Shown: positions 1 through 64,000 of the stretch, one piece after another | Numbering within the stretch: position 1 is the first letter of the stretch | Layout: every line of letters starts with the position of its first letter | Assembly: GCA_002728135.1 (NCBI GenBank) | Contig: PBVE01000005.1 | Coordinates: 124,001-188,000 of the forward strand | Reading direction: 5' to 3' | Source: Rhodospirillaceae bacterium | GTDB taxonomy: Bacteria > Pseudomonadota > Alphaproteobacteria > UBA828 | Length of the DNA stretch: 64,000 nt | Notes under the pieces: generated by a model | Told to the model about the DNA's origin: nothing | The model's input: only the letters and a program-made list of their open reading frames with translations | Database searches by the model: none | Position numbers and translations under genes: made by a program

Positions 1-1051
1 GTTAAACATGAAATAGACAATGGAGTTTTTTTAACAATTTTTTCTTTTACATTTTTTACTAAATCAGATTTATTTAGAATTATTATTGTATCATCATCAA
101 AAAGTTCAATTATTTCTGAAGGTATCTCAGGCCATTTCTCTCCATCTAAAATCATTATTTTTATATCAGAAATTTTTGCTTCTTTATGAGATCTCCTTAT
201 ACCTTCTTTTTCAATTTCTTCTGTTGCATTGTGTATACCAGCTGTGTCACAAATATTCGCGGGAATACCATCCAAATCTAAGCTTATCTCAATAATATCA
301 CGCGTTGTACCAGATATATTTGAAACAATAGCAACATCTCTTCCTGCAAGTATATTCATCAGGCTTGATTTTCCAGAATTTGGGGGGCCAAGCAAAACAA
401 CCCTTATACCTTCACGTAATTTTTGACCTTTTTTGTTATCATTAAGATGATTTTTAATTTCTGATAATAGATCCTCTGTTTCTGAACATATAACTGAATT
501 TAAGTCCGTTGGTAAGTCTTCGTCAGAGAAATCAATCTCTGCCTCTATCTTAGCCAGCAAACTAACTAGTTTTTGCCGCCATCTTTCATAAAGCTCCTTC
601 AGACTTCCTCCCATTTGGCGTAAAGCCTGAATTCTCTGGCTTTCAGTTTCAGCAGCGACAAGATCCGCAACTCCTTCTGCTTCTGTCAGGTCTATTCTTC
701 CTGCCATAAATGCACGCGCAGAAAATTCACCTGGCTCGGCCAATCTTATACCTTTGAGAGAAAGTATTGCTCTTAATGTAGCCTCACGCACGGCTCGACC
801 ACCATGAGTATGAATCTCCAAAACATCTTCACCGGTGAAGCTATTAGGACTTGAAAACCACAAAAACAGTGAGACATCAATTATTTTGCCTCTTTCAGGG
901 TCATATAATTCATGTATAACTGCAGTTCTTGGGCTAGGAAGTTTTTTTTTCACTAAACGCGTATATGTATTCTCTGCTAAACTACCAGAAATTCTAAATA
1001 CCGCTATTGAACCGCGCCCTGATGGGGTTAATTCAGCTAAGATTGTGTCAT
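1..1051 (-). CDS. mnmE: tRNA uridine-5-carboxymethylaminomethyl modification GTPase MnmE (N-terminal part, runs off window)
   Basis: MnmE (TrmE) works with MnmG to modify U34 of certain tRNAs. On the reverse strand the frame reads DTILAELTPSGRGSIAVFRI at the N-terminus, the family's folate-binding domain signature, followed by GEFSARAFMAGRIDLTEAEG. The GTPase domain shows G1 GPPNSGKSS, then SGTTRD, DTAG and NKSD (near 63-74). No stop is met before base 1, so the C-terminus lies outside the window. The frame is open up to about 1160 but contains no ATG, GTG or TTG before the conserved Asp-Thr-Ile. The ATG at 1051-1049 would give Met-Asp-Thr-Ile if one more G were present. The end coordinate assumes that position; an ATT at 1077-1079 is an alternative start. 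The family call is certain; the start is not. Confidence 0.9.
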
Positions 1052-1131
1052 TTTTATTTCGAAAATAGATATCAAAAATCCAATTATTACAATTAGTTAA
1101 AATAAATGTGTAAATACACTTAATAATTTTA

Positions 1132-1485
1132 TTAGTTTTTAATTTCTTCTTGATTAGCTGTCAGGGCAAGACGTTTTACTACGTTTCCACCAATAATGTG
1201 ATCTTGGATTATCTCATCTATATCTACAATAGAACTATAATTATACCAGATATTGTCAGGATAAATAACTATTGTAGGGCCTAGTTCACATCTGTCTAAA
1301 CAACCCGAAGTGTTAATTCTTATATTTTTAATGCCAAACTCTTTGATTTTAGCCTTCATATATGCACGTATTTTCAATGCATTTTTTTCCGCACAACAAC
1401 CTCTTGGATGCCCTGGTTTACGTTCATTAGTACAGAAAAAAATGTGTTTAGAATAAAAACCATATTCTTCTGTTTCATTTTCCAT
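1132..1485 (-). CDS. thioredoxin-like [2Fe-2S] ferredoxin
   Basis: A 117-residue protein of the (2Fe-2S) ferredoxin family with a thioredoxin-like fold. Cys18, Cys30 (or Cys31), Cys62 and Cys66 have the C-x11/12-C ... C-x3-C spacing of this family, and the stretch GCLDRCELGPTIVIYPD is typical. Such proteins are small electron carriers; the partner cannot be read from the sequence. I chose the ATG at 1485 because GAGG lies six bases upstream; a GTG at 1497 would add four residues and would swallow that ribosome site. mnmE lies 80 bases downstream on the same strand. Confidence 0.85.
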   Translation of the reverse strand: MENETEEYGFYSKHIFFCTNERKPGHPRGCCAEKNALKIRAYMKAKIKEFGIKNIRINTSGCLDRCELGPTIVIYPDNIWYNYSSIVDIDEIIQDHIIGGNVVKRLALTANQEEIKN

Positions 1486-1649
1486 AACAAACCTCACATT
1501 AATTTCTTAATACACTAAAAAGATCATCTATCAAAATATCGTCATCTATTCATATCTAATTTAAGGTCTTATGTTGAAAGTTATTTTGTTTTTATTATTT
1601 GATCCATTAGTTTTATTTTCAAATTTACAATTTTGATGAGTTATTTTAT

Positions 1650-2135
1650 ATGAATCATGCTCTAGAAATCATTACCATTTTAGGACCTATTGTAATAAAA
1701 TCTGATGGATATGCGATTACTTCACTAAATTTTGGCCAAATAAGATCCAAAACACCACAGAAAACCTTACCTGTTTTAAATGAAGCCTCTAAACAATTAT
1801 ATTCTTATTTCAAAAATATATCCTTTAAATTTACAGTTCCAATTAATCCTTCTGGCACTGACTTTCAATTAAATGTATGGAACTACCTTTCAAATATTCC
1901 TTACGGAGAAACTAAAACATATGGTGCAATTGCAAATATATTAAATACAAGTCCGAGAGCAATTGGGGCTGCTTGTTCTAGGAACCCAATATTAATTGTT
2001 ATACCATGTCATAGAGTTTTAGGATCAAATGGAAATCTTGGGGGCTTTTCGGGGGGTTCTGGGATCAACACGAAGATCTGCCTTTTAAAACACGAAAATG
2101 CAAATCAAAATTCATACTTAAAACAAAAAAGCTAA
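1650..2135 (+). CDS. ogt: methylated-DNA-[protein]-cysteine S-methyltransferase
   Basis: Suicide repair enzyme that moves the alkyl group from O6-alkylguanine in DNA onto its own cysteine. The 161-residue protein carries the active-site motif IPCHRV with the acceptor Cys120, preceded by the helix-turn-helix region IPYGETKTYGAIA (about 84-96) and followed by LGGFSGG. The N-terminal ribonuclease-like domain is short and divergent, as is usual for Ogt. First gene of a co-directional set with the hydrolase 27 bases downstream. Confidence 0.93.
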   Translation: MNHALEIITILGPIVIKSDGYAITSLNFGQIRSKTPQKTLPVLNEASKQLYSYFKNISFKFTVPINPSGTDFQLNVWNYLSNIPYGETKTYGAIANILNTSPRAIGAACSRNPILIVIPCHRVLGSNGNLGGFSGGSGINTKICLLKHENANQNSYLKQKS

Positions 2136-2162
2136 TAATATCTCAACTAAGGGAGGAAACCC

Positions 2163-2864
2163 ATGCCAGCATCAATAGTAAATATTTCAGAAGAAAAAGG
2201 TGAAAAATTTACCGGTTTTCTAGCTCTACCTGACTCCGGTTCAGGGCCAGGTATTGTTGTAATACAGGAAATATTTGGAGTAAACTTTGTTATGAGAGAA
2301 GTATGTCATACTCTTGCTGCACAAGGTTATGTTGCCATCTGTCCAGATCTTTTCTGGTCGTTAGAACCTAGTGTTGAGCTATGTGATAAAACTGATGGTG
2401 AATGGGCGAAGGCCTTTGATTTTTATAAAAAATTTAATGTTGATCAGGGAATTTCTGACCTAGATATAACCATAAAATATTTAAGATCACACTCCGCATG
2501 TACGGGGAAGATTGGTGCTGTAGGTTATTGTTTGGGAGGAAAACTTGCTTACTTGATGGCAACAAGAACTAATGTAGATTGTTCTGTGGGTTACTACGGC
2601 GTTGGAATAGGTGATGATCTTGATGAGTCAACTAATATCAAATTTCCTCATATGCAACATGTGGCTGAGGAGGATCAATTTGTACCTAAAGAAGAGCAAC
2701 AGAAAATAATCAAGGGTTTAAGCAGTATTGAAGGGGTAACTGTACATTCATATCCAGGGGTAGATCACGCCTTTGCTAGGATTAATGGAGCACACTATGA
2801 CCAAAAATCATCAGACCTTGCAAATAGTCGTACCTCAGATTTTTTTAATGAACATTTAACATAA
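2163..2864 (+). CDS. dienelactone hydrolase family protein
   Basis: An alpha/beta hydrolase of the dienelactone hydrolase family (carboxymethylenebutenolidase-like), 233 residues. The nucleophile elbow GYCLGG places Cys123 as nucleophile; Asp171 in EEDQF and His202 in GVDHAF complete the triad, and Glu36 in QEIFG matches the residue that helps activate the Cys in this family. A strong ribosome site (GGGAGG) precedes the ATG. The true substrate is unknown; no chlorocatechol or other aromatic pathway genes are nearby. The quinone reductase follows after 18 bases, so the two are probably co-transcribed. Confidence 0.9.
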   Translation: MPASIVNISEEKGEKFTGFLALPDSGSGPGIVVIQEIFGVNFVMREVCHTLAAQGYVAICPDLFWSLEPSVELCDKTDGEWAKAFDFYKKFNVDQGISDLDITIKYLRSHSACTGKIGAVGYCLGGKLAYLMATRTNVDCSVGYYGVGIGDDLDESTNIKFPHMQHVAEEDQFVPKEEQQKIIKGLSSIEGVTVHSYPGVDHAFARINGAHYDQKSSDLANSRTSDFFNEHLT

Positions 2865-2882
2865 TTACTAAAGGAATAAACA

Positions 2883-3857
2883 ATGGTAAAGGCGATTATT
2901 GTAAATGAAACTGGGGGACCAGAAGTTCTCAGTTACGAAGATATATCTATTCCAACCCCTAAGAAAGGGGAGGTTAGAGTAGTACATAAAGCAATAGGTT
3001 TAAACTATATAGATGTTTACTTTAGATCAGGTGTATACCCTTTTCCTAGATTGCCTGGAATACCGGGAATGGAGGGTTCTGGAGTGGTAAAGGAAATTGG
3101 TGAAGGTGTTGAAGATATTAGTATAGGAGATCGTGTAGCATACGCTGCTGCACCCCCCGGATCTTATCTAGAAGAAAGAAATATAAAATCAGAACAGTTA
3201 GTTAAATTGCCTGATGAAATTTCTTTTGAATTAGGAGCAGCAATGATGCTGCAAGGTATGACTGTAGAATATCTAGTTCGTCGAACTTATGAGGTTAAAT
3301 CAGGCGAGACAGTTCTTGTTCATGCTGCTGCCGGAGGTGTTGGCCTTATGCTATGTCAGTGGTTAAAACATATAGGTGCTAGAGTTATAGGAACAGTTAG
3401 TAGTGAAGAAAAGGCAGCATTGGCATCAAATAATGGGTGTGATCATCCTATTAATTACAAAACTGATGACTGGGTTTCTCAAGTTAAGGATTTAACAAAT
3501 GGAAAGGGTGTTCCAGTAGTTTATGACTCTGTTGCAAAAGATACTTTTAAGGGATCTCTTGAATGTTTGAGTATCCGGGGTTTGATGATCAACTATGGTC
3601 AGGCATCAGGTGCTTACAATGAATTTGAAATCGGCATGCTAGCTCCTAAATCACTGTTTTTAACACGACCGGGTTTGTTTCAATACATAATTAATAGAAA
3701 CGAATTGATCGATTCTTCAAATGCACTTTTCGATGTTGTAAAGTCAGGTGCTGTTAAAATCCAAGTTAATCAAAAATACGCTCTATCTGATGCTCAGCGT
3801 GCTCATCAAGATTTAGAGTCTCGGAAAACAACTGGATCAACAATTTTAATTCCATAA
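2883..3857 (+). CDS. NADPH:quinone oxidoreductase, zinc-independent MDR family
   Basis: Medium-chain dehydrogenase/reductase of the quinone oxidoreductase (QOR, zeta-crystallin-like) type, 324 residues, about the usual length. The N-terminal half has the GroES-like catalytic fold (GLNYIDVYFRSG, about 39-50). The nucleotide-binding motif AAAGGVG is at about 148-154, and the zinc-ligand cysteines of alcohol dehydrogenases are absent. It probably reduces quinones or activated alkenes with NADPH; the natural substrate cannot be told. Last gene of the ogt-hydrolase-qor run; a long perfect stem-loop follows before the convergent rho gene. Confidence 0.92.
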   Translation: MVKAIIVNETGGPEVLSYEDISIPTPKKGEVRVVHKAIGLNYIDVYFRSGVYPFPRLPGIPGMEGSGVVKEIGEGVEDISIGDRVAYAAAPPGSYLEERNIKSEQLVKLPDEISFELGAAMMLQGMTVEYLVRRTYEVKSGETVLVHAAAGGVGLMLCQWLKHIGARVIGTVSSEEKAALASNNGCDHPINYKTDDWVSQVKDLTNGKGVPVVYDSVAKDTFKGSLECLSIRGLMINYGQASGAYNEFEIGMLAPKSLFLTRPGLFQYIINRNELIDSSNALFDVVKSGAVKIQVNQKYALSDAQRAHQDLESRKTTGSTILIP

Positions 3858-3876
3858 TATTCAAAGCTTTGCATGA

Positions 3877-3912
3877 AATAAGGGGTGCTTCTTAAAAAAA
3901 ACACCCCTTATT
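3877..3912. terminator. bidirectional stem-loop between qor and rho
   Basis: A perfect 11-bp inverted repeat (AATAAGGGGTG, 3877-3887, and its complement at 3902-3912) encloses a 14-base loop rich in A. It sits in the 72-bp gap between the convergent qor and rho genes, where a terminator is expected. It lacks a long U-tract on either side, so it is not a textbook intrinsic terminator; it may block exonucleases or act together with Rho. Confidence 0.6.
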
Positions 3913-3929
3913 AAATAGGTGGTTGTCTA

Positions 3930-5186
3930 TCATGCATTCATTGAATCAAAAAATTCAGAATTAGTTTTTGTTGATTTGAGTTTATCCAAAAGAAATTCCA
4001 TTGCGTCTGTAGTTCCCATTGGCATAAGTATACGCCTCAATACCCACATTTTTGACAAGCTTGCCTTATCAACCAACAATTCTTCTTTTCGTGTGCCTGA
4101 TCGTGCAATATCTATTGCTGGGAATGTTCTTTTATCCCCAAGCTTTCTATCGAGTATAAGTTCTGAATTTCCCGTACCTTTAAATTCTTCAAAAATGACC
4201 TCATCCATTCTGGAACCTGTATCTATCAATGCAGTAGCAATAATTGTCAAAGACCCTCCTTCTTCAATATTTCTTGCTGCACCGAAAAAACGTTTTGGTC
4301 TTTGCAAAGCATTAGCATCAACTCCTCCTGTTAATACTTTTCCTGAAGATGGTACAACAGTGTTATAAGCCCTTCCTAAACGTGTTATTGAGTCAAGAAG
4401 TATTACAACATCTCTCTTGTGCTCGATAAGTCTTTTGGCTTTTTCAATAACCATTTCAGCAACTTGAACATGTCTGGATGCTGGTTCGTCAAAGGTGGAG
4501 CTCACTACTTCACCTTGAACAGATCGTGCCATATCAGTTACTTCTTCAGGTCTTTCGTCAATTAGTAACACCAACAAAATCGCCTCAGGGTGATTAAGCT
4601 CGATAGACCGAGCTATATTTTGTAACATTACTGTTTTACCCGTTCTTGGAGGGGCAACTATCAAAGCTCTTTGCCCTTTTCCTATTGGGGCAACTAAATC
4701 AATTATCCGCGAGGTTGAATCTTTAATTGTTGGATCCTCTATTTCAAGCTTAAAGGCTTCATCTGGATAAAGCGGCGTTAAGTTATCAAAATTGATTTTT
4801 TGTTTTAGTTTTTCGGGTGGATCAAAATTTATCTGATTAAGTTTTAATAATGCAAAATATCTCTCACCGTCTTTTGGAGAACGTATTTGTCCTTCGAGTG
4901 TATCTCCTGTCCTTAATCCGAACCTCCTTATCTGACTTGGGCTTACATAGATGTCGTCAGGTCCAGGAAGATAATTTGCTTCTGGAGATCGAAGAAAACC
5001 AAAGCCATCTTGAAGAGTTTCCAAAACCCCACTTCCGTATATAGCTTGGTCATTTTCAGCTAATTGTTTCAAGATCGCAAACATTAGATCTTGTCGCCTC
5101 ATATTATTAGCATTTTCTATGTCCATCTCCAGAGCGAACTCAATTAGTTCGGTAGGGGACTTATTTTTTAACTCCTGTAAGTGCAT
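3930..5186 (-). CDS. rho: transcription termination factor Rho
   Basis: Hexameric RNA helicase that ends transcription. The 418-residue protein has the N-terminal helical domain (1-45), the RNA-binding cold-shock-like domain with RNP1 GFGFLRS (about 61-67), and the RecA-type ATPase with Walker A APPRTGKT (about 178-185). [13 protein letters not shown] and [13 protein letters not shown] (Walker B and Q-loop region) follow. Length matches the family. It is the last gene of hemE-hemH-hemJ-rho, separated from hemJ by a 201-base leader in which I see no clear element. Confidence 0.98.
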
Positions 5187-5387
5187 ATCTCATTCATTTT
5201 GTTGGTAAGGGGGAAGCTTTGTTTATGTGATTTATCTTGAAAAGCCTTTTATAGGCCTATGTATTAAAAAGCAGTTTTTCTTAATGGGGAAATTACGGCG
5301 TTGATGTAGATATATATTTGAGATTTATTTTATTATCATTTTCTGACTATGAAATGAAGTATCATTTAGAGAATGTCAAGAGTTGTA

Positions 5388-5831
5388 TCAGAATGGTTTA
5401 ATTATTACCATTATAATTATCAATATCATAATCACGGTTGGAATCTCATTAATTACTTTAAAAAATCTTGCACTGTGAGTATTTCTGTCCAATGCAAAGT
5501 CTTTTCGACATCTCCCAAGAAAAAAATGCACTCCTATAAGAATACAAATACCTACAATTTTTACCCAAAACCAGTTCTCATTTCCGCTTAAGTCAACTAT
5601 ACCAGGTATACCAGCCAATAGGCCTCCTAAAACAACTGTGATGATCATAGCTGGCAACATAATTCCAAAATAGAGCCGCCTCTCCATGATTTTCAAAGTT
5701 TTTGAAAGCTCTGAAAAATTTTGAGTATTTGCATGATATACAAATAATCTTGGCAAATAAAGCAAACCTGCCATCCAAGCAATGACACCTATAACATGAA
5801 TAGCTTTGATCCAAATATAAAAATCATACAT
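5388..5831 (-). CDS. hemJ: protoporphyrinogen oxidase HemJ
   Basis: Membrane protein that oxidises protoporphyrinogen IX to protoporphyrin IX in bacteria lacking HemG/HemY. The 147-residue sequence has four predicted membrane segments and the family's N-terminal pattern IKAIHVIGVIAWMAGLLYLP, with the conserved His12 and Arg28. It lies 15 bases after hemH and downstream of hemE, so late haem-pathway genes are linked; this supports the HemJ call over an unrelated UPF0093 role. Confidence 0.94.
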   Translation of the reverse strand: MYDFYIWIKAIHVIGVIAWMAGLLYLPRLFVYHANTQNFSELSKTLKIMERRLYFGIMLPAMIITVVLGGLLAGIPGIVDLSGNENWFWVKIVGICILIGVHFFLGRCRKDFALDRNTHSARFFKVINEIPTVIMILIIIMVIIKPF

Positions 5832-5846
5832 GTATAAAGTGTTCCC

Positions 5847-6893
5847 TCATATAGAAATACAATCACATGATGGACATCTAATTCTTACGTTTTTCGGTCC
5901 AATTTTATTACGTAATTTGTTATTTCTTATTGCTGAAACTGCTCCACCAACTAAATTGGCAAGACCACTGATAAAATCTTCATGTGTCCCTACTGTAGGT
6001 ACCCGATGATATTCTTCAACACCACAGTCTTTAGCAAGCTTGAGGTATTCTATATCCAGTTCTACAAGCGTTTCTGAATGTTCAGAAATAAATGCTATAG
6101 GTACGATCATCACATTTTTTTTGTCTTTCCCTGCTTTTTTTATTTCATCCTCGGTCGCAGGTCCTATCCATTCTAACGGACCTACGCGGCTTTGATAACA
6201 TATGCACCAGTCTAATTTCTCTATGCCCAAACCTTCTACAATTGCTGAAGCTGTTTTTTCCACTTGTTTTTGATATGGGTCGCCCTGCTGAATTATCTTT
6301 TTTGGAAGTCCATGAGCAGACAATAAAAGCCTGTAATCACTTAGCCTGTTTGTTTGTATCGCTTCCCTAATAAGATCTGTCTGTGCAGAAATTAACCCTT
6401 TATTTGATGGGTAAGAACAGATGGTTACCGTTGGAATATGTTCAAGTGTTGACCCTTTTGTAGACTTCCACCAAGAGTTAAAAGCTGAACCTGTTGTAGT
6501 AGTAGAGAATTGTGGATACATAGGTAAAAGCACTATTTGCTGAGGATTAAATTTTTCTACATTTATTATTGTTTCTTCCACAAATGGTTTCCAATATCTC
6601 ATAGAGATAAATATTTCTATTTCATCCTCCGGTGATTCGGACTCTAACCGTTTTTTTAATGCTAATGATTGAAGTTCTGTTTGTTCTAGAATAGGCGACT
6701 TTCCTCCTAGGTGTTCATAAATTTCTTTTGCCGTATTAGATCTTCGTTGTGAGATTATATGTGCTATTAATTGGCGTATTGGCGTTGGTGCACCTATTAT
6801 TGCTTTATCACTGAATAGATTGTAAAGGAAAGGTCTAACAGCGTTTAATGAGTCTGGACCTCCTAAATTAAATAATACAACAGCTGTTTTCAT
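5847..6893 (-). CDS. hemH: ferrochelatase
   Basis: Inserts Fe2+ into protoporphyrin IX, the last haem step. The 348-residue protein begins AVVLFNLGGPDSL and contains the metal-site His in LLSAHGLPKK and the second conserved acidic region ISEHSETLVELDIEY. The C-terminus ends RIRCPSCDCISI, with three closely spaced Cys; several alphaproteobacterial ferrochelatases bind a [2Fe-2S] cluster through C-terminal cysteines, but whether these three serve that role is inference. Fourteen bases separate it from hemE upstream. Confidence 0.97.
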   Translation of the reverse strand: MKTAVVLFNLGGPDSLNAVRPFLYNLFSDKAIIGAPTPIRQLIAHIISQRRSNTAKEIYEHLGGKSPILEQTELQSLALKKRLESESPEDEIEIFISMRYWKPFVEETIINVEKFNPQQIVLLPMYPQFSTTTTGSAFNSWWKSTKGSTLEHIPTVTICSYPSNKGLISAQTDLIREAIQTNRLSDYRLLLSAHGLPKKIIQQGDPYQKQVEKTASAIVEGLGIEKLDWCICYQSRVGPLEWIGPATEDEIKKAGKDKKNVMIVPIAFISEHSETLVELDIEYLKLAKDCGVEEYHRVPTVGTHEDFISGLANLVGGAVSAIRNNKLRNKIGPKNVRIRCPSCDCISI

Positions 6894-6907
6894 ATAAGAT
6901 ATCTGCT

Positions 6908-7969
6908 TTAATTTGAAGAATTATAACTTTTAACTGTTTTAATTAAAGTTTCTACGTTATTTATTGGTGTTGTTGGTAACACACCATGCCCAAGATTAAA
7001 AACATGGTTTCTTTCAGAAAAATCTCTTAAGATTGTTCTTATATGTTCTAACATTGGAATTCCCCCATTCAAAAGTGCATCTGGGTCTAAGTTTCCCTGT
7101 AAAACACAATCTTTAGGTATATTTTCAGCGGCCCATCTTGTCGGAACGGTAGTATCTAAACTTACCGCATTAACTTTAGTTTCATTAACATAATCAACAT
7201 ATCCTATCCCTGCTCCTCTCGGAAAACCGATGATGGGAATGTGGGAATAAGAATTTTTTATGTTTTGAACGATTTGCCTTGTTGGTTTGATAACCCACCT
7301 ATGAAAACTTTTTGGCGAAAGAACACCTGCCCAGCTATCAAATATCTGGATTACCTCTGCTCCTGCTTGGATTTGTTGTTCTAAATGCCAAGTTATCGCC
7401 ACAACTAGGCCATTTATTAACCTTTCAAAACTGTCAGGGTCTCTGTACGACCATCCCTTTACTTTTGAAAAAGTTTTTGTAGGACCTCCTTCTATCATGT
7501 ACGTTGCAATGGTCCAAGGTGCACCAGCAAATCCTATGATAGCTGTTTTTCCTATGTCACTACTACTTATTTTTTGGATTGTTTCGTAAACAGGACTCAA
7601 ATGAGATAAAAATTTTTGTTTATCTAATGATAAGTGACCCCTGTCTTCATTCATAGGACCCAGTCTGGGTCCTTCTCCCTCCACAAATTTCACTTCTTGC
7701 CCTAAAGCATCAGGTATCACTAATATGTCTGAAAAAACTATTGCCGCATCTAAATTGAACCTTCTTATAGGTTGAAGTGTAATAGTTGTTGCCATGTCTG
7801 GTGAATAACATAAATCAAGAAAACTGTTAGTATTTACTCTTAATTTTCTATATTCAGGAAGATATCTACCTGCCTGACGCATCAACCATATAGGTGTAGA
7901 TGGTTCTTTTATTCCAGATAGAGTTGTTATTAATAGTTTTTCTGGATTTTCAGTTTTTCTATTTGTCAT
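6908..7969 (-). CDS. hemE: uroporphyrinogen decarboxylase
   Basis: Converts uroporphyrinogen III to coproporphyrinogen III. The 353-residue protein shows the signatures PIWLMRQAGRYLPEYR (about 26-41), FSDILVIPDALG and GFAGAPWTIATYMIEGG. Length is normal. It is the promoter-proximal gene of the hem-rho group and reads away from the non-coding region 7970-8364. hemE flanks the replication origin in Caulobacter, so its position here helps to identify that region. Confidence 0.98.
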   Translation of the reverse strand: MTNRKTENPEKLLITTLSGIKEPSTPIWLMRQAGRYLPEYRKLRVNTNSFLDLCYSPDMATTITLQPIRRFNLDAAIVFSDILVIPDALGQEVKFVEGEGPRLGPMNEDRGHLSLDKQKFLSHLSPVYETIQKISSSDIGKTAIIGFAGAPWTIATYMIEGGPTKTFSKVKGWSYRDPDSFERLINGLVVAITWHLEQQIQAGAEVIQIFDSWAGVLSPKSFHRWVIKPTRQIVQNIKNSYSHIPIIGFPRGAGIGYVDYVNETKVNAVSLDTTVPTRWAAENIPKDCVLQGNLDPDALLNGGIPMLEHIRTILRDFSERNHVFNLGHGVLPTTPINNVETLIKTVKSYNSSN

Positions 7970-8364
7970 GGAAAAATTTCTTACTGTAAAAAACTTATTA
8001 CTATATCTATATAGATAATAAAGGTTGTTGTAGTTGTAGTAGTAACAATGGAAATTGGGGATTACTAAGTTATCCCCAAAAAAAATTTGTTCTTAGTATG
8101 AAAAAATCTGTGGAAAAAAACTAAGATCATACCAAGGGAGTTTATTTCCTTATAATGTAATCATATGTGAAAAACGTTAATAAATGTATAACAAATTTTA
8201 CTCACATTATTAGTATTCTAGGGGAAACTAATTAATAAGTAATATATAGAATCGGTTGTTTTTGGGATAAAATTTTTTGTGTAACAGAAACTATTTATAT
8301 CCACAAAGTATACGCAAATTATACCTTTTAAAGAAACATAAAGGCAAATAGAGATAGTGATTTT
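7970..8364. other. probable chromosomal replication origin (oriC) between hemE and ppsR
   Basis: A 395-base AT-rich region with no open frame of note, between divergent hemE and ppsR. It holds 9-mers close to the DnaA box TTATCCACA. One mismatch: TTATCCCCA (8070-8078), TTTTCCACA (8109-8117, reverse), ATATCCACA (8297-8305). Two mismatches: 8056-8064 (reverse) and 8262-8270 (reverse). The first pair forms an 8-bp inverted repeat (TTGGGGAT, 8055-8062, with 8072-8079). One GANTC site lies at 8249-8253. In Caulobacter crescentus the origin lies at this junction, and the following order ppsR-maf-aroE-coaE-dnaQ-secB is the same. Location is well supported by synteny; the exact unwinding site is not visible. 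The promoters of both flanking genes must also lie here. Confidence 0.8.
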
Positions 8365-9186
8365 ATGAAACAAGCTTTTCACCTACATTTAATCTCAGAT
8401 TCAACAGGAGAAACAGCAATAGCTATTGCAAGAGCAGCATGTGCTCAGTTCGAGGAAGTAGAAGCAGAAGAGCATCTGTGGTCCTTGGTAAGAACTAAGA
8501 ATCAATTAGGAAGAATAATTAACAATATTAAAATTAATCCAGGTGTAGTTTTATATTCCCTAGTCGATATCGAGCTTAGAAAAATAATCGAAGAAGGATG
8601 TAAGGATTTGGGATTACCTGCAGTTGCTTTACTAGATCCCACAGTAGAAGCATTAAGTAATTATCTACAAATAGAGAGCGTAAATCTTCCTGGAGGTCAG
8701 CATATAATTAACGCAGAAAGTATAAGGCGAATAGAGGCTATGAATTTTGCTCTTGCACACGATGATGGTCAAGGTGCTGAAACGATAAAGAGAGCAGATG
8801 TTATACTTGTTGGTGTATCTAGGACATCAAAAACACCAACATGTTTTTATCTTGCAAACCGTGGGTTAAAAGCAGCAAATATACCCTACGTCCCTGGCTG
8901 TCCTCTGCCTGTTAATTTATCAGATCTTAGAGGTACTCTAGTAGTGGGATTGACAAGGAATCCTGATCAATTAGTTGAAATTAGAAGGACTCGTTTGAGT
9001 CAAATAGGTCATAAGCATGATACTAATTACGTTAAAAATGAAATTGTAGATGAAGAGGTTAAAGAGGCAAGGCGCTTATTCTCTCAAAATAGCTGGCACG
9101 TTATAGACGTATCGCAAAGATCTATTGAAGAAATAGCAGCGGCAGTTTTACAGTTATACTCAAATAATGAAAAGAATAAAATTTAG
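8365..9186 (+). CDS. ppsR: pyruvate, phosphate dikinase / PEP synthase regulatory protein (kinase-pyrophosphorylase, DUF299)
   Basis: Bifunctional ADP-dependent kinase and phosphate-dependent pyrophosphorylase that switches PEP synthase or pyruvate phosphate dikinase off and on. The 273-residue protein begins HLHLISDSTGETA and has the P-loop-like GVSRTSKT (150-157) followed by PTCFYLANRG and IPYVPGCPLP, all diagnostic. It is the first gene to the right of the putative origin, the position of its homologue in Caulobacter. The target enzyme is not in this window. Confidence 0.93.
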   Translation: MKQAFHLHLISDSTGETAIAIARAACAQFEEVEAEEHLWSLVRTKNQLGRIINNIKINPGVVLYSLVDIELRKIIEEGCKDLGLPAVALLDPTVEALSNYLQIESVNLPGGQHIINAESIRRIEAMNFALAHDDGQGAETIKRADVILVGVSRTSKTPTCFYLANRGLKAANIPYVPGCPLPVNLSDLRGTLVVGLTRNPDQLVEIRRTRLSQIGHKHDTNYVKNEIVDEEVKEARRLFSQNSWHVIDVSQRSIEEIAAAVLQLYSNNEKNKI

Positions 9187-9238
9187 CTTTTCAGAAAAAA
9201 ACCTCGACTAAAGTCAATCAAATTATTTGGGCAAAAAA

Positions 9239-9853
9239 ATGATCAATAATAAAGATGAAGAAAAAATAATCTTAGCATCAGCAAGTAAGGCGAGGTCGTT
9301 AATACTGCGGGGTGCAGGTGTCAACTTTAACATATACCCGGCAGACGTGGATGAATCAGCATTAAAAAATGAAGCTAAAGACAAACAATATTTTGTTGAT
9401 GATTTAGTACTAAATTTAGCAACTATCAAAGCCAAAAAAATAAGTAGAAAACAACCAGATGCTATTGTTATAGGATCAGACCAACTTCTAGAATGTGGAG
9501 GAAAATGGTATGATAAAACAAACAATCGAGAAAATGCAAAAAAACAATTAGAAGAACTAAGTGGTAAAATACACACACTCGTTACGGCTGTCGCTGTAGT
9601 AAGAGATGAAAAAAGAATCTGGAGTCATATAGAAAAACCAGAACTGTGTATGCGGCATATCGGAGATGATTTCATAAATTATTATTTAGATATAGCAAAA
9701 GATGAAGTATATGATTGTGTCGGAGCATATAGACTTGAGGGGCTAGGTTCACAGCTATTTGATAGAATAACAGGTGATTATTTTACTATTCTTCGTTTAC
9801 CTCTCCTACCACTGTTAAACTTTTTGAGACAACAGGGTATAATTAAAGCATGA
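9239..9853 (+). CDS. maf: Maf-like nucleoside triphosphate pyrophosphatase
   Basis: House-cleaning pyrophosphatase acting on dTTP/UTP or modified nucleotides. The sequence IILASASKARSLILRGAGV near the N-terminus is the family's S-A-S-x-x-R signature, and AIVIGSDQLLECGGKWYDK holds the conserved acidic residue. I chose the ATG at 9239 (204 residues); a TTG at 9227 would add four residues and neither has a clear ribosome site. Its end overlaps the aroE start by ATGA, so translation is probably coupled. Confidence 0.93.
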   Translation: MINNKDEEKIILASASKARSLILRGAGVNFNIYPADVDESALKNEAKDKQYFVDDLVLNLATIKAKKISRKQPDAIVIGSDQLLECGGKWYDKTNNRENAKKQLEELSGKIHTLVTAVAVVRDEKRIWSHIEKPELCMRHIGDDFINYYLDIAKDEVYDCVGAYRLEGLGSQLFDRITGDYFTILRLPLLPLLNFLRQQGIIKA

Positions 9854-10698
9854 TCCTAAGCAGAAATATTACAATATGTGGCGTGATTGGTTATCCTGTC
9901 AGTCATAGCCTGTCCCCTGTTTTACATAATTTTTGGATAAAAAAATATAAACAAAACGGTACGTATATCCCGTTCGCAGTAGATCCCAATAAACTTAATG
10001 AAGCAATTGTAGGAATAATAAATCTGGGTATAAAAGGAGTGAATGTAACCTTACCTCATAAAGAATCAGTATTAAAATATGTACAGCAACTCACTGATAA
10101 TGCTAAAGAAATAGGTGCAGTTAATACACTGACATTAAACAAAGAGGGAAAAATTATTGGTGATAATACAGATGCATTTGGCTTCTTAGCTAATCTAAAG
10201 GACTTTGCACCACATCTAAGATTCGCTTCACAAAAAGCTATTATTCTTGGAGCTGGAGGAGTAGCAAAGTCAGTCTGTTTTGCATTAATAAATTCTGGGA
10301 TTTCAGAAGTAATTGTGGTCAATCGTAATAAAGAAAGGGCTGAAAAAATAAAGGAAAAGTTTGGTTCAAATATTAGAGTAGAAATTTGGGAAAATAGAGA
10401 TCAAGCCTTAGAAGATGTTAGTATTCTTATAAATTGTACAAGTTTGGGAATGAACGGACAACCGGCTCTAGAAATATCTTTAGAAAAACTACCTCCTGAT
10501 GCAGTAGTAAATGATTTAGTTTATACACCTATAAACACCCGCCTGCTTATAGAGGCACGCAAAAGAGGGCATATATCTGTTGATGGATTAGGAATGTTAC
10601 TACATCAAGCAAAGCCAGCTTTTCACAGTTGGTTCGACATTCAACCAGAGGTTTCAATTGAACTACGCAATCATGTTTTAGCAAGCATTAGTCAATGA
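9850..10698 (+). CDS. aroE: shikimate dehydrogenase (NADP+)
   Basis: Reduces 3-dehydroshikimate to shikimate in chorismate synthesis. The 282-residue protein has the substrate site VIGYPVSHSLSPVLHN, the catalytic Lys71 in NVTLPHK, the NTDAFG motif, and the NADP-binding GAGGVAKS (about 134-141). Length is typical. It overlaps maf upstream and coaE downstream by four bases each. Confidence 0.97.
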   Translation: MILSRNITICGVIGYPVSHSLSPVLHNFWIKKYKQNGTYIPFAVDPNKLNEAIVGIINLGIKGVNVTLPHKESVLKYVQQLTDNAKEIGAVNTLTLNKEGKIIGDNTDAFGFLANLKDFAPHLRFASQKAIILGAGGVAKSVCFALINSGISEVIVVNRNKERAEKIKEKFGSNIRVEIWENRDQALEDVSILINCTSLGMNGQPALEISLEKLPPDAVVNDLVYTPINTRLLIEARKRGHISVDGLGMLLHQAKPAFHSWFDIQPEVSIELRNHVLASISQ

Positions 10699-11333
10699 AA
10701 ATAGTAGGTGTAACAGGATCAATTGGTATGGGTAAGAGTACTGTGGCTGCAGCACTAAGAAAAAATGGTGCCGCGGTTTGGAATGCTGATCATATTGTTC
10801 ATAAGCTTTTGGGTCCAGGTGGTGCCGCAGTAAAGCAAATATCAGAATATTTTGGAAATGAGATTTTAACGGGTCCTTTTGGTGAGGAAAGAATAAATAG
10901 GGATTTATTGGGGAAAAAAGTTTTCAATAACTCAGAAGACCTTCAAACTTTGGAAAAAATTATACACCCGCTTATAAGGTATCAAGAAAGAAAATTTTTA
11001 ATGTCGGCAAAATTTAGAGGTTATTCTTTATCGATACTTGATATACCACTCCTTTTTGAAACAGAACGACATAAACGTTGTGATGCAATTATAGTTGTTA
11101 CCGCACCACACTTTGTTCAAAAAGCAAGAGTGCTTTCCAGACCAGGAATGACATCAGAAAAGTTTGATGGAATTGTTTCCAGACAAATGAGTGATAAAGA
11201 AAAAAAACGTAGGGCAGATTTTATTATCAATACAGGACTAAATAAATCTTCAATTTATAGTGGTGTAAAAGTCATCATGAAAAAACTACAAAATTTGCCG
11301 ATCAAAAATTGGCCAAATTCTTGGCCTGTTTAA
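10695..11333 (+). CDS. coaE: dephospho-CoA kinase
   Basis: Phosphorylates the 3'-hydroxyl of dephospho-CoA, the last step of coenzyme A synthesis. The P-loop GSIGMGKST is at residues 8-16, followed by NADHIVHKLLGPGG and the conserved LDIPLLFE. The 212-residue length is normal. Start overlaps the aroE stop. Confidence 0.97.
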   Translation: MKIVGVTGSIGMGKSTVAAALRKNGAAVWNADHIVHKLLGPGGAAVKQISEYFGNEILTGPFGEERINRDLLGKKVFNNSEDLQTLEKIIHPLIRYQERKFLMSAKFRGYSLSILDIPLLFETERHKRCDAIIVVTAPHFVQKARVLSRPGMTSEKFDGIVSRQMSDKEKKRRADFIINTGLNKSSIYSGVKVIMKKLQNLPIKNWPNSWPV

Positions 11334-11363
11334 AAACTGACTTAAAAATAGATAAAGATAATA

Positions 11364-12044
11364 ATGAGAGAAATTGTTTTGGACACAGAAACCACTGGCC
11401 TTGATCCATCAAAAGGTGACAGGATAGTTGAAATTGGGTGTGTAGAATTGATAAATCATGTTGCAACAGGTGGATATTATCATACCTATATAAATCCAAA
11501 TATGAGTATGCCGGCTCAAGCAGAACAGGTTCATGGTTTATCAGATGATTTTCTGAAAAACAAACCAGATTTTAGAGAAATAGCCACAGAATTTTTAGAG
11601 TTTATCAGAGATGATATTTTAATCATTCATAATGCACCATTTGATCTTGGATTTTTAAATATGGAGTTAGATAAGAGTTCAAATGTCAGAATTGATGTGA
11701 ATAGGATAGTAGATACTTTAACAATGGCACGGAAAAAATTTCCGGGATCACCTGCTAATTTAGATGCTTTGTGCAGACGTTTCGAAATAGATTTGTCAGG
11801 AAGAAATAAACATGGGGCATTACTTGATGCTCAACTCCTAGCAGAAGTTTATCTTGAGCTATTAGGTGGAAGACAACCAGGTTTGACTTTAGACAATATT
11901 AAATCTGGGTCAGATCCTATAAAAAATGTTTCTATAAAAAATATAGAATTATCAACAAATAAACATACAGCTAGCAAAAAAGAACTTTTAGCACACGAAA
12001 AGTTTTTAGAAACTATAAAAAACCCTTTATGGAAAAGAACATAA
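11364..12044 (+). CDS. dnaQ: DNA polymerase III epsilon subunit (3'-5' exonuclease)
   Basis: Proofreading subunit of the replicative polymerase. Exo I motif DTETTGLD (7-14) with the two metal-binding acids, Exo II region IIHNAPFDLGFLN and Exo III HGALLDAQLLAEVY are all present, so the DEDDh active site looks intact. The C-terminal tail (after about 175) is low complexity and should contain the region that binds the alpha subunit. The 226-residue length is normal. Last gene of the group that starts at ppsR. Confidence 0.97.
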   Translation: MREIVLDTETTGLDPSKGDRIVEIGCVELINHVATGGYYHTYINPNMSMPAQAEQVHGLSDDFLKNKPDFREIATEFLEFIRDDILIIHNAPFDLGFLNMELDKSSNVRIDVNRIVDTLTMARKKFPGSPANLDALCRRFEIDLSGRNKHGALLDAQLLAEVYLELLGGRQPGLTLDNIKSGSDPIKNVSIKNIELSTNKHTASKKELLAHEKFLETIKNPLWKRT

Positions 12045-12088
12045 AAAATTACCTGTAAAAGGAGTATCAATAAATGAGGATTGAATAA

Positions 12089-12574
12089 TTATTCTTTTTG
12101 ATTTTTCTTTTGTTCAGCAATTTTTTGTCTGAATAGTGATAAAAAATCAATAGGATTCAATAACAAAGGTGAATAACCACCGTCACGTGTGGCATCCGCC
12201 ACAACTCTTCTTGCGAAAGGAAAGATTAGTCTTGGGCATTCAACAAGAAGAACTGGCTGAATCTGATCTTTTGGAACACCAATTATACGAAAAATTCCTC
12301 CATATGTCAGATCAAGAATAAATGTTATGGAATCATTTTCTTTCGCTTCAGCTATTATATGGATATTAACTTCAAAAGTATCATTTTCATAAGGTTTCGC
12401 ATTTACCTCAACATTAACATTGACGTGAGGCGGAGAAGAATTCTCTAGAACTTTTGGAGCATTAGGATTTTCAAAAGAGAAGTCTTTAATATACTGGCTA
12501 ACAATTCCGATTTGGGGTTGTATTTGGTGATTTGTGTTTTGGTTATCGCTAGAGTTATTATTTTTATCGTTCAT
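12089..12574 (-). CDS. secB: protein-export chaperone SecB
   Basis: Tetrameric cytoplasmic chaperone that holds precursors for SecA. The 161-residue sequence has the family core QYIKDFSFENPNAPKVL and the later VLLVECPRLIFPFARRVVADATRDGGY. The N-terminus is an Asn/Gln-rich unstructured tail. It converges with dnaQ across a 44-base gap, as in Caulobacter-type origin regions. Confidence 0.96.
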   Translation of the reverse strand: MNDKNNNSSDNQNTNHQIQPQIGIVSQYIKDFSFENPNAPKVLENSSPPHVNVNVEVNAKPYENDTFEVNIHIIAEAKENDSITFILDLTYGGIFRIIGVPKDQIQPVLLVECPRLIFPFARRVVADATRDGGYSPLLLNPIDFLSLFRQKIAEQKKNQKE

Positions 12575-12659
12575 AATTTTTTCCTATATCGGGTCAGGGC
12601 ACCAAAGATACTTGTTTAAAAAACCTGAGATTTTTAGATATATATCAAATTGTAATTTG

Positions 12660-13079
12660 TTACTCTTCATCATCTTTTAGAACTTTGTAATCTGCATCTA
12701 TAGTATCCTTAATATGTGTTCTATTTCTTCTTGACGCTATAAATTTTAAAATAATCACTATCAAAAAGTGACGTAGAATAGGTACGAGTAGTATAACCCC
12801 CAAAGTATCTGTTATAAACCCGGGTGTTAGTAGCATAACAGCGGCTAATGCTAGAGCTGCTCCATGTGCTAATTCCCTTACGGGCCTTCTTTTGTTAGCT
12901 ATTTCGACACGTGCTCTATGAATTATCCTAATACCCTGAATTCTGAGGATATAAATACCTATTATTGCTGATCCAAAAATAAGACCAACTGTAGGCCAAG
13001 AACCGATTTGTCCACCAACTTCAATAAATAGGTAGATTTCAAGTGCTAAAAGTGAAAAAAGAAATATAATAATAGGCAT
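12660..13079 (-). CDS. fxsA: FxsA family membrane protein
   Basis: A 139-residue inner-membrane protein with the FxsA pattern: an N-terminal membrane segment (about 2-22), a second one starting WPTVGLIFGSAIIGIYILR, a basic linker, and GAALALAAVMLLTPGFITDTLG with the invariant PGF-TD. FxsA eases phage F exclusion of T7 in E. coli when overproduced; its normal role is unknown. Upstream of secB on the same strand. Confidence 0.9.
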   Translation of the reverse strand: MPIIIFLFSLLALEIYLFIEVGGQIGSWPTVGLIFGSAIIGIYILRIQGIRIIHRARVEIANKRRPVRELAHGAALALAAVMLLTPGFITDTLGVILLVPILRHFLIVIILKFIASRRNRTHIKDTIDADYKVLKDDEE

Positions 13080-13266
13080 GGCTTACTTGCGATTATTTGT
13101 ACAACGGACTATATCTGTTTTATTAAACGTTTGTTATACTGATATTTGTTTAGTTGAGTAATTAATTTTAAACCTTTTGTAGTAATAGCCGTGAGAATTA
13201 AAATATGATACTGTACCTTACGGTTAAAAAAAAATATAGCTTTGGCAATAAGGCCTGGTGGTAGGC

Positions 13267-13998
13267 ATGTCCGGCGGATTTCAGTTTTATGATATAATTA
13301 TCTTCGCGTTAATCGCAGTCTTTATTATTTTAAGGCTGAGGTCAGTTCTGGGTCGCCGTACCGGCAATGAACGGCCTAATGAACGTGATTTCTTTAATAA
13401 TTCAAGATCTCGTAGAGAAGACACATCTGGTGAAGTGATAAACATCAATCAAAGGGAAAAAAACGCCGAACCAGAAATTGATGATAATAAAAAAGATCTT
13501 TCAAACTTAAATTTACAAGACTATCCCTCTGAGGTTAATAAAAGTGATGATATTAGATCAGGACTAAAACTAATCTCTAATGCAGACCCAGATTTTTCAG
13601 CCAAAGAATTTCAAAAAGGTGCACGTGAAGCATTTACCATGATAGTAGATGCATATTCTGAGGGTGATACACCTACACTAAGACCGTTATTGGGTGATGA
13701 TGTCTACGATCAGTTTGCATCAGCGATAAGTGAGAGAATAGAATCAAAGCACTCTCTTATAGACACGGTTATATCAGTAGACGAAGCTTCTTTTGTCAAA
13801 GCAGAAATGGTTAATACACGAGCACGAATTACTGTTAGATTTGTTAGTAAACAAATCAGTGTTACACGTGATTCTGAAGATAATATAGTTGAGGGAGACG
13901 AAGATAAGGTTCTTACTATAATAGATATATGGACTTTTTCTCGTAATATACGGTCATCAAACCCAAATTGGCTATTAGTTGAGACAAGTTCGGAGTGA
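13267..13998 (+). CDS. Tim44/TimA-like domain membrane-anchored protein
   Basis: A 243-residue protein with one N-terminal membrane segment (about 5-24, FYDIIIFALIAVFIILRLRS) directly followed by VLGRRTG, an acidic low-complexity linker, and a C-terminal Tim44-like domain (about 95-240). Homologues of the mitochondrial import subunit Tim44 are conserved in Alphaproteobacteria at this locus, beside secB and mltA; their bacterial role is not well settled. I chose the ATG at 13267; a GTG at 13258 would add three residues. mltA starts inside its stop codon. Confidence 0.88.
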   Translation: MSGGFQFYDIIIFALIAVFIILRLRSVLGRRTGNERPNERDFFNNSRSRREDTSGEVININQREKNAEPEIDDNKKDLSNLNLQDYPSEVNKSDDIRSGLKLISNADPDFSAKEFQKGAREAFTMIVDAYSEGDTPTLRPLLGDDVYDQFASAISERIESKHSLIDTVISVDEASFVKAEMVNTRARITVRFVSKQISVTRDSEDNIVEGDEDKVLTIIDIWTFSRNIRSSNPNWLLVETSSE

Positions 13999-15206
13999 TT
14001 AGAGCAAAAAATCACCAGATTATATTAGCTAAATGTTTTATGTTTTTAATCACATTGGTTTTTATTACTGCTGGTTGTGTACCGCTTACAGAAACTCCTT
14101 CTTTGACAAATAATATTCGTTTTGAACCCACAAATTTCTCCAATATTCCATATTGGGATGATGATGACCATGAAATTGCCTTAGAAGCATTTAATAGATC
14201 ATGCAAGGCTATATTGAATAATCCATATGATACAAATATTACTACTCAGAACCCTCATAAAAATAAAAATTGGTTTGCAGTATGTGAAATTGCTTCTACT
14301 TTAGAAAGGGCAAACAATAATGCCGCCAAAAAGTTTTTTGAAAAGTTTTTTGTTCCTTATTCTGTGGGGCAGGGATCTATTAAGGAGGGTTTATTTACAG
14401 GATATTATGAACCAGTAATTAGAGGATCGTTATCAAGAAGTGAAAGATATAATGTTCCCTTATATGGCATACCATCTGATATGATCTCAATAAAACTAAA
14501 TGAATTCAGTGATGATTTTCCTGATAAAGTTATCACTGGAAGATTGCAAGGCTCTAAATTTATTCCTTATTATACAAGATCTGATATTGAAAATGGTAAA
14601 GCAGGATTGCAAGGCTCAGAAATTGCTTGGCTTGAAGATTATACCGATTCTTTTTTCTTACATATTCAAGGATCTGGACAAATTTTGTTCGAAGATGGTT
14701 CTAGAAAAAGAATAAGTTATGCAGCGAGTAATGGTCACAAATATTTTGCAATTGGAAGAAAATTGATTCAAGATGGTGAAATTCCAAAAGCTGAGATTTC
14801 AATGCAAAGAATTCGCGAATGGTTGAAGCAAAACCCATCTCGAGCAAAGTCTCTTACAGAACAGAATCCATCATACATTTTTTTTAGATGGAATAATAAT
14901 ACTAATACTAAAGTTGGTCCTATTGGATCCCAAGGTATACCGCTAACTAGTGGACGTTCCATAGCAATTGACAGGCGCTTTTTTACTTTTGGGACTCCAA
15001 TTTGGCTAAAAACAAAAATTCCCGCAGCTCAAGAAAACAAAAAACAAGACATTTACAGGTTAGTTATTGCCCAAGATACTGGTAGTGCAATAAAAGGGAT
15101 AATCAGGGGAGATTTATTTATTGGTACTGGGGATGAGGCTGGAGAAATTGCTGGAAAAATGAAAGAAATTGGACGCTATTGGGTCTTTCTACCTAAGATA
15201 AAATAA
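13995..15206 (+). CDS. mltA: membrane-bound lytic murein transglycosylase A (lipoprotein)
   Basis: Cleaves peptidoglycan glycan strands with formation of 1,6-anhydromuramyl ends. The N-terminus is a lipoprotein signal: basic residues, a hydrophobic stretch and lipobox ITAGC. The MltA domain shows GLFTGYYEPVIRGS and FLHIQGSGQI, and the C-terminal 3D domain has QDTGSAIKGIIRGDLFIGTG with its three Asp. The GTG start at 13995 overlaps the upstream stop (GTGA); a later ATG would leave almost no signal peptide. 403 residues. Confidence 0.95.
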   Translation: MIRAKNHQIILAKCFMFLITLVFITAGCVPLTETPSLTNNIRFEPTNFSNIPYWDDDDHEIALEAFNRSCKAILNNPYDTNITTQNPHKNKNWFAVCEIASTLERANNNAAKKFFEKFFVPYSVGQGSIKEGLFTGYYEPVIRGSLSRSERYNVPLYGIPSDMISIKLNEFSDDFPDKVITGRLQGSKFIPYYTRSDIENGKAGLQGSEIAWLEDYTDSFFLHIQGSGQILFEDGSRKRISYAASNGHKYFAIGRKLIQDGEIPKAEISMQRIREWLKQNPSRAKSLTEQNPSYIFFRWNNNTNTKVGPIGSQGIPLTSGRSIAIDRRFFTFGTPIWLKTKIPAAQENKKQDIYRLVIAQDTGSAIKGIIRGDLFIGTGDEAGEIAGKMKEIGRYWVFLPKIK

Positions 15207-15391
15207 TATTTTATATCTTAAACATCGACCTAATGATTGGTTTCTACTAATCTTGTTATCACATTCAAAAGATTTATTGCGAACAGTCTGTGTGTAATAT
15301 TATAGATAAAAAACTGCATAAAATAACTTGGTGTCCATGTCCGACAACGTTTGCATATAATTATTCTCTATAAAGACGGAATTCAATTAAT

Positions 15392-15961
15392 ATGAATAAA
15401 AATAGAGAAAAGGAAAACCGTAGACTTAAAGACTCAGAAGCTAAACTTTGGGAATTAGCAGTGAGTGATATTAAGACTCACAGTGAACAGAAGATAAATA
15501 TGCAACAAGAAACCTTTCTTGATAAACCAGATACCTCATTAAAGAAAAAAAAATCTAATATTTTTATGAACGAACCCTCTGTTAAAAAGAATATGGGTTC
15601 TCAATCTGAATATTTAACTGTCGGAAAACCAATCTCACTAGATAGACGTACGGCTATTCGTTTAAGGCGTGGTCAAATAAAAATTGAAGGTCGGCTTGAT
15701 TTACACGGGTATAATCAAGTGGAAGCAATCAAAATACTAAAAAAGTTTATACAGCAATCAAGTGAATCAAATAAAAGATGTGTCTTGGTTATAACTGGCA
15801 AAGGGTCTGTAGGAGACTCAAGGGGTGTTCTAAGAAGGGAATTGCCAAACTGGATCAATCATGAAGATATTCGACATCAAATACTTGCTATTGAGCAAGC
15901 GCAGCCCTTTGATGGAGGTTTTGGGGCATTTTATTTGCTTCTTAGACGTAGGAGAACATGA
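15392..15961 (+). CDS. Smr domain protein (MutS2-type Smr/DUF2027-like)
   Basis: A 189-residue protein with a lysine-rich, probably unstructured N-terminal half and a C-terminal Smr domain. The latter shows the LDLHGYNQVEAIKIL motif (about 104-118) and the glycine loop VITGKGS. Smr domains are nuclease-like folds found alone or at the end of MutS2; the exact target is not known. It lies after mltA with a 185-base gap in which I see no feature. Confidence 0.88.
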   Translation: MNKNREKENRRLKDSEAKLWELAVSDIKTHSEQKINMQQETFLDKPDTSLKKKKSNIFMNEPSVKKNMGSQSEYLTVGKPISLDRRTAIRLRRGQIKIEGRLDLHGYNQVEAIKILKKFIQQSSESNKRCVLVITGKGSVGDSRGVLRRELPNWINHEDIRHQILAIEQAQPFDGGFGAFYLLLRRRRT

Positions 15962-15992
15962 TCTATACACTCTATAGATATGGGAAATTTTT

Positions 15993-16328
15993 ATGGGTCT
16001 AATTGGGAGACTACGTAAAAATATAAAATCATTATGGACAGAGCTTCATACTATGGCACTCGCATTTACAGATCAAAGAACACCTTGGTATGTGAAATTT
16101 ATACTAATATGTTTATTTTTATATGCTGCAAACCCAATTGATATAATACCTGATTTTATCCCTGTTTTAGGGATGTTAGACGATATAATAATAATCACGA
16201 TAGGACTTAGAATAGCAACAAAATTAACTCCAGATGAAGTCTTAGATGATTGCAGAAAACGAGCTTTGGAATGTCAGGAAAAACTATCTATACCAATAAT
16301 ATGGAAAAAGATTAGAGAAAATTTTTAA
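15993..16328 (+). CDS. YkvA family protein (DUF1232)
   Basis: A 111-residue protein with the DUF1232 core: TPWYVKFILICLFLYAANPIDIIPDFIPVLGMLDDI, one or two membrane segments around the strongly conserved P-I-D-x-I-P-D-x-I-P-x-x-G-x-x-D-D motif. Function unknown across the family. It starts 31 bases after the smr gene and is the last gene on this strand before the reverse-strand hslVU group. Confidence 0.88.
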   Translation: MGLIGRLRKNIKSLWTELHTMALAFTDQRTPWYVKFILICLFLYAANPIDIIPDFIPVLGMLDDIIIITIGLRIATKLTPDEVLDDCRKRALECQEKLSIPIIWKKIRENF

Positions 16329-16340
16329 CTTATACAAATA

Positions 16341-16478
16341 TTAACTTTTTATTATTGTATCACGAATAGAAGCAATAATCACAAACCACCAAAGCCTTAT
16401 TTTTCCTATTAAGGTATGAGAAGTCTTTAATCTATCTAGCTTTTCTAAGCCGCATTTAGTCTTTATATATCTTTGCAT
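16341..16478 (-). CDS. small ORF, 45 residues, downstream of hslU
   Basis: A short reverse-strand frame opens with ATG at 16478 preceded by GAGGTG at about eight bases and closes with TAA at 16341-16343. It starts 86 bases after the hslU stop, in the same direction. The product begins MQRYIKTKCGLEKLDRLKTS and has a hydrophobic core (LWWFVIIAS) flanked by basic residues, so it may be a small basic membrane-associated peptide. I do not recognise a family. The ribosome site and position favour a real gene; its size alone could be chance. Confidence 0.4.
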   Translation of the reverse strand: MQRYIKTKCGLEKLDRLKTSHTLIGKIRLWWFVIIASIRDTIIKS

Positions 16479-16563
16479 AAAAGATACACCTCAATATTCT
16501 CCATGAAAGCAGTTACCCATATAAATTGTAAAATATAACTAACTATTCAAAAAGTTCTTAATT

Positions 16564-17874
16564 CTACAGTATAAATTTGTTTAAATCTGAGTCTTTAGCT
16601 AGTTCAGAAACTTGTTCTTTAACATATCTAGCATCAATCCGTATAGTTGAACCAGATTGATCTGTGGCATCAAAACTTATGGATTCTAGCAGTTTTTCTA
16701 ATATTGTATGTAACCTTCTTGCACCAATGTTTTCAACTTTTTGGTTAACTTCAGCTGCAAGATCAGCTATTGCATCAATTGCTTCATCTAAAAATTCTAA
16801 TTTTACATCTTCTGTGTGAAGTAAAGCGATATATTGTCTTATAAGACTATTTTCTGGTTCAATTAGAATTTGTTTTAGATCATCACGCGTTAAAGCTTTT
16901 AACTCAACTCTAATTGGAAGCCGCCCTTGTAACTCTGGTAACAAATCGGATGGTTTTGAGAGATGGAAAGCACCCGAAGCTATAAATAAAATGTGATCTG
17001 TCTTAACAGTACCATGTTTTGTACTAACAGTTGTACCTTCTATAAGTGGAAGAAGATCACGTTGTACACCTTCTCTACTAACATCTGTTCCCATTCGTTC
17101 AGATTGTGCACAAATTTTGTCAACTTCGTCTATAAATACTATACCATCGTTTTCTACCATTGACATTGCTATTTTTACCACCTTGTCTTCTTCAAGAAGC
17201 TTATCGCTCTCTTCAGCCATAAGTACATCATATGATTCAGCTACTGACATACGTTTTGGTTTTTTTTGTGTTCCCATAGTTTTGCCAAGAATATCTCCAA
17301 TATTGATCATACCCATTTGTGCTCCGGGCATCCCAGGGACTTCAAAAGTTGGTAGAGATGTTCCTGCAGACTCTGAAATTTCTATTTCAATTTCTTTTTC
17401 TGATAGAGAACCTTCACGAAGTAGTTTTCTAAATTTTTGTCTGGTTTCTGTTGATGAGTTATTACCAACTAATGCGTCTAAAACTCGCTCTTCAGCATTT
17501 AGTTCTGCTTTTGCAATTACCTCCTTTCGCATATTTTCTCTTGTCATATGTATAGCCATCTCTACAAGGTCTCGAACAATACTATCAACATCTCTACCTA
17601 CATACCCAACCTCCGTAAATTTGGTGGCTTCGACCTTTAAAAAGGGTGCATTTGCTAGTCGTGCCAAACGTCGAGCGATTTCTGTTTTTCCTACACCGGT
17701 GGGGCCAATCATTAAAATATTTTTAGGCAGAACTTCATCGCGCATATCTTCAGGTATTCTACGCCTTCTCCAACGTGTCCTTAAAGCTATAGCAACTGCT
17801 CTTTTTGCTTCTTTTTGACCAATTATAAATCTATCCAGCTCAGATACAATTTCTCGTGGGCTAAATTCAGTCAT
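16564..17874 (-). CDS. hslU: ATP-dependent protease ATPase subunit HslU
   Basis: AAA+ unfoldase that feeds substrates to HslV. The 436-residue protein has the N-terminal [15 protein letters not shown], Walker [16 protein letters not shown], the pore motif [14 protein letters not shown], the I-domain (about 110-240, with the GMPGAQMG segment), Walker [12 protein letters not shown] and the C-terminal sensor region ending DLNKFIL, the tail that docks into HslV. It overlaps hslV by ATGA. Confidence 0.98.
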
Positions 17875-18434
17875 AAGCTAATTTTCTCCAATGTAACCTC
17901 AGAATTTGTATAGATACATATTTCAGAAGCAATTTTCATAGCTCTTTTAGCAACTGTTTCAGCGTCAAGCGGATCTACTTCTATAAGTGCACGGGCTGCA
18001 GCTAAAGCGTAAGATCCACCTGATCCTATACCTATAAGACCACCTTCTGGCTCAAGAACATCTCCCTGTCCTGTTAAAACCAATGAAACTTGTTTATCTG
18101 CAACTGCCATCATTGCTTCAAGTCTTCTCAAATAACGGTCTGTGCGCCAATCTTTAGCTAATTCAACACTTGCACGGGTCAGCTGACCAGGGTGTTTTTC
18201 AAGCTTATTTTCCAAACGTTCAAAAAGTGTAAAAGCATCTGCTGTAGCCCCTGCAAAACCAGCAATTACTCCACCGTCACTCAAGCGGCGGACTTTCTTA
18301 GCGTTTGATTTTATTATTGTTGATCCAAATGAAACTTGTCCGTCTCCAGCAATAACTACATCATTACCTTTTCTAACTGAAATAATTGTTGTTCCATGCC
18401 ATAAGTCTTCTGAATGTTTATTTTCCTTAATAAT
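17871..18434 (-). CDS. hslV: ATP-dependent protease peptidase subunit HslV, apparent ATT start
   Basis: Threonine peptidase that pairs with HslU. The frame shows the catalytic N-terminal Thr in [20 protein letters not shown] (17871-18434, about 187 residues), then [20 protein letters not shown] and the usual C-terminus. The only canonical start in this frame is a TTG at 18284, which would delete the catalytic Thr and 50 residues. Upstream there is GGAGG (18441-18445) at six bases from ATT at 18434, with a second ATT at 18431, and the frame is closed by TAA at 18459-18461. I therefore place the start at ATT. Function is certain; the start is an inference. Confidence 0.92.
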
Positions 18435-18440
18435 TTTTTT

Positions 18441-18445
18441 CCTCC
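18441..18445 (-). promoter_or_regulatory. Shine-Dalgarno GGAGG that decides the hslV ATT start
   Basis: GGAGG on the reverse strand, followed by six A and then ATT-ATT. It is one of the best ribosome sites in the window and is correctly spaced only for the ATT codons, as no ATG, GTG or TTG lies in the hslV frame nearby. Confidence 0.7.
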
Positions 18446-18595
18446 AAATAGGTGATTTTTATCATACTATCAGCATGTGGTGATTGTAGAGGTTTCTTCA
18501 AGGATTAGATTTAATTTATGAAGCGACTGGCACTAGGCCAAGTATCCTGCTAAAAGGCAGAAATATTATCAAATTAATTTTTAGAAAGAAAGCTC

Positions 18596-19216
18596 ATGAC
18601 TGTGTCACCTCGAAAGGCTAAGATAGAAAGAGTAACTAACGAGACTGATATAGCTGTTGAAATTAATCTTGACGGAAATGGATCGTATGACATTAAAACA
18701 GGCATTGGTTTTTTTGATCATATGCTAGAACAGCTATCTAGACATAGCTTAATTGATATAAGTATAAGGGCCTCTGGCGATTTAGAGGTAACACAACACC
18801 ATACTGTAGAAGATACAGGTATAGTTTTAGGTGAGGCCTTATCTGTTGCATTAGGATCTCGTGTGGGTATCCGACGCTATGGATCAGCTCTTGTACCAAT
18901 GGATGAAACCCTTAGCCAAGTATCGATAGATGCTAGTAATAGGCCTTACTTAGTTTGGGGCGTAGAATTTAAACGTCCGCGACTTGATGATATGGATACC
19001 GAACATTTTAAGGAATGGTTTCAGGCTTTTGCACAAAAAGGAGGCCTAACTCTTCATGTGCAAAACATTTATGGTGAGAATAGTCATCACATAATTGAAT
19101 CATGTTATAAAGGTCTTGCACGAGCATTAAGAAGTGCAGTTGAGCCTGATCCAAGAGCTTCAAATATTTTACCTTCAACAAAAGGCACATTAGCTAACAA
19201 CGGGTCGGTTAAATAA
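18596..19216 (+). CDS. hisB: imidazoleglycerol-phosphate dehydratase
   Basis: Dehydrates imidazole glycerol phosphate in histidine synthesis. The 206-residue single-domain form has [15 protein letters not shown], the metal-binding [12 protein letters not shown] and the second metal site [18 protein letters not shown]. No phosphatase domain is fused, as usual outside enterobacteria. It starts the cluster hisB-hisH-GNAT-hisA-hisF-hisE. Confidence 0.97.
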
Positions 19217-19355
19217 AAATAAATCTCATAATGCGTTGTTTTTACAAATTTTAAGCAAAAACATTTAAACATCAGAACCGGCATAAATCTTATTATTGAA
19301 TTATATTAGTAACGATGTCCCTGAATATTTAGTTAATTTTAAAAAGTACCCTTTA

Positions 19356-20000
19356 ATGATAAATATAGCAATAATTGACTATGGTTCAGGCAATTTAAGG
19401 TCAGCTGTGAAGGCCTTTGAGCATACTGTAAAAGATTTAAATACAAAGGTTTCAGTTAATATTACTGAAAATAGCTCGGATTTAGACAAAGCAACTCATA
19501 TAGTTTTACCTGGGGTAGGAGCATTCGGAGACTGTATAAATGCTATAAACAACTTAATAGATATGCGAGAAGCATTAGATAAAGCAGTAATTAGAGATGG
19601 CAAACCATTTTTGGGTATTTGTGTTGGAATGCAACTTTTAGCAAAGATCGGAAAAGAATATGGAAGCCATAAGGGTCTCGGTTGGCTTAATTCGGAAGTA
19701 GTACCAATCGATACTTTAGGTTCTAAAATTAAAATACCACATATGGGATGGAATAACTTAATGATTTCTAATAGACACCCCATCTTTGAGGGCATACCAA
19801 ACAAAAGTCATGCTTACTTTGTGCACAGTTATCATATGACTTGTAAAAACGAAAAAAATGTTATTGCCACCGTAGACTATGGATCCCAAGTCGTTGCAGC
19901 TGTTGGAAAAGAAAATATTGTTGGCCTTCAGTTTCATCCTGAAAAAAGTCAGACTATAGGATTAAAATGTATTCAAAATTTTATTAGTTGGCGTCCATGA
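19356..20000 (+). CDS. hisH: imidazole glycerol phosphate synthase, glutaminase subunit
   Basis: Releases ammonia from glutamine for HisF. The class-I amidotransferase triad is visible: the nucleophile Cys in FLGICVGMQLL, and His/Glu in LQFHPEKS. The protein begins INIAIIDYGSGNLRS. I chose the ATG at 19356 (214 residues); an upstream TTG at 19296 would add 20 residues not found in the family. Confidence 0.97.
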   Translation: MINIAIIDYGSGNLRSAVKAFEHTVKDLNTKVSVNITENSSDLDKATHIVLPGVGAFGDCINAINNLIDMREALDKAVIRDGKPFLGICVGMQLLAKIGKEYGSHKGLGWLNSEVVPIDTLGSKIKIPHMGWNNLMISNRHPIFEGIPNKSHAYFVHSYHMTCKNEKNVIATVDYGSQVVAAVGKENIVGLQFHPEKSQTIGLKCIQNFISWRP

Positions 20001-20530
20001 ATTTAAAACCAAGAATTGAGGTTTATCATACCAACTCTTTAAGAAAACGAGAGCTAGGTGAATTATGTGAAGCTGCTGATGGTGCTATCGCAGATGGAGC
20101 TGGATTTGGTTGGATAAAAGCACCAGATCGAGATAGATTTGAACTTTACTGGCGTGGAGTTTTAGTCATACCAGAACGTACTTTATTTGTCGGAAAACTT
20201 GATGGGCATATTGCTGGATCTGTCCAATTAGTTTCACCTCATGCACAAAAAGAAGCCTGGAGGCATGGATGTCAGATAGATACACATTTTGTAGCACCTT
20301 GGGCAAGAGGGCATGGAATGGCAAGAAAATTAATGGAAGCCGCACATATTAAGGCCCAGAAAGAAGGATTTAAAGTTATAAATTTGTCTGTTCGAGATAC
20401 TCAGGATGCTGCTCTTAAGCTCTATGAATCTCTAGGCTATGTCTGTTGGGGTATTAACCCTAAATATGCACTGGTGGATGGAAAAATGGTAGCCGGACAT
20501 TTTTATAACAAAAGTCTTGATAGTGATTAA
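19997..20530 (+). CDS. GNAT family N-acetyltransferase inside the his cluster
   Basis: A 177-residue GNAT protein. The acetyl-CoA site is the segment HFVAPWARGHGMARKLMEAA (R-G-x-G-x-A variant), and VRDTQDAALKLYESLGYV is the usual motif B end. Its ATG overlaps the hisH stop (ATGA), so it is translated with the his genes. A GNAT gene between hisH and hisA recurs in Alphaproteobacteria, yet no histidine-pathway role is established; the substrate is unknown. Confidence 0.88.
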   Translation: MNLKPRIEVYHTNSLRKRELGELCEAADGAIADGAGFGWIKAPDRDRFELYWRGVLVIPERTLFVGKLDGHIAGSVQLVSPHAQKEAWRHGCQIDTHFVAPWARGHGMARKLMEAAHIKAQKEGFKVINLSVRDTQDAALKLYESLGYVCWGINPKYALVDGKMVAGHFYNKSLDSD

Positions 20531-20544
20531 AGGATAATTGATTT

Positions 20545-21270
20545 GTGATTTTATATCCTGCAATTGATTTAAAAGATGGACAATGCGTAAGGCTAGTTCA
20601 GGGCGACATGGATCGCACTACAATATTTAATGACAATCCTCTTGAACAAGCACTTGCCTTCAAGGAAAAGGGATTTGAATGGATACATATTGTTGACTTA
20701 AACGGTGCTTTCAAAGGTGCTCCTGTAAATGCAGAATGTATAGAGAATATCCTTCGTACGGTTGATATTCCAATTCAACTTGGTGGCGGAATCAGAGATA
20801 TGAAAACAGCCGAGAATTGGATCAACATGGGTGTAAAAAGAATAGTGTTGGGGACCTCCGCATTGAAAGATCCACAATTTACGAAAGAGGCATGTAAGGA
20901 GTTCCCAGGCTATGTTGCTGTAGGGCTCGATACGCGTAATGGATTTGTTTCAACTGAGGGATGGTCAAGCATATCAACAGTAAAGGATATTGAATTGGTC
21001 CAACGTTTTGAAGATGTTGGGGTATCAGTGATTATTCACACTGATATAGAGCGTGATGGCTTGATGCAGGGTGCAAATATTGAAGCAACTATTGATCTTG
21101 CTCGACAAACAACAATTCCGTTTATTGCTTCTGGAGGTATTTCATCAATAAATGATTTAAAACTTTTAAAAGAATATCAGAATGAAGGTATTGCGGGTGT
21201 AATATCGGGTCGTGCAATTTATGAGAATACTTTTGATATAAATTTTGCTTTAGATTTACTTCGTAATTAG
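20545..21270 (+). CDS. hisA: ProFAR isomerase (HisA)
   Basis: Isomerises 5'-ProFAR to PRFAR. The 241-residue (beta/alpha)8 barrel starts YPAIDLKDGQCVRLVQGD with the catalytic Asp8 region, has IQLGGGIRD and the second catalytic Asp in HTDIERDGLMQG, and ends with ASGGISSINDL and VISGRAIYE phosphate-binding loops. Start codon is GTG. Confidence 0.97.
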   Translation: MILYPAIDLKDGQCVRLVQGDMDRTTIFNDNPLEQALAFKEKGFEWIHIVDLNGAFKGAPVNAECIENILRTVDIPIQLGGGIRDMKTAENWINMGVKRIVLGTSALKDPQFTKEACKEFPGYVAVGLDTRNGFVSTEGWSSISTVKDIELVQRFEDVGVSVIIHTDIERDGLMQGANIEATIDLARQTTIPFIASGGISSINDLKLLKEYQNEGIAGVISGRAIYENTFDINFALDLLRN

Positions 21271-21287
21271 AGAGAGAATAAAATTCA

Positions 21288-22046
21288 ATGTTAAAGACAC
21301 GTATTATTCCTTGTCTAGATGTTCATGATGGCCGTGTAGTGAAAGGAGTAAATTTTATAAATCTTGTTGATGCAGGAGATCCTGTTGAGCAAGCCAGAGT
21401 CTATGATGAGCAGGGAGCAGATGAGATTTGTTTTTTAGATATTACTGCATCTTCGGAAGATCGAGATACACTTTATAATGTAGTTTCACAAACAGCCCAA
21501 CAATGTTTCATGCCGCTTACTGTAGGAGGAGGAGTTCGAAGTATTGAAGATGTAAGAAAATTGTTGATAGCTGGAGCAGATAAAGTATCAATAAATACAG
21601 CAGCGATAAACAGACCAGAGTTAGTTTCGGAAGCTTCTGAAAAGTTTGGCAGGCAATGTATTGTTGTTGCAATAGATGCCAAACATAACCAATCAGATGG
21701 GTATCAAATTTTTACACATGGTGGAAGAACTTCAACAGGAATCAATGCAATTGATTGGGCAAAGCGTGTTGTAGAATTAGGAGCTGGTGAAATTCTTCTT
21801 ACTTCAATGGATAGAGATGGAACAGGTAATGGGTTTGATATTGGTCTAACTAAAAAAATTTCTGAATCTGTATCAGTTCCAGTCATAGCATCAGGCGGTG
21901 TTGGTAATCTTGATCACATGGTGGAGGGAATAAGAGATGGAATGGCCTCAGCTGTTTTAGCAGCTTCAATTTTTCATTTTGGCAAATATTCTATAGCAGA
22001 AGCAAAAAAATATATGCGAAATGCTGGCCTGAATGTCAGAATATAA
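21288..22046 (+). CDS. hisF: imidazole glycerol phosphate synthase, cyclase subunit
   Basis: Uses ammonia from HisH to form imidazole glycerol phosphate and AICAR. The 252-residue barrel starts [19 protein letters not shown] with catalytic Asp11, and has the second Asp in [13 protein letters not shown], plus GGGVRS and ASGGVGN loops. Normal length; 17 bases after hisA. Confidence 0.98.
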
Positions 22047-22099
22047 AAAAATAAAACCCCTTAATTTAGGATAATAACAAGTAATAAGGAGGTGCTGAA

Positions 22100-22432
22100 A
22101 TGACGGTAAAACAAAACCTCGGCAGTAATCTAGAATCACTTCATAAAACAATTAATGAGCGAAAGACAGTAGGTAATCAAGAAGGTTCATATACAGCAAA
22201 AATATTAAATAAAGGATCTGATTATATAGCACAAAAAGTAGGAGAAGAAGCAGTAGAGATGATAATCGCTGCAACTAAGCGGAGTAAAGATGAAACTATT
22301 TCTGAAAGTGCAGATGTTCTTTATCACATGATGGTATTATGGGTATCCCTTGGTATATCTCCATTGGAAGTTAGTGAAGAGTTAGAAAATAGAAAAGCTT
22401 ACTCAGGTATTGAGGAAAAAAATAGTCGATAG
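22100..22432 (+). CDS. hisE: phosphoribosyl-ATP pyrophosphatase
   Basis: Hydrolyses phosphoribosyl-ATP to phosphoribosyl-AMP. The 110-residue MazG-like helical protein has KVGEEAVEMIIAA with the metal-binding Glu pair and ESADVLYHMMVLWVSLGI. The start is set by a near-perfect AAGGAGGTG six bases before the ATG. hisI (cyclohydrolase) is not in this window. Confidence 0.96.
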   Translation: MTVKQNLGSNLESLHKTINERKTVGNQEGSYTAKILNKGSDYIAQKVGEEAVEMIIAATKRSKDETISESADVLYHMMVLWVSLGISPLEVSEELENRKAYSGIEEKNSR

Positions 22433-22502
22433 TGAATATGTAAGTTTAGAGTTTAGAAATCATCACATAATTTAGTTGAAGCAATTTATCTGGAGTGAAA
22501 CA

Positions 22503-22862
22503 ATGACTTATGACAATGAGAATATTTTTGCAAAAATTTTGAGATCTGAGTTGCCAAAATCAAAAGTTTTTGAAGATGCTGAAATTTTGGCATTTCATGA
22601 TATTTCTCCTCAGGCTCCCACCCATATTTTAGTTATACCAAAGGGTGAATATATATCATTTGATGATTTTACAACAAATGCTTCGGATGAGGTTGTTGGT
22701 CGTTTTTTTTCTAGAGTAGGAAAAATTGCACAGGATATTGGAATTGCAGAAAATGGTTATAGAATAATTGCTAATACGGGGAATGATGGATGCCAAGAGG
22801 TACCTCATTTCCATATCCATATATGTGCAGGAAAAAAATTAGGCAGAATGTTAGCTGATTAG
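22503..22862 (+). CDS. hinT: histidine triad (HIT) nucleotide hydrolase, HinT-like
   Basis: A 119-residue HIT protein with the active-site pattern VPHFHIHICAGKKLG (H-x-H-x-H) near the C-terminus and the N-terminal NIFAKILRSELPKSKVFED, both typical of HinT purine-nucleoside phosphoramidases. I chose the ATG at 22503; an upstream start would add nine atypical residues. Adjacent to hisE. Its stop overlaps the convergent gshB stop. Confidence 0.93.
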   Translation: MTYDNENIFAKILRSELPKSKVFEDAEILAFHDISPQAPTHILVIPKGEYISFDDFTTNASDEVVGRFFSRVGKIAQDIGIAENGYRIIANTGNDGCQEVPHFHIHICAGKKLGRMLAD

Positions 22863-23815
22863 GATGTTAAAAGTTTTTGTTTTTTTCTCTCAATTGCATC
22901 CCATACAATTTCATCGATTTTAATACCATCAAGGGCGAAAATCTCTCGAATTCCAGTAGGTGATGTTACATTTATTTCAGTTAGATAGTCTCCAATCACA
23001 TCAATACCAACAAATAGTAGTCCGTTTTTAAATAGTGTAGGACCTATTGTTTCACAAATATTTTTTTCTCTGTAAGTCAATGTAGTTTTGTGTGCCGTTG
23101 CACCTACGTGGAGATTTGCCCTAGCCTCACCTGTTGCAGGTTTTCGAGATATAGCCCCAACTGGTTTTCCATCAACAAGAATTATTCTTTTATCACCTAA
23201 TCTAACTTCTGGCATGTAAGCTTGTATGATAATTGGTTCTCTATAATGTGCAGTAAAAAACTCAATTAACGAATTAAGATTTTCATCATGAGGAGTTATA
23301 TGAAAAACTCCAAATCCACCATTACCGAATAAAGGTTTTATTATGAGATCGTTATATTTTTTTCTAAATTCTATAATTTCATCTATATTTTTGGAGATTA
23401 GTGTAGGAGGCATAAATTCCATAAATTCTGTTACAAAAATTTTCTCTGGTGCATTCCTAACATGAAATGGGTCATTAACAACTAGTGTATCAGGATGAAT
23501 TTGTTGGAGAAGGTGAGTACTTGTAATGTAAGCCATATCAAATGGAGGATCTTGCCGCATCAGAATTACATCAAAATACGATAAATCAACAGAATTTTCT
23601 TGTCCGTATGTAAAGTAATGATCTGGGTCATCTCTAACCTTAAGGTTTTTGACAGTTGCTTTTAATAATCCCTCATTTAAAGACATACTACTTGGAAGAT
23701 AATGAAAAAGTTTATGCCCACGGTTTTGAGCTTCAATTGCTAGGGCAAAGGTACTATCACCTTTGATGTCTATGGATTCCATAGGATCCATTTGAAATGC
23801 GACCTTTAATTCCAT
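22859..23815 (-). CDS. gshB: glutathione synthetase
   Basis: Joins gamma-glutamylcysteine and glycine. The 318-residue ATP-grasp protein starts VAFQMDPMESIDIKGDSTFALA, has MRQDPPFDMAYI, NDPFHVRNAPEK, the nucleotide-binding IIKPLFGNGGFGVF and the metal-binding INVTSPTGIREI. Normal length. The 3' end overlaps the hinT stop by three bases. Confidence 0.97.
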   Translation of the reverse strand: MELKVAFQMDPMESIDIKGDSTFALAIEAQNRGHKLFHYLPSSMSLNEGLLKATVKNLKVRDDPDHYFTYGQENSVDLSYFDVILMRQDPPFDMAYITSTHLLQQIHPDTLVVNDPFHVRNAPEKIFVTEFMEFMPPTLISKNIDEIIEFRKKYNDLIIKPLFGNGGFGVFHITPHDENLNSLIEFFTAHYREPIIIQAYMPEVRLGDKRIILVDGKPVGAISRKPATGEARANLHVGATAHKTTLTYREKNICETIGPTLFKNGLLFVGIDVIGDYLTEINVTSPTGIREIFALDGIKIDEIVWDAIERKKQKLLTS

Positions 23816-23847
23816 GATCTTATCTAGCCTAATTTAAAATAATAAAT

Positions 23848-24681
23848 TCAATGTAATTTTCGCTTTAACTGATTAATCATACCAATAGCAGTCATGCGTT
23901 CCTGTGTATTAACACACTTATCCGCAAAGATTTGAAAAGCATCCATAGCGTTCTTTATATTTCCTTTATCAGACTCAAATAGCCCAAGATCTCTCCAAAG
24001 ATCAGGAATATTCGGTGCTAAAGTAGTCATACGTCTTTGAACTTGTATAACGCGATCAGTATCATTTAAAGAAAATGCGCGTGATTTCAGATTGTTTAAT
24101 ACCCTTAAAAGGATATCTTTATTACTTACAGAGTCATAGTAGCTTGGCTTAAGTTCAAAACTTTTACCCATAACTTTTTTAAGAAGAAATCTTAACTGCG
24201 TGGTATTTAAAATTTTACCCTTATCAAAAGGGTCAATAATAGCTCTATGCTGACGAACCTGAAGTCTTATTAAGAAATGGCCAGGGAACGCCAAACCTTC
24301 TGCTGACCAGCCAGTACTTCTCATTGCATGTATATACAAAATACCTAATATTACCGGTAAGCCAATCCGACGATCAATTACACGTATTATGTTCGCGTTT
24401 TGTGGATCATTATAATTTTTTATATCTCCACGATAATTGTATAAGTCAAATAAAGTATAATTTATTTCTTTAATTAAGTGGTTTAGCGAGTTCCTTTCTT
24501 TAATTTGTTGTTCTAGGGTTTTCGCTATTTCATCAAGATGTTTCTGATATGAGTTTAGATCCACAGATGGATAATCTAATCTACCAATATTTAACGCAGC
24601 ATTTGCAATATTAATTTCTGAATCATCTATTTCAGCTAATTTATATATAGTGTCAGCATGTTTTTGAGATTTCTTAATCAT
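23848..24681 (-). CDS. sirB1: SirB1 family transglutaminase-like/TPR protein
   Basis: A 277-residue protein of the SirB1 group: an N-terminal transglutaminase-like core with VIDRRIGLPVILGILYIHAM and the conserved GWSAEGLAFPGHFLIRL, followed by a C-terminal helical repeat part (NIPDLWRDLGLFESDKGNIKNAM). The usual active-site Cys of transglutaminases is not evident, as in other SirB1 proteins. Function unknown. Its start overlaps the BON-protein stop by one base. Confidence 0.85.
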   Translation of the reverse strand: MIKKSQKHADTIYKLAEIDDSEINIANAALNIGRLDYPSVDLNSYQKHLDEIAKTLEQQIKERNSLNHLIKEINYTLFDLYNYRGDIKNYNDPQNANIIRVIDRRIGLPVILGILYIHAMRSTGWSAEGLAFPGHFLIRLQVRQHRAIIDPFDKGKILNTTQLRFLLKKVMGKSFELKPSYYDSVSNKDILLRVLNNLKSRAFSLNDTDRVIQVQRRMTTLAPNIPDLWRDLGLFESDKGNIKNAMDAFQIFADKCVNTQERMTAIGMINQLKRKLH

Positions 24682-25331
24682 TAAGGGGTTTTTACTCTTC
24701 TAGGATCATTTTTAAGCACGACATGAGAAACAACATTTTTCACATTAGATATAGTTTTTGCATGGCTTATAACTATATCTAGTTCTTTTTGTGATTGTGC
24801 TATTCCCATTATGTAAACGGAACCATTTATAGTTTCTATATTGTAGTTGATTGCATCGATATCTTTGTCAAATAAAATAGCCGACTTAAGCTGTGTAGAT
24901 ATCCAAGTGTCTTTAGCATAATTAATAATACCACCTTCATCAGTAACCTGGATTTCATTAATTATTTCACGTACACCATTTACAGACCAAGCTAATTTAA
25001 TGGCTCTAATCCTATCTTCAGGCTTGATAACTGTTCCCTTTAGTAAGACTCTTCCTTCAATAACAGAAAAACTTACTTTGCTTAAAAGTTCAACATCTTC
25101 TTTAAAGAAGGCTTCATTAAGAATTGTTCGAACAGTAAGGTCATCTACAGCATCACCAACAGATCTCTCCTGAGAAGCTACTATTCCGGCTGTAGCACCC
25201 GCACCTATAAGGGTTCCCCCACAATTTACCAGAGGTAAAAACCCTAATAGCAAAATAACCATATATAATCGTAATGGGTTATTGAGAAAAGATGGGATTA
25301 AAAATACATTTTTTTTAAAAAATAAATTCAT
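24681..25331 (-). CDS. BON-domain outer-membrane/periplasmic lipoprotein
   Basis: A 216-residue predicted lipoprotein with Cys37 in the lipobox LVNC, preceded by a basic N-region and a hydrophobic stretch. Two BON domains follow (about 65-130 and 140-208; VNGVREIINEIQV and ISNVKNVVSHVVL are the domain ends), separated by DTWISTQLKSAILF. The layout is that of OsmY/DolP (YraP) proteins, which help keep the outer membrane intact. DolP in E. coli lies near rsmI-lpoA-yraN, matching the rsmI and PBP-activator genes next door. Confidence 0.85.
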   Translation of the reverse strand: MNLFFKKNVFLIPSFLNNPLRLYMVILLLGFLPLVNCGGTLIGAGATAGIVASQERSVGDAVDDLTVRTILNEAFFKEDVELLSKVSFSVIEGRVLLKGTVIKPEDRIRAIKLAWSVNGVREIINEIQVTDEGGIINYAKDTWISTQLKSAILFDKDIDAINYNIETINGSVYIMGIAQSQKELDIVISHAKTISNVKNVVSHVVLKNDPRRVKTP

Positions 25332-25599
25332 TTTGTATACCTCGCACTTAGGGAGGGAAAAGCTTAGGATTTTTATTTAGCTAATAGTCAATTAAGTTTT
25401 AATTCATAAATATAAAAGATTCTAAAATAACTACATTATTTTTCATCTTTTGAAACTGAAGCATTTGGTTTTGTTTTTTAATTTAACTAGTTTCCTAATT
25501 CTCTAGTAATTAAATCATCAATTATCTAACATATCGAGATATATAAATAATAGAAAACATTTTTATAAAGTGTAATGTATGCTGGTTTGAATTTTTATT

Positions 25600-26475
25600 T
25601 TACTGATTCTTATTTTTTAGTAAAACTGCTCGGTTATAAAGGACATTTCTTTTTATACTTGAGCTATGGCTTAGAAAATCTACAGCATTTTTGATACTCA
25701 TATGTTTAAGTAATATTTGTAATTCCTTATCGGTTTTATCGTTAATATATTCTTGATCATTTTTTTTTGGCGGTCCTATCACTACAGTGAACTCACCCTT
25801 TAATATGTCTGAAGATGTAAATTTTTCAGCAAGCTCTGATAAGCTTCCCCTAATCACTTCCTCATAATACTTAGTTAATTCACGAGCAATAGCACACTCT
25901 CGAGAACCAAGAACATTATATGCATCCCTTAGTAAGCTAGGGAGCCTGCGGGGTGACTCATAAATAATTAAGCTTGCATTAATATTGCAAAATTCTTTTA
26001 ACTCAGTTTGCCTAGATTTTGCCTTTGCAGATAAAAAACCTAAAAATAAATATTTATTTGATGGTAAACCTGATAGAATTAACGCAAAAATACCTGCATT
26101 AGGTCCGGGGACACCAGAAATCATTATATTTTGATCAATAGCCTCACGAACAAGTTTAAATCCTGGATCAGCTAAAAGAGGTGTACCTGCATCTGACACT
26201 AATGCGTGAGTTTCCCCATTTTTTAAACGTTTTAGTATTTTTGGCCTGACTGCAGATGCATTATGTTCATGATAAGCAATAGTTTGACTCTTAATATTGT
26301 AATGTTTTAGTAATTTAGATGTATGTCTGGTATCTTCACATAAAACTACATCGGCTAATTTAAGTATATTTTTAGCTCTAGTAGGTAAATCTAACATATT
26401 ACCAATAGGCGTTGCTATAATGTAGAGTCCAGGCAATATTTGATTTATAGAATCATTATTTATTAAATCAGTCAT
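25600..26475 (-). CDS. rsmI: 16S rRNA (cytidine1402-2'-O)-methyltransferase
   Basis: Methylates the ribose of C1402 in 16S rRNA. The 291-residue tetrapyrrole-methylase fold has LYIIATPIGNMLDL, VLCEDTRHTSKLLKHY, ALVSDAGTPLLADPGFKLV and SGVPGPNAGIFALILSGLP, all family marks. Divergent to the PBP-activator gene with a 15-base gap, an arrangement shared with many Proteobacteria. A yraN gene, often next to rsmI, is not found: the 268 bases downstream (25332-25599) hold no coding frame that I can recognise. Confidence 0.97.
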   Translation of the reverse strand: MTDLINNDSINQILPGLYIIATPIGNMLDLPTRAKNILKLADVVLCEDTRHTSKLLKHYNIKSQTIAYHEHNASAVRPKILKRLKNGETHALVSDAGTPLLADPGFKLVREAIDQNIMISGVPGPNAGIFALILSGLPSNKYLFLGFLSAKAKSRQTELKEFCNINASLIIYESPRRLPSLLRDAYNVLGSRECAIARELTKYYEEVIRGSLSELAEKFTSSDILKGEFTVVIGPPKKNDQEYINDKTDKELQILLKHMSIKNAVDFLSHSSSIKRNVLYNRAVLLKNKNQ

Positions 26476-26490
26476 TTTTCATTTGATGGC

Positions 26491-27837
26491 ATGTTAGGCA
26501 TGGTAAAAACTTTCAATTTTTTAATATTATGTTTGTTTTTTTTCGCTTTTATCTCTTGTATTATTTTGCCAAATCTCTTTCCCCAAGTTTGGGGAGATGA
26601 AATTAAATCTAACAAAATTCACAATAATCAGATAAATATAGCATTTGATCTTGGGACCAACTCTGAAAATCATTCAGATAATTTAAAACAGAATAATACA
26701 ACCATAAACAAAATAAAGGTAGCTCTTCTTGTCCCTCTGACAGGAACTTTTAGTGATGAAGGTCACTCGATTCTCAATGCAAGTCAGTTAGCATTTTTTG
26801 AACTAGCGAATGACAATCTTAGTTTGTTTCCAATTGATACTGGTGGGACATCAGAAGGGGCGTTAATTGCTGCAAAACAAGCTATAGATTTAGGAGTAAA
26901 TCTAATCATTGGCCCTTTACTTAGTAAAGAGGTATCTGCTATTGCCCCCATAGCTAGGTCTAAAAATATCAATATAATTTCTTTTTCAAATGACCCGAAT
27001 GTGGCAGGTTCAGGAGGGTTTTTAATAGGCCATGCACTTCAAGAACAGGTAAAACGAATAATTGCTTATGCAATAAATCAGGGTCATAAGAAATTTGCTG
27101 CCTTGTTACCTGACTCTAGATATGGACACACCGTGTTGAGGCATTTAAGAAGTGCTATTATTACTGGTGAAGCTGAATTGACTCATATTCAAATTTATAA
27201 ACCGGATGCTTCAAATGCAGAAGGTGTTGTAAGAGAGCTTGCTGATTACGACAGAAGAAGGCAGGCATTGTTGAAAAAAAGAAAATCATTAGAGAATAAA
27301 AAAGATAAGCTATCCATACGGAAACTTAAAAAATTAGAGACAATGCATACACTTGGTGATTTAGACTTTGATGCCCTTTTGATTAGTGATGATCCAAAAA
27401 TATTGAGAAGGGTTGTTCCGCTAATGCCATATTTTGAAATTGATCCTGTAAAAATCCAATTTCTTGGACTTGATATGTGGGATAACGCGGAGTTACTGAG
27501 TGAAAAGTCACTAGTAGGTGGATTATATGTTGCTGCAGAGCCTACTGCAAAAAAGAATTTTATTTCAAGTTATATTAGTATTTATAATGATTTTCCACTT
27601 GATGTTGCTGCACTAGCTTATGATGCTACAGCACTAGCAGCAGTTTTATTTGCACAAAATAATATAAAAGAATTTTCAGAATATAAACTTACAGAAACAA
27701 GAGGTTTTTGGGGTGCTTCAGGTGTATTTCGTTTTCACAAAACAGGATTATCTGAGCGAAATCTTGCAATAATAAAAGTTGGAGATGAAAAAATCAGAAA
27801 TATAGTTGATTTACCCCCAAAAAAATTCAGACAGTAA
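26491..27837 (+). CDS. penicillin-binding protein activator-like (LpoA/YraM, periplasmic-binding fold)
   Basis: A 448-residue exported protein with an N-terminal hydrophobic signal (a Cys in FISC may be a lipobox). Its type-1 periplasmic-binding fold of the LivJ kind starts at about 72 (IKVALLVPLTGTFSDEGHSIL) and contains NLIIGPLLSKEVSAIAPIAR and VAALAYDATALAAVLF. Proteins of this layout beside rsmI are annotated as penicillin-binding protein activators (LpoA C-terminal-like). A role in peptidoglycan synthesis is inferred from the family and position only. The N-terminal TPR part of E. coli LpoA is absent. Confidence 0.8.
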   Translation: MLGMVKTFNFLILCLFFFAFISCIILPNLFPQVWGDEIKSNKIHNNQINIAFDLGTNSENHSDNLKQNNTTINKIKVALLVPLTGTFSDEGHSILNASQLAFFELANDNLSLFPIDTGGTSEGALIAAKQAIDLGVNLIIGPLLSKEVSAIAPIARSKNINIISFSNDPNVAGSGGFLIGHALQEQVKRIIAYAINQGHKKFAALLPDSRYGHTVLRHLRSAIITGEAELTHIQIYKPDASNAEGVVRELADYDRRRQALLKKRKSLENKKDKLSIRKLKKLETMHTLGDLDFDALLISDDPKILRRVVPLMPYFEIDPVKIQFLGLDMWDNAELLSEKSLVGGLYVAAEPTAKKNFISSYISIYNDFPLDVAALAYDATALAAVLFAQNNIKEFSEYKLTETRGFWGASGVFRFHKTGLSERNLAIIKVGDEKIRNIVDLPPKKFRQ

Positions 27838-27842
27838 TATGA

Positions 27843-29030
27843 TTATTCATAAGCTACGATATGACTTAAAATTGAATTAAGTAATGGACGCCCATGTTTA
27901 GTTAGTTTTAATTTTTGCTCTGAGTTCACAATATAGTTTTTTTCTTCCAATCTTTTTATTTCACTGGCAATAACTGCATCGTTGAATTTCACCCCAGTAT
28001 TTGTCTCAAAATGTTTTTTATTTATTCCTTCAGTAAGACGTAATCCTAGAATTAATGCTTCTGTAGCTCGTTCTTTTGCGGATATAGCCGATTTTTGTGC
28101 AATTCCGTGTCCATTTGAACATACAGCATCAAGCCATGTTTCAGGCTTTGAATGCATTCGGGTAGCTACTCTGCCGCCGTCTTTTGCTGGCATACGACCA
28201 TGTGCTCCAGGTCCAATGCCAATATAAGGTTTATATAACCAGTAAGTTAAATTATGCTTACAAGTAAAATTGGGACGTGCGTAATTTGAAATTTCGTATG
28301 ATGTAAATCCAGCTTGTTCTGTGATAATATTGGATATATTGAACATAGTGTTCTGATAGTTTTCGTTTGGCATAATAAATTTTTTATCTCTGGCATCTGT
28401 GAAAAATTGTGTCCCTTTCTCTATTGTCAATTGATAAAGAGAAATATGATTGATTGGTAATTTTAGAGCACTCGATAATTCTAATTCCCAATCAGACGTT
28501 GATTGTTTTGGTCTTCCATATATTAGGTCAATGGATGTTTTTTTAAAAATTTTTGATGCTATATCCAAGGCCTTCAAAGACTCATTGCAAGTATGAGAAC
28601 GACCTAAAAACTTCAAATCTTTATCGTTTAAAGCTTGAACCCCAAGAGACAGTCTGTTTACGCCAGCATTTTTAAACCCGTTAAATTTAACTAAATCTAC
28701 AGAATTTGGGTTTGCCTCTAAAGAAATTTCTAATTTATCACTGAATTTCCAGTATCTTTCTAATGTAGATATAATTTTTTCAACAAATTTAGGTGGCATT
28801 AAAGAAGGTGTTCCTCCACCAAAAAAAATAGAACCTATTTCTAACGGTGAATCGTGAATGAAATTTTTTATAGAATGAATCTCTGATATATAAGCAGAAA
28901 TCATTTTTTTATAATCAAAGTTAGTTCTTACATGACTATTGAAATCGCAATATGGGCATTTTGATAAGCAAAATGGCCAATGAATATATATCGAAATCTG
29001 TTGAAGCAATGGATTATTCTTTTTATTCAT
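27843..29030 (-). CDS. hemW: HemW, radical SAM haem chaperone
   Basis: Radical SAM protein formerly called oxygen-independent coproporphyrinogen oxidase-like; HemW proteins bind haem and deliver it to targets. The cluster motif CLSKCPYCDF (C-x3-C-x2-C) is near residue 23, then IFFGGGTPSLMPPKFV and ISLYQLTIEKGTQF. I place the start at ATG 29030, two bases after the rdgB stop; the frame also opens ten residues earlier inside rdgB. About 395 residues. The gene order rph-rdgB-hemW is common in Alphaproteobacteria. Confidence 0.94.
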   Translation of the reverse strand: MNKKNNPLLQQISIYIHWPFCLSKCPYCDFNSHVRTNFDYKKMISAYISEIHSIKNFIHDSPLEIGSIFFGGGTPSLMPPKFVEKIISTLERYWKFSDKLEISLEANPNSVDLVKFNGFKNAGVNRLSLGVQALNDKDLKFLGRSHTCNESLKALDIASKIFKKTSIDLIYGRPKQSTSDWELELSSALKLPINHISLYQLTIEKGTQFFTDARDKKFIMPNENYQNTMFNISNIITEQAGFTSYEISNYARPNFTCKHNLTYWLYKPYIGIGPGAHGRMPAKDGGRVATRMHSKPETWLDAVCSNGHGIAQKSAISAKERATEALILGLRLTEGINKKHFETNTGVKFNDAVIASEIKRLEEKNYIVNSEQKLKLTKHGRPLLNSILSHIVAYE

Positions 29031-29032
29031 TT

Positions 29033-29656
29033 TTATTTTAGGCCATTGATAGCAATACATCTGTCTACTAATTGCTTGAAAGCACTAGCTCTATGGCTCA
29101 TAGCGTGTTTTCTTTTTGGATTCATTTCTCCAAAAGTTATTTTAAATCCATTGGGAATAAAAATCGGGTCATACCCAAATCCTTGTTGACCACGAGGGGG
29201 GAATGATAGCGTCCCATCAATTCTTCCAACAAAGGTATCGCAGTAAAAATCTTCCCAACATAGAGAAAGTGCACATATAAAATATGCAGATTGACCACCT
29301 GGTGTTTCACCAGAGTCGATTATTTCATTTTCTATACGTTTGATTCCTACTGAAAAATTTTTATCTTTTCCTGCCCAGCGAGCGGAATAGATTCCTGGTT
29401 TTCCACCAAGTAAATCAACACATAATCCTGAGTCATCAGCTAATGCTGGTTTAGAACAAGCTGATGCTGCATGTTTAGCTTTTAATTCAGCGTTTTCAGA
29501 AAATGTTTTGCCTGTTTCATCGGGTTCTTCTAATCCAAGATTACTTGCAGAAATAGCTCTCATACCAAAGGGTTTTAACAATTCTCCAATCTCAGTAACT
29601 TTTCCTGAATTATGGCTAGCAATCACTATCTCGTTATCTTTAAATACTCTTGGCAT
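29033..29656 (-). CDS. rdgB: XTP/dITP diphosphatase (Ham1/RdgB)
   Basis: Removes non-canonical purine triphosphates from the nucleotide pool. The 207-residue protein has [13 protein letters not shown] near the N-terminus, [26 protein letters not shown] with its metal-binding acids and [14 protein letters not shown], followed by [11 protein letters not shown]. The start overlaps the 3' end of rph by 17 bases. Confidence 0.97.
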
Positions 29657-30383
29657 TATGTAAATTTCCCGAGGTAAGTGTTTGTCTTTGTTTTTCTATA
29701 ATTTTTGAAACACCCTGTTCTGCTAGAGTAAGTAATTGATTAAATTCCCCTTTAGAGAAGGGGTTAGTTTCAGCTGTTGCTTGAATTTCAACTATTTCAC
29801 CTTCTCCGGTTATAATAAAGTTCGCATCAGTATCAGCATTAGAGTCTTCAGCATAATCTAAATCTAAAATAGATTCATTTTTATATATTCCGCAGCTAAC
29901 AGCGGCCACCTCTGAAAATAATGGCATGTTTTTAATAGTCCCGTCTTCTAAAAGTTTTAGGAACGCTAAATATAGTGCAAGATATGCTCCACTTATTGAG
30001 GCAGTCCTCGTTCCCCCATCAGCTTGGATAACATCACAATCAATTGTTAGCTGTCTTTCCCCGAAAGCAGTTAAATCGGTCACTGCTCTAAGTGATCTAC
30101 CGATTAGTCGTTGTATTTCGTGTGTGCGGCCACTTTGCTTTCCTCTTGCAGCTTCTCTATTTATTCTGCTACCAGTTGATCTAGGCAACATCCCATACTC
30201 TGCAGTAACCCATCCTCTACCTGTATTTCTCAAAAATGGGGGGACACGGTCCTCTATACTGGCCGTACATAAGACTTTCGTTTCTCCAAAGGATACAAGG
30301 CAAGAACCTTCAGCGTGAATATTTACATTTAATTCAAATCTAATTTTACGTAACTTATTTGAACTCCGGCCGGACGGTCGCAT
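29640..30383 (-). CDS. rph: ribonuclease PH
   Basis: Phosphorolytic 3' exoribonuclease for tRNA ends. The 247-residue sequence begins [20 protein letters not shown] and has the phosphate/RNA-binding [18 protein letters not shown] and [22 protein letters not shown], with normal length. Divergent from hrcA; first gene of rph-rdgB-hemW. Confidence 0.97.
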
Positions 30384-30486
30384 CAGAGATTCCTTATTGT
30401 GATGTTAAGAGATAAGTTTAAAGGTACATTGTGTAATTCAAATCGTAAAGTATGTCTTATAGGGATAATTCAAATATTTAGTCATA

Positions 30487-30515
30487 TTGACGGCTTTTAT
30501 GCTCGTTACTACATT
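30487..30515 (+). promoter_or_regulatory. sigma-70-type promoter candidate for hrcA-grpE
   Basis: TTGACG at 30487-30492 and TACATT at 30510-30515 with a 17-base spacer, ending 38 bases before the hrcA ATG. No CIRCE inverted repeat (TTAGCACTC-N9-GAGTGCTAA) is seen here. Confidence 0.5.
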
Positions 30516-30553
30516 CTAATAGAATACATAAAATTAAAGGTTTTGTTAAAGAT

Positions 30554-31591
30554 ATGCTAGATGAACTCAACAAACGTTCTCGACAGGTATTACGTAGGCT
30601 AATTGAAGAATATATGGCTACTGGTCTACCCGTTGCTTCTAGGACGTTGGCCAAACGCCTTGAGCTTCCAATATCTTCGGCTACAGTAAGAAATGTAATG
30701 TCAGATCTAGAAGATATGGGCCTGCTTTACGCTCCTCATACTTCATCTGGTAGGCTGCCTACTCAGCTTGGCTTGAGGTTTTTTGTAGATGGTTTACTCG
30801 AGATAGGTAATCTTACTGACAGTGAAAGAGCTAATATTGAAGGAAAATGTCAAGCTGCAGGTCGTACATTGGATGAATTACTTGGAGAGGCAACAGAAAC
30901 ATTATCAGGGCTTTCTCGTTGTGCAGGATTGGTTCTTTCTCCTAAAGAAAACGCACCATTTCGACAAGTGGAATTTGTAAGTATTGGCAAAGGAAGAGCT
31001 TTGTTGGTTTTGGTTAATGAATCTGGTCTTGTAGAGAATCGTGTAATTGAAGTTCCAGTGGGTATCACTCAAGCGTCCTTAATTCAAGCAACAAACTATT
31101 TGAATTCAAGGCTTAGTGGTAGAACTCTTGATGAGGCTTATATTAAAATAAAAGAAGAAATAGATGCTCATCAAACAGAGATCGATGAGCTTTCAACAAA
31201 AATTGTTGAGGCAGGTCTAGCTACTAAAGTTGAAGACTCAAAAAAATCAAGTGTTTTGATTGTTAGGGGAAGAGCCAATCTATTAGATGAAATACAGGGT
31301 GCTCGAGAAATTGATAGATTAAGATCATTATTTGAAGCACTTGACGAAAAATCAGATTTAAAAAGATTGCTAGAATCAACACGTAATGCAGAAGGAGTAC
31401 AAATTTTTATCGGAGCAGAAAGTGAGCTTTTTCGAGATACTGATAGCTCAATGGTGGTAGCTCCTTATCAAGATAGTAAACAACATTTTGTTGGAGCAAT
31501 TGGCGTTATAGGACCAACCAGACTAAATTACGCAAGAATAATTCCTATGGTGGATCATACGGCAGGAGTAATAAGCAGAATCTTGGGTTGA
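30554..31591 (+). CDS. hrcA: heat-inducible transcription repressor HrcA
   Basis: Represses chaperone genes by binding CIRCE elements. The 345-residue protein has the N-terminal winged helix LNKRSRQVLRRLIEEYMATG and ISSATVRNVMSDLEDMGLL, then the dimer/GAF-like part with VGAIGVIGPTRLNYARIIPMV at the C-terminus. No CIRCE copy is seen in this window, so its targets (often groESL) probably lie elsewhere. grpE starts 41 bases downstream. Confidence 0.97.
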   Translation: MLDELNKRSRQVLRRLIEEYMATGLPVASRTLAKRLELPISSATVRNVMSDLEDMGLLYAPHTSSGRLPTQLGLRFFVDGLLEIGNLTDSERANIEGKCQAAGRTLDELLGEATETLSGLSRCAGLVLSPKENAPFRQVEFVSIGKGRALLVLVNESGLVENRVIEVPVGITQASLIQATNYLNSRLSGRTLDEAYIKIKEEIDAHQTEIDELSTKIVEAGLATKVEDSKKSSVLIVRGRANLLDEIQGAREIDRLRSLFEALDEKSDLKRLLESTRNAEGVQIFIGAESELFRDTDSSMVVAPYQDSKQHFVGAIGVIGPTRLNYARIIPMVDHTAGVISRILG

Positions 31592-31632
31592 CAATACAAT
31601 CTGATCATCCCAAAAAATTAGAGAAGGAAGAT

Positions 31633-32292
31633 ATGCAGGATATTAAAAAAGAAAATACTGAAAACTTAGAACCTGAGTCCGAGGACAAAACAGAAAATAT
31701 AGCAGACTTAGTAAGTGAAGAAGGAGATACTGGTGAGTCTATTCAATCATTAGATGAACTGAAGGAACAACTTTTAAGAGCTTTGGCTGACAATGAAAAT
31801 GTTAGAAGAAGAGCTAAAAAAGAAGTTCAAGAAGCGAGTCAATTTGCAATTACAAATTTTTCAAGAGATCTGCTATCTGTGGCAGATAATATGGACAGAG
31901 CTCTTTCTTCTCTTCCAGCTGATTCATTGGAGGAAAATGATGCATTGGCAGCTATCGTAAATGGAATTAAAATGACAGCTCGCGAGCTAGAATCTATTCT
32001 AAAGAAATATAAAATTGAGAAAATTAATCCTTTAGATGAAAAGTTTGACTACAACTTTCATCAAGCAATGTTTGAAACTAAAGAGTCTGGTAAACCTGAC
32101 GGTATTATCGTTGAGGTGCTTCAGCCAGGGTATATTTTGGGAGAAAGGCTACTTAGACCAGCTATGGTAGGAGTAGCCAAATCGAAAGAAATTGATGTTA
32201 ATCAATCATCAGTAGAAGGGAAAAAATCCCAAGATTCTTCAGGTGAAGAGGATAAAAAATCCCAAGATTCTTCAGGTGAAGAGGATATATGA
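31633..32292 (+). CDS. grpE: nucleotide exchange factor GrpE, with duplicated C-terminal tail
   Basis: Releases ADP from DnaK. The N-terminal acidic coiled-coil part leads into ENVRRRAKKEVQEASQFAI and the beta domain FDYNFHQAMFE...VLQPGYILGERLLRPAMVGVAK. I chose the ATG at 31633 because GAAGGA precedes it; an upstream TTG at 31588 overlaps hrcA. About 219 residues. The C-terminal tail carries KKSQDSSGEED twice, from a 33-bp perfect tandem repeat. Confidence 0.96.
   Translation: MQDIKKENTENLEPESEDKTENIADLVSEEGDTGESIQSLDELKEQLLRALADNENVRRRAKKEVQEASQFAITNFSRDLLSVADNMDRALSSLPADSLEENDALAAIVNGIKMTARELESILKKYKIEKINPLDEKFDYNFHQAMFETKESGKPDGIIVEVLQPGYILGERLLRPAMVGVAKSKEIDVNQSSVEGKKSQDSSGEEDKKSQDSSGEEDI
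32221..32286 (+). repeat. 33-bp perfect tandem duplication at the 3' end of grpE
   Basis: Bases 32221-32253 and 32254-32286 are identical. The unit is 11 codons long, so the frame is kept and the tail KKSQDSSGEED is doubled just before the stop. Identity at every base, including third positions, points to a recent duplication. Confidence 0.95.
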
Positions 32293-32404
32293 GTAAATAA
32301 ACACTAAATCATTGAAAACAATGAAAAGTATTAAACAAATATTCATTTTATTTAATATTTACTAAGAAAATTTTTATTTTTATTAAGGAAAATATTTTTT
32401 AACG

Positions 32405-32432
32405 CTTGCAGCGTAGAATCGCGACACCATAT
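32405..32432 (+). promoter_or_regulatory. RpoH (sigma-32) type heat-shock promoter before dnaK
   Basis: CTTGCAG (32405-32411), a 13-base spacer and CACCATAT (32425-32432) match the sigma-32 pattern CTTGAAA-N11-16-CCCCATNT closely. It lies about 100 bases before the dnaK ATG, in the 243-base gap after grpE. Confidence 0.75.
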
Positions 32433-32535
32433 GAAGATCTTACAAGTCATAGGGAGACGAAATATAAAGACTAATTACGATAACAGAGTTTATCGTGTGA
32501 AGTTTTAATTTTTGAAAAAATGGCAAGGAACTAAA

Positions 32536-34479
32536 ATGAGTAAAGTAATTGGTATTGATCTTGGTACGACCAACTCGTGCGTAGCTGTAATGGATGGATC
32601 CGAACCTAAAGTTATTGAAAACGCTGAAGGTGCTCGCACAACTCCGTCAATTGTCGCTTTTGCAGAAGAAGGTGAGCGTTTGGTAGGTCAACCAGCAAAA
32701 AGGCAAGCAGTTACAAACCCTGACAATACAATTTTTGCCATTAAACGGTTGATAGGCCGTTCCTTTAAGGATCCTATGACGCAAAAAGATATCAAAATGG
32801 TTCCTTATTCAATCGTTGATCATGCTAATGGTGATGCTTGGGTTGAGGCTAGAGGTGAAAAGTATAGCCCAAGTCAAATAAGTGCATTTACACTCCAAAA
32901 AATGAAGGAAACAGCAGAGTCTTATCTGGGAAGTGATGTGGAAAAAGCTGTTATTACAGTTCCCGCATACTTTAATGATGCACAACGACAAGCAACTAAG
33001 GACGCAGGTAAAATCGCTGGTCTTGACGTCTTAAGAATAATAAATGAGCCAACAGCTGCTGCCCTTGCTTACGGTTTAGATAAAGAAGCAACAGGGACAA
33101 TTGTTGTTTATGATCTTGGAGGTGGAACCTTCGATGTTTCTATCCTTGAAATAGGTGACGGGGTGTTTGAGGTTAAGTCTACTAATGGAGACACTTTCCT
33201 TGGTGGAGAGGATTTTGATCTACGTTTGCTCGAATATCTCGCAGACGAATTTAAGAAAGAAAATGGAATAGACTTAAGAGATGACCGTCTAGCACTTCAA
33301 AGACTAAAAGAAGCAGCCGAAAAAGCTAAAATTGAGCTTTCTAGCTCCATGCAAACAGAAGTAAATTTGCCCTTTATTACCGCTGATCAATCCGGACCAA
33401 AACATTTAACGCTAAAAATTACTAGAGCAAAACTTGAAGCTTTAGTTGAAGACTTAGTTCAGCGTACAATCGATCCTTGTAAAGCAGCTCTTAAAGATGC
33501 AGGGCTCTCTGCAGGCGAAGTTGGTGAGGTTATTTTAGTTGGTGGAATGACTCGAATGCCAAAGGTAATTGATACGGTCAAGGCATTTTTTGGTAAAGAC
33601 CCAAATAGGGGCGTTAACCCTGATGAAGTAGTGGCAGTTGGAGCGGCGATCCAAGCAGGCGTTCTACAAGGTGATGTTAAGGATGTTTTGCTTTTAGACG
33701 TAACCCCTTTATCATTAGGCATAGAAACTCTAGGCGGAGTTTTTACACGATTAATTGAACGTAATACAACTATTCCAACCAAGAAAAGCCAAATTTTTTC
33801 TACCGCTGATGATGGCCAAACAGCAGTAACCATTAGAGTTTTTCAGGGTGAGAGAGAAATGGCGTCAGACAACAAATTACTTGGACAATTTGACTTAGTC
33901 GGTATACCTCCAGCTCCAAGAGGAATGCCACAAATTGAAGTAACATTTGATATAGATGCTAACGGCTTAGTCAATGTTTCAGCAAAGGATAAGGCAACCG
34001 CAAAGGAACAACAAATACGTATACAAGCTTCTGGTGGACTTAACGATGATGAAATTAATGAGATGGTAAATAATGCAGAAGCACATGCTGAAGAAGATAA
34101 GAAACGTAAAGAGTTAGTAGAAGCTCGAAATCATGCAGATAGCTTAATTCACAGTGTTGAAAAAAACCTTGAAGAATTTGGTGAAGAAGTTTCTGAGGAG
34201 GAAAAATCATCAATAAATACTGCAATTTCTGACTTACGGGAAACTTTATCTGAAGAGGATCCAGCCCTAATCCAGACAAAAACTGAAGCTCTTGCTCAAG
34301 CCTCAATGAAACTGGGTGAAGCTATGTACAAAAAACAGCAGGATGCCGCAGGAGAATCAACTACCAAAACAGACCCTAATAACGCAGACTCAGTTAGCTC
34401 AGGTGATGGTAAAGATGAAGATGTTATAGACGCACCTTTTGAGGAACTTGATGAAGAAGAAAAAAAAGATAAATCATAA
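32536..34479 (+). CDS. dnaK: molecular chaperone DnaK
   Basis: Hsp70. The 647-residue protein has the three Hsp70 signatures: [10 protein letters not shown] near the N-terminus, [14 protein letters not shown] and [13 protein letters not shown]. The linker [15 protein letters not shown] leads to the substrate-binding domain, and the acidic C-terminus ends [10 protein letters not shown] chose the ATG at 32536 with AAGGA upstream; eight extra residues from an earlier TTG are not typical. dnaJ follows after 78 bases. Confidence 0.98.
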
Positions 34480-34557
34480 TAATTCAAAATTAGCTTTGTT
34501 TAAAATTAACTATAGATTTCTCTCAAAAAAACCAGCTATTTTTATGTAAGGATATAC

Positions 34558-35697
34558 ATGAGTAAAGCGGACTATTATCAAGCCTTAGGTGTTGAGAGAG
34601 GGGTCTCAGACGTAGATTTGAAAAAAGCTTATCGTAAGCTTGCTATGAAATACCATCCCGATAAAAATCCTGATGATAAAGCTGCTGAACAAAAATTCAA
34701 GGAATTATCAGAAGCATATCATGTTCTCTCTGATAAGGAAAAACGTGCAGCTTACGATCAATTTGGACATGCAGCATTTGAGGCAGGTTCAGGAGCAGGG
34801 GCTCAAGGATTTGATTTTGATTTTCGATCCGGTTTTGCAGATGTATTTGATGACTTGTTTGGGGAATTTATGGGCGGAGGTCGCCGTGGAGGAGGACAAA
34901 GAACCCATTCACGAGGTGCAGATTTAAGGTATAATTTAGATATAAATCTTGAAGATGCCTTTTCAGGAAAACAGGCTCGTGTAAAAGTTCCGTCAGTTAT
35001 TGTGTGTGATAGTTGTAGTGGAAGCGGTGCAAGAAGTGGAACAAATCCAACTAACTGTGGAACTTGCAGTGGGCACGGAAAAGTTAGAGCTCAGCAAGGT
35101 TTTTTTACTATAGAGCGTACTTGTCCTACCTGCCAAGGATCCGGTGAGGTAATAACAGATCCATGTTCTAATTGTAGAGGGTCAGGTCGATCTCAAAAGG
35201 AAAAAACACTTTCTGTAAATATTCCTTCTGGTGTTGAAGATGGAACACGTATCCGTCTTGCTGGTGAGGGTGAGGCAGGTGCACGTGGTGCACCATCAGG
35301 TGATTTATATATTTTTCTATCCATATCACCACATCATATTTTTGAGCGTGATGGAAGAAATATACACTGCAAGGTTCCAATACCAATGGTTCGTGCGAGT
35401 CTGGGTGGAAATGTCGAAGTACCTACCCTTGGGGGAGGAAGAGCTAGACTAAACATTCCTGCTGGAACACAGCCAGGCCAAAAATTCAGGTTACGTGGAA
35501 AAGGTATGACATCACTTAATAATTCTTCTAAAGGAGATATGTATGTGCATGTCAATGTGGAGACGCCAGTTAATCTTACAAAAAAACAAAAAGAGTTACT
35601 TGATGAGTTTGATAAGTCTAGTAAATCTGGTCATAGTCCAGAATCAGAAGGTTTTTTTTCTAAAGTAAGGGATATCTGGGAAGATTTGAAAGACTAG
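34558..35697 (+). CDS. dnaJ: co-chaperone DnaJ
   Basis: Hsp40 that stimulates DnaK. The 379-residue type-I form has the J domain ([10 protein letters not shown]...KYHPDKNP with HPD), a Gly/Phe-rich stretch, a zinc-binding part with four CxxCxGxG-type repeats ([32 protein letters not shown]) and the C-terminal substrate-binding domains. Normal length and order. Confidence 0.98.
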
Positions 35698-35800
35698 TAA
35701 ATAGGAAAAATTTAATATAGACCATATTTTTTCTTACTAGATGAAGAATAATAATCCATTCTATAATAACAGTATACTAATAATCATTAAGGATAGTCTG

Positions 35801-36616
35801 ATGGCTGCTGAAGACCTCAAAATAGGAATACCTGGTGCAGCTGGTAGAATGGGCAGGATTTTAATTGAAACAATAGTATCTGCCCAGCAAGTAAATTTAA
35901 TAGCTGTAACAGAAGTATCTGATCACAAGAGTATAGGAACCGATGCTGGTAGTCTTATAGGACTAGATAACCTGGGAATAGAAGTTACCACTGATGCGGA
36001 TAGAATGTTTGAGCTATCAGATGTTGTAATTGATTTTACACTTCCTGATGTAACCGAAAAGCACTTAGAATTAGCTGTTAAGCATAATACTATATTAATA
36101 GTTGGTACAACTGGCTTTGAAAAAACAACAGAAAATTTGTTTCAAACTGCCTCAAAACACATCGCAATAGTTAAAGCTCCAAATATGAGTTTGAGTGTTA
36201 ATCTACTTCTAGGTCTTACTGAGCAGGTAGCAAATATACTTGATGATGACTACGATATTGAAATTTTGGAAATGCATCATCGTCATAAAGTAGATTCCCC
36301 ATCTGGAACCGCACTTGCACTTGGTGGTGCGGCAGCAAAAGGCAGAAAAATATCATTAAAGGATACAAAAATAACGGATCGTGATGGATTGACAGGTCCT
36401 CGTACCCGCGGAACAATAGGTTTTTCTGCAATTCGAGGCGGAGACGTAGTAGGTGATCACACAGTTATTTTTGCAGCAGAAGGTGAGAGAATAGAACTCA
36501 CCCACAAATCTTCAAGTCGACAAACCTATGCCCGAGGTGCTGTTGCTGCCGCAGTTTGGGCCAGTAGGAGGGAGCCTGGATTATATTCAATGAAGGATGT
36601 ATTGGGTCTAGACTAG
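35801..36616 (+). CDS. dapB: 4-hydroxy-tetrahydrodipicolinate reductase
   Basis: Reduces HTPA to tetrahydrodipicolinate for lysine and meso-DAP. The nucleotide-binding IGIPGAAGRMGRILIE and the catalytic region IEILEMHHRHKVDSPSGTAL are present. The ATG at 35801, with AAGGA in front, gives 271 residues, the family length; an upstream ATG at 35741 would add 20 residues. Confidence 0.97.
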   Translation: MAAEDLKIGIPGAAGRMGRILIETIVSAQQVNLIAVTEVSDHKSIGTDAGSLIGLDNLGIEVTTDADRMFELSDVVIDFTLPDVTEKHLELAVKHNTILIVGTTGFEKTTENLFQTASKHIAIVKAPNMSLSVNLLLGLTEQVANILDDDYDIEILEMHHRHKVDSPSGTALALGGAAAKGRKISLKDTKITDRDGLTGPRTRGTIGFSAIRGGDVVGDHTVIFAAEGERIELTHKSSSRQTYARGAVAAAVWASRREPGLYSMKDVLGLD

Positions 36617-36666
36617 AGTTAAAATTTTGTTGAAGTAAGTTAATGATATAAGTGTCATTATATACT

Positions 36667-37118
36667 TTATGATTTGTCCGATGCTGTTTTTAGTGCTTCA
36701 CAAAATGTCATTCTTTCTTCAGACGTTAAAAAAGTGCCTAAAGTAATTTGTTGACGATGTGATCTTAAAAAACTTGAGTGTTATATTTTTATCAACGTCT
36801 ATTATTACATTTAGCCAGAAGGGATTGAAGATAAACTCGTGATATTTACCATTTAGTTGAGATATCTTAATTTTTACAGAGTTAGATGAAACAATAACAC
36901 GCTCTTAGTTTTTTCCTGTCCAGTAATTGATTTTGAAAGCTAAGATAACTAGAGCAAAATCTAAACAAAAGAACCCAATTATTGGCCAAGCTCCAGCTAT
37001 AGCAAAATAAATACTTAGACCATCAGAAACTGAGAAAAAAACAATATGAAAATTAAAAAACCGATGGTTGAAAGTGTTCTATTTGGCCTAAGAATAGCTT
37101 TAAAATAGATACTTTCAT
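36667..37118 (-). pseudogene. decayed DUF2244 membrane-protein gene
   Basis: The reverse strand reads as a DUF2244 protein scattered over frames. Near 37100-37020: FKAILRPNRTLSTIGFLIF, then a stop. Shifted frame near 37020-36905: AGAWPIIGFFCLDFALVIL and KINYWTGKN, then an in-frame TAA (36905-36907), after which ERVIVSSNSVKIS continues. A second shift near 36750 leads to LGTFLTSEERMTFCEALKTA and a stop at 36667-36669. These pieces match the family order: LRPNRSLS start, GAWP-FGFFGLD membrane hairpin, F-SPEER end. At least two frameshifts, one nonsense codon and no clear start make it non-functional unless the assembly is wrong. It explains the roughly 600-base gap between dapB and nth. Confidence 0.8.
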
Positions 37119-37221
37119 GATCATTATTATAGCCTTATTGGCTCCATGAATTGCACATTAATCATAAAATACACCCAATTAACTATAAAATCTTATTTTT
37201 AAATAATATTATGTGAGCATA

Positions 37222-37860
37222 ATGAAAAATAAGGAAGTGGAAGAGTTTTTTCGTCGTTTGCAATCTACTAACTCTAACCCTAAAACAGAGTTGCAATATC
37301 AGAGTAATTTTGAACTTTTAGTTGCGGTAGTGCTATCAGCTCAAGCGACAGATATCAGTGTGAACAAAGCTACCAACAAACTATTTAAAGTAGCAAACAC
37401 CCCTGATTCTATTTTGAAATTGGGTGAGAGAAGTTTGAAAATACACATAAAAACTATTGGTTTGTATAATTCAAAAGCTAAAAACATTATGGCATTATCC
37501 AAAATTCTTGCTGATCAATATGGAGGAGAAGTTCCTTCAAATAGGAAAGCATTAGAATCATTACCCGGAGTGGGTCGTAAAACAGCAAATGTAGTATTGA
37601 ACGTTCTTTTTGGTGTACCCACTATTGCTGTTGATACACATATATTTAGATTGTCAAATCGAACTGGGCTTGCAAAAGGTAAGAATCCACTAGAAGTAGA
37701 GAAAAATCTGATGAGACGAGTACCTCCCAAATATCTAAAAGAAGCCCATAATTGGTTAATTCTTCATGGGAGATATACTTGCAAATCACGTAATCCAAAA
37801 TGCTCAGAATGTATTGTTAGAGATTTGTGTTTATATAAGGAAAAGATTATTTCTACTTAA
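37222..37860 (+). CDS. nth: endonuclease III
   Basis: DNA glycosylase/AP lyase for oxidised pyrimidines. The 212-residue protein has the helix-hairpin-helix LPGVGRKTANVVL with the catalytic Lys, the catalytic Asp in VDTHIFRLSNR, and a C-terminal [4Fe-4S] motif C-x6-C-x2-C-x5-C (CKSRNPKCSECIVRDLC). I chose the ATG at 37222; a GTG three codons earlier is possible. Confidence 0.97.
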   Translation: MKNKEVEEFFRRLQSTNSNPKTELQYQSNFELLVAVVLSAQATDISVNKATNKLFKVANTPDSILKLGERSLKIHIKTIGLYNSKAKNIMALSKILADQYGGEVPSNRKALESLPGVGRKTANVVLNVLFGVPTIAVDTHIFRLSNRTGLAKGKNPLEVEKNLMRRVPPKYLKEAHNWLILHGRYTCKSRNPKCSECIVRDLCLYKEKIIST

Positions 37861-37912
37861 AACACTAAAAGACTTTAATTTGATCACATGTAAAAAAATA
37901 AACTATAGGATT

Positions 37913-38569
37913 TTAATCATTTATTTTTTCATTCATTTCTAGAATATCTGTCAGACATTTTTGTGGATTTACTTCATTTGCTGATCGATCACGTGCTTCG
38001 TAGTATTCTGATTTGAGCTCTTTATTTGTTGTATTTTTTATATAAAAAACAATCTCAAATACGCATTCCTGAGACTTGTATTGCCAAACCTCTGCTGGAT
38101 ATTCTTTACGTCTTAGGCCTGGAAAACCAAGTAAAAGGCTGACTTTTTCAGTTGTTAAGCCAATAAAATTTTTAGGATAAATAATATTTTTATTTTTTTG
38201 TGTTGTAACTAGAGAGACGTTTTCAGAATTAAGCTCTGTATCTAGAATTTTTTGTTTTTTATGATATTTTTGCGAAACATTTACTTCAAAATCTTTAACA
38301 TTAATCTTTTTTAAATCATCTACTTTTAAAGTTATGTTTTCCTCATAGTTATTTGGTGGAAGTTGTTTATTGGGCTGTTCTTGTATAATAACCTTAGGAA
38401 ATGCTAGCTTTTCATAAACCTCTTTTTTAGTATTAATTAAGTCCCTACTCTGATTTGTACAACCACCCATAAAAATCAATGTGATCATTAGTGGTAAAGC
38501 CATTATTTGAATGCGATATAGATCAAATTTTATTAATCTTTTTTTATATAATTTAATCACATTTTTCAC
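37913..38569 (-). CDS. predicted lipoprotein of unknown function
   Basis: A 218-residue protein with a lipoprotein signal: basic N-terminus, hydrophobic stretch and lipobox MGGC (Cys37). The middle is Lys/Asn-rich and probably unstructured. The conserved-looking C-terminal part (about 135-215) reads FIGLTTEKVSLLLGFPGLRR, then EVWQYKSQECVFEIVFYI. That is reminiscent of BamE/SmpA-like lipoproteins, where a G-x-s-x-x-V-x-x-l-l-G-x-P motif recurs, but it is not a clear member. Alphaproteobacterial genomes often carry such a gene next to a PfkB kinase; function unknown. Confidence 0.7.
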   Translation of the reverse strand: MKNVIKLYKKRLIKFDLYRIQIMALPLMITLIFMGGCTNQSRDLINTKKEVYEKLAFPKVIIQEQPNKQLPPNNYEENITLKVDDLKKINVKDFEVNVSQKYHKKQKILDTELNSENVSLVTTQKNKNIIYPKNFIGLTTEKVSLLLGFPGLRRKEYPAEVWQYKSQECVFEIVFYIKNTTNKELKSEYYEARDRSANEVNPQKCLTDILEMNEKIND

Positions 38570-38702
38570 TTAAAATTCTAAATAAATATATCTTCTTCAC
38601 AAGATGTTTAATATAGCATTACCATTTTTAACGATCCTAATATAATTAAAAATTTATATTTTAAAACAATGTAATCAATATAATGAATGTGAGGTATTTT
38701 GC

Positions 38703-39692
38703 ATGGATGCAGAATCAAAAAATATTCTTACAATTGGAAATTCAATTGTTGATTTAATTTTCAAAGTAGACGAATCATTTTTACAAGAAAACGGATTAGT
38801 TAAAGGTGCGATGACGCTTGTAAATGTAAATGAATCTACTTTACTACGAGAAAAAGTAGATTGTGGCGTAGAAATTTCTGGGGGGTCTGCTGCTAACACA
38901 GCTGTTGGTATATCAAGCTTAGGAGGGAGAGTTAAATTTATAGGAAAAGTTAGTCAGGATAATTTGGGAAATGTTTTTAAAAAAAGCATAATTGAAACAG
39001 GAGTAAGATATACAACAGAACCATCAGTTTCTGATGCTTCTACTGCCAATTGTCTAGTGTTTGTTACACCTGATGGGGAAAGAACCATGTGTACATATTT
39101 AGGTTCTTGTGTTGAGTTAAATGAACAAGATATTGATAAAAACTCTGTTATAAGCTCCAAAATAACATACATTGAGGGATACCTCTGGGATCCAAATGGA
39201 GGCAAGGCCGCCCTGAAAAAAGTTTGTGCTTTAAATAAAGATTCTAATAGGCTTACATCTTTCTCCTTATCAGACTCATTATGTGTGGAGAGATATAGGG
39301 AAGATTTTCATGAACTTACAAAGAGTCATATAGACATTTTATTTTCTAATGAACAAGAAATTAAGGCACTTTACAAAACAAATAACTTTGATGAGGCTCT
39401 ATCATCTTCTAGGGGTGATTGTGATATAGTTATTGTTACAAGGGGGGCAAACGGGTCATTAATTTTAACAAGTGAGGAGGTTCATCAAATTAATCCTCCA
39501 AAAATTTCACAGATTATTGATACAACGGGAGCTGGTGATATGTATGCAGCTGGATTCTTGTATGGATATTCTAAAGGTTTTAGTGTTGCAAGATCTGGAA
39601 GACTTGGTTCATTAATGTCTGGTGAAATTATATCTCATATAGGTGCCAGACCAGAAAAAAACATTAAGGAATTTATAGAAGAAAGTGCATGA
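38703..39692 (+). CDS. adenosine kinase (PfkB family)
   Basis: A 329-residue ribokinase-type sugar/nucleoside kinase. It has GNSIVDLIFKVDESFL and SGGSAANTAVGISSLGGRV (PfkB signature 1) and DTTGAGDMYAAGFLYGYSKG (signature 2, with the catalytic Asp). The N-terminal pattern and LVFVTPDGERTMCTYLG resemble alphaproteobacterial adenosine kinases more than fructokinases. Substrate assignment is from family resemblance only. Confidence 0.85.
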   Translation: MDAESKNILTIGNSIVDLIFKVDESFLQENGLVKGAMTLVNVNESTLLREKVDCGVEISGGSAANTAVGISSLGGRVKFIGKVSQDNLGNVFKKSIIETGVRYTTEPSVSDASTANCLVFVTPDGERTMCTYLGSCVELNEQDIDKNSVISSKITYIEGYLWDPNGGKAALKKVCALNKDSNRLTSFSLSDSLCVERYREDFHELTKSHIDILFSNEQEIKALYKTNNFDEALSSSRGDCDIVIVTRGANGSLILTSEEVHQINPPKISQIIDTTGAGDMYAAGFLYGYSKGFSVARSGRLGSLMSGEIISHIGARPEKNIKEFIEESA

Positions 39693-39782
39693 TTAACTGA
39701 CCTAATGTTTCATTTTTTATATTAATATTAAAATGTATATTTCTTAAAGTTTGAGATACTATTGCGGAGCAATGATAAGTTT

Positions 39783-41093
39783 ATGGGGGAATTAGATAAA
39801 ACTAAGTTAATACAAAATACGAGTAATTCCCCCAATACTTGGAAAAAATCTATTTCAGTTTATTTTGATAAACGTATAGCTGTTATTTTTCTTCTTGGAT
39901 TTTCGAGTGGTTTACCATTAGCTCTAACTTTGGGAACATTATCTATTTGGCTCAGTAGGTCGGGAATAGATAAAACTACAATCGGCCTTTTTTCAGCTGT
40001 ATCACTTCCATATGTATTTAAATTTGTTTGGGCTCCTTTGATAGATCAAATCAAAATCCCATTTTTAACCAACCGCCTTGGGCGGAGGCGTGGGTGGGTT
40101 GTTTTTACTCAAATTGGATTAATATTAACTATAGCTCTTATGGGTGGAATTGATCCCATAACGAATCCTGGACTTTTAGCAATTATTGCTTTAGCAGTTG
40201 CTTTTTGCTCAGCAAGTCAATATATAGTTATCGATGCCTACAGAGTAGAGGTCCTCGAGGAAAATAAACTAGGGGCGGGTGCAGCATCTGTAGTTTTTGG
40301 ATATCGCGTAGGAATGTTAGCTTCTGGGGCTGGAGCACTTTATCTGGCAGATAGTGTTAACTGGGGATTAGTCTACTTAATTATGGCTTCTTTGATATTT
40401 GTTGGACTTATAACAATTCTTTTTTCCCCTGAACCCCTAACTCCAATAATCAAAAAAACAAACTCTGCTATTGATTGGTTAAAAGAAGCAATAATCGCTC
40501 CATTTTTTGATTTTATTAAACGTCCAGGATGGATAGTAATCTTATTATTTGTAATTTTTTACAAATTTGGCGACTCATTGGTTGGGGTAATGACAAATCC
40601 ATTCTTAGTAGAAACAGGTTTTACAAACTCTGAAATTGCTAATGTGGCTAAAATTTATGGTTTTGCTGCTACGATGATTGGATTTGCTGCTGGTGGAATA
40701 ATGATTGCCAAGTTAGGAATTTTAAATTCTTTGTGGGTCTGTGGTTTTTTACAATTAGTATCAAACCTACTATTTATTTTACAAGCTTCTGTTGGTCATG
40801 ATACTGCAATCCTTGCCGTCGTATTAGGTTTTGAAAATTTGGCAGGAGGTATGGGTACGGCAGCTTTTGTAGCCTATTTATCAAGTTTATGTAATGTAAG
40901 CTATACCGCTACACAATATGCCCTCTTGAGTGCTTTAATGGCAGCAGGTCGAACTTTTCTCTCTGTACCATCTGGGTGGTTTGCTGATATTTTAGGATGG
41001 GTTCCATTTTTTATTTTAACAACTGGTGCTGCTGTTCCTGGATTACTACTTTTAGGTTGGATCAGTTATAGAAAAAGCAAAGAATTTAAATAA
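39783..41093 (+). CDS. ampG: AmpG-like muropeptide MFS permease
   Basis: A major-facilitator transporter of about 436 residues with about 12 membrane segments. The N-terminal LLGFSSGLPLALTLGTLSIWL and FSAVSLPYVFKFVWAPLIDQ, followed by LGRRRGWV, are characteristic of AmpG, which imports GlcNAc-anhydroMurNAc peptides for recycling. This would fit with MltA, which produces such fragments. Start is uncertain: the ATG at 39783 is used, a TTG at 39762 is possible. Confidence 0.88.
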   Translation: MGELDKTKLIQNTSNSPNTWKKSISVYFDKRIAVIFLLGFSSGLPLALTLGTLSIWLSRSGIDKTTIGLFSAVSLPYVFKFVWAPLIDQIKIPFLTNRLGRRRGWVVFTQIGLILTIALMGGIDPITNPGLLAIIALAVAFCSASQYIVIDAYRVEVLEENKLGAGAASVVFGYRVGMLASGAGALYLADSVNWGLVYLIMASLIFVGLITILFSPEPLTPIIKKTNSAIDWLKEAIIAPFFDFIKRPGWIVILLFVIFYKFGDSLVGVMTNPFLVETGFTNSEIANVAKIYGFAATMIGFAAGGIMIAKLGILNSLWVCGFLQLVSNLLFILQASVGHDTAILAVVLGFENLAGGMGTAAFVAYLSSLCNVSYTATQYALLSALMAAGRTFLSVPSGWFADILGWVPFFILTTGAAVPGLLLLGWISYRKSKEFK

Positions 41094-41140
41094 AATTATA
41101 AACTTCTCTTATAATAGCTAAATTTTATCAATAGTGACTT

Positions 41141-41830
41141 TTATTTTTTATTATCCATTGAATATCCTGCAGACCTTACTGTACGAATAATATCTTTTTC
41201 ACCAGCTTTATTAAGACTTTTTCTGAGGCGGCGAATGTGAACATCTACAGTCCTACTTTCTATAAACACTTCATGTCCCCATACTTGGTCAAGAAGTTGC
41301 TCTCGTGTAAAAACTCTTTTAGGATGTTCCATAAAATGTCTTAAAAGCCTAAATTCAGTTGGTCCTAATCGAATATGCACACCATTTCTCATCACACGAT
41401 GAGCTACTAGATCCATTTCTATGTCACTAAATTTCAGAGTATTTTCTGAAAATGCTGGCCTTAAACGTCTTAATACTGCTCTAATACGAGCTAATAACTC
41501 ATTCGTTGAAAATGGTTTAACAACATAGTCATCTGCTCCATAGTCTAAACCACGAATTCTATCGTTTTCCTCACTTCTTGCTGTAAGCATTATAATTGGT
41601 ACGTTGCGTGCTAAGTCATTTCTTCTTACTCTACGACATACCTCTATGCCTGATAAATTGGGTAACATCCAATCTAGTATAATGATGTCAGGAAGGCGCT
41701 CATTAATTAATATAAGTGCCTCCTCTCCATTTATTGCCTCGATTACTTCAAACCCCTCACTTTCAAGATTATATCTTAAAAGAGTTAACAAAGATGACTC
41801 ATCTTCAACAATTAAGGCTAATTTTTTCAA
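41141..41830 (-). CDS. phoB: phosphate regulon response regulator PhoB
   Basis: OmpR-family regulator, 229 residues. The receiver domain has the acidic pair EDESS near the N-terminus, the phospho-acceptor Asp in IIILDWMLPN, Thr in MLTARSEE and the Lys in VKPFS. The winged helix has RLLRHFMEHPKRVFTREQLL and VDVHIRRLRKSLN. Last gene of the pst group; convergent with ampG. Confidence 0.96.
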   Translation of the reverse strand: MKKLALIVEDESSLLTLLRYNLESEGFEVIEAINGEEALILINERLPDIIILDWMLPNLSGIEVCRRVRRNDLARNVPIIMLTARSEENDRIRGLDYGADDYVVKPFSTNELLARIRAVLRRLRPAFSENTLKFSDIEMDLVAHRVMRNGVHIRLGPTEFRLLRHFMEHPKRVFTREQLLDQVWGHEVFIESRTVDVHIRRLRKSLNKAGEKDIIRTVRSAGYSMDNKK

Positions 41831-41836
41831 ATTGTA

Positions 41837-42562
41837 TTAATCTTTCGTTTGTGAATTAGGCATATCAGTTAGTTCTATGGCGTCAGTTTCACCTTTTGGA
41901 CGATTTTCTTTAACCGTTTTTCCATAAACAAGAAAATTGATCGTTTCTGCCATATTAGTTGCATGATCACCTACACGTTCAATATTTTTTGCTACAAACA
42001 ATAAATTTGTACATGGAGTAATATTTCGGGGATCTTCCATCATATAAGTAACTAATTCTCTTAAGAGTGAGTTATACATTTCATCTACTTCTTCGTCTCT
42101 CCTCCATACTTCCATAGCACGCTCGGCATCTCTTTCCAAAAATGCATCTAAAACATCCTTAATCATTTTTTGAACTATTTGTGCCATCCTGGATACTGCA
42201 GAAACTGGTCTAATAGGTTCATATTGACTAAGTGCATGGGCACGTTTTGCTACATTTGCAGCATGATCCCCTATGCGTTCAAGGTCACTTGATATTTTTA
42301 ATGCTGCGGTTATTAGCCTAAGGTCTACCGCCATTGGTTGGCGGAGAGCTAAAATACGAATAACTTGATTGTTTATATCTTCTTCTATCTCGTCAGCTTT
42401 TTTATCATCATTTACTACTGAGTCAGCAAGTTGACTATCCCTATTTACGAGGGAGGCAATAGCTTTTGAGAGCTGTTCTTCTATGAATCCACCTAGGTGG
42501 ACGATGCTATTTGAAATACGATCTAGTTCTTCGTCATACGTTTTGACGATGTGATCTGTCAC
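41837..42562 (-). CDS. phoU: phosphate signalling protein PhoU
   Basis: A 241-residue protein of two PhoU helical bundles, each with an E/DxxxD-type metal motif (KADEIEEDINNQVIRIL and RRDEEVDEMYNSLLREL). It conveys Pst transport status to PhoR. Located between pstB and phoB, 6 bases from phoB. Confidence 0.97.
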   Translation of the reverse strand: MTDHIVKTYDEELDRISNSIVHLGGFIEEQLSKAIASLVNRDSQLADSVVNDDKKADEIEEDINNQVIRILALRQPMAVDLRLITAALKISSDLERIGDHAANVAKRAHALSQYEPIRPVSAVSRMAQIVQKMIKDVLDAFLERDAERAMEVWRRDEEVDEMYNSLLRELVTYMMEDPRNITPCTNLLFVAKNIERVGDHATNMAETINFLVYGKTVKENRPKGETDAIELTDMPNSQTKD

Positions 42563-42612
42563 GTTTCTTCCTCCTATTTTTTAATAAATATTAAGCGGCA
42601 TATATTGCAATT

Positions 42613-43395
42613 TTATCCAAAACGTCCTGTGATATAGTCCTGTGTTCTCTTCTCAACAGGGTTTGTAAATATTTTTTCTGTTTCAGCAAATTCTATAATT
42701 TCTCCTAAGTGAAAAAATGCTGTATATTGTGACACGCGAGCTGCTTGTTGCATATTGTGTGTGACTATTACTATTGTGTAATGGTCTTTAAGTTCATCTA
42801 TTAATTCTTCTACTTTTGCTGTTGCAATAGGGTCAAGAGCAGAACATGGTTCATCCATAAGAATGACCTCAGGGCTGATGGCTATTGCTCTAGCAATACA
42901 AAGTCGCTGTTGCTGACCCCCAGAAAGGCTAGTTCCTGGTGAATTTAGACGATCAGATACCTCATCAAATAACCCAGCTCGAAGAAGACTTTGTTCAACT
43001 ATAATATCCAATTCATGGCGATTATTTGTTAATCCGTGAATACGTGGTCCATATGCAACGTTATCATAGATAGATTTAGGAAATGGATTTGGCTTCTGAA
43101 ACACCATACCGATCCTTGCCCTAAGTTCCACTACATCAACATCTTTAGAGTATATATCGCGCTGATCAAGTGAAACATCGCCACTTACTTTACAACTGTC
43201 TATTGTATCGTTCATACGATTTAAACAGCGAAGAAAAGTAGATTTTCCACATCCAGATGGGCCAATAAGAGCTGTTACTTGGTTTGCTGCAATATCAAGA
43301 TTAATTTTTTTAAGGGCTTGTTTATCACCATAAAATACATCTACGTTCTGAGCACGCATTCTAATTTGCTTAGATATTTCAGTTTGTGAATTCAA
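42613..43395 (-). CDS. pstB: phosphate ABC transporter ATP-binding protein PstB
   Basis: ATPase of the high-affinity phosphate importer. The 260-residue protein has Walker [11 protein letters not shown]-loop [20 protein letters not shown], signature [14 protein letters not shown] and Walker [14 protein letters not shown]. The sequence [12 protein letters not shown] is specific for PstB. Confidence 0.98.
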
Positions 43396-43460
43396 TTTCT
43401 CTCCATATAAACTAAATCATTATTATTCTTGTAACTCATTGGTTATAATTTTAATCTTTC

Positions 43461-44762
43461 TTACCAACGAATTTCAAATTTTTGTCTTAAATATATTGCT
43501 AATGCATTCATGACAATTAAGAAAGCCAATAGCACCATTATTGCAGCAGATGTTTTCTCAATAAATCCACGTTCTGGACTATCTGCCCATAGAAAAACTT
43601 GAACAGGTAGAACTGTTGCCGCATCTAGTGGACCTCCTGGTGTATCAACAATAAATGCAACCATACCTATCATTAGAAGGGGCGCAGTTTCACCTAATGC
43701 TTGAGCCATTCCTACAATAGTACCTGTTAATATACCGGGAAGTCCTAGAGGTAGAACATGATGTGTGACAACCTGAAGTCTTGAGGCTCCAACACCGTAG
43801 GCAGCTTCTCTTATTGAAGGTGGGACAGCTTTTAATGCAGCTCTAGTTGCTATAATGATAACAGGAAGAGTCATTAACATTAATGTTAAGCCTCCCACTA
43901 TAGGTGCTGATCTTGGTAAATGAAAAACCTGAATAAAAATTGCTAGTCCAAGTAAGCCAAAAACTATAGACGGTACAGCAGCTAAATTATTAATATTAAC
44001 CTCTATAAAGTCAGTAAAGCGATTTTTTGGTGCGAATTCTTCAAGATATACAGCTGTAGCTACTCCAATTGGAAATGCTAAAGCTAGTGTGATTATTAGT
44101 GTAAATAAGGAACCCATTAGAGCACCACCAATACCTGCTGCTTCTGGTTCTCGAGAGTCTGAGTTTGTAAAAAATGAAAAATTAAAGACACCTCTTACAG
44201 CATTATTATCATAAAAGGTATCAATCCATTTCAGCTGCTTATTGTTAAGACGACGTTGGTTTTAATCAACATCTCTGGGGATTTGGTTTTTATGAAGTAA
44301 ATCTACATCTGTTCCTGCGGTTAGCCATACAGTTTGTTTGGTTCCAATTACATTATTATTATTTAGAACTATATCTCTCAGTTCAAAGCGAGCTGTCTTG
44401 CTTATTAATTTTATTAATGATCTTTTGTCCTTACGATCTGTAATTTCTGGAAAAACAGAAAATAATGATTGTCTTAAGATTTTTCCATAATTTGCAGAGT
44501 ATATTGCCTCATAGTTTTTTTTGCCGTCTGGAATCAAAATTTTTTCATCAAAATTTACCTCTATTGCTAACTGCGTCGAGGTAAAAGCAGGGTAGCCCTT
44601 ACTTATAATGCTAACTAACAGTATTCCTAGCATTACAAGTGCAATACATACAGCTGCTAAACCAAAATACTTAAAACGTTTTTCCGCTCTGTATCTTCTT
44701 TTAATACGTTTTTGTGTTTGAGAAGAATTTTGCCAGTTTTTAGGAGTATTGATATCAGTCAT
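43461..44762 (-). pseudogene. pstA: phosphate ABC transporter permease PstA, interrupted by an in-frame TAA
   Basis: One reading frame from ATG 44762 to 43461 encodes a 433-codon PstA with the alphaproteobacterial N-terminal extension (DUF3333-like, RYRAEKRFKYFGLAAV with a membrane segment). The permease domain has YLEEFAPKNRFTDFIEVNIN and GVGASRLQVVTHHVLPLGLP. At codon 167 (44264-44262) the frame reads TAA: QIPRDVD-stop-NQRRLNNKQLKWIDTF, while the same frame and the expected sequence continue on both sides, with no shift. It is either a real nonsense mutation or a base error. The start overlaps the pstC stop by eight bases. If real, the Pst importer encoded here would lack a full PstA. Confidence 0.85.
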
Positions 44763-46170
44763 ATTGTTCTCGATACCTTCGTGAAACATATAGAGCTACA
44801 ATATTTAAACCCAGAGTACTTACAAATAACACTAAACCTAATGCAAAAGCTGCCAAGGTTTTAGCACTATCAAATTCTTGGTCTCCTACAAGTAAGGTTA
44901 CAATTTGTACAGTCACAGTAGTGACAGAGTTTAAAGGGTTTGCCGTTAGATTAGCAGCAAGGCCTGCTGCCATTACAACGATCATAGTTTCGCCAATAGC
45001 CCTACTAATAGCAAGTAAGCACGCTGCAACTATACCTGGCAAAGCTGCGGGAATAACCACTTTTTTAATTGTCTCAGAATGAGTTGAACCTAAAGCCAAT
45101 GACCCTTCTCTTAAACTTTTGGGAACGGCTACTATCGCATCATCAGATAAAGATGAAACGAATGGTATAATCATTATTCCCATTACAATTCCGGCAGCCA
45201 AAGCACTTTCTGATGCAACTGTAAGACCAAGCTCAGTACCAAAACCTCTAATTGCAGGTGCTATGGTTAGTACGGCAAAAAAACCATAAACTACGGTAGG
45301 AATTCCAGCAAGAATTTCCAAGATAGGTTTTACTGTTTTTCGGAAACGAGGGCTAGCGAATTCAGCCATATATATGGCTGAGAAAAGTCCTATTGGTAGA
45401 GCTACAAGCATGGCAACGATTGTTATGGTCAAGGTTCCAGTAAAGAGTGGAATAGCCCCAAACGAACCAGATGAACCAACTTGATCGTCCCTAATTGCAG
45501 TTTGTGGACTCCAATGACTACCAAATAAGAAATCCCAAAAAGATATTTGACCAAAAAAGCGAATAGACTCGAATAAAACCGAAAGCACTATTCCTACAGT
45601 TGTGATTATTGCAATAGTTGAGCATATAAAAAGGAAAACTTTAACAGCAAATTCAACATAATTTCGAGCTTTCAATGTTGGTGAAATACGCTTCCATGCC
45701 CATAAAAAAGAAGCAATTGAAAAAGAAAGACCTGCTGCTAAAACTGATGCTCTAAAAGTTAACTGAAGACTTTCATAGTGATCTGCAGCATTTAGAAGGA
45801 TGTCAGAGCTTTTACCACGACCAAAGCTGGATCCTGATGCAATGTTTTTTACATCATTTATAAGAAGTTCTATTTGTACCGAATCTAGATCTGCAATACT
45901 TGAGCCAAAGTGTGCTAATAGAAGGGCGTTAAGGATTTGTTGTTCTAATGCTAACCATAAAACTATTATTATAAAAGCTGGTATTGCACACCACATAGCA
46001 ACATAAGAGCCATGAAAGTTTGGCATAGAGTGGAGTTTTTTTGTTTTTTGTCGAGATATAGATACAGCCCGTCGCCGGCCCACGAAAAAACCAATCGCAC
46101 ATAAAATCAATGTTGTGATTATTAAGATAGTAAGCTGCACGGCCGTATTATGCTCCTCTAAAATTTTCAA
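44755..46170 (-). CDS. pstC: phosphate ABC transporter permease PstC
   Basis: Membrane permease, 471 residues, longer than E. coli PstC because of the alphaproteobacterial N-terminal region (two membrane segments and a soluble loop up to about 190). The transport domain has TGTLTITIVAMLVALPIGLFSAIYMAEFA, GIPTVVYGFFA and the EAA-like loop SLREGSLALGSTHSETIKKVVIP. First gene behind the Pho box. No pstS lies between phoR and pstC. Confidence 0.96.
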   Translation of the reverse strand: MKILEEHNTAVQLTILIITTLILCAIGFFVGRRRAVSISRQKTKKLHSMPNFHGSYVAMWCAIPAFIIIVLWLALEQQILNALLLAHFGSSIADLDSVQIELLINDVKNIASGSSFGRGKSSDILLNAADHYESLQLTFRASVLAAGLSFSIASFLWAWKRISPTLKARNYVEFAVKVFLFICSTIAIITTVGIVLSVLFESIRFFGQISFWDFLFGSHWSPQTAIRDDQVGSSGSFGAIPLFTGTLTITIVAMLVALPIGLFSAIYMAEFASPRFRKTVKPILEILAGIPTVVYGFFAVLTIAPAIRGFGTELGLTVASESALAAGIVMGIMIIPFVSSLSDDAIVAVPKSLREGSLALGSTHSETIKKVVIPAALPGIVAACLLAISRAIGETMIVVMAAGLAANLTANPLNSVTTVTVQIVTLLVGDQEFDSAKTLAAFALGLVLFVSTLGLNIVALYVSRRYREQYD

Positions 46171-46220
46171 AGGCCGGCTGATAGTAAAATTATCTATGAA
46201 TAAGAATTTACAATAAGAAT

Positions 46221-46238
46221 GTTACAGATTTGTGACTA
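46221..46238 (-). promoter_or_regulatory. Pho box upstream of pstC
   Basis: On the reverse strand TAGTCAC-AAAT-CTGTAAC: two 7-base half sites in direct repeat separated by four bases, the 7-4-7 layout of PhoB boxes (CTGTCAT/C type). It lies 51 bases before the pstC start and after the phoR stop (46251), so it should drive pstC-pstA-pstB-phoU-phoB. Confidence 0.8.
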
Positions 46239-46250
46239 CTCGATTAATTT

Positions 46251-47687
46251 TTAAGACTCAATAATATTTTTAATTAAACTTATATTTTTTTCTGGGGCTG
46301 GCTTAAGAAACACAGTGAAAGTACTACCTACTCCCTCCTCGCTTTCAATTGTTAGAGCTCCTCTATGCTTATTAATTATGTGTTTCACTATCGCAAGACC
46401 AAGACCAGTACCTCCAAGCTCACGCGAGCGGGCAGTATTAATACGGTAAAATCTTTCTGTTAATCTTGGTATATGTTCCCGTGCAATACCATCCCCATTA
46501 TCTTTGATTATTATTGCTATAGCTCCAGATTCAGATGATTGCCATCCAAAAGTTGGTGGGATTTTAGACTGAAAACTTGTTTTTATTGAAACAACACTAT
46601 CGGGATTTCCATATTTAATAGCATTTGAGACAAGGTTATAAAAAAGCTGTATGAGTTCTTCTTTGTTTCCAAGCACATCGTGAGAACTTGAAGAAAGGTC
46701 AAGATTTAAAGAAACATTTCTCTTATGGGCATGCCATTTCAATTGATCTCGTACGGATTCTAGGATGATGGGAAGATTGGCTCTTTCTTTTGGAGGAGTG
46801 TGTTCATCCATCTCAATTCGAGATAATGATAAGAGGTCATCAACTAAACTTGACATCCTCTGAGCATGACTCTCCATTATTTCTAAAAATTTATCACGGG
46901 CATCTGCGTCATCGCGAGCAGGCCCACGAAGTGTCTCTATGAATCCTATTAGTGTTGCTAGAGGGGTACGAATTTCATGACTAGCATTTGCTATAAAATC
47001 AACTCGCATTTGGTCTGCTCTTTGAATTGATGTGAGATCCACGAGAGCAATCATCAGTGCAGTTCCATCCCTTGCAGGTCTTTCAAGTGGTACAACTCTT
47101 GCAAAAAATAATCTCTCTACGGGTGTTGGTAGAGTAAATTGAATATCTCTCCCTGTATGATTCTGGATAGCAAAATCTAGTGCATCAAGAAGATTTGGGT
47201 TACGCATAACAGTCGCCAAATCACGATTTTCTAGATTTTCACCAAACAGTGATTTAGCTGCTTCATTTGCTCTTACTATTCCTCTTTCAATATTGAGTTG
47301 AAGGAGTGGCCCTGGTAATGCATCTAGTGCAATTTCCAGCTCCTCAAAATCTCCTTCACGGCGACGTATCCGCCCTTTCGCAGCATTATTAGAGTTTTGA
47401 ATTGCTAAGTTTAATTCTTTGCCGAGACTAGTGCGTAATTTTTTAAAAGGATGTGAGTTTTCAGTATTTTTTCTTCTAGATACTTGTTGAAGAACAGCAA
47501 CAAAATCAGACATAAACATCCAGATACCAAAGCCAAAAATTGCCGTCAAAATCCCCCAAGTAGCTAATGCTGCAGCAGCTCCAATATACCCTAATGAGCC
47601 CAATAATATAAATGCTGATGCTAGTGTCGCAGCTCCTATAGTGGTTCCTTTCAGAACCCTTGAAAATAAGGTTTTAGGTACTTGCAT
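46251..47687 (-). CDS. phoR: phosphate regulon sensor histidine kinase PhoR
   Basis: A 478-residue membrane kinase with two N-terminal membrane segments (about 15-60), a PAS-like domain (about 120-220), HisKA with the phospho-acceptor His in FIANASHEIRTPLATLIGFI, and the HATPase part with N-box LVSNAIKYGNP, IIIKDNGDGIAREHIP and GGTGLGLAIVKHI. Followed, after an 80-base gap with a Pho box, by the pst-phoUB genes. Confidence 0.95.
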   Translation of the reverse strand: MQVPKTLFSRVLKGTTIGAATLASAFILLGSLGYIGAAAALATWGILTAIFGFGIWMFMSDFVAVLQQVSRRKNTENSHPFKKLRTSLGKELNLAIQNSNNAAKGRIRRREGDFEELEIALDALPGPLLQLNIERGIVRANEAAKSLFGENLENRDLATVMRNPNLLDALDFAIQNHTGRDIQFTLPTPVERLFFARVVPLERPARDGTALMIALVDLTSIQRADQMRVDFIANASHEIRTPLATLIGFIETLRGPARDDADARDKFLEIMESHAQRMSSLVDDLLSLSRIEMDEHTPPKERANLPIILESVRDQLKWHAHKRNVSLNLDLSSSSHDVLGNKEELIQLFYNLVSNAIKYGNPDSVVSIKTSFQSKIPPTFGWQSSESGAIAIIIKDNGDGIAREHIPRLTERFYRINTARSRELGGTGLGLAIVKHIINKHRGALTIESEEGVGSTFTVFLKPAPEKNISLIKNIIES

Positions 47688-47913
47688 AAAACACTCCAGC
47701 GGAGTTTTATAAAGGAAATATTATCTTAAATAACAGTATTATAGAAATTAGATTAATTCTGTATTATTTGAATATGAAAAATACAAATAGAGCATTATTA
47801 ACTTTTAGTGACTCTTTTTATCGACTTAGTATTGTATGCATATGTTAGAAAATTAATTTGAATTTACTTAATATAGCTGAATTAACTTTTTTTTCAAAAT
47901 ATGTTGATTAGGA

Positions 47914-50610
47914 ATGGATCAAGAAAAAGTAAATCACGGCAAAACTCGTAGTCACCGCACAGATAAAAAAAACGGTGAAATGACACCCATGATGCTGCAA
48001 TACCAAAAAATTAAAGCCGAACATCCTAATGACCTTCTTTTTTACAGAATGGGAGATTTTTATGAGCTTTTTTTTGAAGATGCTAAAATTGCTGCAAAAT
48101 CTCTTAATATAACTCTAACTCAAAGAGGAAAAAATCTAGGCAAAGATATACCTATGTGTGGAGTGCCGGTTCATGCATCAGAAATTTATCTTGCTCGACT
48201 TATAAAAAATGGTTTTCGTGTTGCTATTTGTGAACAAGTTGAAGATCCAATAGAGGCTAAGAAGAGGGGTCATAAAGCCATTGTAAAACGAGAGGTTGTT
48301 AGAGTTGTCACACCTGCAACCGTAACTGAAGATTCCCTTTTAAATTCAAGAACCTCAAATTATCTTGCATCGATTTGTAAAATGGAAGGCATTATTGGCA
48401 TAGCGTGGTGCGACATCTCTACAGGTAAATTCTATACACTATCCACTTTAGAAAATTTGATTTCTAGTGAATTAGAAAGACTAAAGCCAAGAGAAATCTT
48501 AGTATCTGAGAAATTACAATCTGAATATGGATTCAGTCAAAAAGTTGAAAATTATAGAGATAAAATAGTTTCTGTGCCAGACACTTATTTTAATTTTAAA
48601 GAAGCTGAAAAACGTTTATGTGAAGTTTTTCAAGTGACCACTTCAAGTGCATTTGGACAATACTCAGATACAGAAATAACCTCTTCTGCAGCAATTATTG
48701 AATATCTAAAAATTACACAAAAGGAAATTTTACCGAAATTAAATTTTCCAAATTCTGTTAATTTGGATGAAATAATGTCTATTGATGCTTCAACAAGGCG
48801 TAATTTAGAAATATTGGAATCACTATCAGAAGAAAAAAAATCGAGCTTATTTGATGTAATTAACATGACCGTAACAGCTGCTGGAAGTCGTGCTTTATCT
48901 GAAAGGTTATCTGCCCCCCTAAAAAACCCAGTTCTAATAACTAACCGCCTTGATGCAGTATCATGGTTTTTTAAATATGAAAAAATTAGGAGTGATCTAA
49001 GGCAAATTCTTAATTCCTTACCTGACATATCTCGTATTGTAGCTAGAATATCTCTAGGTAGATCTGGCCCCAGGGATCTTTTGGCAATAAGTAATGGTTT
49101 AGCAGTAGTATCCACTGTAAGAAATATTTTATGCGAATCCTTTTTTGATTTTGAGATGCCACAGGAAATATCGGATTTACTTACAGACCTTGGACAACAC
49201 GAAGATATGGTGAGCTTAATCCATAATGCTATCAGTGAGATGCCTCCTCTTTTAGCAAGGGATGGAAATTTTATAAGACAAGGGTTTGATAAAAAATTAG
49301 ACCAACTTGTTGCCTTACGTGATGAAGGTAAAAAACTGATAACAGATTTAGAAAACCGTTATCGAGAAGAATATAAGATCACATCATTAAAAATAAAACA
49401 TAATAATGTCTTGGGTTATTTTATTGAAGTAACTACTCCTAATATTGAAAAATTAGGGGATATGTTTATACACCGTCAAACGCTTACAACTTCTGCTAGA
49501 TATAACACTATAGAGCTATCGGATTTAGAACAAAAAATAACTTCTGCTTCCGAAGAAGCTCTTCAAAATGAGTTACTTATTTATGATAAATTATTAAAGA
49601 AAGTTAAGAATAACTCAGACTCTATCTCCTTGACTGCCGATGCCTTGGCAAATCTTGATTTATATACATCGTTAGCGTTATTGGCTGTAGAAAAAAATTA
49701 TACAAGACCAATAGTTGATGATTCTCTAGAGTTTGATATTCGCGGTGGACGCCATCCTGTAGTCGAGGCAACAGGAAATATTGAAACAAGTTTTATTTCT
49801 AATGATTGTAATTTAGGTAAGTCCGAAAAACTTTGGTTGTTAACTGGCCCTAATATGGCAGGGAAAAGTACATTTTTACGACAAAATGCATTAATTTCTA
49901 TTCTTGCTCAGATGGGCTCTTACGTTCCTGCAGATTACGCTCAAATTGGAGTTATTGATAAACTTTTTAGTCGTGTTGGAGCAGCTGATGATTTAGCACG
50001 TGGTCGTTCAACCTTTATGGTTGAAATGATTGAGACAGCTGCAATATTGAATCAAGCGACTGGAAGTTCATTCGTAATTCTAGATGAGATAGGTAGGGGC
50101 ACAGCTACTTTTGATGGACTCTCAATAGCTTGGGCAACAGTAGAACACCTACATGAAGTAAATAGATGTAGAGGATTATTTGCCACACATTATCATGAGC
50201 TAACAAAGCTTAGCGATCAGTTAACTTCATTATCATGCAAAACAATGAGGGTAAAAGAGTGGAATGGCGACGTCGTATTTCTGCATGAGGTTACAACTGG
50301 TGCTGCTGATCGCTCATATGGTATTCATGTAGCTCGACTTGCAGGCTTACCCAAAACTGTAATAGAAAGGGCAAAAGAAGTACTTTCTCTTGTTGAAAGT
50401 GGGGAAAAAGATTTTTCAAATACAGGTTTAGACGAGGGATTACCTTTGTTATTAATTAATTCAGATACAAAGACTCTAAACTCTAAGGTTATGACTGAGG
50501 AGAACAAACTTAAAGAGAGAATTTGCAGCTTAGTTGAAGAAATAAATCCAGATGAGCTCACTCCTAAGGAGGCTTTGGAATTTTTGTACAAACTTCGGAA
50601 AGTTTTATAG
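47914..50610 (+). CDS. mutS: DNA mismatch repair protein MutS
   Basis: Recognises mismatches. The 898-residue protein has the N-terminal mismatch-binding domain (TPMMLQYQKIKAEHPNDLLFYRMGDFYELF, whose F-x-E is seen in GDFYELFFED), the core and clamp domains, and the ATPase with Walker A TGPNMAGKST (about 644-653), Walker B VILDEIGRGTATFDG and FATHYHELTKL. The C-terminal tail has the short helical dimer region. No mutL in the window. Confidence 0.98.
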   Translation: MDQEKVNHGKTRSHRTDKKNGEMTPMMLQYQKIKAEHPNDLLFYRMGDFYELFFEDAKIAAKSLNITLTQRGKNLGKDIPMCGVPVHASEIYLARLIKNGFRVAICEQVEDPIEAKKRGHKAIVKREVVRVVTPATVTEDSLLNSRTSNYLASICKMEGIIGIAWCDISTGKFYTLSTLENLISSELERLKPREILVSEKLQSEYGFSQKVENYRDKIVSVPDTYFNFKEAEKRLCEVFQVTTSSAFGQYSDTEITSSAAIIEYLKITQKEILPKLNFPNSVNLDEIMSIDASTRRNLEILESLSEEKKSSLFDVINMTVTAAGSRALSERLSAPLKNPVLITNRLDAVSWFFKYEKIRSDLRQILNSLPDISRIVARISLGRSGPRDLLAISNGLAVVSTVRNILCESFFDFEMPQEISDLLTDLGQHEDMVSLIHNAISEMPPLLARDGNFIRQGFDKKLDQLVALRDEGKKLITDLENRYREEYKITSLKIKHNNVLGYFIEVTTPNIEKLGDMFIHRQTLTTSARYNTIELSDLEQKITSASEEALQNELLIYDKLLKKVKNNSDSISLTADALANLDLYTSLALLAVEKNYTRPIVDDSLEFDIRGGRHPVVEATGNIETSFISNDCNLGKSEKLWLLTGPNMAGKSTFLRQNALISILAQMGSYVPADYAQIGVIDKLFSRVGAADDLARGRSTFMVEMIETAAILNQATGSSFVILDEIGRGTATFDGLSIAWATVEHLHEVNRCRGLFATHYHELTKLSDQLTSLSCKTMRVKEWNGDVVFLHEVTTGAADRSYGIHVARLAGLPKTVIERAKEVLSLVESGEKDFSNTGLDEGLPLLLINSDTKTLNSKVMTEENKLKERICSLVEEINPDELTPKEALEFLYKLRKVL

Positions 50611-50639
50611 TTTTATGTCAACTCTAGAGATACTTTGCA

Positions 50640-51569
50640 ATGGCAATTCTTTTTTATAGTGAGCTTGATGATCCAACTGATTGGAAAAATGCATTCAATA
50701 CAATTGCTGAAAGTATTCCTTTTTACATTTGGCCCAACCAGCCCGATAATGAAGAGGTTGAAATTGCAGTTGTATGGAAACCAACCTCTGGAATATTGAA
50801 ATTATTTCCTAATCTAAAATTAATAGCCTCACTTGGTGCTGGTGTTGACCATCTTTTTTATGGAGCTGAAATTCCAAAAGGTATCCCAATAACAAGAATT
50901 GTGGACGAAACACTAACAGAGCAGATGGTGGAATATATTTTGATGGCAACTCTTTTTTGCCACCGTAATATGCCAATATATATTTCACAACAACACAAGA
51001 AGCAATGGCAGCCCGTACGACAGCCTTTAGGTCGTAATCGTATCATAGGAATTATGGGTCTTGGTGTTTTGGGGTCAGCTGTAGCTAAAGCTTTAAGGAA
51101 CCTAAATTTTAATATTAGAGGCTGGAGTACATCACAAAAGAACCTTGAGGGTATTCAAGCCTATACAGGGAATGATGAACTCAAGGAATTTCTGACAGAA
51201 ATTGATATTTTAATTTCTCTGTTACCCTTAACACCAAAAACAGAGAATATTATTAATGCAGATCTATTGTCATGCCTGCCACATGGGTCAACATTTATAA
51301 ATGGTGGTCGTGGTGCTCAAGTAGTTGAATCAGATTTGATAAGGGCCTTGGATAAAGGTTATATTTCTCACGCTTTTCTAGATGTTACTAGAGAGGAGCC
51401 TCTTCCAAAGAAAAGCGAGTTGTGGTTACATCCATCTGTTACATTAACACCGCATGTTGCTTCAATTACGGATGCATTTTCTAGTTCAAAACAAATAATA
51501 AATAACTATACACGTATTAAAAATGGTTTAGAACCAATAAACCTTGTTAACTATTTAGCTGGTTATTAA
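50640..51569 (+). CDS. ghrA: glyoxylate/hydroxypyruvate reductase A-like 2-hydroxyacid dehydrogenase
   Basis: NAD(P)-dependent D-2-hydroxyacid dehydrogenase, 309 residues. The GhrA pattern is clear: ILKLFPNLKLIASLGAGVDHL, the dinucleotide motif GIMGLGVLGSAVAKAL, INGGRGAQVVESDLI with the catalytic Arg region and LTPHVASITD with the catalytic His. Likely reduces glyoxylate or hydroxypyruvate; not tested by context. Confidence 0.88.
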   Translation: MAILFYSELDDPTDWKNAFNTIAESIPFYIWPNQPDNEEVEIAVVWKPTSGILKLFPNLKLIASLGAGVDHLFYGAEIPKGIPITRIVDETLTEQMVEYILMATLFCHRNMPIYISQQHKKQWQPVRQPLGRNRIIGIMGLGVLGSAVAKALRNLNFNIRGWSTSQKNLEGIQAYTGNDELKEFLTEIDILISLLPLTPKTENIINADLLSCLPHGSTFINGGRGAQVVESDLIRALDKGYISHAFLDVTREEPLPKKSELWLHPSVTLTPHVASITDAFSSSKQIINNYTRIKNGLEPINLVNYLAGY

Positions 51570-51622
51570 TACAAAAATCTTTGGCTTTGCTATTGTATTT
51601 AAAAATGGTTTGGAGAGAGTAG

Positions 51623-51698
<76 letters not shown>

Positions 51699-51728
51699 GA
51701 AAATATTTATTTTTTTATAAATTAAAGC

Positions 51729-52079
51729 TTAACTCTCTTTTCCATTCTTTGTTTCTATCCCATCAAGAACAATAGAGACATCATCTTCATCATCTAACTC
51801 AGAAGTATCTTCGATTACGATATCATCATCAGAATCATTTACGACTTCATCTATATCAGAAGATATAACTTCATTTTTATCCAGAGATTCATCTATGACA
51901 CTTTGCCCTGTTTCTGGAGTTTTAGCAGCCTTTGGTGTTCTACCTCTTCTAGGTTGTTTAACGGGTTCTTCATATTCACTTCCGCATTTTGGACATATTA
52001 TGGGGTCACGCATCATATCGTAGTAATTTATACCACAGGACTGACAAAGTCTTTTTTTTCCCCATTCAGGTTTTACCAC
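51729..52079 (-). CDS. TIGR02300-type protein (FYDLN acid domain), zinc-ribbon with acidic tail
   Basis: A 116-residue protein: the N-terminal KPEWGKKRLCQSCGINYYDM and the pair CPKCGSEYE form a C-x2-C ... C-x2-C zinc ribbon, then a basic linker and a strongly acidic Asp/Glu tail. This is the TIGR02300 layout, a family found almost only in Alphaproteobacteria and usually located beside aroA, as here. Function unknown. Confidence 0.88.
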   Translation of the reverse strand: MVKPEWGKKRLCQSCGINYYDMMRDPIICPKCGSEYEEPVKQPRRGRTPKAAKTPETGQSVIDESLDKNEVISSDIDEVVNDSDDDIVIEDTSELDDEDDVSIVLDGIETKNGKES

Positions 52080-52260
52080 AATTAATTCTCCTAGTTATTT
52101 TTGTCTCCCAAATTTTATATTAATGGAGACTGATTGTAGCTGTAATATCTAATAATATGTTATTTAATACACTGCAATTGCCATGATCAGCCTTGACTGT
52201 CAAAACAAAAAATGAACTTATTTTATATGTGTTGATCTATTCGTGTGCTAGAGACAATAT

Positions 52261-53637
52261 ATGAAAACATCTGAAAATATCTGTGGTGAGTCTAAAATTT
52301 TTAAAAATTCTACTCTTTCAAGTAAATTTGGTGGCCCAATTTCTGGCGAAATTGAGGTTCCAGGAGATAAATCAATTTCTCACAGAGCCTTGATATTAGG
52401 TTCTTTAGCAGTGGGGAATACAAAGATTTATGGGCTGCTTGAAGGTGATGATGTAATTGCGACAGCCAAGGCTTTGAGTGAACTAGGAGTAGAGATAAAG
52501 AAACATAAAAACGAATATTGGACGATCTCAGGCGTTGGTATAGGGGGTTTTGAAGAGCCTAGACAAATTCTTGATCTAGGAAATGCAGGAACAGCAGCAA
52601 GATTATTAATGGGAGCTATTTCTGGAAATCCTATAACTGCTTTCCTTACTGGAGATGATTCTTTGTGCTCTAGGCCTATGGGTAGGGTAACAGAACCCCT
52701 TAAGTTGATGGGAGCTCAAATATTTTCTGGTTCTAAAGATAAATTACCAATTGGCATAAGAGGTCCAGATATGCCAATACCTATTGAATATGATCTCAAA
52801 ATACCCTCAGCACAGGTTAAGTCGGCACTTTTATTATGTGGTTTGTCTGCACCAGGGGAAGTAATAATCAATGAATCTATCCAGAGTCGAGATCATACAG
52901 AGCGAATGTTGAAAAAATTTGGAAGTAATATAGTAACAGAAACAAATCATAAGACAGGTATTTCTACTTGTCGATTGATTGGTCAAAACGAGTTATGTCC
53001 AACTAATATATGTGTACCAGGGGATTTTAGCTCTGCATCTTTTTTAATTGCGGCTGCCCTTATGGTTCCAGATTCAAACCTTACTATAAAAAATGTTGGA
53101 ATAAATAAACTTCGTATTGGATTACTTGATACCCTTGTAGAGATGGGAGCCAAAATTAGCTTATCAAGAACTAAAAATGATGAATTTGAACCAACTGCTG
53201 ATATCTCAGTCTCATATAGTGAACTATCAGGAATAAATGTACCTCCTGAGCGGAGTCCAATGATGATTGATGAATATCCAATACTTGCAGTTATTGCTTC
53301 TGCTGCAAAAGGAATAACGCAAATGCGTGGTATTAGAGAGCTTCGTTTAAAAGAAAGTGATAGAATTTCGGCGACAGTAAATTTACTTAGAGCTTCTGAT
53401 ATTGTTGTAGATGAATATGAGGATGGTTTAGCAGTTCATGGTAATAATAAATTATTAAAAGGGGGCTCATTAATACCAACATTGCTAGATCATCGAATAG
53501 GAATGGCAGCTATTATTTTAGGATTATCAAGTAAATCGGGAATTTCTATAGATGATTCAGCTCCGATCTCGACGAGTTTTCCTGGTTTTGTAGATATTAT
53601 GAAAAAAATAGGTGCAGATATATTTAGTAGGCAATAA
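52261..53637 (+). CDS. aroA: 3-phosphoshikimate 1-carboxyvinyltransferase (EPSP synthase)
   Basis: Transfers enolpyruvate to shikimate-3-phosphate. The 458-residue protein has EVPGDKSISHRALILGSLA, the motif LGNAGTAARLLMG, GDDSLCSRPMGRV and RELRLKESDRIS with catalytic residues. The motifs look like the class II type (GDDSLCSRPM), often less sensitive to glyphosate; this is inference. Its stop overlaps the cmk start by one base (TAATG). Confidence 0.97.
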   Translation: MKTSENICGESKIFKNSTLSSKFGGPISGEIEVPGDKSISHRALILGSLAVGNTKIYGLLEGDDVIATAKALSELGVEIKKHKNEYWTISGVGIGGFEEPRQILDLGNAGTAARLLMGAISGNPITAFLTGDDSLCSRPMGRVTEPLKLMGAQIFSGSKDKLPIGIRGPDMPIPIEYDLKIPSAQVKSALLLCGLSAPGEVIINESIQSRDHTERMLKKFGSNIVTETNHKTGISTCRLIGQNELCPTNICVPGDFSSASFLIAAALMVPDSNLTIKNVGINKLRIGLLDTLVEMGAKISLSRTKNDEFEPTADISVSYSELSGINVPPERSPMMIDEYPILAVIASAAKGITQMRGIRELRLKESDRISATVNLLRASDIVVDEYEDGLAVHGNNKLLKGGSLIPTLLDHRIGMAAIILGLSSKSGISIDDSAPISTSFPGFVDIMKKIGADIFSRQ

Positions 53638-54287
53638 TGGCTAATTCTATTTGCTTTGTCATCACAGTTGATGGTCCATCTGCTTCGGGAAAGGGAACGC
53701 TTGCTAGGAGGCTAGCAAAACATTTCTGTCTACGATACCTAGATACAGGATCTATCTATAGAGCTATTGCTTTCAAAATGGAAAAAAATGGCTGTGATTC
53801 ATTACAAGCTGAATTAGCTGAAAGAATTGCTTTAAGGCTAGCTAAAGAAGATCTAAATGAACCCGAATTGAGGCGAGAGGATATAGGTCTTAAAGCATCA
53901 GTTATTGCTGCTTATCCAAAGGTTAGGGAAGCTGTTTTAGACTACCAGAGAGAGTTTGCCTATACTTTACCGGGCGCTGTTCTTGATGGAAGAGACATAG
54001 GTACAGTTGTTTGTCCTAATGCAACAGCTAAAATTTATTTAGATGCTAATAGAGAAATTCGGGTAACTAGACGTTTGAAAGAGTTGCAACTTAGAGGTAT
54101 GGAGAGTATAGAAGCGCACGTTTTATTAGAAATGAAAGAACGTGATAAACGCGATAAAAAAAGAAGTGTAGCTCCACTTAAGTTGGCGCAAGATGCTTAC
54201 CTTATAGATTCTAGTAATTTGACTGAAGATGAAGTTTTTGAAAATGCAGTTTGTTTTATTGAAAAGAAATATGGTGAAGTGGTTTAA
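53637..54287 (+). CDS. cmk: cytidylate kinase
   Basis: Phosphorylates CMP/dCMP. The 216-residue protein has the P-loop GPSASGKGTLARRLA (about 13-27), YLDTGSIYRAIA and LDGRDIGTVV, with RRLKELQLRG near the lid. The order aroA-cmk-rpsA-ihfB is a common proteobacterial arrangement. Confidence 0.97.
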   Translation: MANSICFVITVDGPSASGKGTLARRLAKHFCLRYLDTGSIYRAIAFKMEKNGCDSLQAELAERIALRLAKEDLNEPELRREDIGLKASVIAAYPKVREAVLDYQREFAYTLPGAVLDGRDIGTVVCPNATAKIYLDANREIRVTRRLKELQLRGMESIEAHVLLEMKERDKRDKKRSVAPLKLAQDAYLIDSSNLTEDEVFENAVCFIEKKYGEVV

Positions 54288-54321
54288 CATGATATTAAAT
54301 TACGCCAAACCCTAAGCATAT

Positions 54322-54365
54322 TTACCAGTAAAATCTTGTATTAGTTAATTTAATATTACTGGTAA
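54322..54365. promoter_or_regulatory. inverted repeat in the rpsA leader
   Basis: TTACCAGTAA (54322-54331) and TTACTGGTAA (54356-54365) form a perfect 10-bp inverted repeat with a 24-base AT-rich loop, between cmk and the rpsA ATG at 54388. It may be an RNA hairpin (terminator or S1 leader) or a protein site; no T-tract follows. Confidence 0.5.
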
Positions 54366-54387
54366 AAACTATAGAAATGAGAAACGA

Positions 54388-56124
54388 ATGAGTGTTGAGA
54401 ACACACAACCAACAGATATACAAACAAAAGAGAATTTTGCTGAACTCTTGAACGAGTTTATGAATAATGATGGAAAGCTTGAGCAAACTGTAGTGACAGG
54501 TACCGTTGTAGCTATAGAAAAAGACTCAGCTGTTATTGATGTAGGTTTAAAGGTAGAGGGTAGAGTTTCGCTAAAAGAATTTGCTCCCCCTGGACAGATA
54601 GCGGAGATTCTTGTCGGTGATAAAGTCGAAGTATTTATTGAAAGACTTGAAAATCGTCGTGGCGAAGCCGTTTTAAGCCGTGAACGTGCTAGGCGTGAAG
54701 AAGCTTGGATAACCCTTGAAAAAGCCCATTCGGATGGTGTAAGGGTAGATGGAACTATTTTTGGTCGTGTAAAAGGTGGTTTTACAGTTGATCTTGGCGG
54801 TGCTATAGCATTCTTGCCTGGTAGTCAGGTTGACATTAGACCAATAAGAGATGTAACACCTCTTCTTAATGTTGAACAGCCATTCCAGATTTTAAAAATG
54901 GACCGAAGGCGAGGTAACATTGTCGTTTCAAGAAGAGCAGTTCTTGAAGATACCCGGGCAGAACAACGTCAAGAGTTAATTTCAAATCTACACGAAGGAC
55001 AAGTGCTTGATGGAGTTGTCAAGAATATCACTGATTATGGCGCCTTCGTTGATTTAGGGGGTGTAGATGGACTGCTCCACGTCACAGATGTGTCATGGAG
55101 GCGTATTAATCACCCTAGTGAAGCACTACAAATTGGACAAACAGTGAAAGTTCAGGTGATACGTTTCAATTCGGAAAATCAGAGAATATCATTGGGGATG
55201 AAACAACTTGAATCAGATCCTTGGGAGGGAGTGATTGAAAAATATCCATTAGATTCAAAATATACAGGACGTGTAACAAATATCACTGATTATGGTGCCT
55301 TTGTAGAACTGGAGGCAGGCATAGAGGGTTTGGTACATGTTTCAGAAATGAGCTGGACCAAAAAGAATGTTCATCCAGGAAAGATAGTTTCAACAAGCCA
55401 AGAAGTTGAGGTAATGGTGCTGGACGTAGATTCTGATAAACGGCGAATTAGCCTTGGTCTTAAGCAGTGCATGTCTAATCCTTGGGAAAAATTTATATCA
55501 GAAAATCCAGAGGGATCAGAAATTGAGGGTAAAATAAATAATATTACTGAGTTTGGACTGTTTATTGAGTTACCTGGAGAAATTTTTGGAATGGTCCATA
55601 TGTCTGATATTGATTGGACTACATCTCCTGAAGAGGCAATAAAAAAGCATAAAAAAGGCGATGTAATCCGTGCGAAAGTAATCGCGGTTGACGCTGAAAA
55701 AGAACGAATTGGTCTTGGTATTAAGCAGTTAAACGATGATCCTTTTAATTCTAAAGAAGACAAAACAGGGCAAATTGCTACATGTACTGTAACAGGTATT
55801 CATGAACACGGGGTAGAAGTTAATGTCTTTGATCAATTACCAGGCTATGTAAGGCGTTCTGACTTATCACGCGAAAGGTCAGAACAAAGGCCCGATCGTT
55901 ATGCTGTGGGTGATAAATTTGATGCAAAGGTCGTCCAACTGGATCGAACAAACAGGCGGGTAACGCTCTCAGTGAAGGCATTAGAGGTCGAAGAGGAAAA
56001 GCAAGCAATGGAAGAATTCGGTTCAACTGATTCTGGAGCGAGTTTGGGAGATATTTTAGGAGCAGCACTCAGAGATAAACAAGAAGAGTCAGAGCCTAAA
56101 GACAAAGAAGAGGAACAAAAATAA
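54388..56124 (+). CDS. rpsA: 30S ribosomal protein S1
   Basis: Largest small-subunit protein; binds mRNA. The 578-residue product has six S1 (OB-fold) repeats; visible starts include VTGTVVAIEKDSAVIDVGLK (about 37), LDGVVKNITDYGAFVDLGGV (about 207), YTGRVTNITDYGAFVELEAG (about 292) and IEGKINNITEFGLFIELPGE (about 379). Ends in an acidic tail. Normal length. Confidence 0.98.
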   Translation: MSVENTQPTDIQTKENFAELLNEFMNNDGKLEQTVVTGTVVAIEKDSAVIDVGLKVEGRVSLKEFAPPGQIAEILVGDKVEVFIERLENRRGEAVLSRERARREEAWITLEKAHSDGVRVDGTIFGRVKGGFTVDLGGAIAFLPGSQVDIRPIRDVTPLLNVEQPFQILKMDRRRGNIVVSRRAVLEDTRAEQRQELISNLHEGQVLDGVVKNITDYGAFVDLGGVDGLLHVTDVSWRRINHPSEALQIGQTVKVQVIRFNSENQRISLGMKQLESDPWEGVIEKYPLDSKYTGRVTNITDYGAFVELEAGIEGLVHVSEMSWTKKNVHPGKIVSTSQEVEVMVLDVDSDKRRISLGLKQCMSNPWEKFISENPEGSEIEGKINNITEFGLFIELPGEIFGMVHMSDIDWTTSPEEAIKKHKKGDVIRAKVIAVDAEKERIGLGIKQLNDDPFNSKEDKTGQIATCTVTGIHEHGVEVNVFDQLPGYVRRSDLSRERSEQRPDRYAVGDKFDAKVVQLDRTNRRVTLSVKALEVEEEKQAMEEFGSTDSGASLGDILGAALRDKQEESEPKDKEEEQK

Positions 56125-56285
56125 TCTATTAACACATTATAATCAGGTATATTTTTACAAATAAAGCTTTATATAACTAGCTTTGGTGGTCTTGACGCTA
56201 TCTTGCCCGTTTGGCAACCTAGTGATTATATTATTTCTTTACGCATCGTCATATGATTGTATCTATTCTTTTTGGGAGGTTTTTA

Positions 56286-56585
56286 ATGACAAAATCGGAG
56301 CTCATTCAAAAACTTGCAGACCTTTATCCAGACCCTAGGCTCTATCACAAAGATTTTGAGAGGGTGGTAAATAAAATATTCGAAGAAATGGGATCAGCAC
56401 TAGCAAGAGGAGACAGGGTTGAATTACGTGGTTTTGGAGCATTTTCTGTAAGGAATCGCGAAGCACGAGTTGGTCGGAATCCAAGGACGGGGGCAGCTGT
56501 AAACGTATCTAAAAAAAATCTTCCTTTCTTTAAGGCTGGGAAGGAACTCCGCAAGCGTATTAACAATAATATTTCCCAGGTTTGA
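56286..56585 (+). CDS. ihfB: integration host factor subunit beta
   Basis: DNA-bending HU/IHF family protein, 99 residues. The pattern [15 protein letters not shown] and the DNA-binding arm [20 protein letters not shown] mark the beta subunit. The ATG at 56286 with GGGAGG upstream decides the start; earlier codons add 11 atypical residues. Downstream of rpsA as in most Proteobacteria. Confidence 0.96.
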
Positions 56586-56609
56586 TTGCTGCAAGTGACT
56601 AACCTTCCT

Positions 56610-56960
56610 ATGCGGTTTTTAACTTGGATAATCGCAATACCTGTGGCACTTATCATTGTAATTTTTGCAATTTCGAATAGAACGCCAGCCCTAATTGATT
56701 TATCACCGTTACCCTTTTTAATCGATGTTCCTATATGGGCAATAGCTGTCGGTGCTGTTTTATTTGGTATTATTGTTGGAAGTACAGTTAGGTGGTTGCT
56801 CGATCATAGACGGAGGTTACTTGCAAATTCTAGAGCAAAAAAATTAAAATCTGCAGAAAAAGAAATACTTCTATTACGAAGAAAAATAGCAAAACTTGAA
56901 AAATTAGAGTTTGGTAAGACTAGTCAAATTAATATAAATAATTCTAAAAAATTTTCTTAA
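56610..56960 (+). CDS. lapA: LapA family membrane protein (DUF1049)
   Basis: Inner-membrane protein of the LapA (YciS) kind, about 116 residues, with two membrane segments (FLTWIIAIPVALIIVIFAIS and IWAIAVGAVLFGIIVGSTV) and a basic coiled-coil C-terminus. LapA takes part in controlling lipopolysaccharide synthesis in E. coli together with LapB; LapB is not in the window. I use the ATG at 56610 because the family starts M-R-F; a TTG at 56586 overlaps the end of ihfB closely. Confidence 0.85.
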   Translation: MRFLTWIIAIPVALIIVIFAISNRTPALIDLSPLPFLIDVPIWAIAVGAVLFGIIVGSTVRWLLDHRRRLLANSRAKKLKSAEKEILLLRRKIAKLEKLEFGKTSQININNSKKFS

Positions 56961-56973
56961 TGGGGACAACATA

Positions 56974-57654
56974 TTGGTTGTGTCAGTAAAAATTTGTGGT
57001 CTAAAGTCAAAGGAAGTTGTGGATGTTGCAGTTCGAAATGGAGTGACATACGCTGGATTTGTTTTCTATCCAAGTTCTCCTCGACATGTAACTATATCAG
57101 AATGTGTCCATCTTACAGATGAAATCCCAAAAAATGTAAAAATTGTTGCAGTTACTGTTGATCCAACAAATAAATTTTTAGTGTCTTTGTCTAGATTATT
57201 AAAACCTGATTATATCCAACTACATGGATCAGAAAGCCCTAATAGAACTAGAGAAATACGAGATTTGACAAAAACAAAAATTATCAAAGCTATTAGCATT
57301 GAAGATAAATCTGACTTAGATGTTGGAATGAATTTTTTGAAATCAGTAGATAGTTTATTATTTGATACTAAACCCCCAAAAGGAAAGTCCTTTTTACCTG
57401 GAGGAAATGCATTAAAGTTCGATTGGAAAATTTTATCATATCAAGAAAAATTACTAGGAAAAATAAACTGGTTTCTATCTGGTGGCCTAAATATAGATAA
57501 TATAAGTGAAGCTATCAATATTACTGGGGCCAAAACAATTGATATCTCTTCAGGTGTTGAGAGTTCTCTGGGCAAAAAGGATCCAAATAAAATCAAGGAT
57601 TTTATGAAATTTATTAATGCATTAAATTCTGGAGATGTCTATGAAAGAAACTAA
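56974..57654 (+). CDS. trpF: phosphoribosylanthranilate isomerase
   Basis: Isomerises PRA to CdRP in tryptophan synthesis. The 226-residue barrel has [13 protein letters not shown] with catalytic Cys, [23 protein letters not shown] and the catalytic Asp in [10 protein letters not shown], then [15 protein letters not shown]. The TTG at 56974 has GGGGA seven bases upstream; a GTG at 56980 is an alternative. Confidence 0.95.
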
Positions 57655-58852
57655 CTCAAATTGGGCTGGCCCAGATGATAACGGTAGGTTTGGCATTTTT
57701 GGCGGTCGCTATGTTGCCGAAACACTTATGCCATTAATTTTAGACTTAGAAAAGGCTTACGGTTCAGCAAGGGCTGACAAAAATTTTCAATCAGAACTGC
57801 AAAATTGGTTAAAACATTACGTTGGCAGGCCTAGCCCGCTCTATCATGCAGAAAAATTATCTGAATATTTAGGTGGTGCAAAAATTTATTTCAAGAGAGA
57901 TGAACTAAATCATACCGGTGCACATAAAATCAATAATTGTATGGGACAAATTCTTGTTGCCCAAAGGATGGGAAAAAAAAGAATAATTGCAGAAACTGGT
58001 GCTGGTCAACATGGCGTAGCAACAGCTACTGTATGTGCAAGATTTGGTCTTCCATGTACAGTTTATATGGGGGCAACAGATATAGAGCGTCAAAAACCAA
58101 ATGTATTTAGAATGAAATTATTGGGTGCCGAAATAAAGCCTGTGGATTCGGGTTCTGCTACATTAAAAGATGCTATGAATGAGGCGCTTCGTGATTGGGT
58201 CACAAATGTCGAAACTACTTATTACCTAATTGGAACTGCAGCAGGACCCCATCCCTATCCTACTATGGTACGTGATTTTCAATCTATAATTGGCAAGGAA
58301 ACAAAACAACAAATTTTAGAAGCAGAGGGTCGCCTTCCAGATACTCTCATTGCTTGCATCGGTGGTGGTTCAAATGCAATTGGTTTGTTTCATCCCTTTT
58401 TAGGTGATCAGGATGTTAACTTAATAGGTGTAGAAGCAGCGGGAAAAGGTATTGAAAGCGGATTGCATGCTGCCTCACTCTCAGCAGGTAGTCCTGGAAT
58501 CCTGCATGGAAATAGAACTTACTTACTACAAGACAATGATGGACAAATATTAGATGCTCACTCTATATCAGCTGGTCTAGACTATCCTGGTATTGGCCCT
58601 GAACACTCTTGGTTAAAAGATATTGGTCGTGTGGAATATTCATCAGTTGGTGATTCTGATGCTTTGGAAGCATTTAAGTTATGTTCAAAGTTAGAAGGTA
58701 TAATCCCTGCATTAGAACCAGCACATGCCCTAGCTTATGTAATTAAAATAGCACCAAAGCTAAAGCCTGACCATATTTTGATTTTAAATATGTGTGGTAG
58801 AGGTGATAAAGATATTTTTAGTGTCGCAGAGTCACTTGGAGTAGTCCTTTGA
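57641..58852 (+). CDS. trpB: tryptophan synthase beta chain
   Basis: PLP enzyme joining indole and serine. The 403-residue protein has [17 protein letters not shown], the PLP Lys in [22 protein letters not shown] and [10 protein letters not shown]. The ATG at 57641 is six bases after GGAG; a further ATG two codons upstream sits against it. Overlaps the end of trpF by 14 bases. Confidence 0.97.
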
Positions 58853-59691
58853 TTGAACGTATTAAAAATTGCTTTTTGGATTTACAGGAAGAACAGAGAG
58901 CTGCCTTGGTAACATTCACCATGATGGGCGATCCAGATATAGAAAGGTCATTCGAAATTTTAAAAGGCTTACCTAATGCAGGTGCTGATATTATTGAAAT
59001 TGGCACTCCATTTACAGACCCAATGGCTGATGGTCCGGTCATTCAAGCTGCTGGGCAAAGGGCTTTAAAAGCTGGAATTACGCTTACAAAAACTCTTGAG
59101 CTTGTTCAACGTTTTAGGAAAATTCACAAAAATACCCCAGTAGTTTTAATGGGGTATTTTAATCCTATATATATTTATGGGGTTAATAAATTTATTGAAG
59201 ATGCTAAGTCAGCAGGTATAGATGGTGTTATTATAGTTGATTTGCCTGCAGAGGAAGATCCTGAATTTTGTCTACCTGCCATTGAAAATGGATTAGCATT
59301 TGTTCGTTTAGTTGCCCCTACCACAGATGTGACTCGTTTGCCATTTATTTTGAAAAACTCTGCAGGATTTGTGTATTATATTTCAATAACTGGGATTACT
59401 GGTTCCAATGTAGCTATGAGCAGTAAAATTGCTGAATCTGTTCATACAATCAGAGGTCATACAAACTTGCCAATATGTGTAGGTTTTGGAGTTAAGACAC
59501 CACAACAGGCATCAGAAATAGCCAAATTTGCAGACGGAGTTGTTGTAGGATCTGCTTTAGTTGATTGTATTGCTAAGTCATTGGTTGAAAATTCTTCGGA
59601 TTCTTTGGAATGTGTAGAATCTGTACATCAGCTAGTAAAGAGTTTATCAATTGCTATTCGTGCTGCGATAAGTAAGGAACCTTTGAAATGA
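58849..59691 (+). CDS. trpA: tryptophan synthase alpha chain
   Basis: Cleaves indole-3-glycerol phosphate. The 280-residue barrel has [14 protein letters not shown], the catalytic Glu in [20 protein letters not shown], and the catalytic Asp in [22 protein letters not shown] and [11 protein letters not shown] follow. The TTG start at 58849 overlaps the trpB stop; the next codon is ATT. Confidence 0.96.
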
Positions 59692-60590
59692 GTTGGCTTG
59701 ATAGATTTTCGAGAACAAAAGTTAGTGGGCTATTTCGAAAATCTGATATCCCAGAAGATCTGTGGGAGAAATGTACAAATTGTGAGCAGATGATTTTTCA
59801 CCGCGATCTTACCTTAAACATGAGAGTTTGTACTCATTGTGGATTTCATATGCACCTGCCTCCAAAAGAGAGGTTTTCTAGTTTGTTTGATGATGCTGAG
59901 TTTAGTTCAATGGATCTACCGAAGGCACCTTTAGATCCTTTAAAATTTAAAGATAGAAAGCGTTATACAGATAGACTCAAGGAGGCACGTAGTTCAGAAC
60001 ATAAGCATACGGATGCTTTAGAAGTAGCTCATGGTAAAATTGGCGGTCAGGAGGTAGTTGTTGCCGCTTTTGACTTTTCATTTCTTGGAGGATCGATGGG
60101 GGTCGCAGTAGGAAATGGATTAATTAATGCAGGAAAGTTGGCCAGAGAACTAAAATCTCCATTAGTTGTCATTCCATCATCCGGTGGAGCTAGAATGCAA
60201 GAAGGTGCTTTATCACTTATGCAAATGGCACGCACTACTGTTGCTGTAGATGATTTTAAGGCAGATGGTTTACCTTACATTGTTATTTTTTCAAATCCTA
60301 CAACTGGCGGTGTAACTGCATCGTTTGCAATGTTAGGAGATATTGCTATTGCTGAACCAGGTGCTGTTATAGGTTTTGCAGGCCAGAGAGTGATTGAAGA
60401 GACAATCAGACAGAAATTACCAGATGGCTTTCAGCGTTCCGAATACCTTCTTGATCATGGCATGGTAGATATGGTTATTCATCGTAAAGATCTTCGAGAA
60501 ATGCTCTCTAGAATTGTTGGTATTTTAATGCACAATAACCAAGATAATATTAAACCTGCTGGAAACCCGACTGTTGTTGGGTCAACTTAA
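59688..60590 (+). CDS. accD: acetyl-CoA carboxylase carboxyltransferase subunit beta
   Basis: Transfers the carboxyl group from biotin to acetyl-CoA. The 300-residue protein has the N-terminal zinc ribbon CTNCEQ...CTHCG (about 31-52), the crotonase-like core with IPSSGGARMQEGALSLMQMA and NPTTGGVTASFAMLGDI. Overlaps trpA by ATGA, as in the conserved alphaproteobacterial order trpF-trpB-trpA-accD-folC. Confidence 0.97.
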   Translation: MSWLDRFSRTKVSGLFRKSDIPEDLWEKCTNCEQMIFHRDLTLNMRVCTHCGFHMHLPPKERFSSLFDDAEFSSMDLPKAPLDPLKFKDRKRYTDRLKEARSSEHKHTDALEVAHGKIGGQEVVVAAFDFSFLGGSMGVAVGNGLINAGKLARELKSPLVVIPSSGGARMQEGALSLMQMARTTVAVDDFKADGLPYIVIFSNPTTGGVTASFAMLGDIAIAEPGAVIGFAGQRVIEETIRQKLPDGFQRSEYLLDHGMVDMVIHRKDLREMLSRIVGILMHNNQDNIKPAGNPTVVGST

Positions 60591-60613
60591 ATTATAGATT
60601 TATAAATTGACCT

Positions 60614-61909
60614 ATGTATCGGAGTAAAACTGACCAAATACTAGCTAGGTTGATGGAATTACACCCAAAAACGATTGATCTAAGCCTCGGACGTATCAAA
60701 AGGCTTCTTTCTCTGCTGGGAAATCCTGAAAAAAAACTTCCTCCTATTGTTCATGTGGCTGGAACTAATGGAAAAGGCAGTGTGGTAGCGATGTTGAATG
60801 CCATTATGCGTTGTAGTGGATATAGGACTCATACCTATACTTCACCACATCTAATAAATTTCAATGAGCGTATTACTATATGTGGAAAAAAAATAGATAA
60901 CGACGAATTAGCGAATATTTTAGATGAATGCGAACAAATAAATGCCGGCGAACCAATTACTTTTTTTGAGATAACAACAGCTGCAGCCTTTGTTGCTTTT
61001 AGCAGAACTAAGGCAGATGTTTTAATTTTAGAGGTAGGTTTAGGAGGCAGACTAGACGCAACAAATGTTATAACCCCGTTGTTAACTGCGATTACAAGCA
61101 TTTCACTAGATCACTCACAATTTTTAGGTAATACAATTTCTAAAATTGCAAAAGAAAAAGCTGGTATATTAAAAAATAAAGTTCCTGCTATCATTGGTTC
61201 CCAAACTTTGGAAAGCCTTAAAGTAATTGAGGCTCACGCAAAACAGACCAATGCCTCTCTTTTACGTTCTGGTTATGAATGGAATATTAATGTCACTGAT
61301 TCTGGAACAGTATATAATGATGAAAGTTTGAATCTTTTACTTCCTCGGCCAATACTTAATGGAATACATCAGGTTGAAAATGCAGGTATAGCGGTTTGTG
61401 CGGCATTGTATCTCTCTAAGAATAATTTTTCAAAAATCGATGCAGAAACTATTGCAAATGGACTTGAGTCAACAGTTTGGAATGGAAGGTTGCAGCAGAT
61501 CTTTTGGTCAGGTTTATCCACTAATTGGGAAGTTTGGCTTGATGGTGGCCATAATCCCGGTGCAAAAGATGCTCTCTGTTATCATATAGATAATTGGGAC
61601 GGGCGCCCATTGCATTTAATCGTAGGAATGATGGATACGAAAGATGTAAAGAATTTTGTAGTTCCCCTTGCAAAACGTGCCTTGAGTATAACTGCTGTTT
61701 CTATTCCTGATCAGAATTCTTCAATCGAACCCAGAAAAATTCTTTCACTTATTGACTCATCAAAAACTACCACACGTCTTTCTTCAGACGTAATGTCAGC
61801 AATAACTGAAATACAGACTGAAAATAAGAGAGTTGCTGGTCGTATATTGGTATGTGGTTCGTTGTACTTAGTAGGTTCAGTAATTGAAACGATCACGACA
61901 CATCAATAG
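60614..61909 (+). CDS. folC: bifunctional folylpolyglutamate synthase / dihydrofolate synthase
   Basis: Mur-ligase-like enzyme that adds glutamate to (dihydro)folate. The 431-residue protein has the ATP site HVAGTNGKGSVVAML (about 47-61), YTSPHLINFNERI, LEVGLGGRLDATNV, SLDHSQFLG with the metal His, and DGGHNPGAKDAL in the C-terminal domain. Normal length; 23 bases after accD. Confidence 0.96.
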   Translation: MYRSKTDQILARLMELHPKTIDLSLGRIKRLLSLLGNPEKKLPPIVHVAGTNGKGSVVAMLNAIMRCSGYRTHTYTSPHLINFNERITICGKKIDNDELANILDECEQINAGEPITFFEITTAAAFVAFSRTKADVLILEVGLGGRLDATNVITPLLTAITSISLDHSQFLGNTISKIAKEKAGILKNKVPAIIGSQTLESLKVIEAHAKQTNASLLRSGYEWNINVTDSGTVYNDESLNLLLPRPILNGIHQVENAGIAVCAALYLSKNNFSKIDAETIANGLESTVWNGRLQQIFWSGLSTNWEVWLDGGHNPGAKDALCYHIDNWDGRPLHLIVGMMDTKDVKNFVVPLAKRALSITAVSIPDQNSSIEPRKILSLIDSSKTTTRLSSDVMSAITEIQTENKRVAGRILVCGSLYLVGSVIETITTHQ

Positions 61910-61921
61910 ATAAACCTTGTA

Positions 61922-62242
61922 TTATGTGCTAGCTTCAATCCATTCCTTTAGTTTAGATTTGGGTAATGCTCCTACTTTCATGGAGGCCAATTCTCCTTGA
62001 TTGAAAATAAGCAATGTAGGTATTGAGCGTACACCATATTTAGCCGGTGTAGAGGGGTTAGAATCTACATCAATTTTTACTATCAATATACTTTCATCCA
62101 TCTCAACTGAAATTTCTTCAAGTGCTGGTGCTATTTGACGACAGGGCCCACACCATTCAGCCCAGAAGTCCACTAGCACGGGTTTATTTGCTTTAATAAC
62201 TTTTTCTTCAAAGTCAGCGTCTGTTGCTTGCAATATAGACAT
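61922..62242 (-). CDS. trxA: thioredoxin 1
   Basis: Protein disulfide reductase, 106 residues, with LVDFWAEWCGPCRQIAPAL (active-site WCGPC), VDSNPSTPAKYGVRSIPTLLIF with the cis-Pro, and the usual length. Convergent with folC across 12 bases and downstream of addA, the usual alphaproteobacterial order. Confidence 0.98.
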   Translation of the reverse strand: MSILQATDADFEEKVIKANKPVLVDFWAEWCGPCRQIAPALEEISVEMDESILIVKIDVDSNPSTPAKYGVRSIPTLLIFNQGELASMKVGALPKSKLKEWIEAST

Positions 62243-62293
62243 ATTAAACTCCTAGATTCACTTCTATAAACTTATGTTCGACAACAACAGTCG

Positions 62294-64000
62294 TCAAGGT
62301 GCATATAGATCAAGAATTTCTGGGCTTAACCAAATCAATTCAGAGTTTTCAATAAATAGAAGTCCACATTCAATAGAATATTCAGGCAATGCAATTGCAG
62401 TAGCTATTTTGTAAGCAGCCATTTGAGATAAATACTTTTCAGATATGTTTTTTTCATCTGTGGGAGGTTCAATATCTGTTTTATAATCTATAATTCTAAC
62501 GATATCATTTTTGATTATAATTCTATCAATCTTGCCTAAAATGTATTGGCTACCTATTAAAGCACCAAGAGAAACTTCAGAAACACTTTTTGAATCAAAT
62601 AAATAGGCAAAATTGGGATTATCTAAAATCCTCAATACAGATTTTACCATTTTTTTTTGGTCATTAATTGGAATTGTTGGAGAAATTGAATTTAGCCACC
62701 TAAAAGCAGTTTTTTCACGGGTTGTCTTTGATTCATTAGGCATAAATTCAAGTAATTTGTGAACAATTTTTCCACGGTCACGTGCGGTTCTCCTTGTTTT
62801 TTCAAGTGGACTAATTTGATCATTAACTTTGTATGCTATACTGGATGGATTTATTGTTTCATGAGAGATATTTTGCACAGAGCTAAATTTGACTTTGGGA
62901 ACATTATCAAACTCTTGTGATAATTTTTCTGTGTAATTTTCATTGAATTCATCCTTTATTTGAGGACATTCAAAACGAGTATAACCAATCCCAACTGAAT
63001 AACCGTTCCGATTTTTTAGATCCTTGAAGCCATCATATATAATGTCATACCAAGATTCTTTGATTGATTCTTTTTTTCCTTCTATGCCACAGATATATAA
63101 CCTATCTTCTGCTCTTGTCATTGCGACATAAAGAAGACGACGATATTCCTCTTTTTGTTTTTCAAAATTGTTTAATCTTTCTTTTAAAAAAGCTTTTGGA
63201 TCATTTACTTTTTGTCCTGGCCATATTGGCACCTCACAATCAACACCATCTTTTAGCCATAGAAGTTTAGGGCGATGTGCAGGTTTTCTTGTGGCATCAG
63301 CAAGAAATACAACTGGTGCTTCTAAACCTTTAGCTCCGTGAACAGTCATAATTCTAACTTTGCCAGAATCTCTTTCCATATCTCTTTTTACTTCGGTTTT
63401 TCCAGCCTGTATCCAACTAAGAAATAATTGTAAAGACGGCGGGTGATCACTCTGAAACTCATGTGCTAGTTTTAAAAACTCATTTAAGGGATCATCAACT
63501 TCTTCTCCAAGCCTTCTAATAAGCTTTGATTTTCCATCGTAAAACATTAGCAACTCAGAAAAAAATTCATATGGAGGAAGTGTATTTCCCTTAAGTAATA
63601 TGTTATTCAAATATTCTTTGGTCTGAGAAAATATCTCTTTTTCATCTGAAAGATCACAAATCCTATCCCACAGTTTTACCGATCCCCTATCATAAGCGAG
63701 CTCAAAAAGCTCTTCCTCTGATAAGCCAATAAATGGGCTTTTAAGAACATTTGCCAAATTAAGATCGTCTTTGGGAAAAATTACAAAATTAGCAATTGCA
63801 ATTAAATCCATAATTGCTAGTTGATCTAACAAAACCATTCGATCTACACCAGCTACTGGAACATCAAATGTCTTAAGTGCTTTAACTAAATAATCAACTA
63901 AAATACTTCTTTGTTGTACTAAAATCATTATGTCTTTTGGCAGTAATCTTCTATTATGGGAAAATAACCATGCTTCATTGTCTTTTGGGTTAGGAGTTGT
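62294..64000 (-). CDS. addA: double-strand break repair helicase-nuclease AddA (C-terminal part, runs off window)
   Basis: Subunit of the AddAB helicase-nuclease. The frame is open from the window end to the stop at 62294, about 568 residues. It has the UvrD-type motifs PKDIMILVQQRS, VRIMTVHGAKGLEAPVVFLAD (motif V) and EYRRLLYVAMTRAEDRLYICG (motif VI), followed by a RecB-type nuclease part with LGKIDRIIIKNDIVRIIDYKTD (metal ligands D and D-Y-K). The N-terminal ATPase with Walker A lies beyond base 64000. trxA follows it. Confidence 0.95.
   Translation of the reverse strand, partial: TTPNPKDNEAWLFSHNRRLLPKDIMILVQQRSILVDYLVKALKTFDVPVAGVDRMVLLDQLAIMDLIAIANFVIFPKDDLNLANVLKSPFIGLSEEELFELAYDRGSVKLWDRICDLSDEKEIFSQTKEYLNNILLKGNTLPPYEFFSELLMFYDGKSKLIRRLGEEVDDPLNEFLKLAHEFQSDHPPSLQLFLSWIQAGKTEVKRDMERDSGKVRIMTVHGAKGLEAPVVFLADATRKPAHRPKLLWLKDGVDCEVPIWPGQKVNDPKAFLKERLNNFEKQKEEYRRLLYVAMTRAEDRLYICGIEGKKESIKESWYDIIYDGFKDLKNRNGYSVGIGYTRFECPQIKDEFNENYTEKLSQEFDNVPKVKFSSVQNISHETINPSSIAYKVNDQISPLEKTRRTARDRGKIVHKLLEFMPNESKTTREKTAFRWLNSISPTIPINDQKKMVKSVLRILDNPNFAYLFDSKSVSEVSLGALIGSQYILGKIDRIIIKNDIVRIIDYKTDIEPPTDEKNISEKYLSQMAAYKIATAIALPEYSIECGLLFIENSELIWLSPEILDLYAP

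Follow-up and report, generated by a model that had tools for sequence, protein, structure and literature searches.

Facing CCCC-type DnaA boxes next to a DnaA-trio-like array in the hemE/PPR origin of a marine alphaproteobacterium

Inspection of the window, i.e. the whole 64,000-nucleotide stretch of DNA that was analysed, showed that hemE and PPR diverge from a 395-bp intergenic region (7970-8364) holding an AT-rich stretch, an array of TAG and TTG trinucleotides and several DnaA boxes. The features of the locus are listed below; DnaA-box slots are numbered from the initial G of GGGGAT, the anchor in 86 gaps of relatives.

6908 to 7969, minus strand: hemE (uroporphyrinogen decarboxylase), a 353-aa ORF, left boundary gene of the origin
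7990 to 8022: AT-rich stretch between hemE and the trios, AT 0.80-0.85 in 20-bp steps, a likely DNA-unwinding element
8025 to 8042, plus strand: DnaA-trio-like array TTG-TTG-TAG-TTG-TAG-TAG of the 3'-GAT type, with TAA-CAA after it, up to 8048
8047 to 8055, minus strand: decayed trio-proximal DnaA-box slot (-10), AATGGAAAT here and TGTGGATAA in many relatives
8056 to 8064, minus strand: left box of the facing pair, TAATCCCCA, of the CGGGGATTA type, in the conserved -1 slot and pointing at the trios
8065 to 8069: spacer between the two 9-mers, CTAAG (5 bp)
8070 to 8078, plus strand: right box of the facing pair, TTATCCCCA, in the convergent +15/16 slot
8109 to 8117, minus strand: DnaA box TTTTCCACA, one mismatch
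8166 to 8174, minus strand: DnaA-box-like TTTTTCACA, two mismatches
8262 to 8270, minus strand: DnaA-box-like TTATCCCAA, two mismatches
8297 to 8305, plus strand: DnaA box ATATCCACA near PPR, one mismatch
8365 to 9186, plus strand: PPR/ppsR (COG1806, DUF299), a 273-aa ORF, right boundary gene of the origin

The hemE/PPR gap is the single chromosomal oriC of this marine alphaproteobacterium. For skew and motif counts, all 29 contigs of the assembly (91% complete, 2.3% contamination) were rejoined into 2,142,183 bp. The cumulative GC-skew minimum of contig C2 falls at window position 7764, a distance of 206 bp from the gap. The skew V at the origin is the deepest across all 29 contigs (1936 versus 1001 for the runner-up), a depth reached by 0 of 5000 random sign flips of 3-kb blocks. 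One perfect and one single-mismatch parS site (C2:121671 and C2:121760) lie 10.4 kb from the origin, with parA, rsmG and mnmG adjoining them and ParB just beyond, while no further parS within one mismatch was found elsewhere in the 2.14-Mb assembly. The two parS sites are 89 bp apart, at the rsmG/mnmG junction. DnaA boxes are dense in the gap: 3 lie within one mismatch of TTATCCACA where the rate of the 64-kb window predicts about 0.14, and 8 lie within two mismatches where 1.8 are expected. With 4 relaxed DnaA boxes the gap is also their densest 400-bp cluster in the assembly (runner-up, 3), and several relatives of the same family carry TTATACACA or TTATGCACA near the PPR end. The sequence-only reading had placed a chromosomal origin here from gene order and divergent transcription; hemE on the minus strand and PPR on the plus strand agree with it, and the skew minimum, which lies at this gap and not elsewhere in the assembly, the nearby parS sites and the dense DnaA boxes bear the claim out.

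In the loci of relatives hemE is divergent to PPR as well, and PPR orthologs were found in 31 of 40 related genomes. The origin is thus of a known type and ordinary in itself; what is variant is its core. The closest named relative, PAWF01000004.1 (L157; PPR 77% identical), is labelled 'Gammaproteobacteria bacterium', a label that is probably wrong because an alphaproteobacterial hemE/PPR origin is present. In Rhodospirillales bacterium 47_12_T64 (L188) hemE and PPR are about 2.4 kb apart, suggesting an insertion or additional genes between them. The dnaA gene of the window's genome is on a different contig (C20:45,500-47,000) and not at the hemE/PPR gap. A second DnaA-like gene (C18:2402-2875; L154) was considered as a special initiator and rejected: its product is divergent, fmt/tsaD-like genes adjoin it, contig C18 is 8.8 kb long, and given the contamination level of the assembly C18 is probably a stray, contaminating contig.

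The two 9-mers facing each other at 8056-8078 read TGGGGATTA-CTAAG-TTATCCCCA on the plus strand. Whereas the 9-mers are 5 bp apart, their arms TTGGGGAT (8055-8062) and ATCCCCAA (8072-8079), 9 bp apart, form a perfect 8-bp inverted repeat; the pair, its ATCCCCA core and its symmetry had been pointed out from the letters of the window and were confirmed at these positions. Both arms carry the core TCCCCA, which is the W-box consensus (PMC4285127). The pattern TGGGGA-N3-30-TCCCCA has four copies in 2,142,183 bp, of which the copy at 8056-8078 is the tightest and the only one with a spacing below 12 bp and ATCCCCA on both arms, the other three being looser and less symmetric. As the inverted repeat adjoins an A8 run, the palindrome might be taken for an RNA hairpin or an intrinsic terminator, but the A run lies 3' of the stem on the plus strand and would give A, not U, in the RNA, the pair is upstream of both hemE and PPR, and a scan of both strands returned no terminator-like site, which leaves this reading barely credible.

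To place the pair among its relatives, 28 loci from related genomes and 76 from a named-genome search were combined into 98 distinct gaps. Expectation-maximisation search of these gaps returned one strong common element, with a total of 2029 versus 780-793 for shuffled sets. The element begins with AT-rich DNA, its A/T-rich columns lying at the place of 7990-8022, and continues with an array in which every third position is G or T (TAG, TTG, TGG), the 3-nt periodicity of which is conserved over the 98 gaps; then comes, often, TGTGGATAA, and finally CGGGGATTA. Boxes of the CGGGGATTA type occupy the left-arm slot in most of the 98 hemE/PPR regions. A position matrix derived from 88 relatives, with the window's genus excluded, ranked the window core first in 2.14 Mb at 24.3 bits, a small margin over the 23.9 bits of a low-complexity repeat on C19.

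Anchoring of 86 gaps on GGGGAT revealed that the boxes stand in fixed slots. Columns 0 to 5 of the -1 slot (G/A/T) are conserved at 83-99%. Minus-strand boxes occur at -10 in 28 gaps and at -1 in 19, and plus-strand TCC[AC]CA boxes at +15/16 in 18 and at +26/27 in 24, with about 0.3 (0.29 for the plus strand) expected per position in each case. The two plus-strand slots are 11 bp, i.e. one helical turn, apart, and a few loci have both. Box type also follows the slot: CCAC (TGTGGA) was found at -10 in 28 of 28 cases, and CCCC at -1 in 18 of the 19 full TG[GT]GGA matches. Thinned to 67 gaps less than 70% identical, the set had 32 of its 37 plus-strand boxes on 6 of 55 positions (p = 4e-26). Plus-strand boxes of the inner slot tend to be CCCC and those of the outer slot CCAC (16:8 versus 8:19, p = 0.012). 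Both p-values overstate independence because the loci share ancestry. The first motif, of width 60, contained the right arm and could have biased the spacing; redone at width 46, ending at the left box, the search left the phasing unchanged. Among 22 gaps of held-out families, 16 had scores higher than 15 bits, and these 16 have 14 convergent boxes, 12 of them on the known slots; the remaining 6 gaps, including two from genomes with the CtrA closest to that of Caulobacter, fitted poorly or failed. Presumed Caulobacteraceae genomes (family f65) fitted the core weakly, at 7-10 bits. The core is therefore not universal, since f65 fits weakly and four further held-out loci are poor or failing. Azospirillum and Magnetospirillum are examples of laboratory alphaproteobacteria with an origin that fits it. 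An extra TG[GT]GGA peak on the minus strand, 66-67 bp downstream of the GGGGAT anchor in 18 of the 86 gaps and about six helical turns from it, suggests another phased box outside the core; in the window no minus-strand box was found at that place.

The behaviour of the arms among species bears on a different reading of the palindrome, namely that it is a dimeric operator through which a transcription factor controls hemE and PPR, the origin function residing in the other boxes. The perfect 8-bp inverted repeat, lying as it does between divergent start codons, is what such an operator could look like. A dimer site would however hold its spacing and symmetry, and of the 86 gaps no more than 8 keep GGGGAT..ATCCCC symmetry at the spacing of the window, six belonging to the same family. 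In relatives the arms behave as separate boxes, the left one fixed and the right one shifting by a helical turn, exchanging CCCC for CCAC, or absent. Moreover, both arms match DnaA-box cores, and a scan of the gap gave a single promoter-like match, no more than in shuffles. Because the arms vary independently among species we disfavour the operator and regard it as unlikely.

The TAG/TTG array at 8025-8042, which the sequence-only reading does not mention, adjoins the pair on the hemE side. AT-rich DNA, trios, spacer and box follow each other here in what appears, from the order and strand of the motifs, to be the layout of the DnaA-trio basal unwinding system (BUS). Under the published search rule, a DnaA box needs at least 3 correctly stranded DnaA-trios no more than about 16 bp away (PMC8287927); in the window three TAG are followed by TAA and CAA, and the last TAG ends 13 bp before the box at 8056. 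The B. subtilis element and this rule require a central A in the trios, whereas half of those in the window array are TTG, so that the consecutive central-A units are TAG-TAG-TAA-CAA and TTG units break up the remainder. Co-oriented tandem boxes do not flank the trios: only a decayed AATGGAAAT is left in the -10 slot, and the two good boxes are turned towards one another. Single-box modules are permitted by the published definition of the BUS (PMC8287927).

With the -10 slot decayed and the +26/27 slot empty, the inner CCCC boxes of the window face each other 5 bp apart, and several relatives of the same family resemble this core. The comparison indicates that in this lineage the -10 box was lost while the inner CCCC pair was retained, and that the facing pair is best seen as an evolved, local form of a core common in the sampled Alphaproteobacteria. 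The combination of two CCCC arms and short spacing without a trio-proximal CCAC box is limited to this family and a few others.

We also looked for the components of CtrA control. No CtrA ortholog was found in the assembly, the best match being a PhoB-like regulator 36% identical to the query. The Caulobacter CtrA query is a valid probe, because it found 92%-identical matches in other genomes. Most near-complete relatives of the same family have no CtrA either; two genomes of this family (G003 and G009) gave a 65-71% match, one with an internal stop, and these matches are either remnants or mis-binned contigs. GcrA is present in the window's genome. The gap holds no perfect CtrA site (TTAA-N7-TTAA), one-mismatch sites occurring only at 8177 and 8328, and no IHF consensus. 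Absence of ctrA has been reported for Granulibacter (Rhodospirillales) and Pelagibacter (PMC2877005). The sequence-only reading had offered the pair as a lineage-specific initiator or a CtrA-independent control site. Independence of CtrA stands, as no CtrA and no perfect site were found, but it is trivial and needs no special site, because CtrA was not found here and is missing from most of the family. A switch peculiar to the clade would agree with the lack of CtrA in most of the family and with the concentration there of the double-CCCC, short-spacing form (6 of 8 loci). Yet the left CCCC arm fills a slot conserved across Alphaproteobacteria, and families that do have CtrA share this arm as well as the trios and the slots of the right arm, while the DnaA encoded on C20 has the usual GGRDHTTV recognition motif. 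A clade-specific initiator or switch is thus disfavoured because left arm and trios are a common feature of the class, and we consider it highly improbable.

We favour, at a probability of roughly 0.8, the reading that the palindrome is the inner part of a DnaA-loading core, in which cooperative binding of ATP-DnaA opens the origin DNA by way of the trios. In the BUS, boxes load an ATP-DnaA oligomer onto the trios, which it follows 3' to 5' while stretching one strand (PMC6669920, PMC8287927, PMC10721633). For the core at 8025-8078 we infer DnaA binding, its affinity, strand opening and the direction of opening. ATP-DnaA would bind the two facing CCCC-type boxes cooperatively, and the protomer on the left box (8056-8064), oriented at the trios, would start a DnaA oligomer that extends 3' to 5' on the plus strand across the TAG/TTG trios (8025-8042). 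By stretching the plus strand, the oligomer would open the AT-rich stretch next to hemE. Stabilisation of the complex may come from the right box (8070-8078), a role that inverted boxes have in Thermotoga, and the distant boxes at 8109, 8166 and 8297 may raise the local concentration of DnaA. The CCCC boxes of the window are probably weak DnaA sites, and firing would therefore depend on the level of DnaA-ATP and on cooperativity.

The same pair could instead be a DARS-like or titration element, binding ADP-DnaA head-to-head for nucleotide exchange or holding DnaA in place of unwinding DNA. DARS sequences of E. coli are located away from oriC, whereas the pair sits in the origin gap. In relatives, furthermore, the left box keeps a constant distance from the trios and the AT-rich DNA, as would be needed for unwinding and not for titration. 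The likeness to E. coli is in the boxes, DARS1 and DARS2 holding inverted DnaA boxes with ADP-DnaA bound head-to-head (PMC10316083). Because the distance to the trios is fixed, a DARS-like site is disfavoured and in our view very unlikely.

If the DnaA-loading core is as proposed, the window may hold a variant BUS with facing and not tandem boxes, for which no description was found in the literature searched. CCCC-type (W) boxes would gain a predicted role as inner loading sites of an unwinding core, and the layout hints at a possible design of origins in bacteria that lack CtrA. More broadly, and tentatively, at somewhat less than even odds, many alphaproteobacterial origins may share a helically phased four-slot core of outer CCAC and inner CCCC boxes, reducible in CtrA-less families to a facing CCCC pair that opens the origin only via cooperative ATP-DnaA. 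Through the large comparison, the scattered 'DnaA boxes' of alphaproteobacterial origins become a fixed, phased arrangement beside DnaA-trios. No literature account joining 'basal unwinding system' with 'alphaproteobacteria' was found, and the four-slot layout was not seen in titles and abstracts of literature naming both DnaA-trio and Caulobacter; this phased layout may be the part that is new to a specialist.

Among known systems, Caulobacter has its mapped origin in the hemE/COG1806 gap, and for Rickettsia the origin is predicted to lie there too (PMC1914354). Caulobacter crescentus Cori shares its boundary genes and their divergent arrangement with the window (PMC1914354) and also, by sequence, weak boxes of the TCCCCA type; TCCCCA is the Caulobacter W-box, described as weakly bound by DnaA (Taylor et al. 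2011, as cited in PMC4285127). The link to these tested W-boxes is one of sequence only, because the presumed Caulobacteraceae fit the core weakly (7-10 bits). Cori has both G-boxes and W-boxes, whereas the gap of the window is without the TGATCCACA G-box; Cori is controlled by CtrA, whereas in the window's genome neither a CtrA gene nor, in the gap, a perfect CtrA site or an IHF consensus was found; and unlike Cori the window has a clear TAG/TTG trio array beside the facing CCCC pair. The hemE origins of Rickettsiales (Rickettsia, Wolbachia, Ehrlichia) resemble the hemE/PPR gap in being about 400 bp long, hemE-flanked and AT-rich with several DnaA boxes (PMC1914354), but most are described with CtrA and IHF sites, of which the gap has none matching the consensus.

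The BUS of B. subtilis carries two co-oriented boxes. In the window the proximal box has decayed, the other two form a facing pair of the CCCC type, and TTG makes up half of the trios. Shared between B. subtilis and the window are the order and strand of AT-rich DNA, 3'-GAT-type trios, a short spacer and a box directed toward the trios, and a BUS is predicted in most bacterial origins (PMC6669920, PMC8287927, PMC10721633). Thermotoga boxes are 12-mers of other sequence from a very distant lineage, and their spacing is not exactly transferable to the window; nevertheless, ATP-DnaA binds cooperatively there to inverted boxes with 4-6 bp between them, and boxes 2-3 of the Thermotoga maritima oriC (eTrio) combine TAG repeats with an inverted pair a few bp apart, as in the window (PMC10316083).
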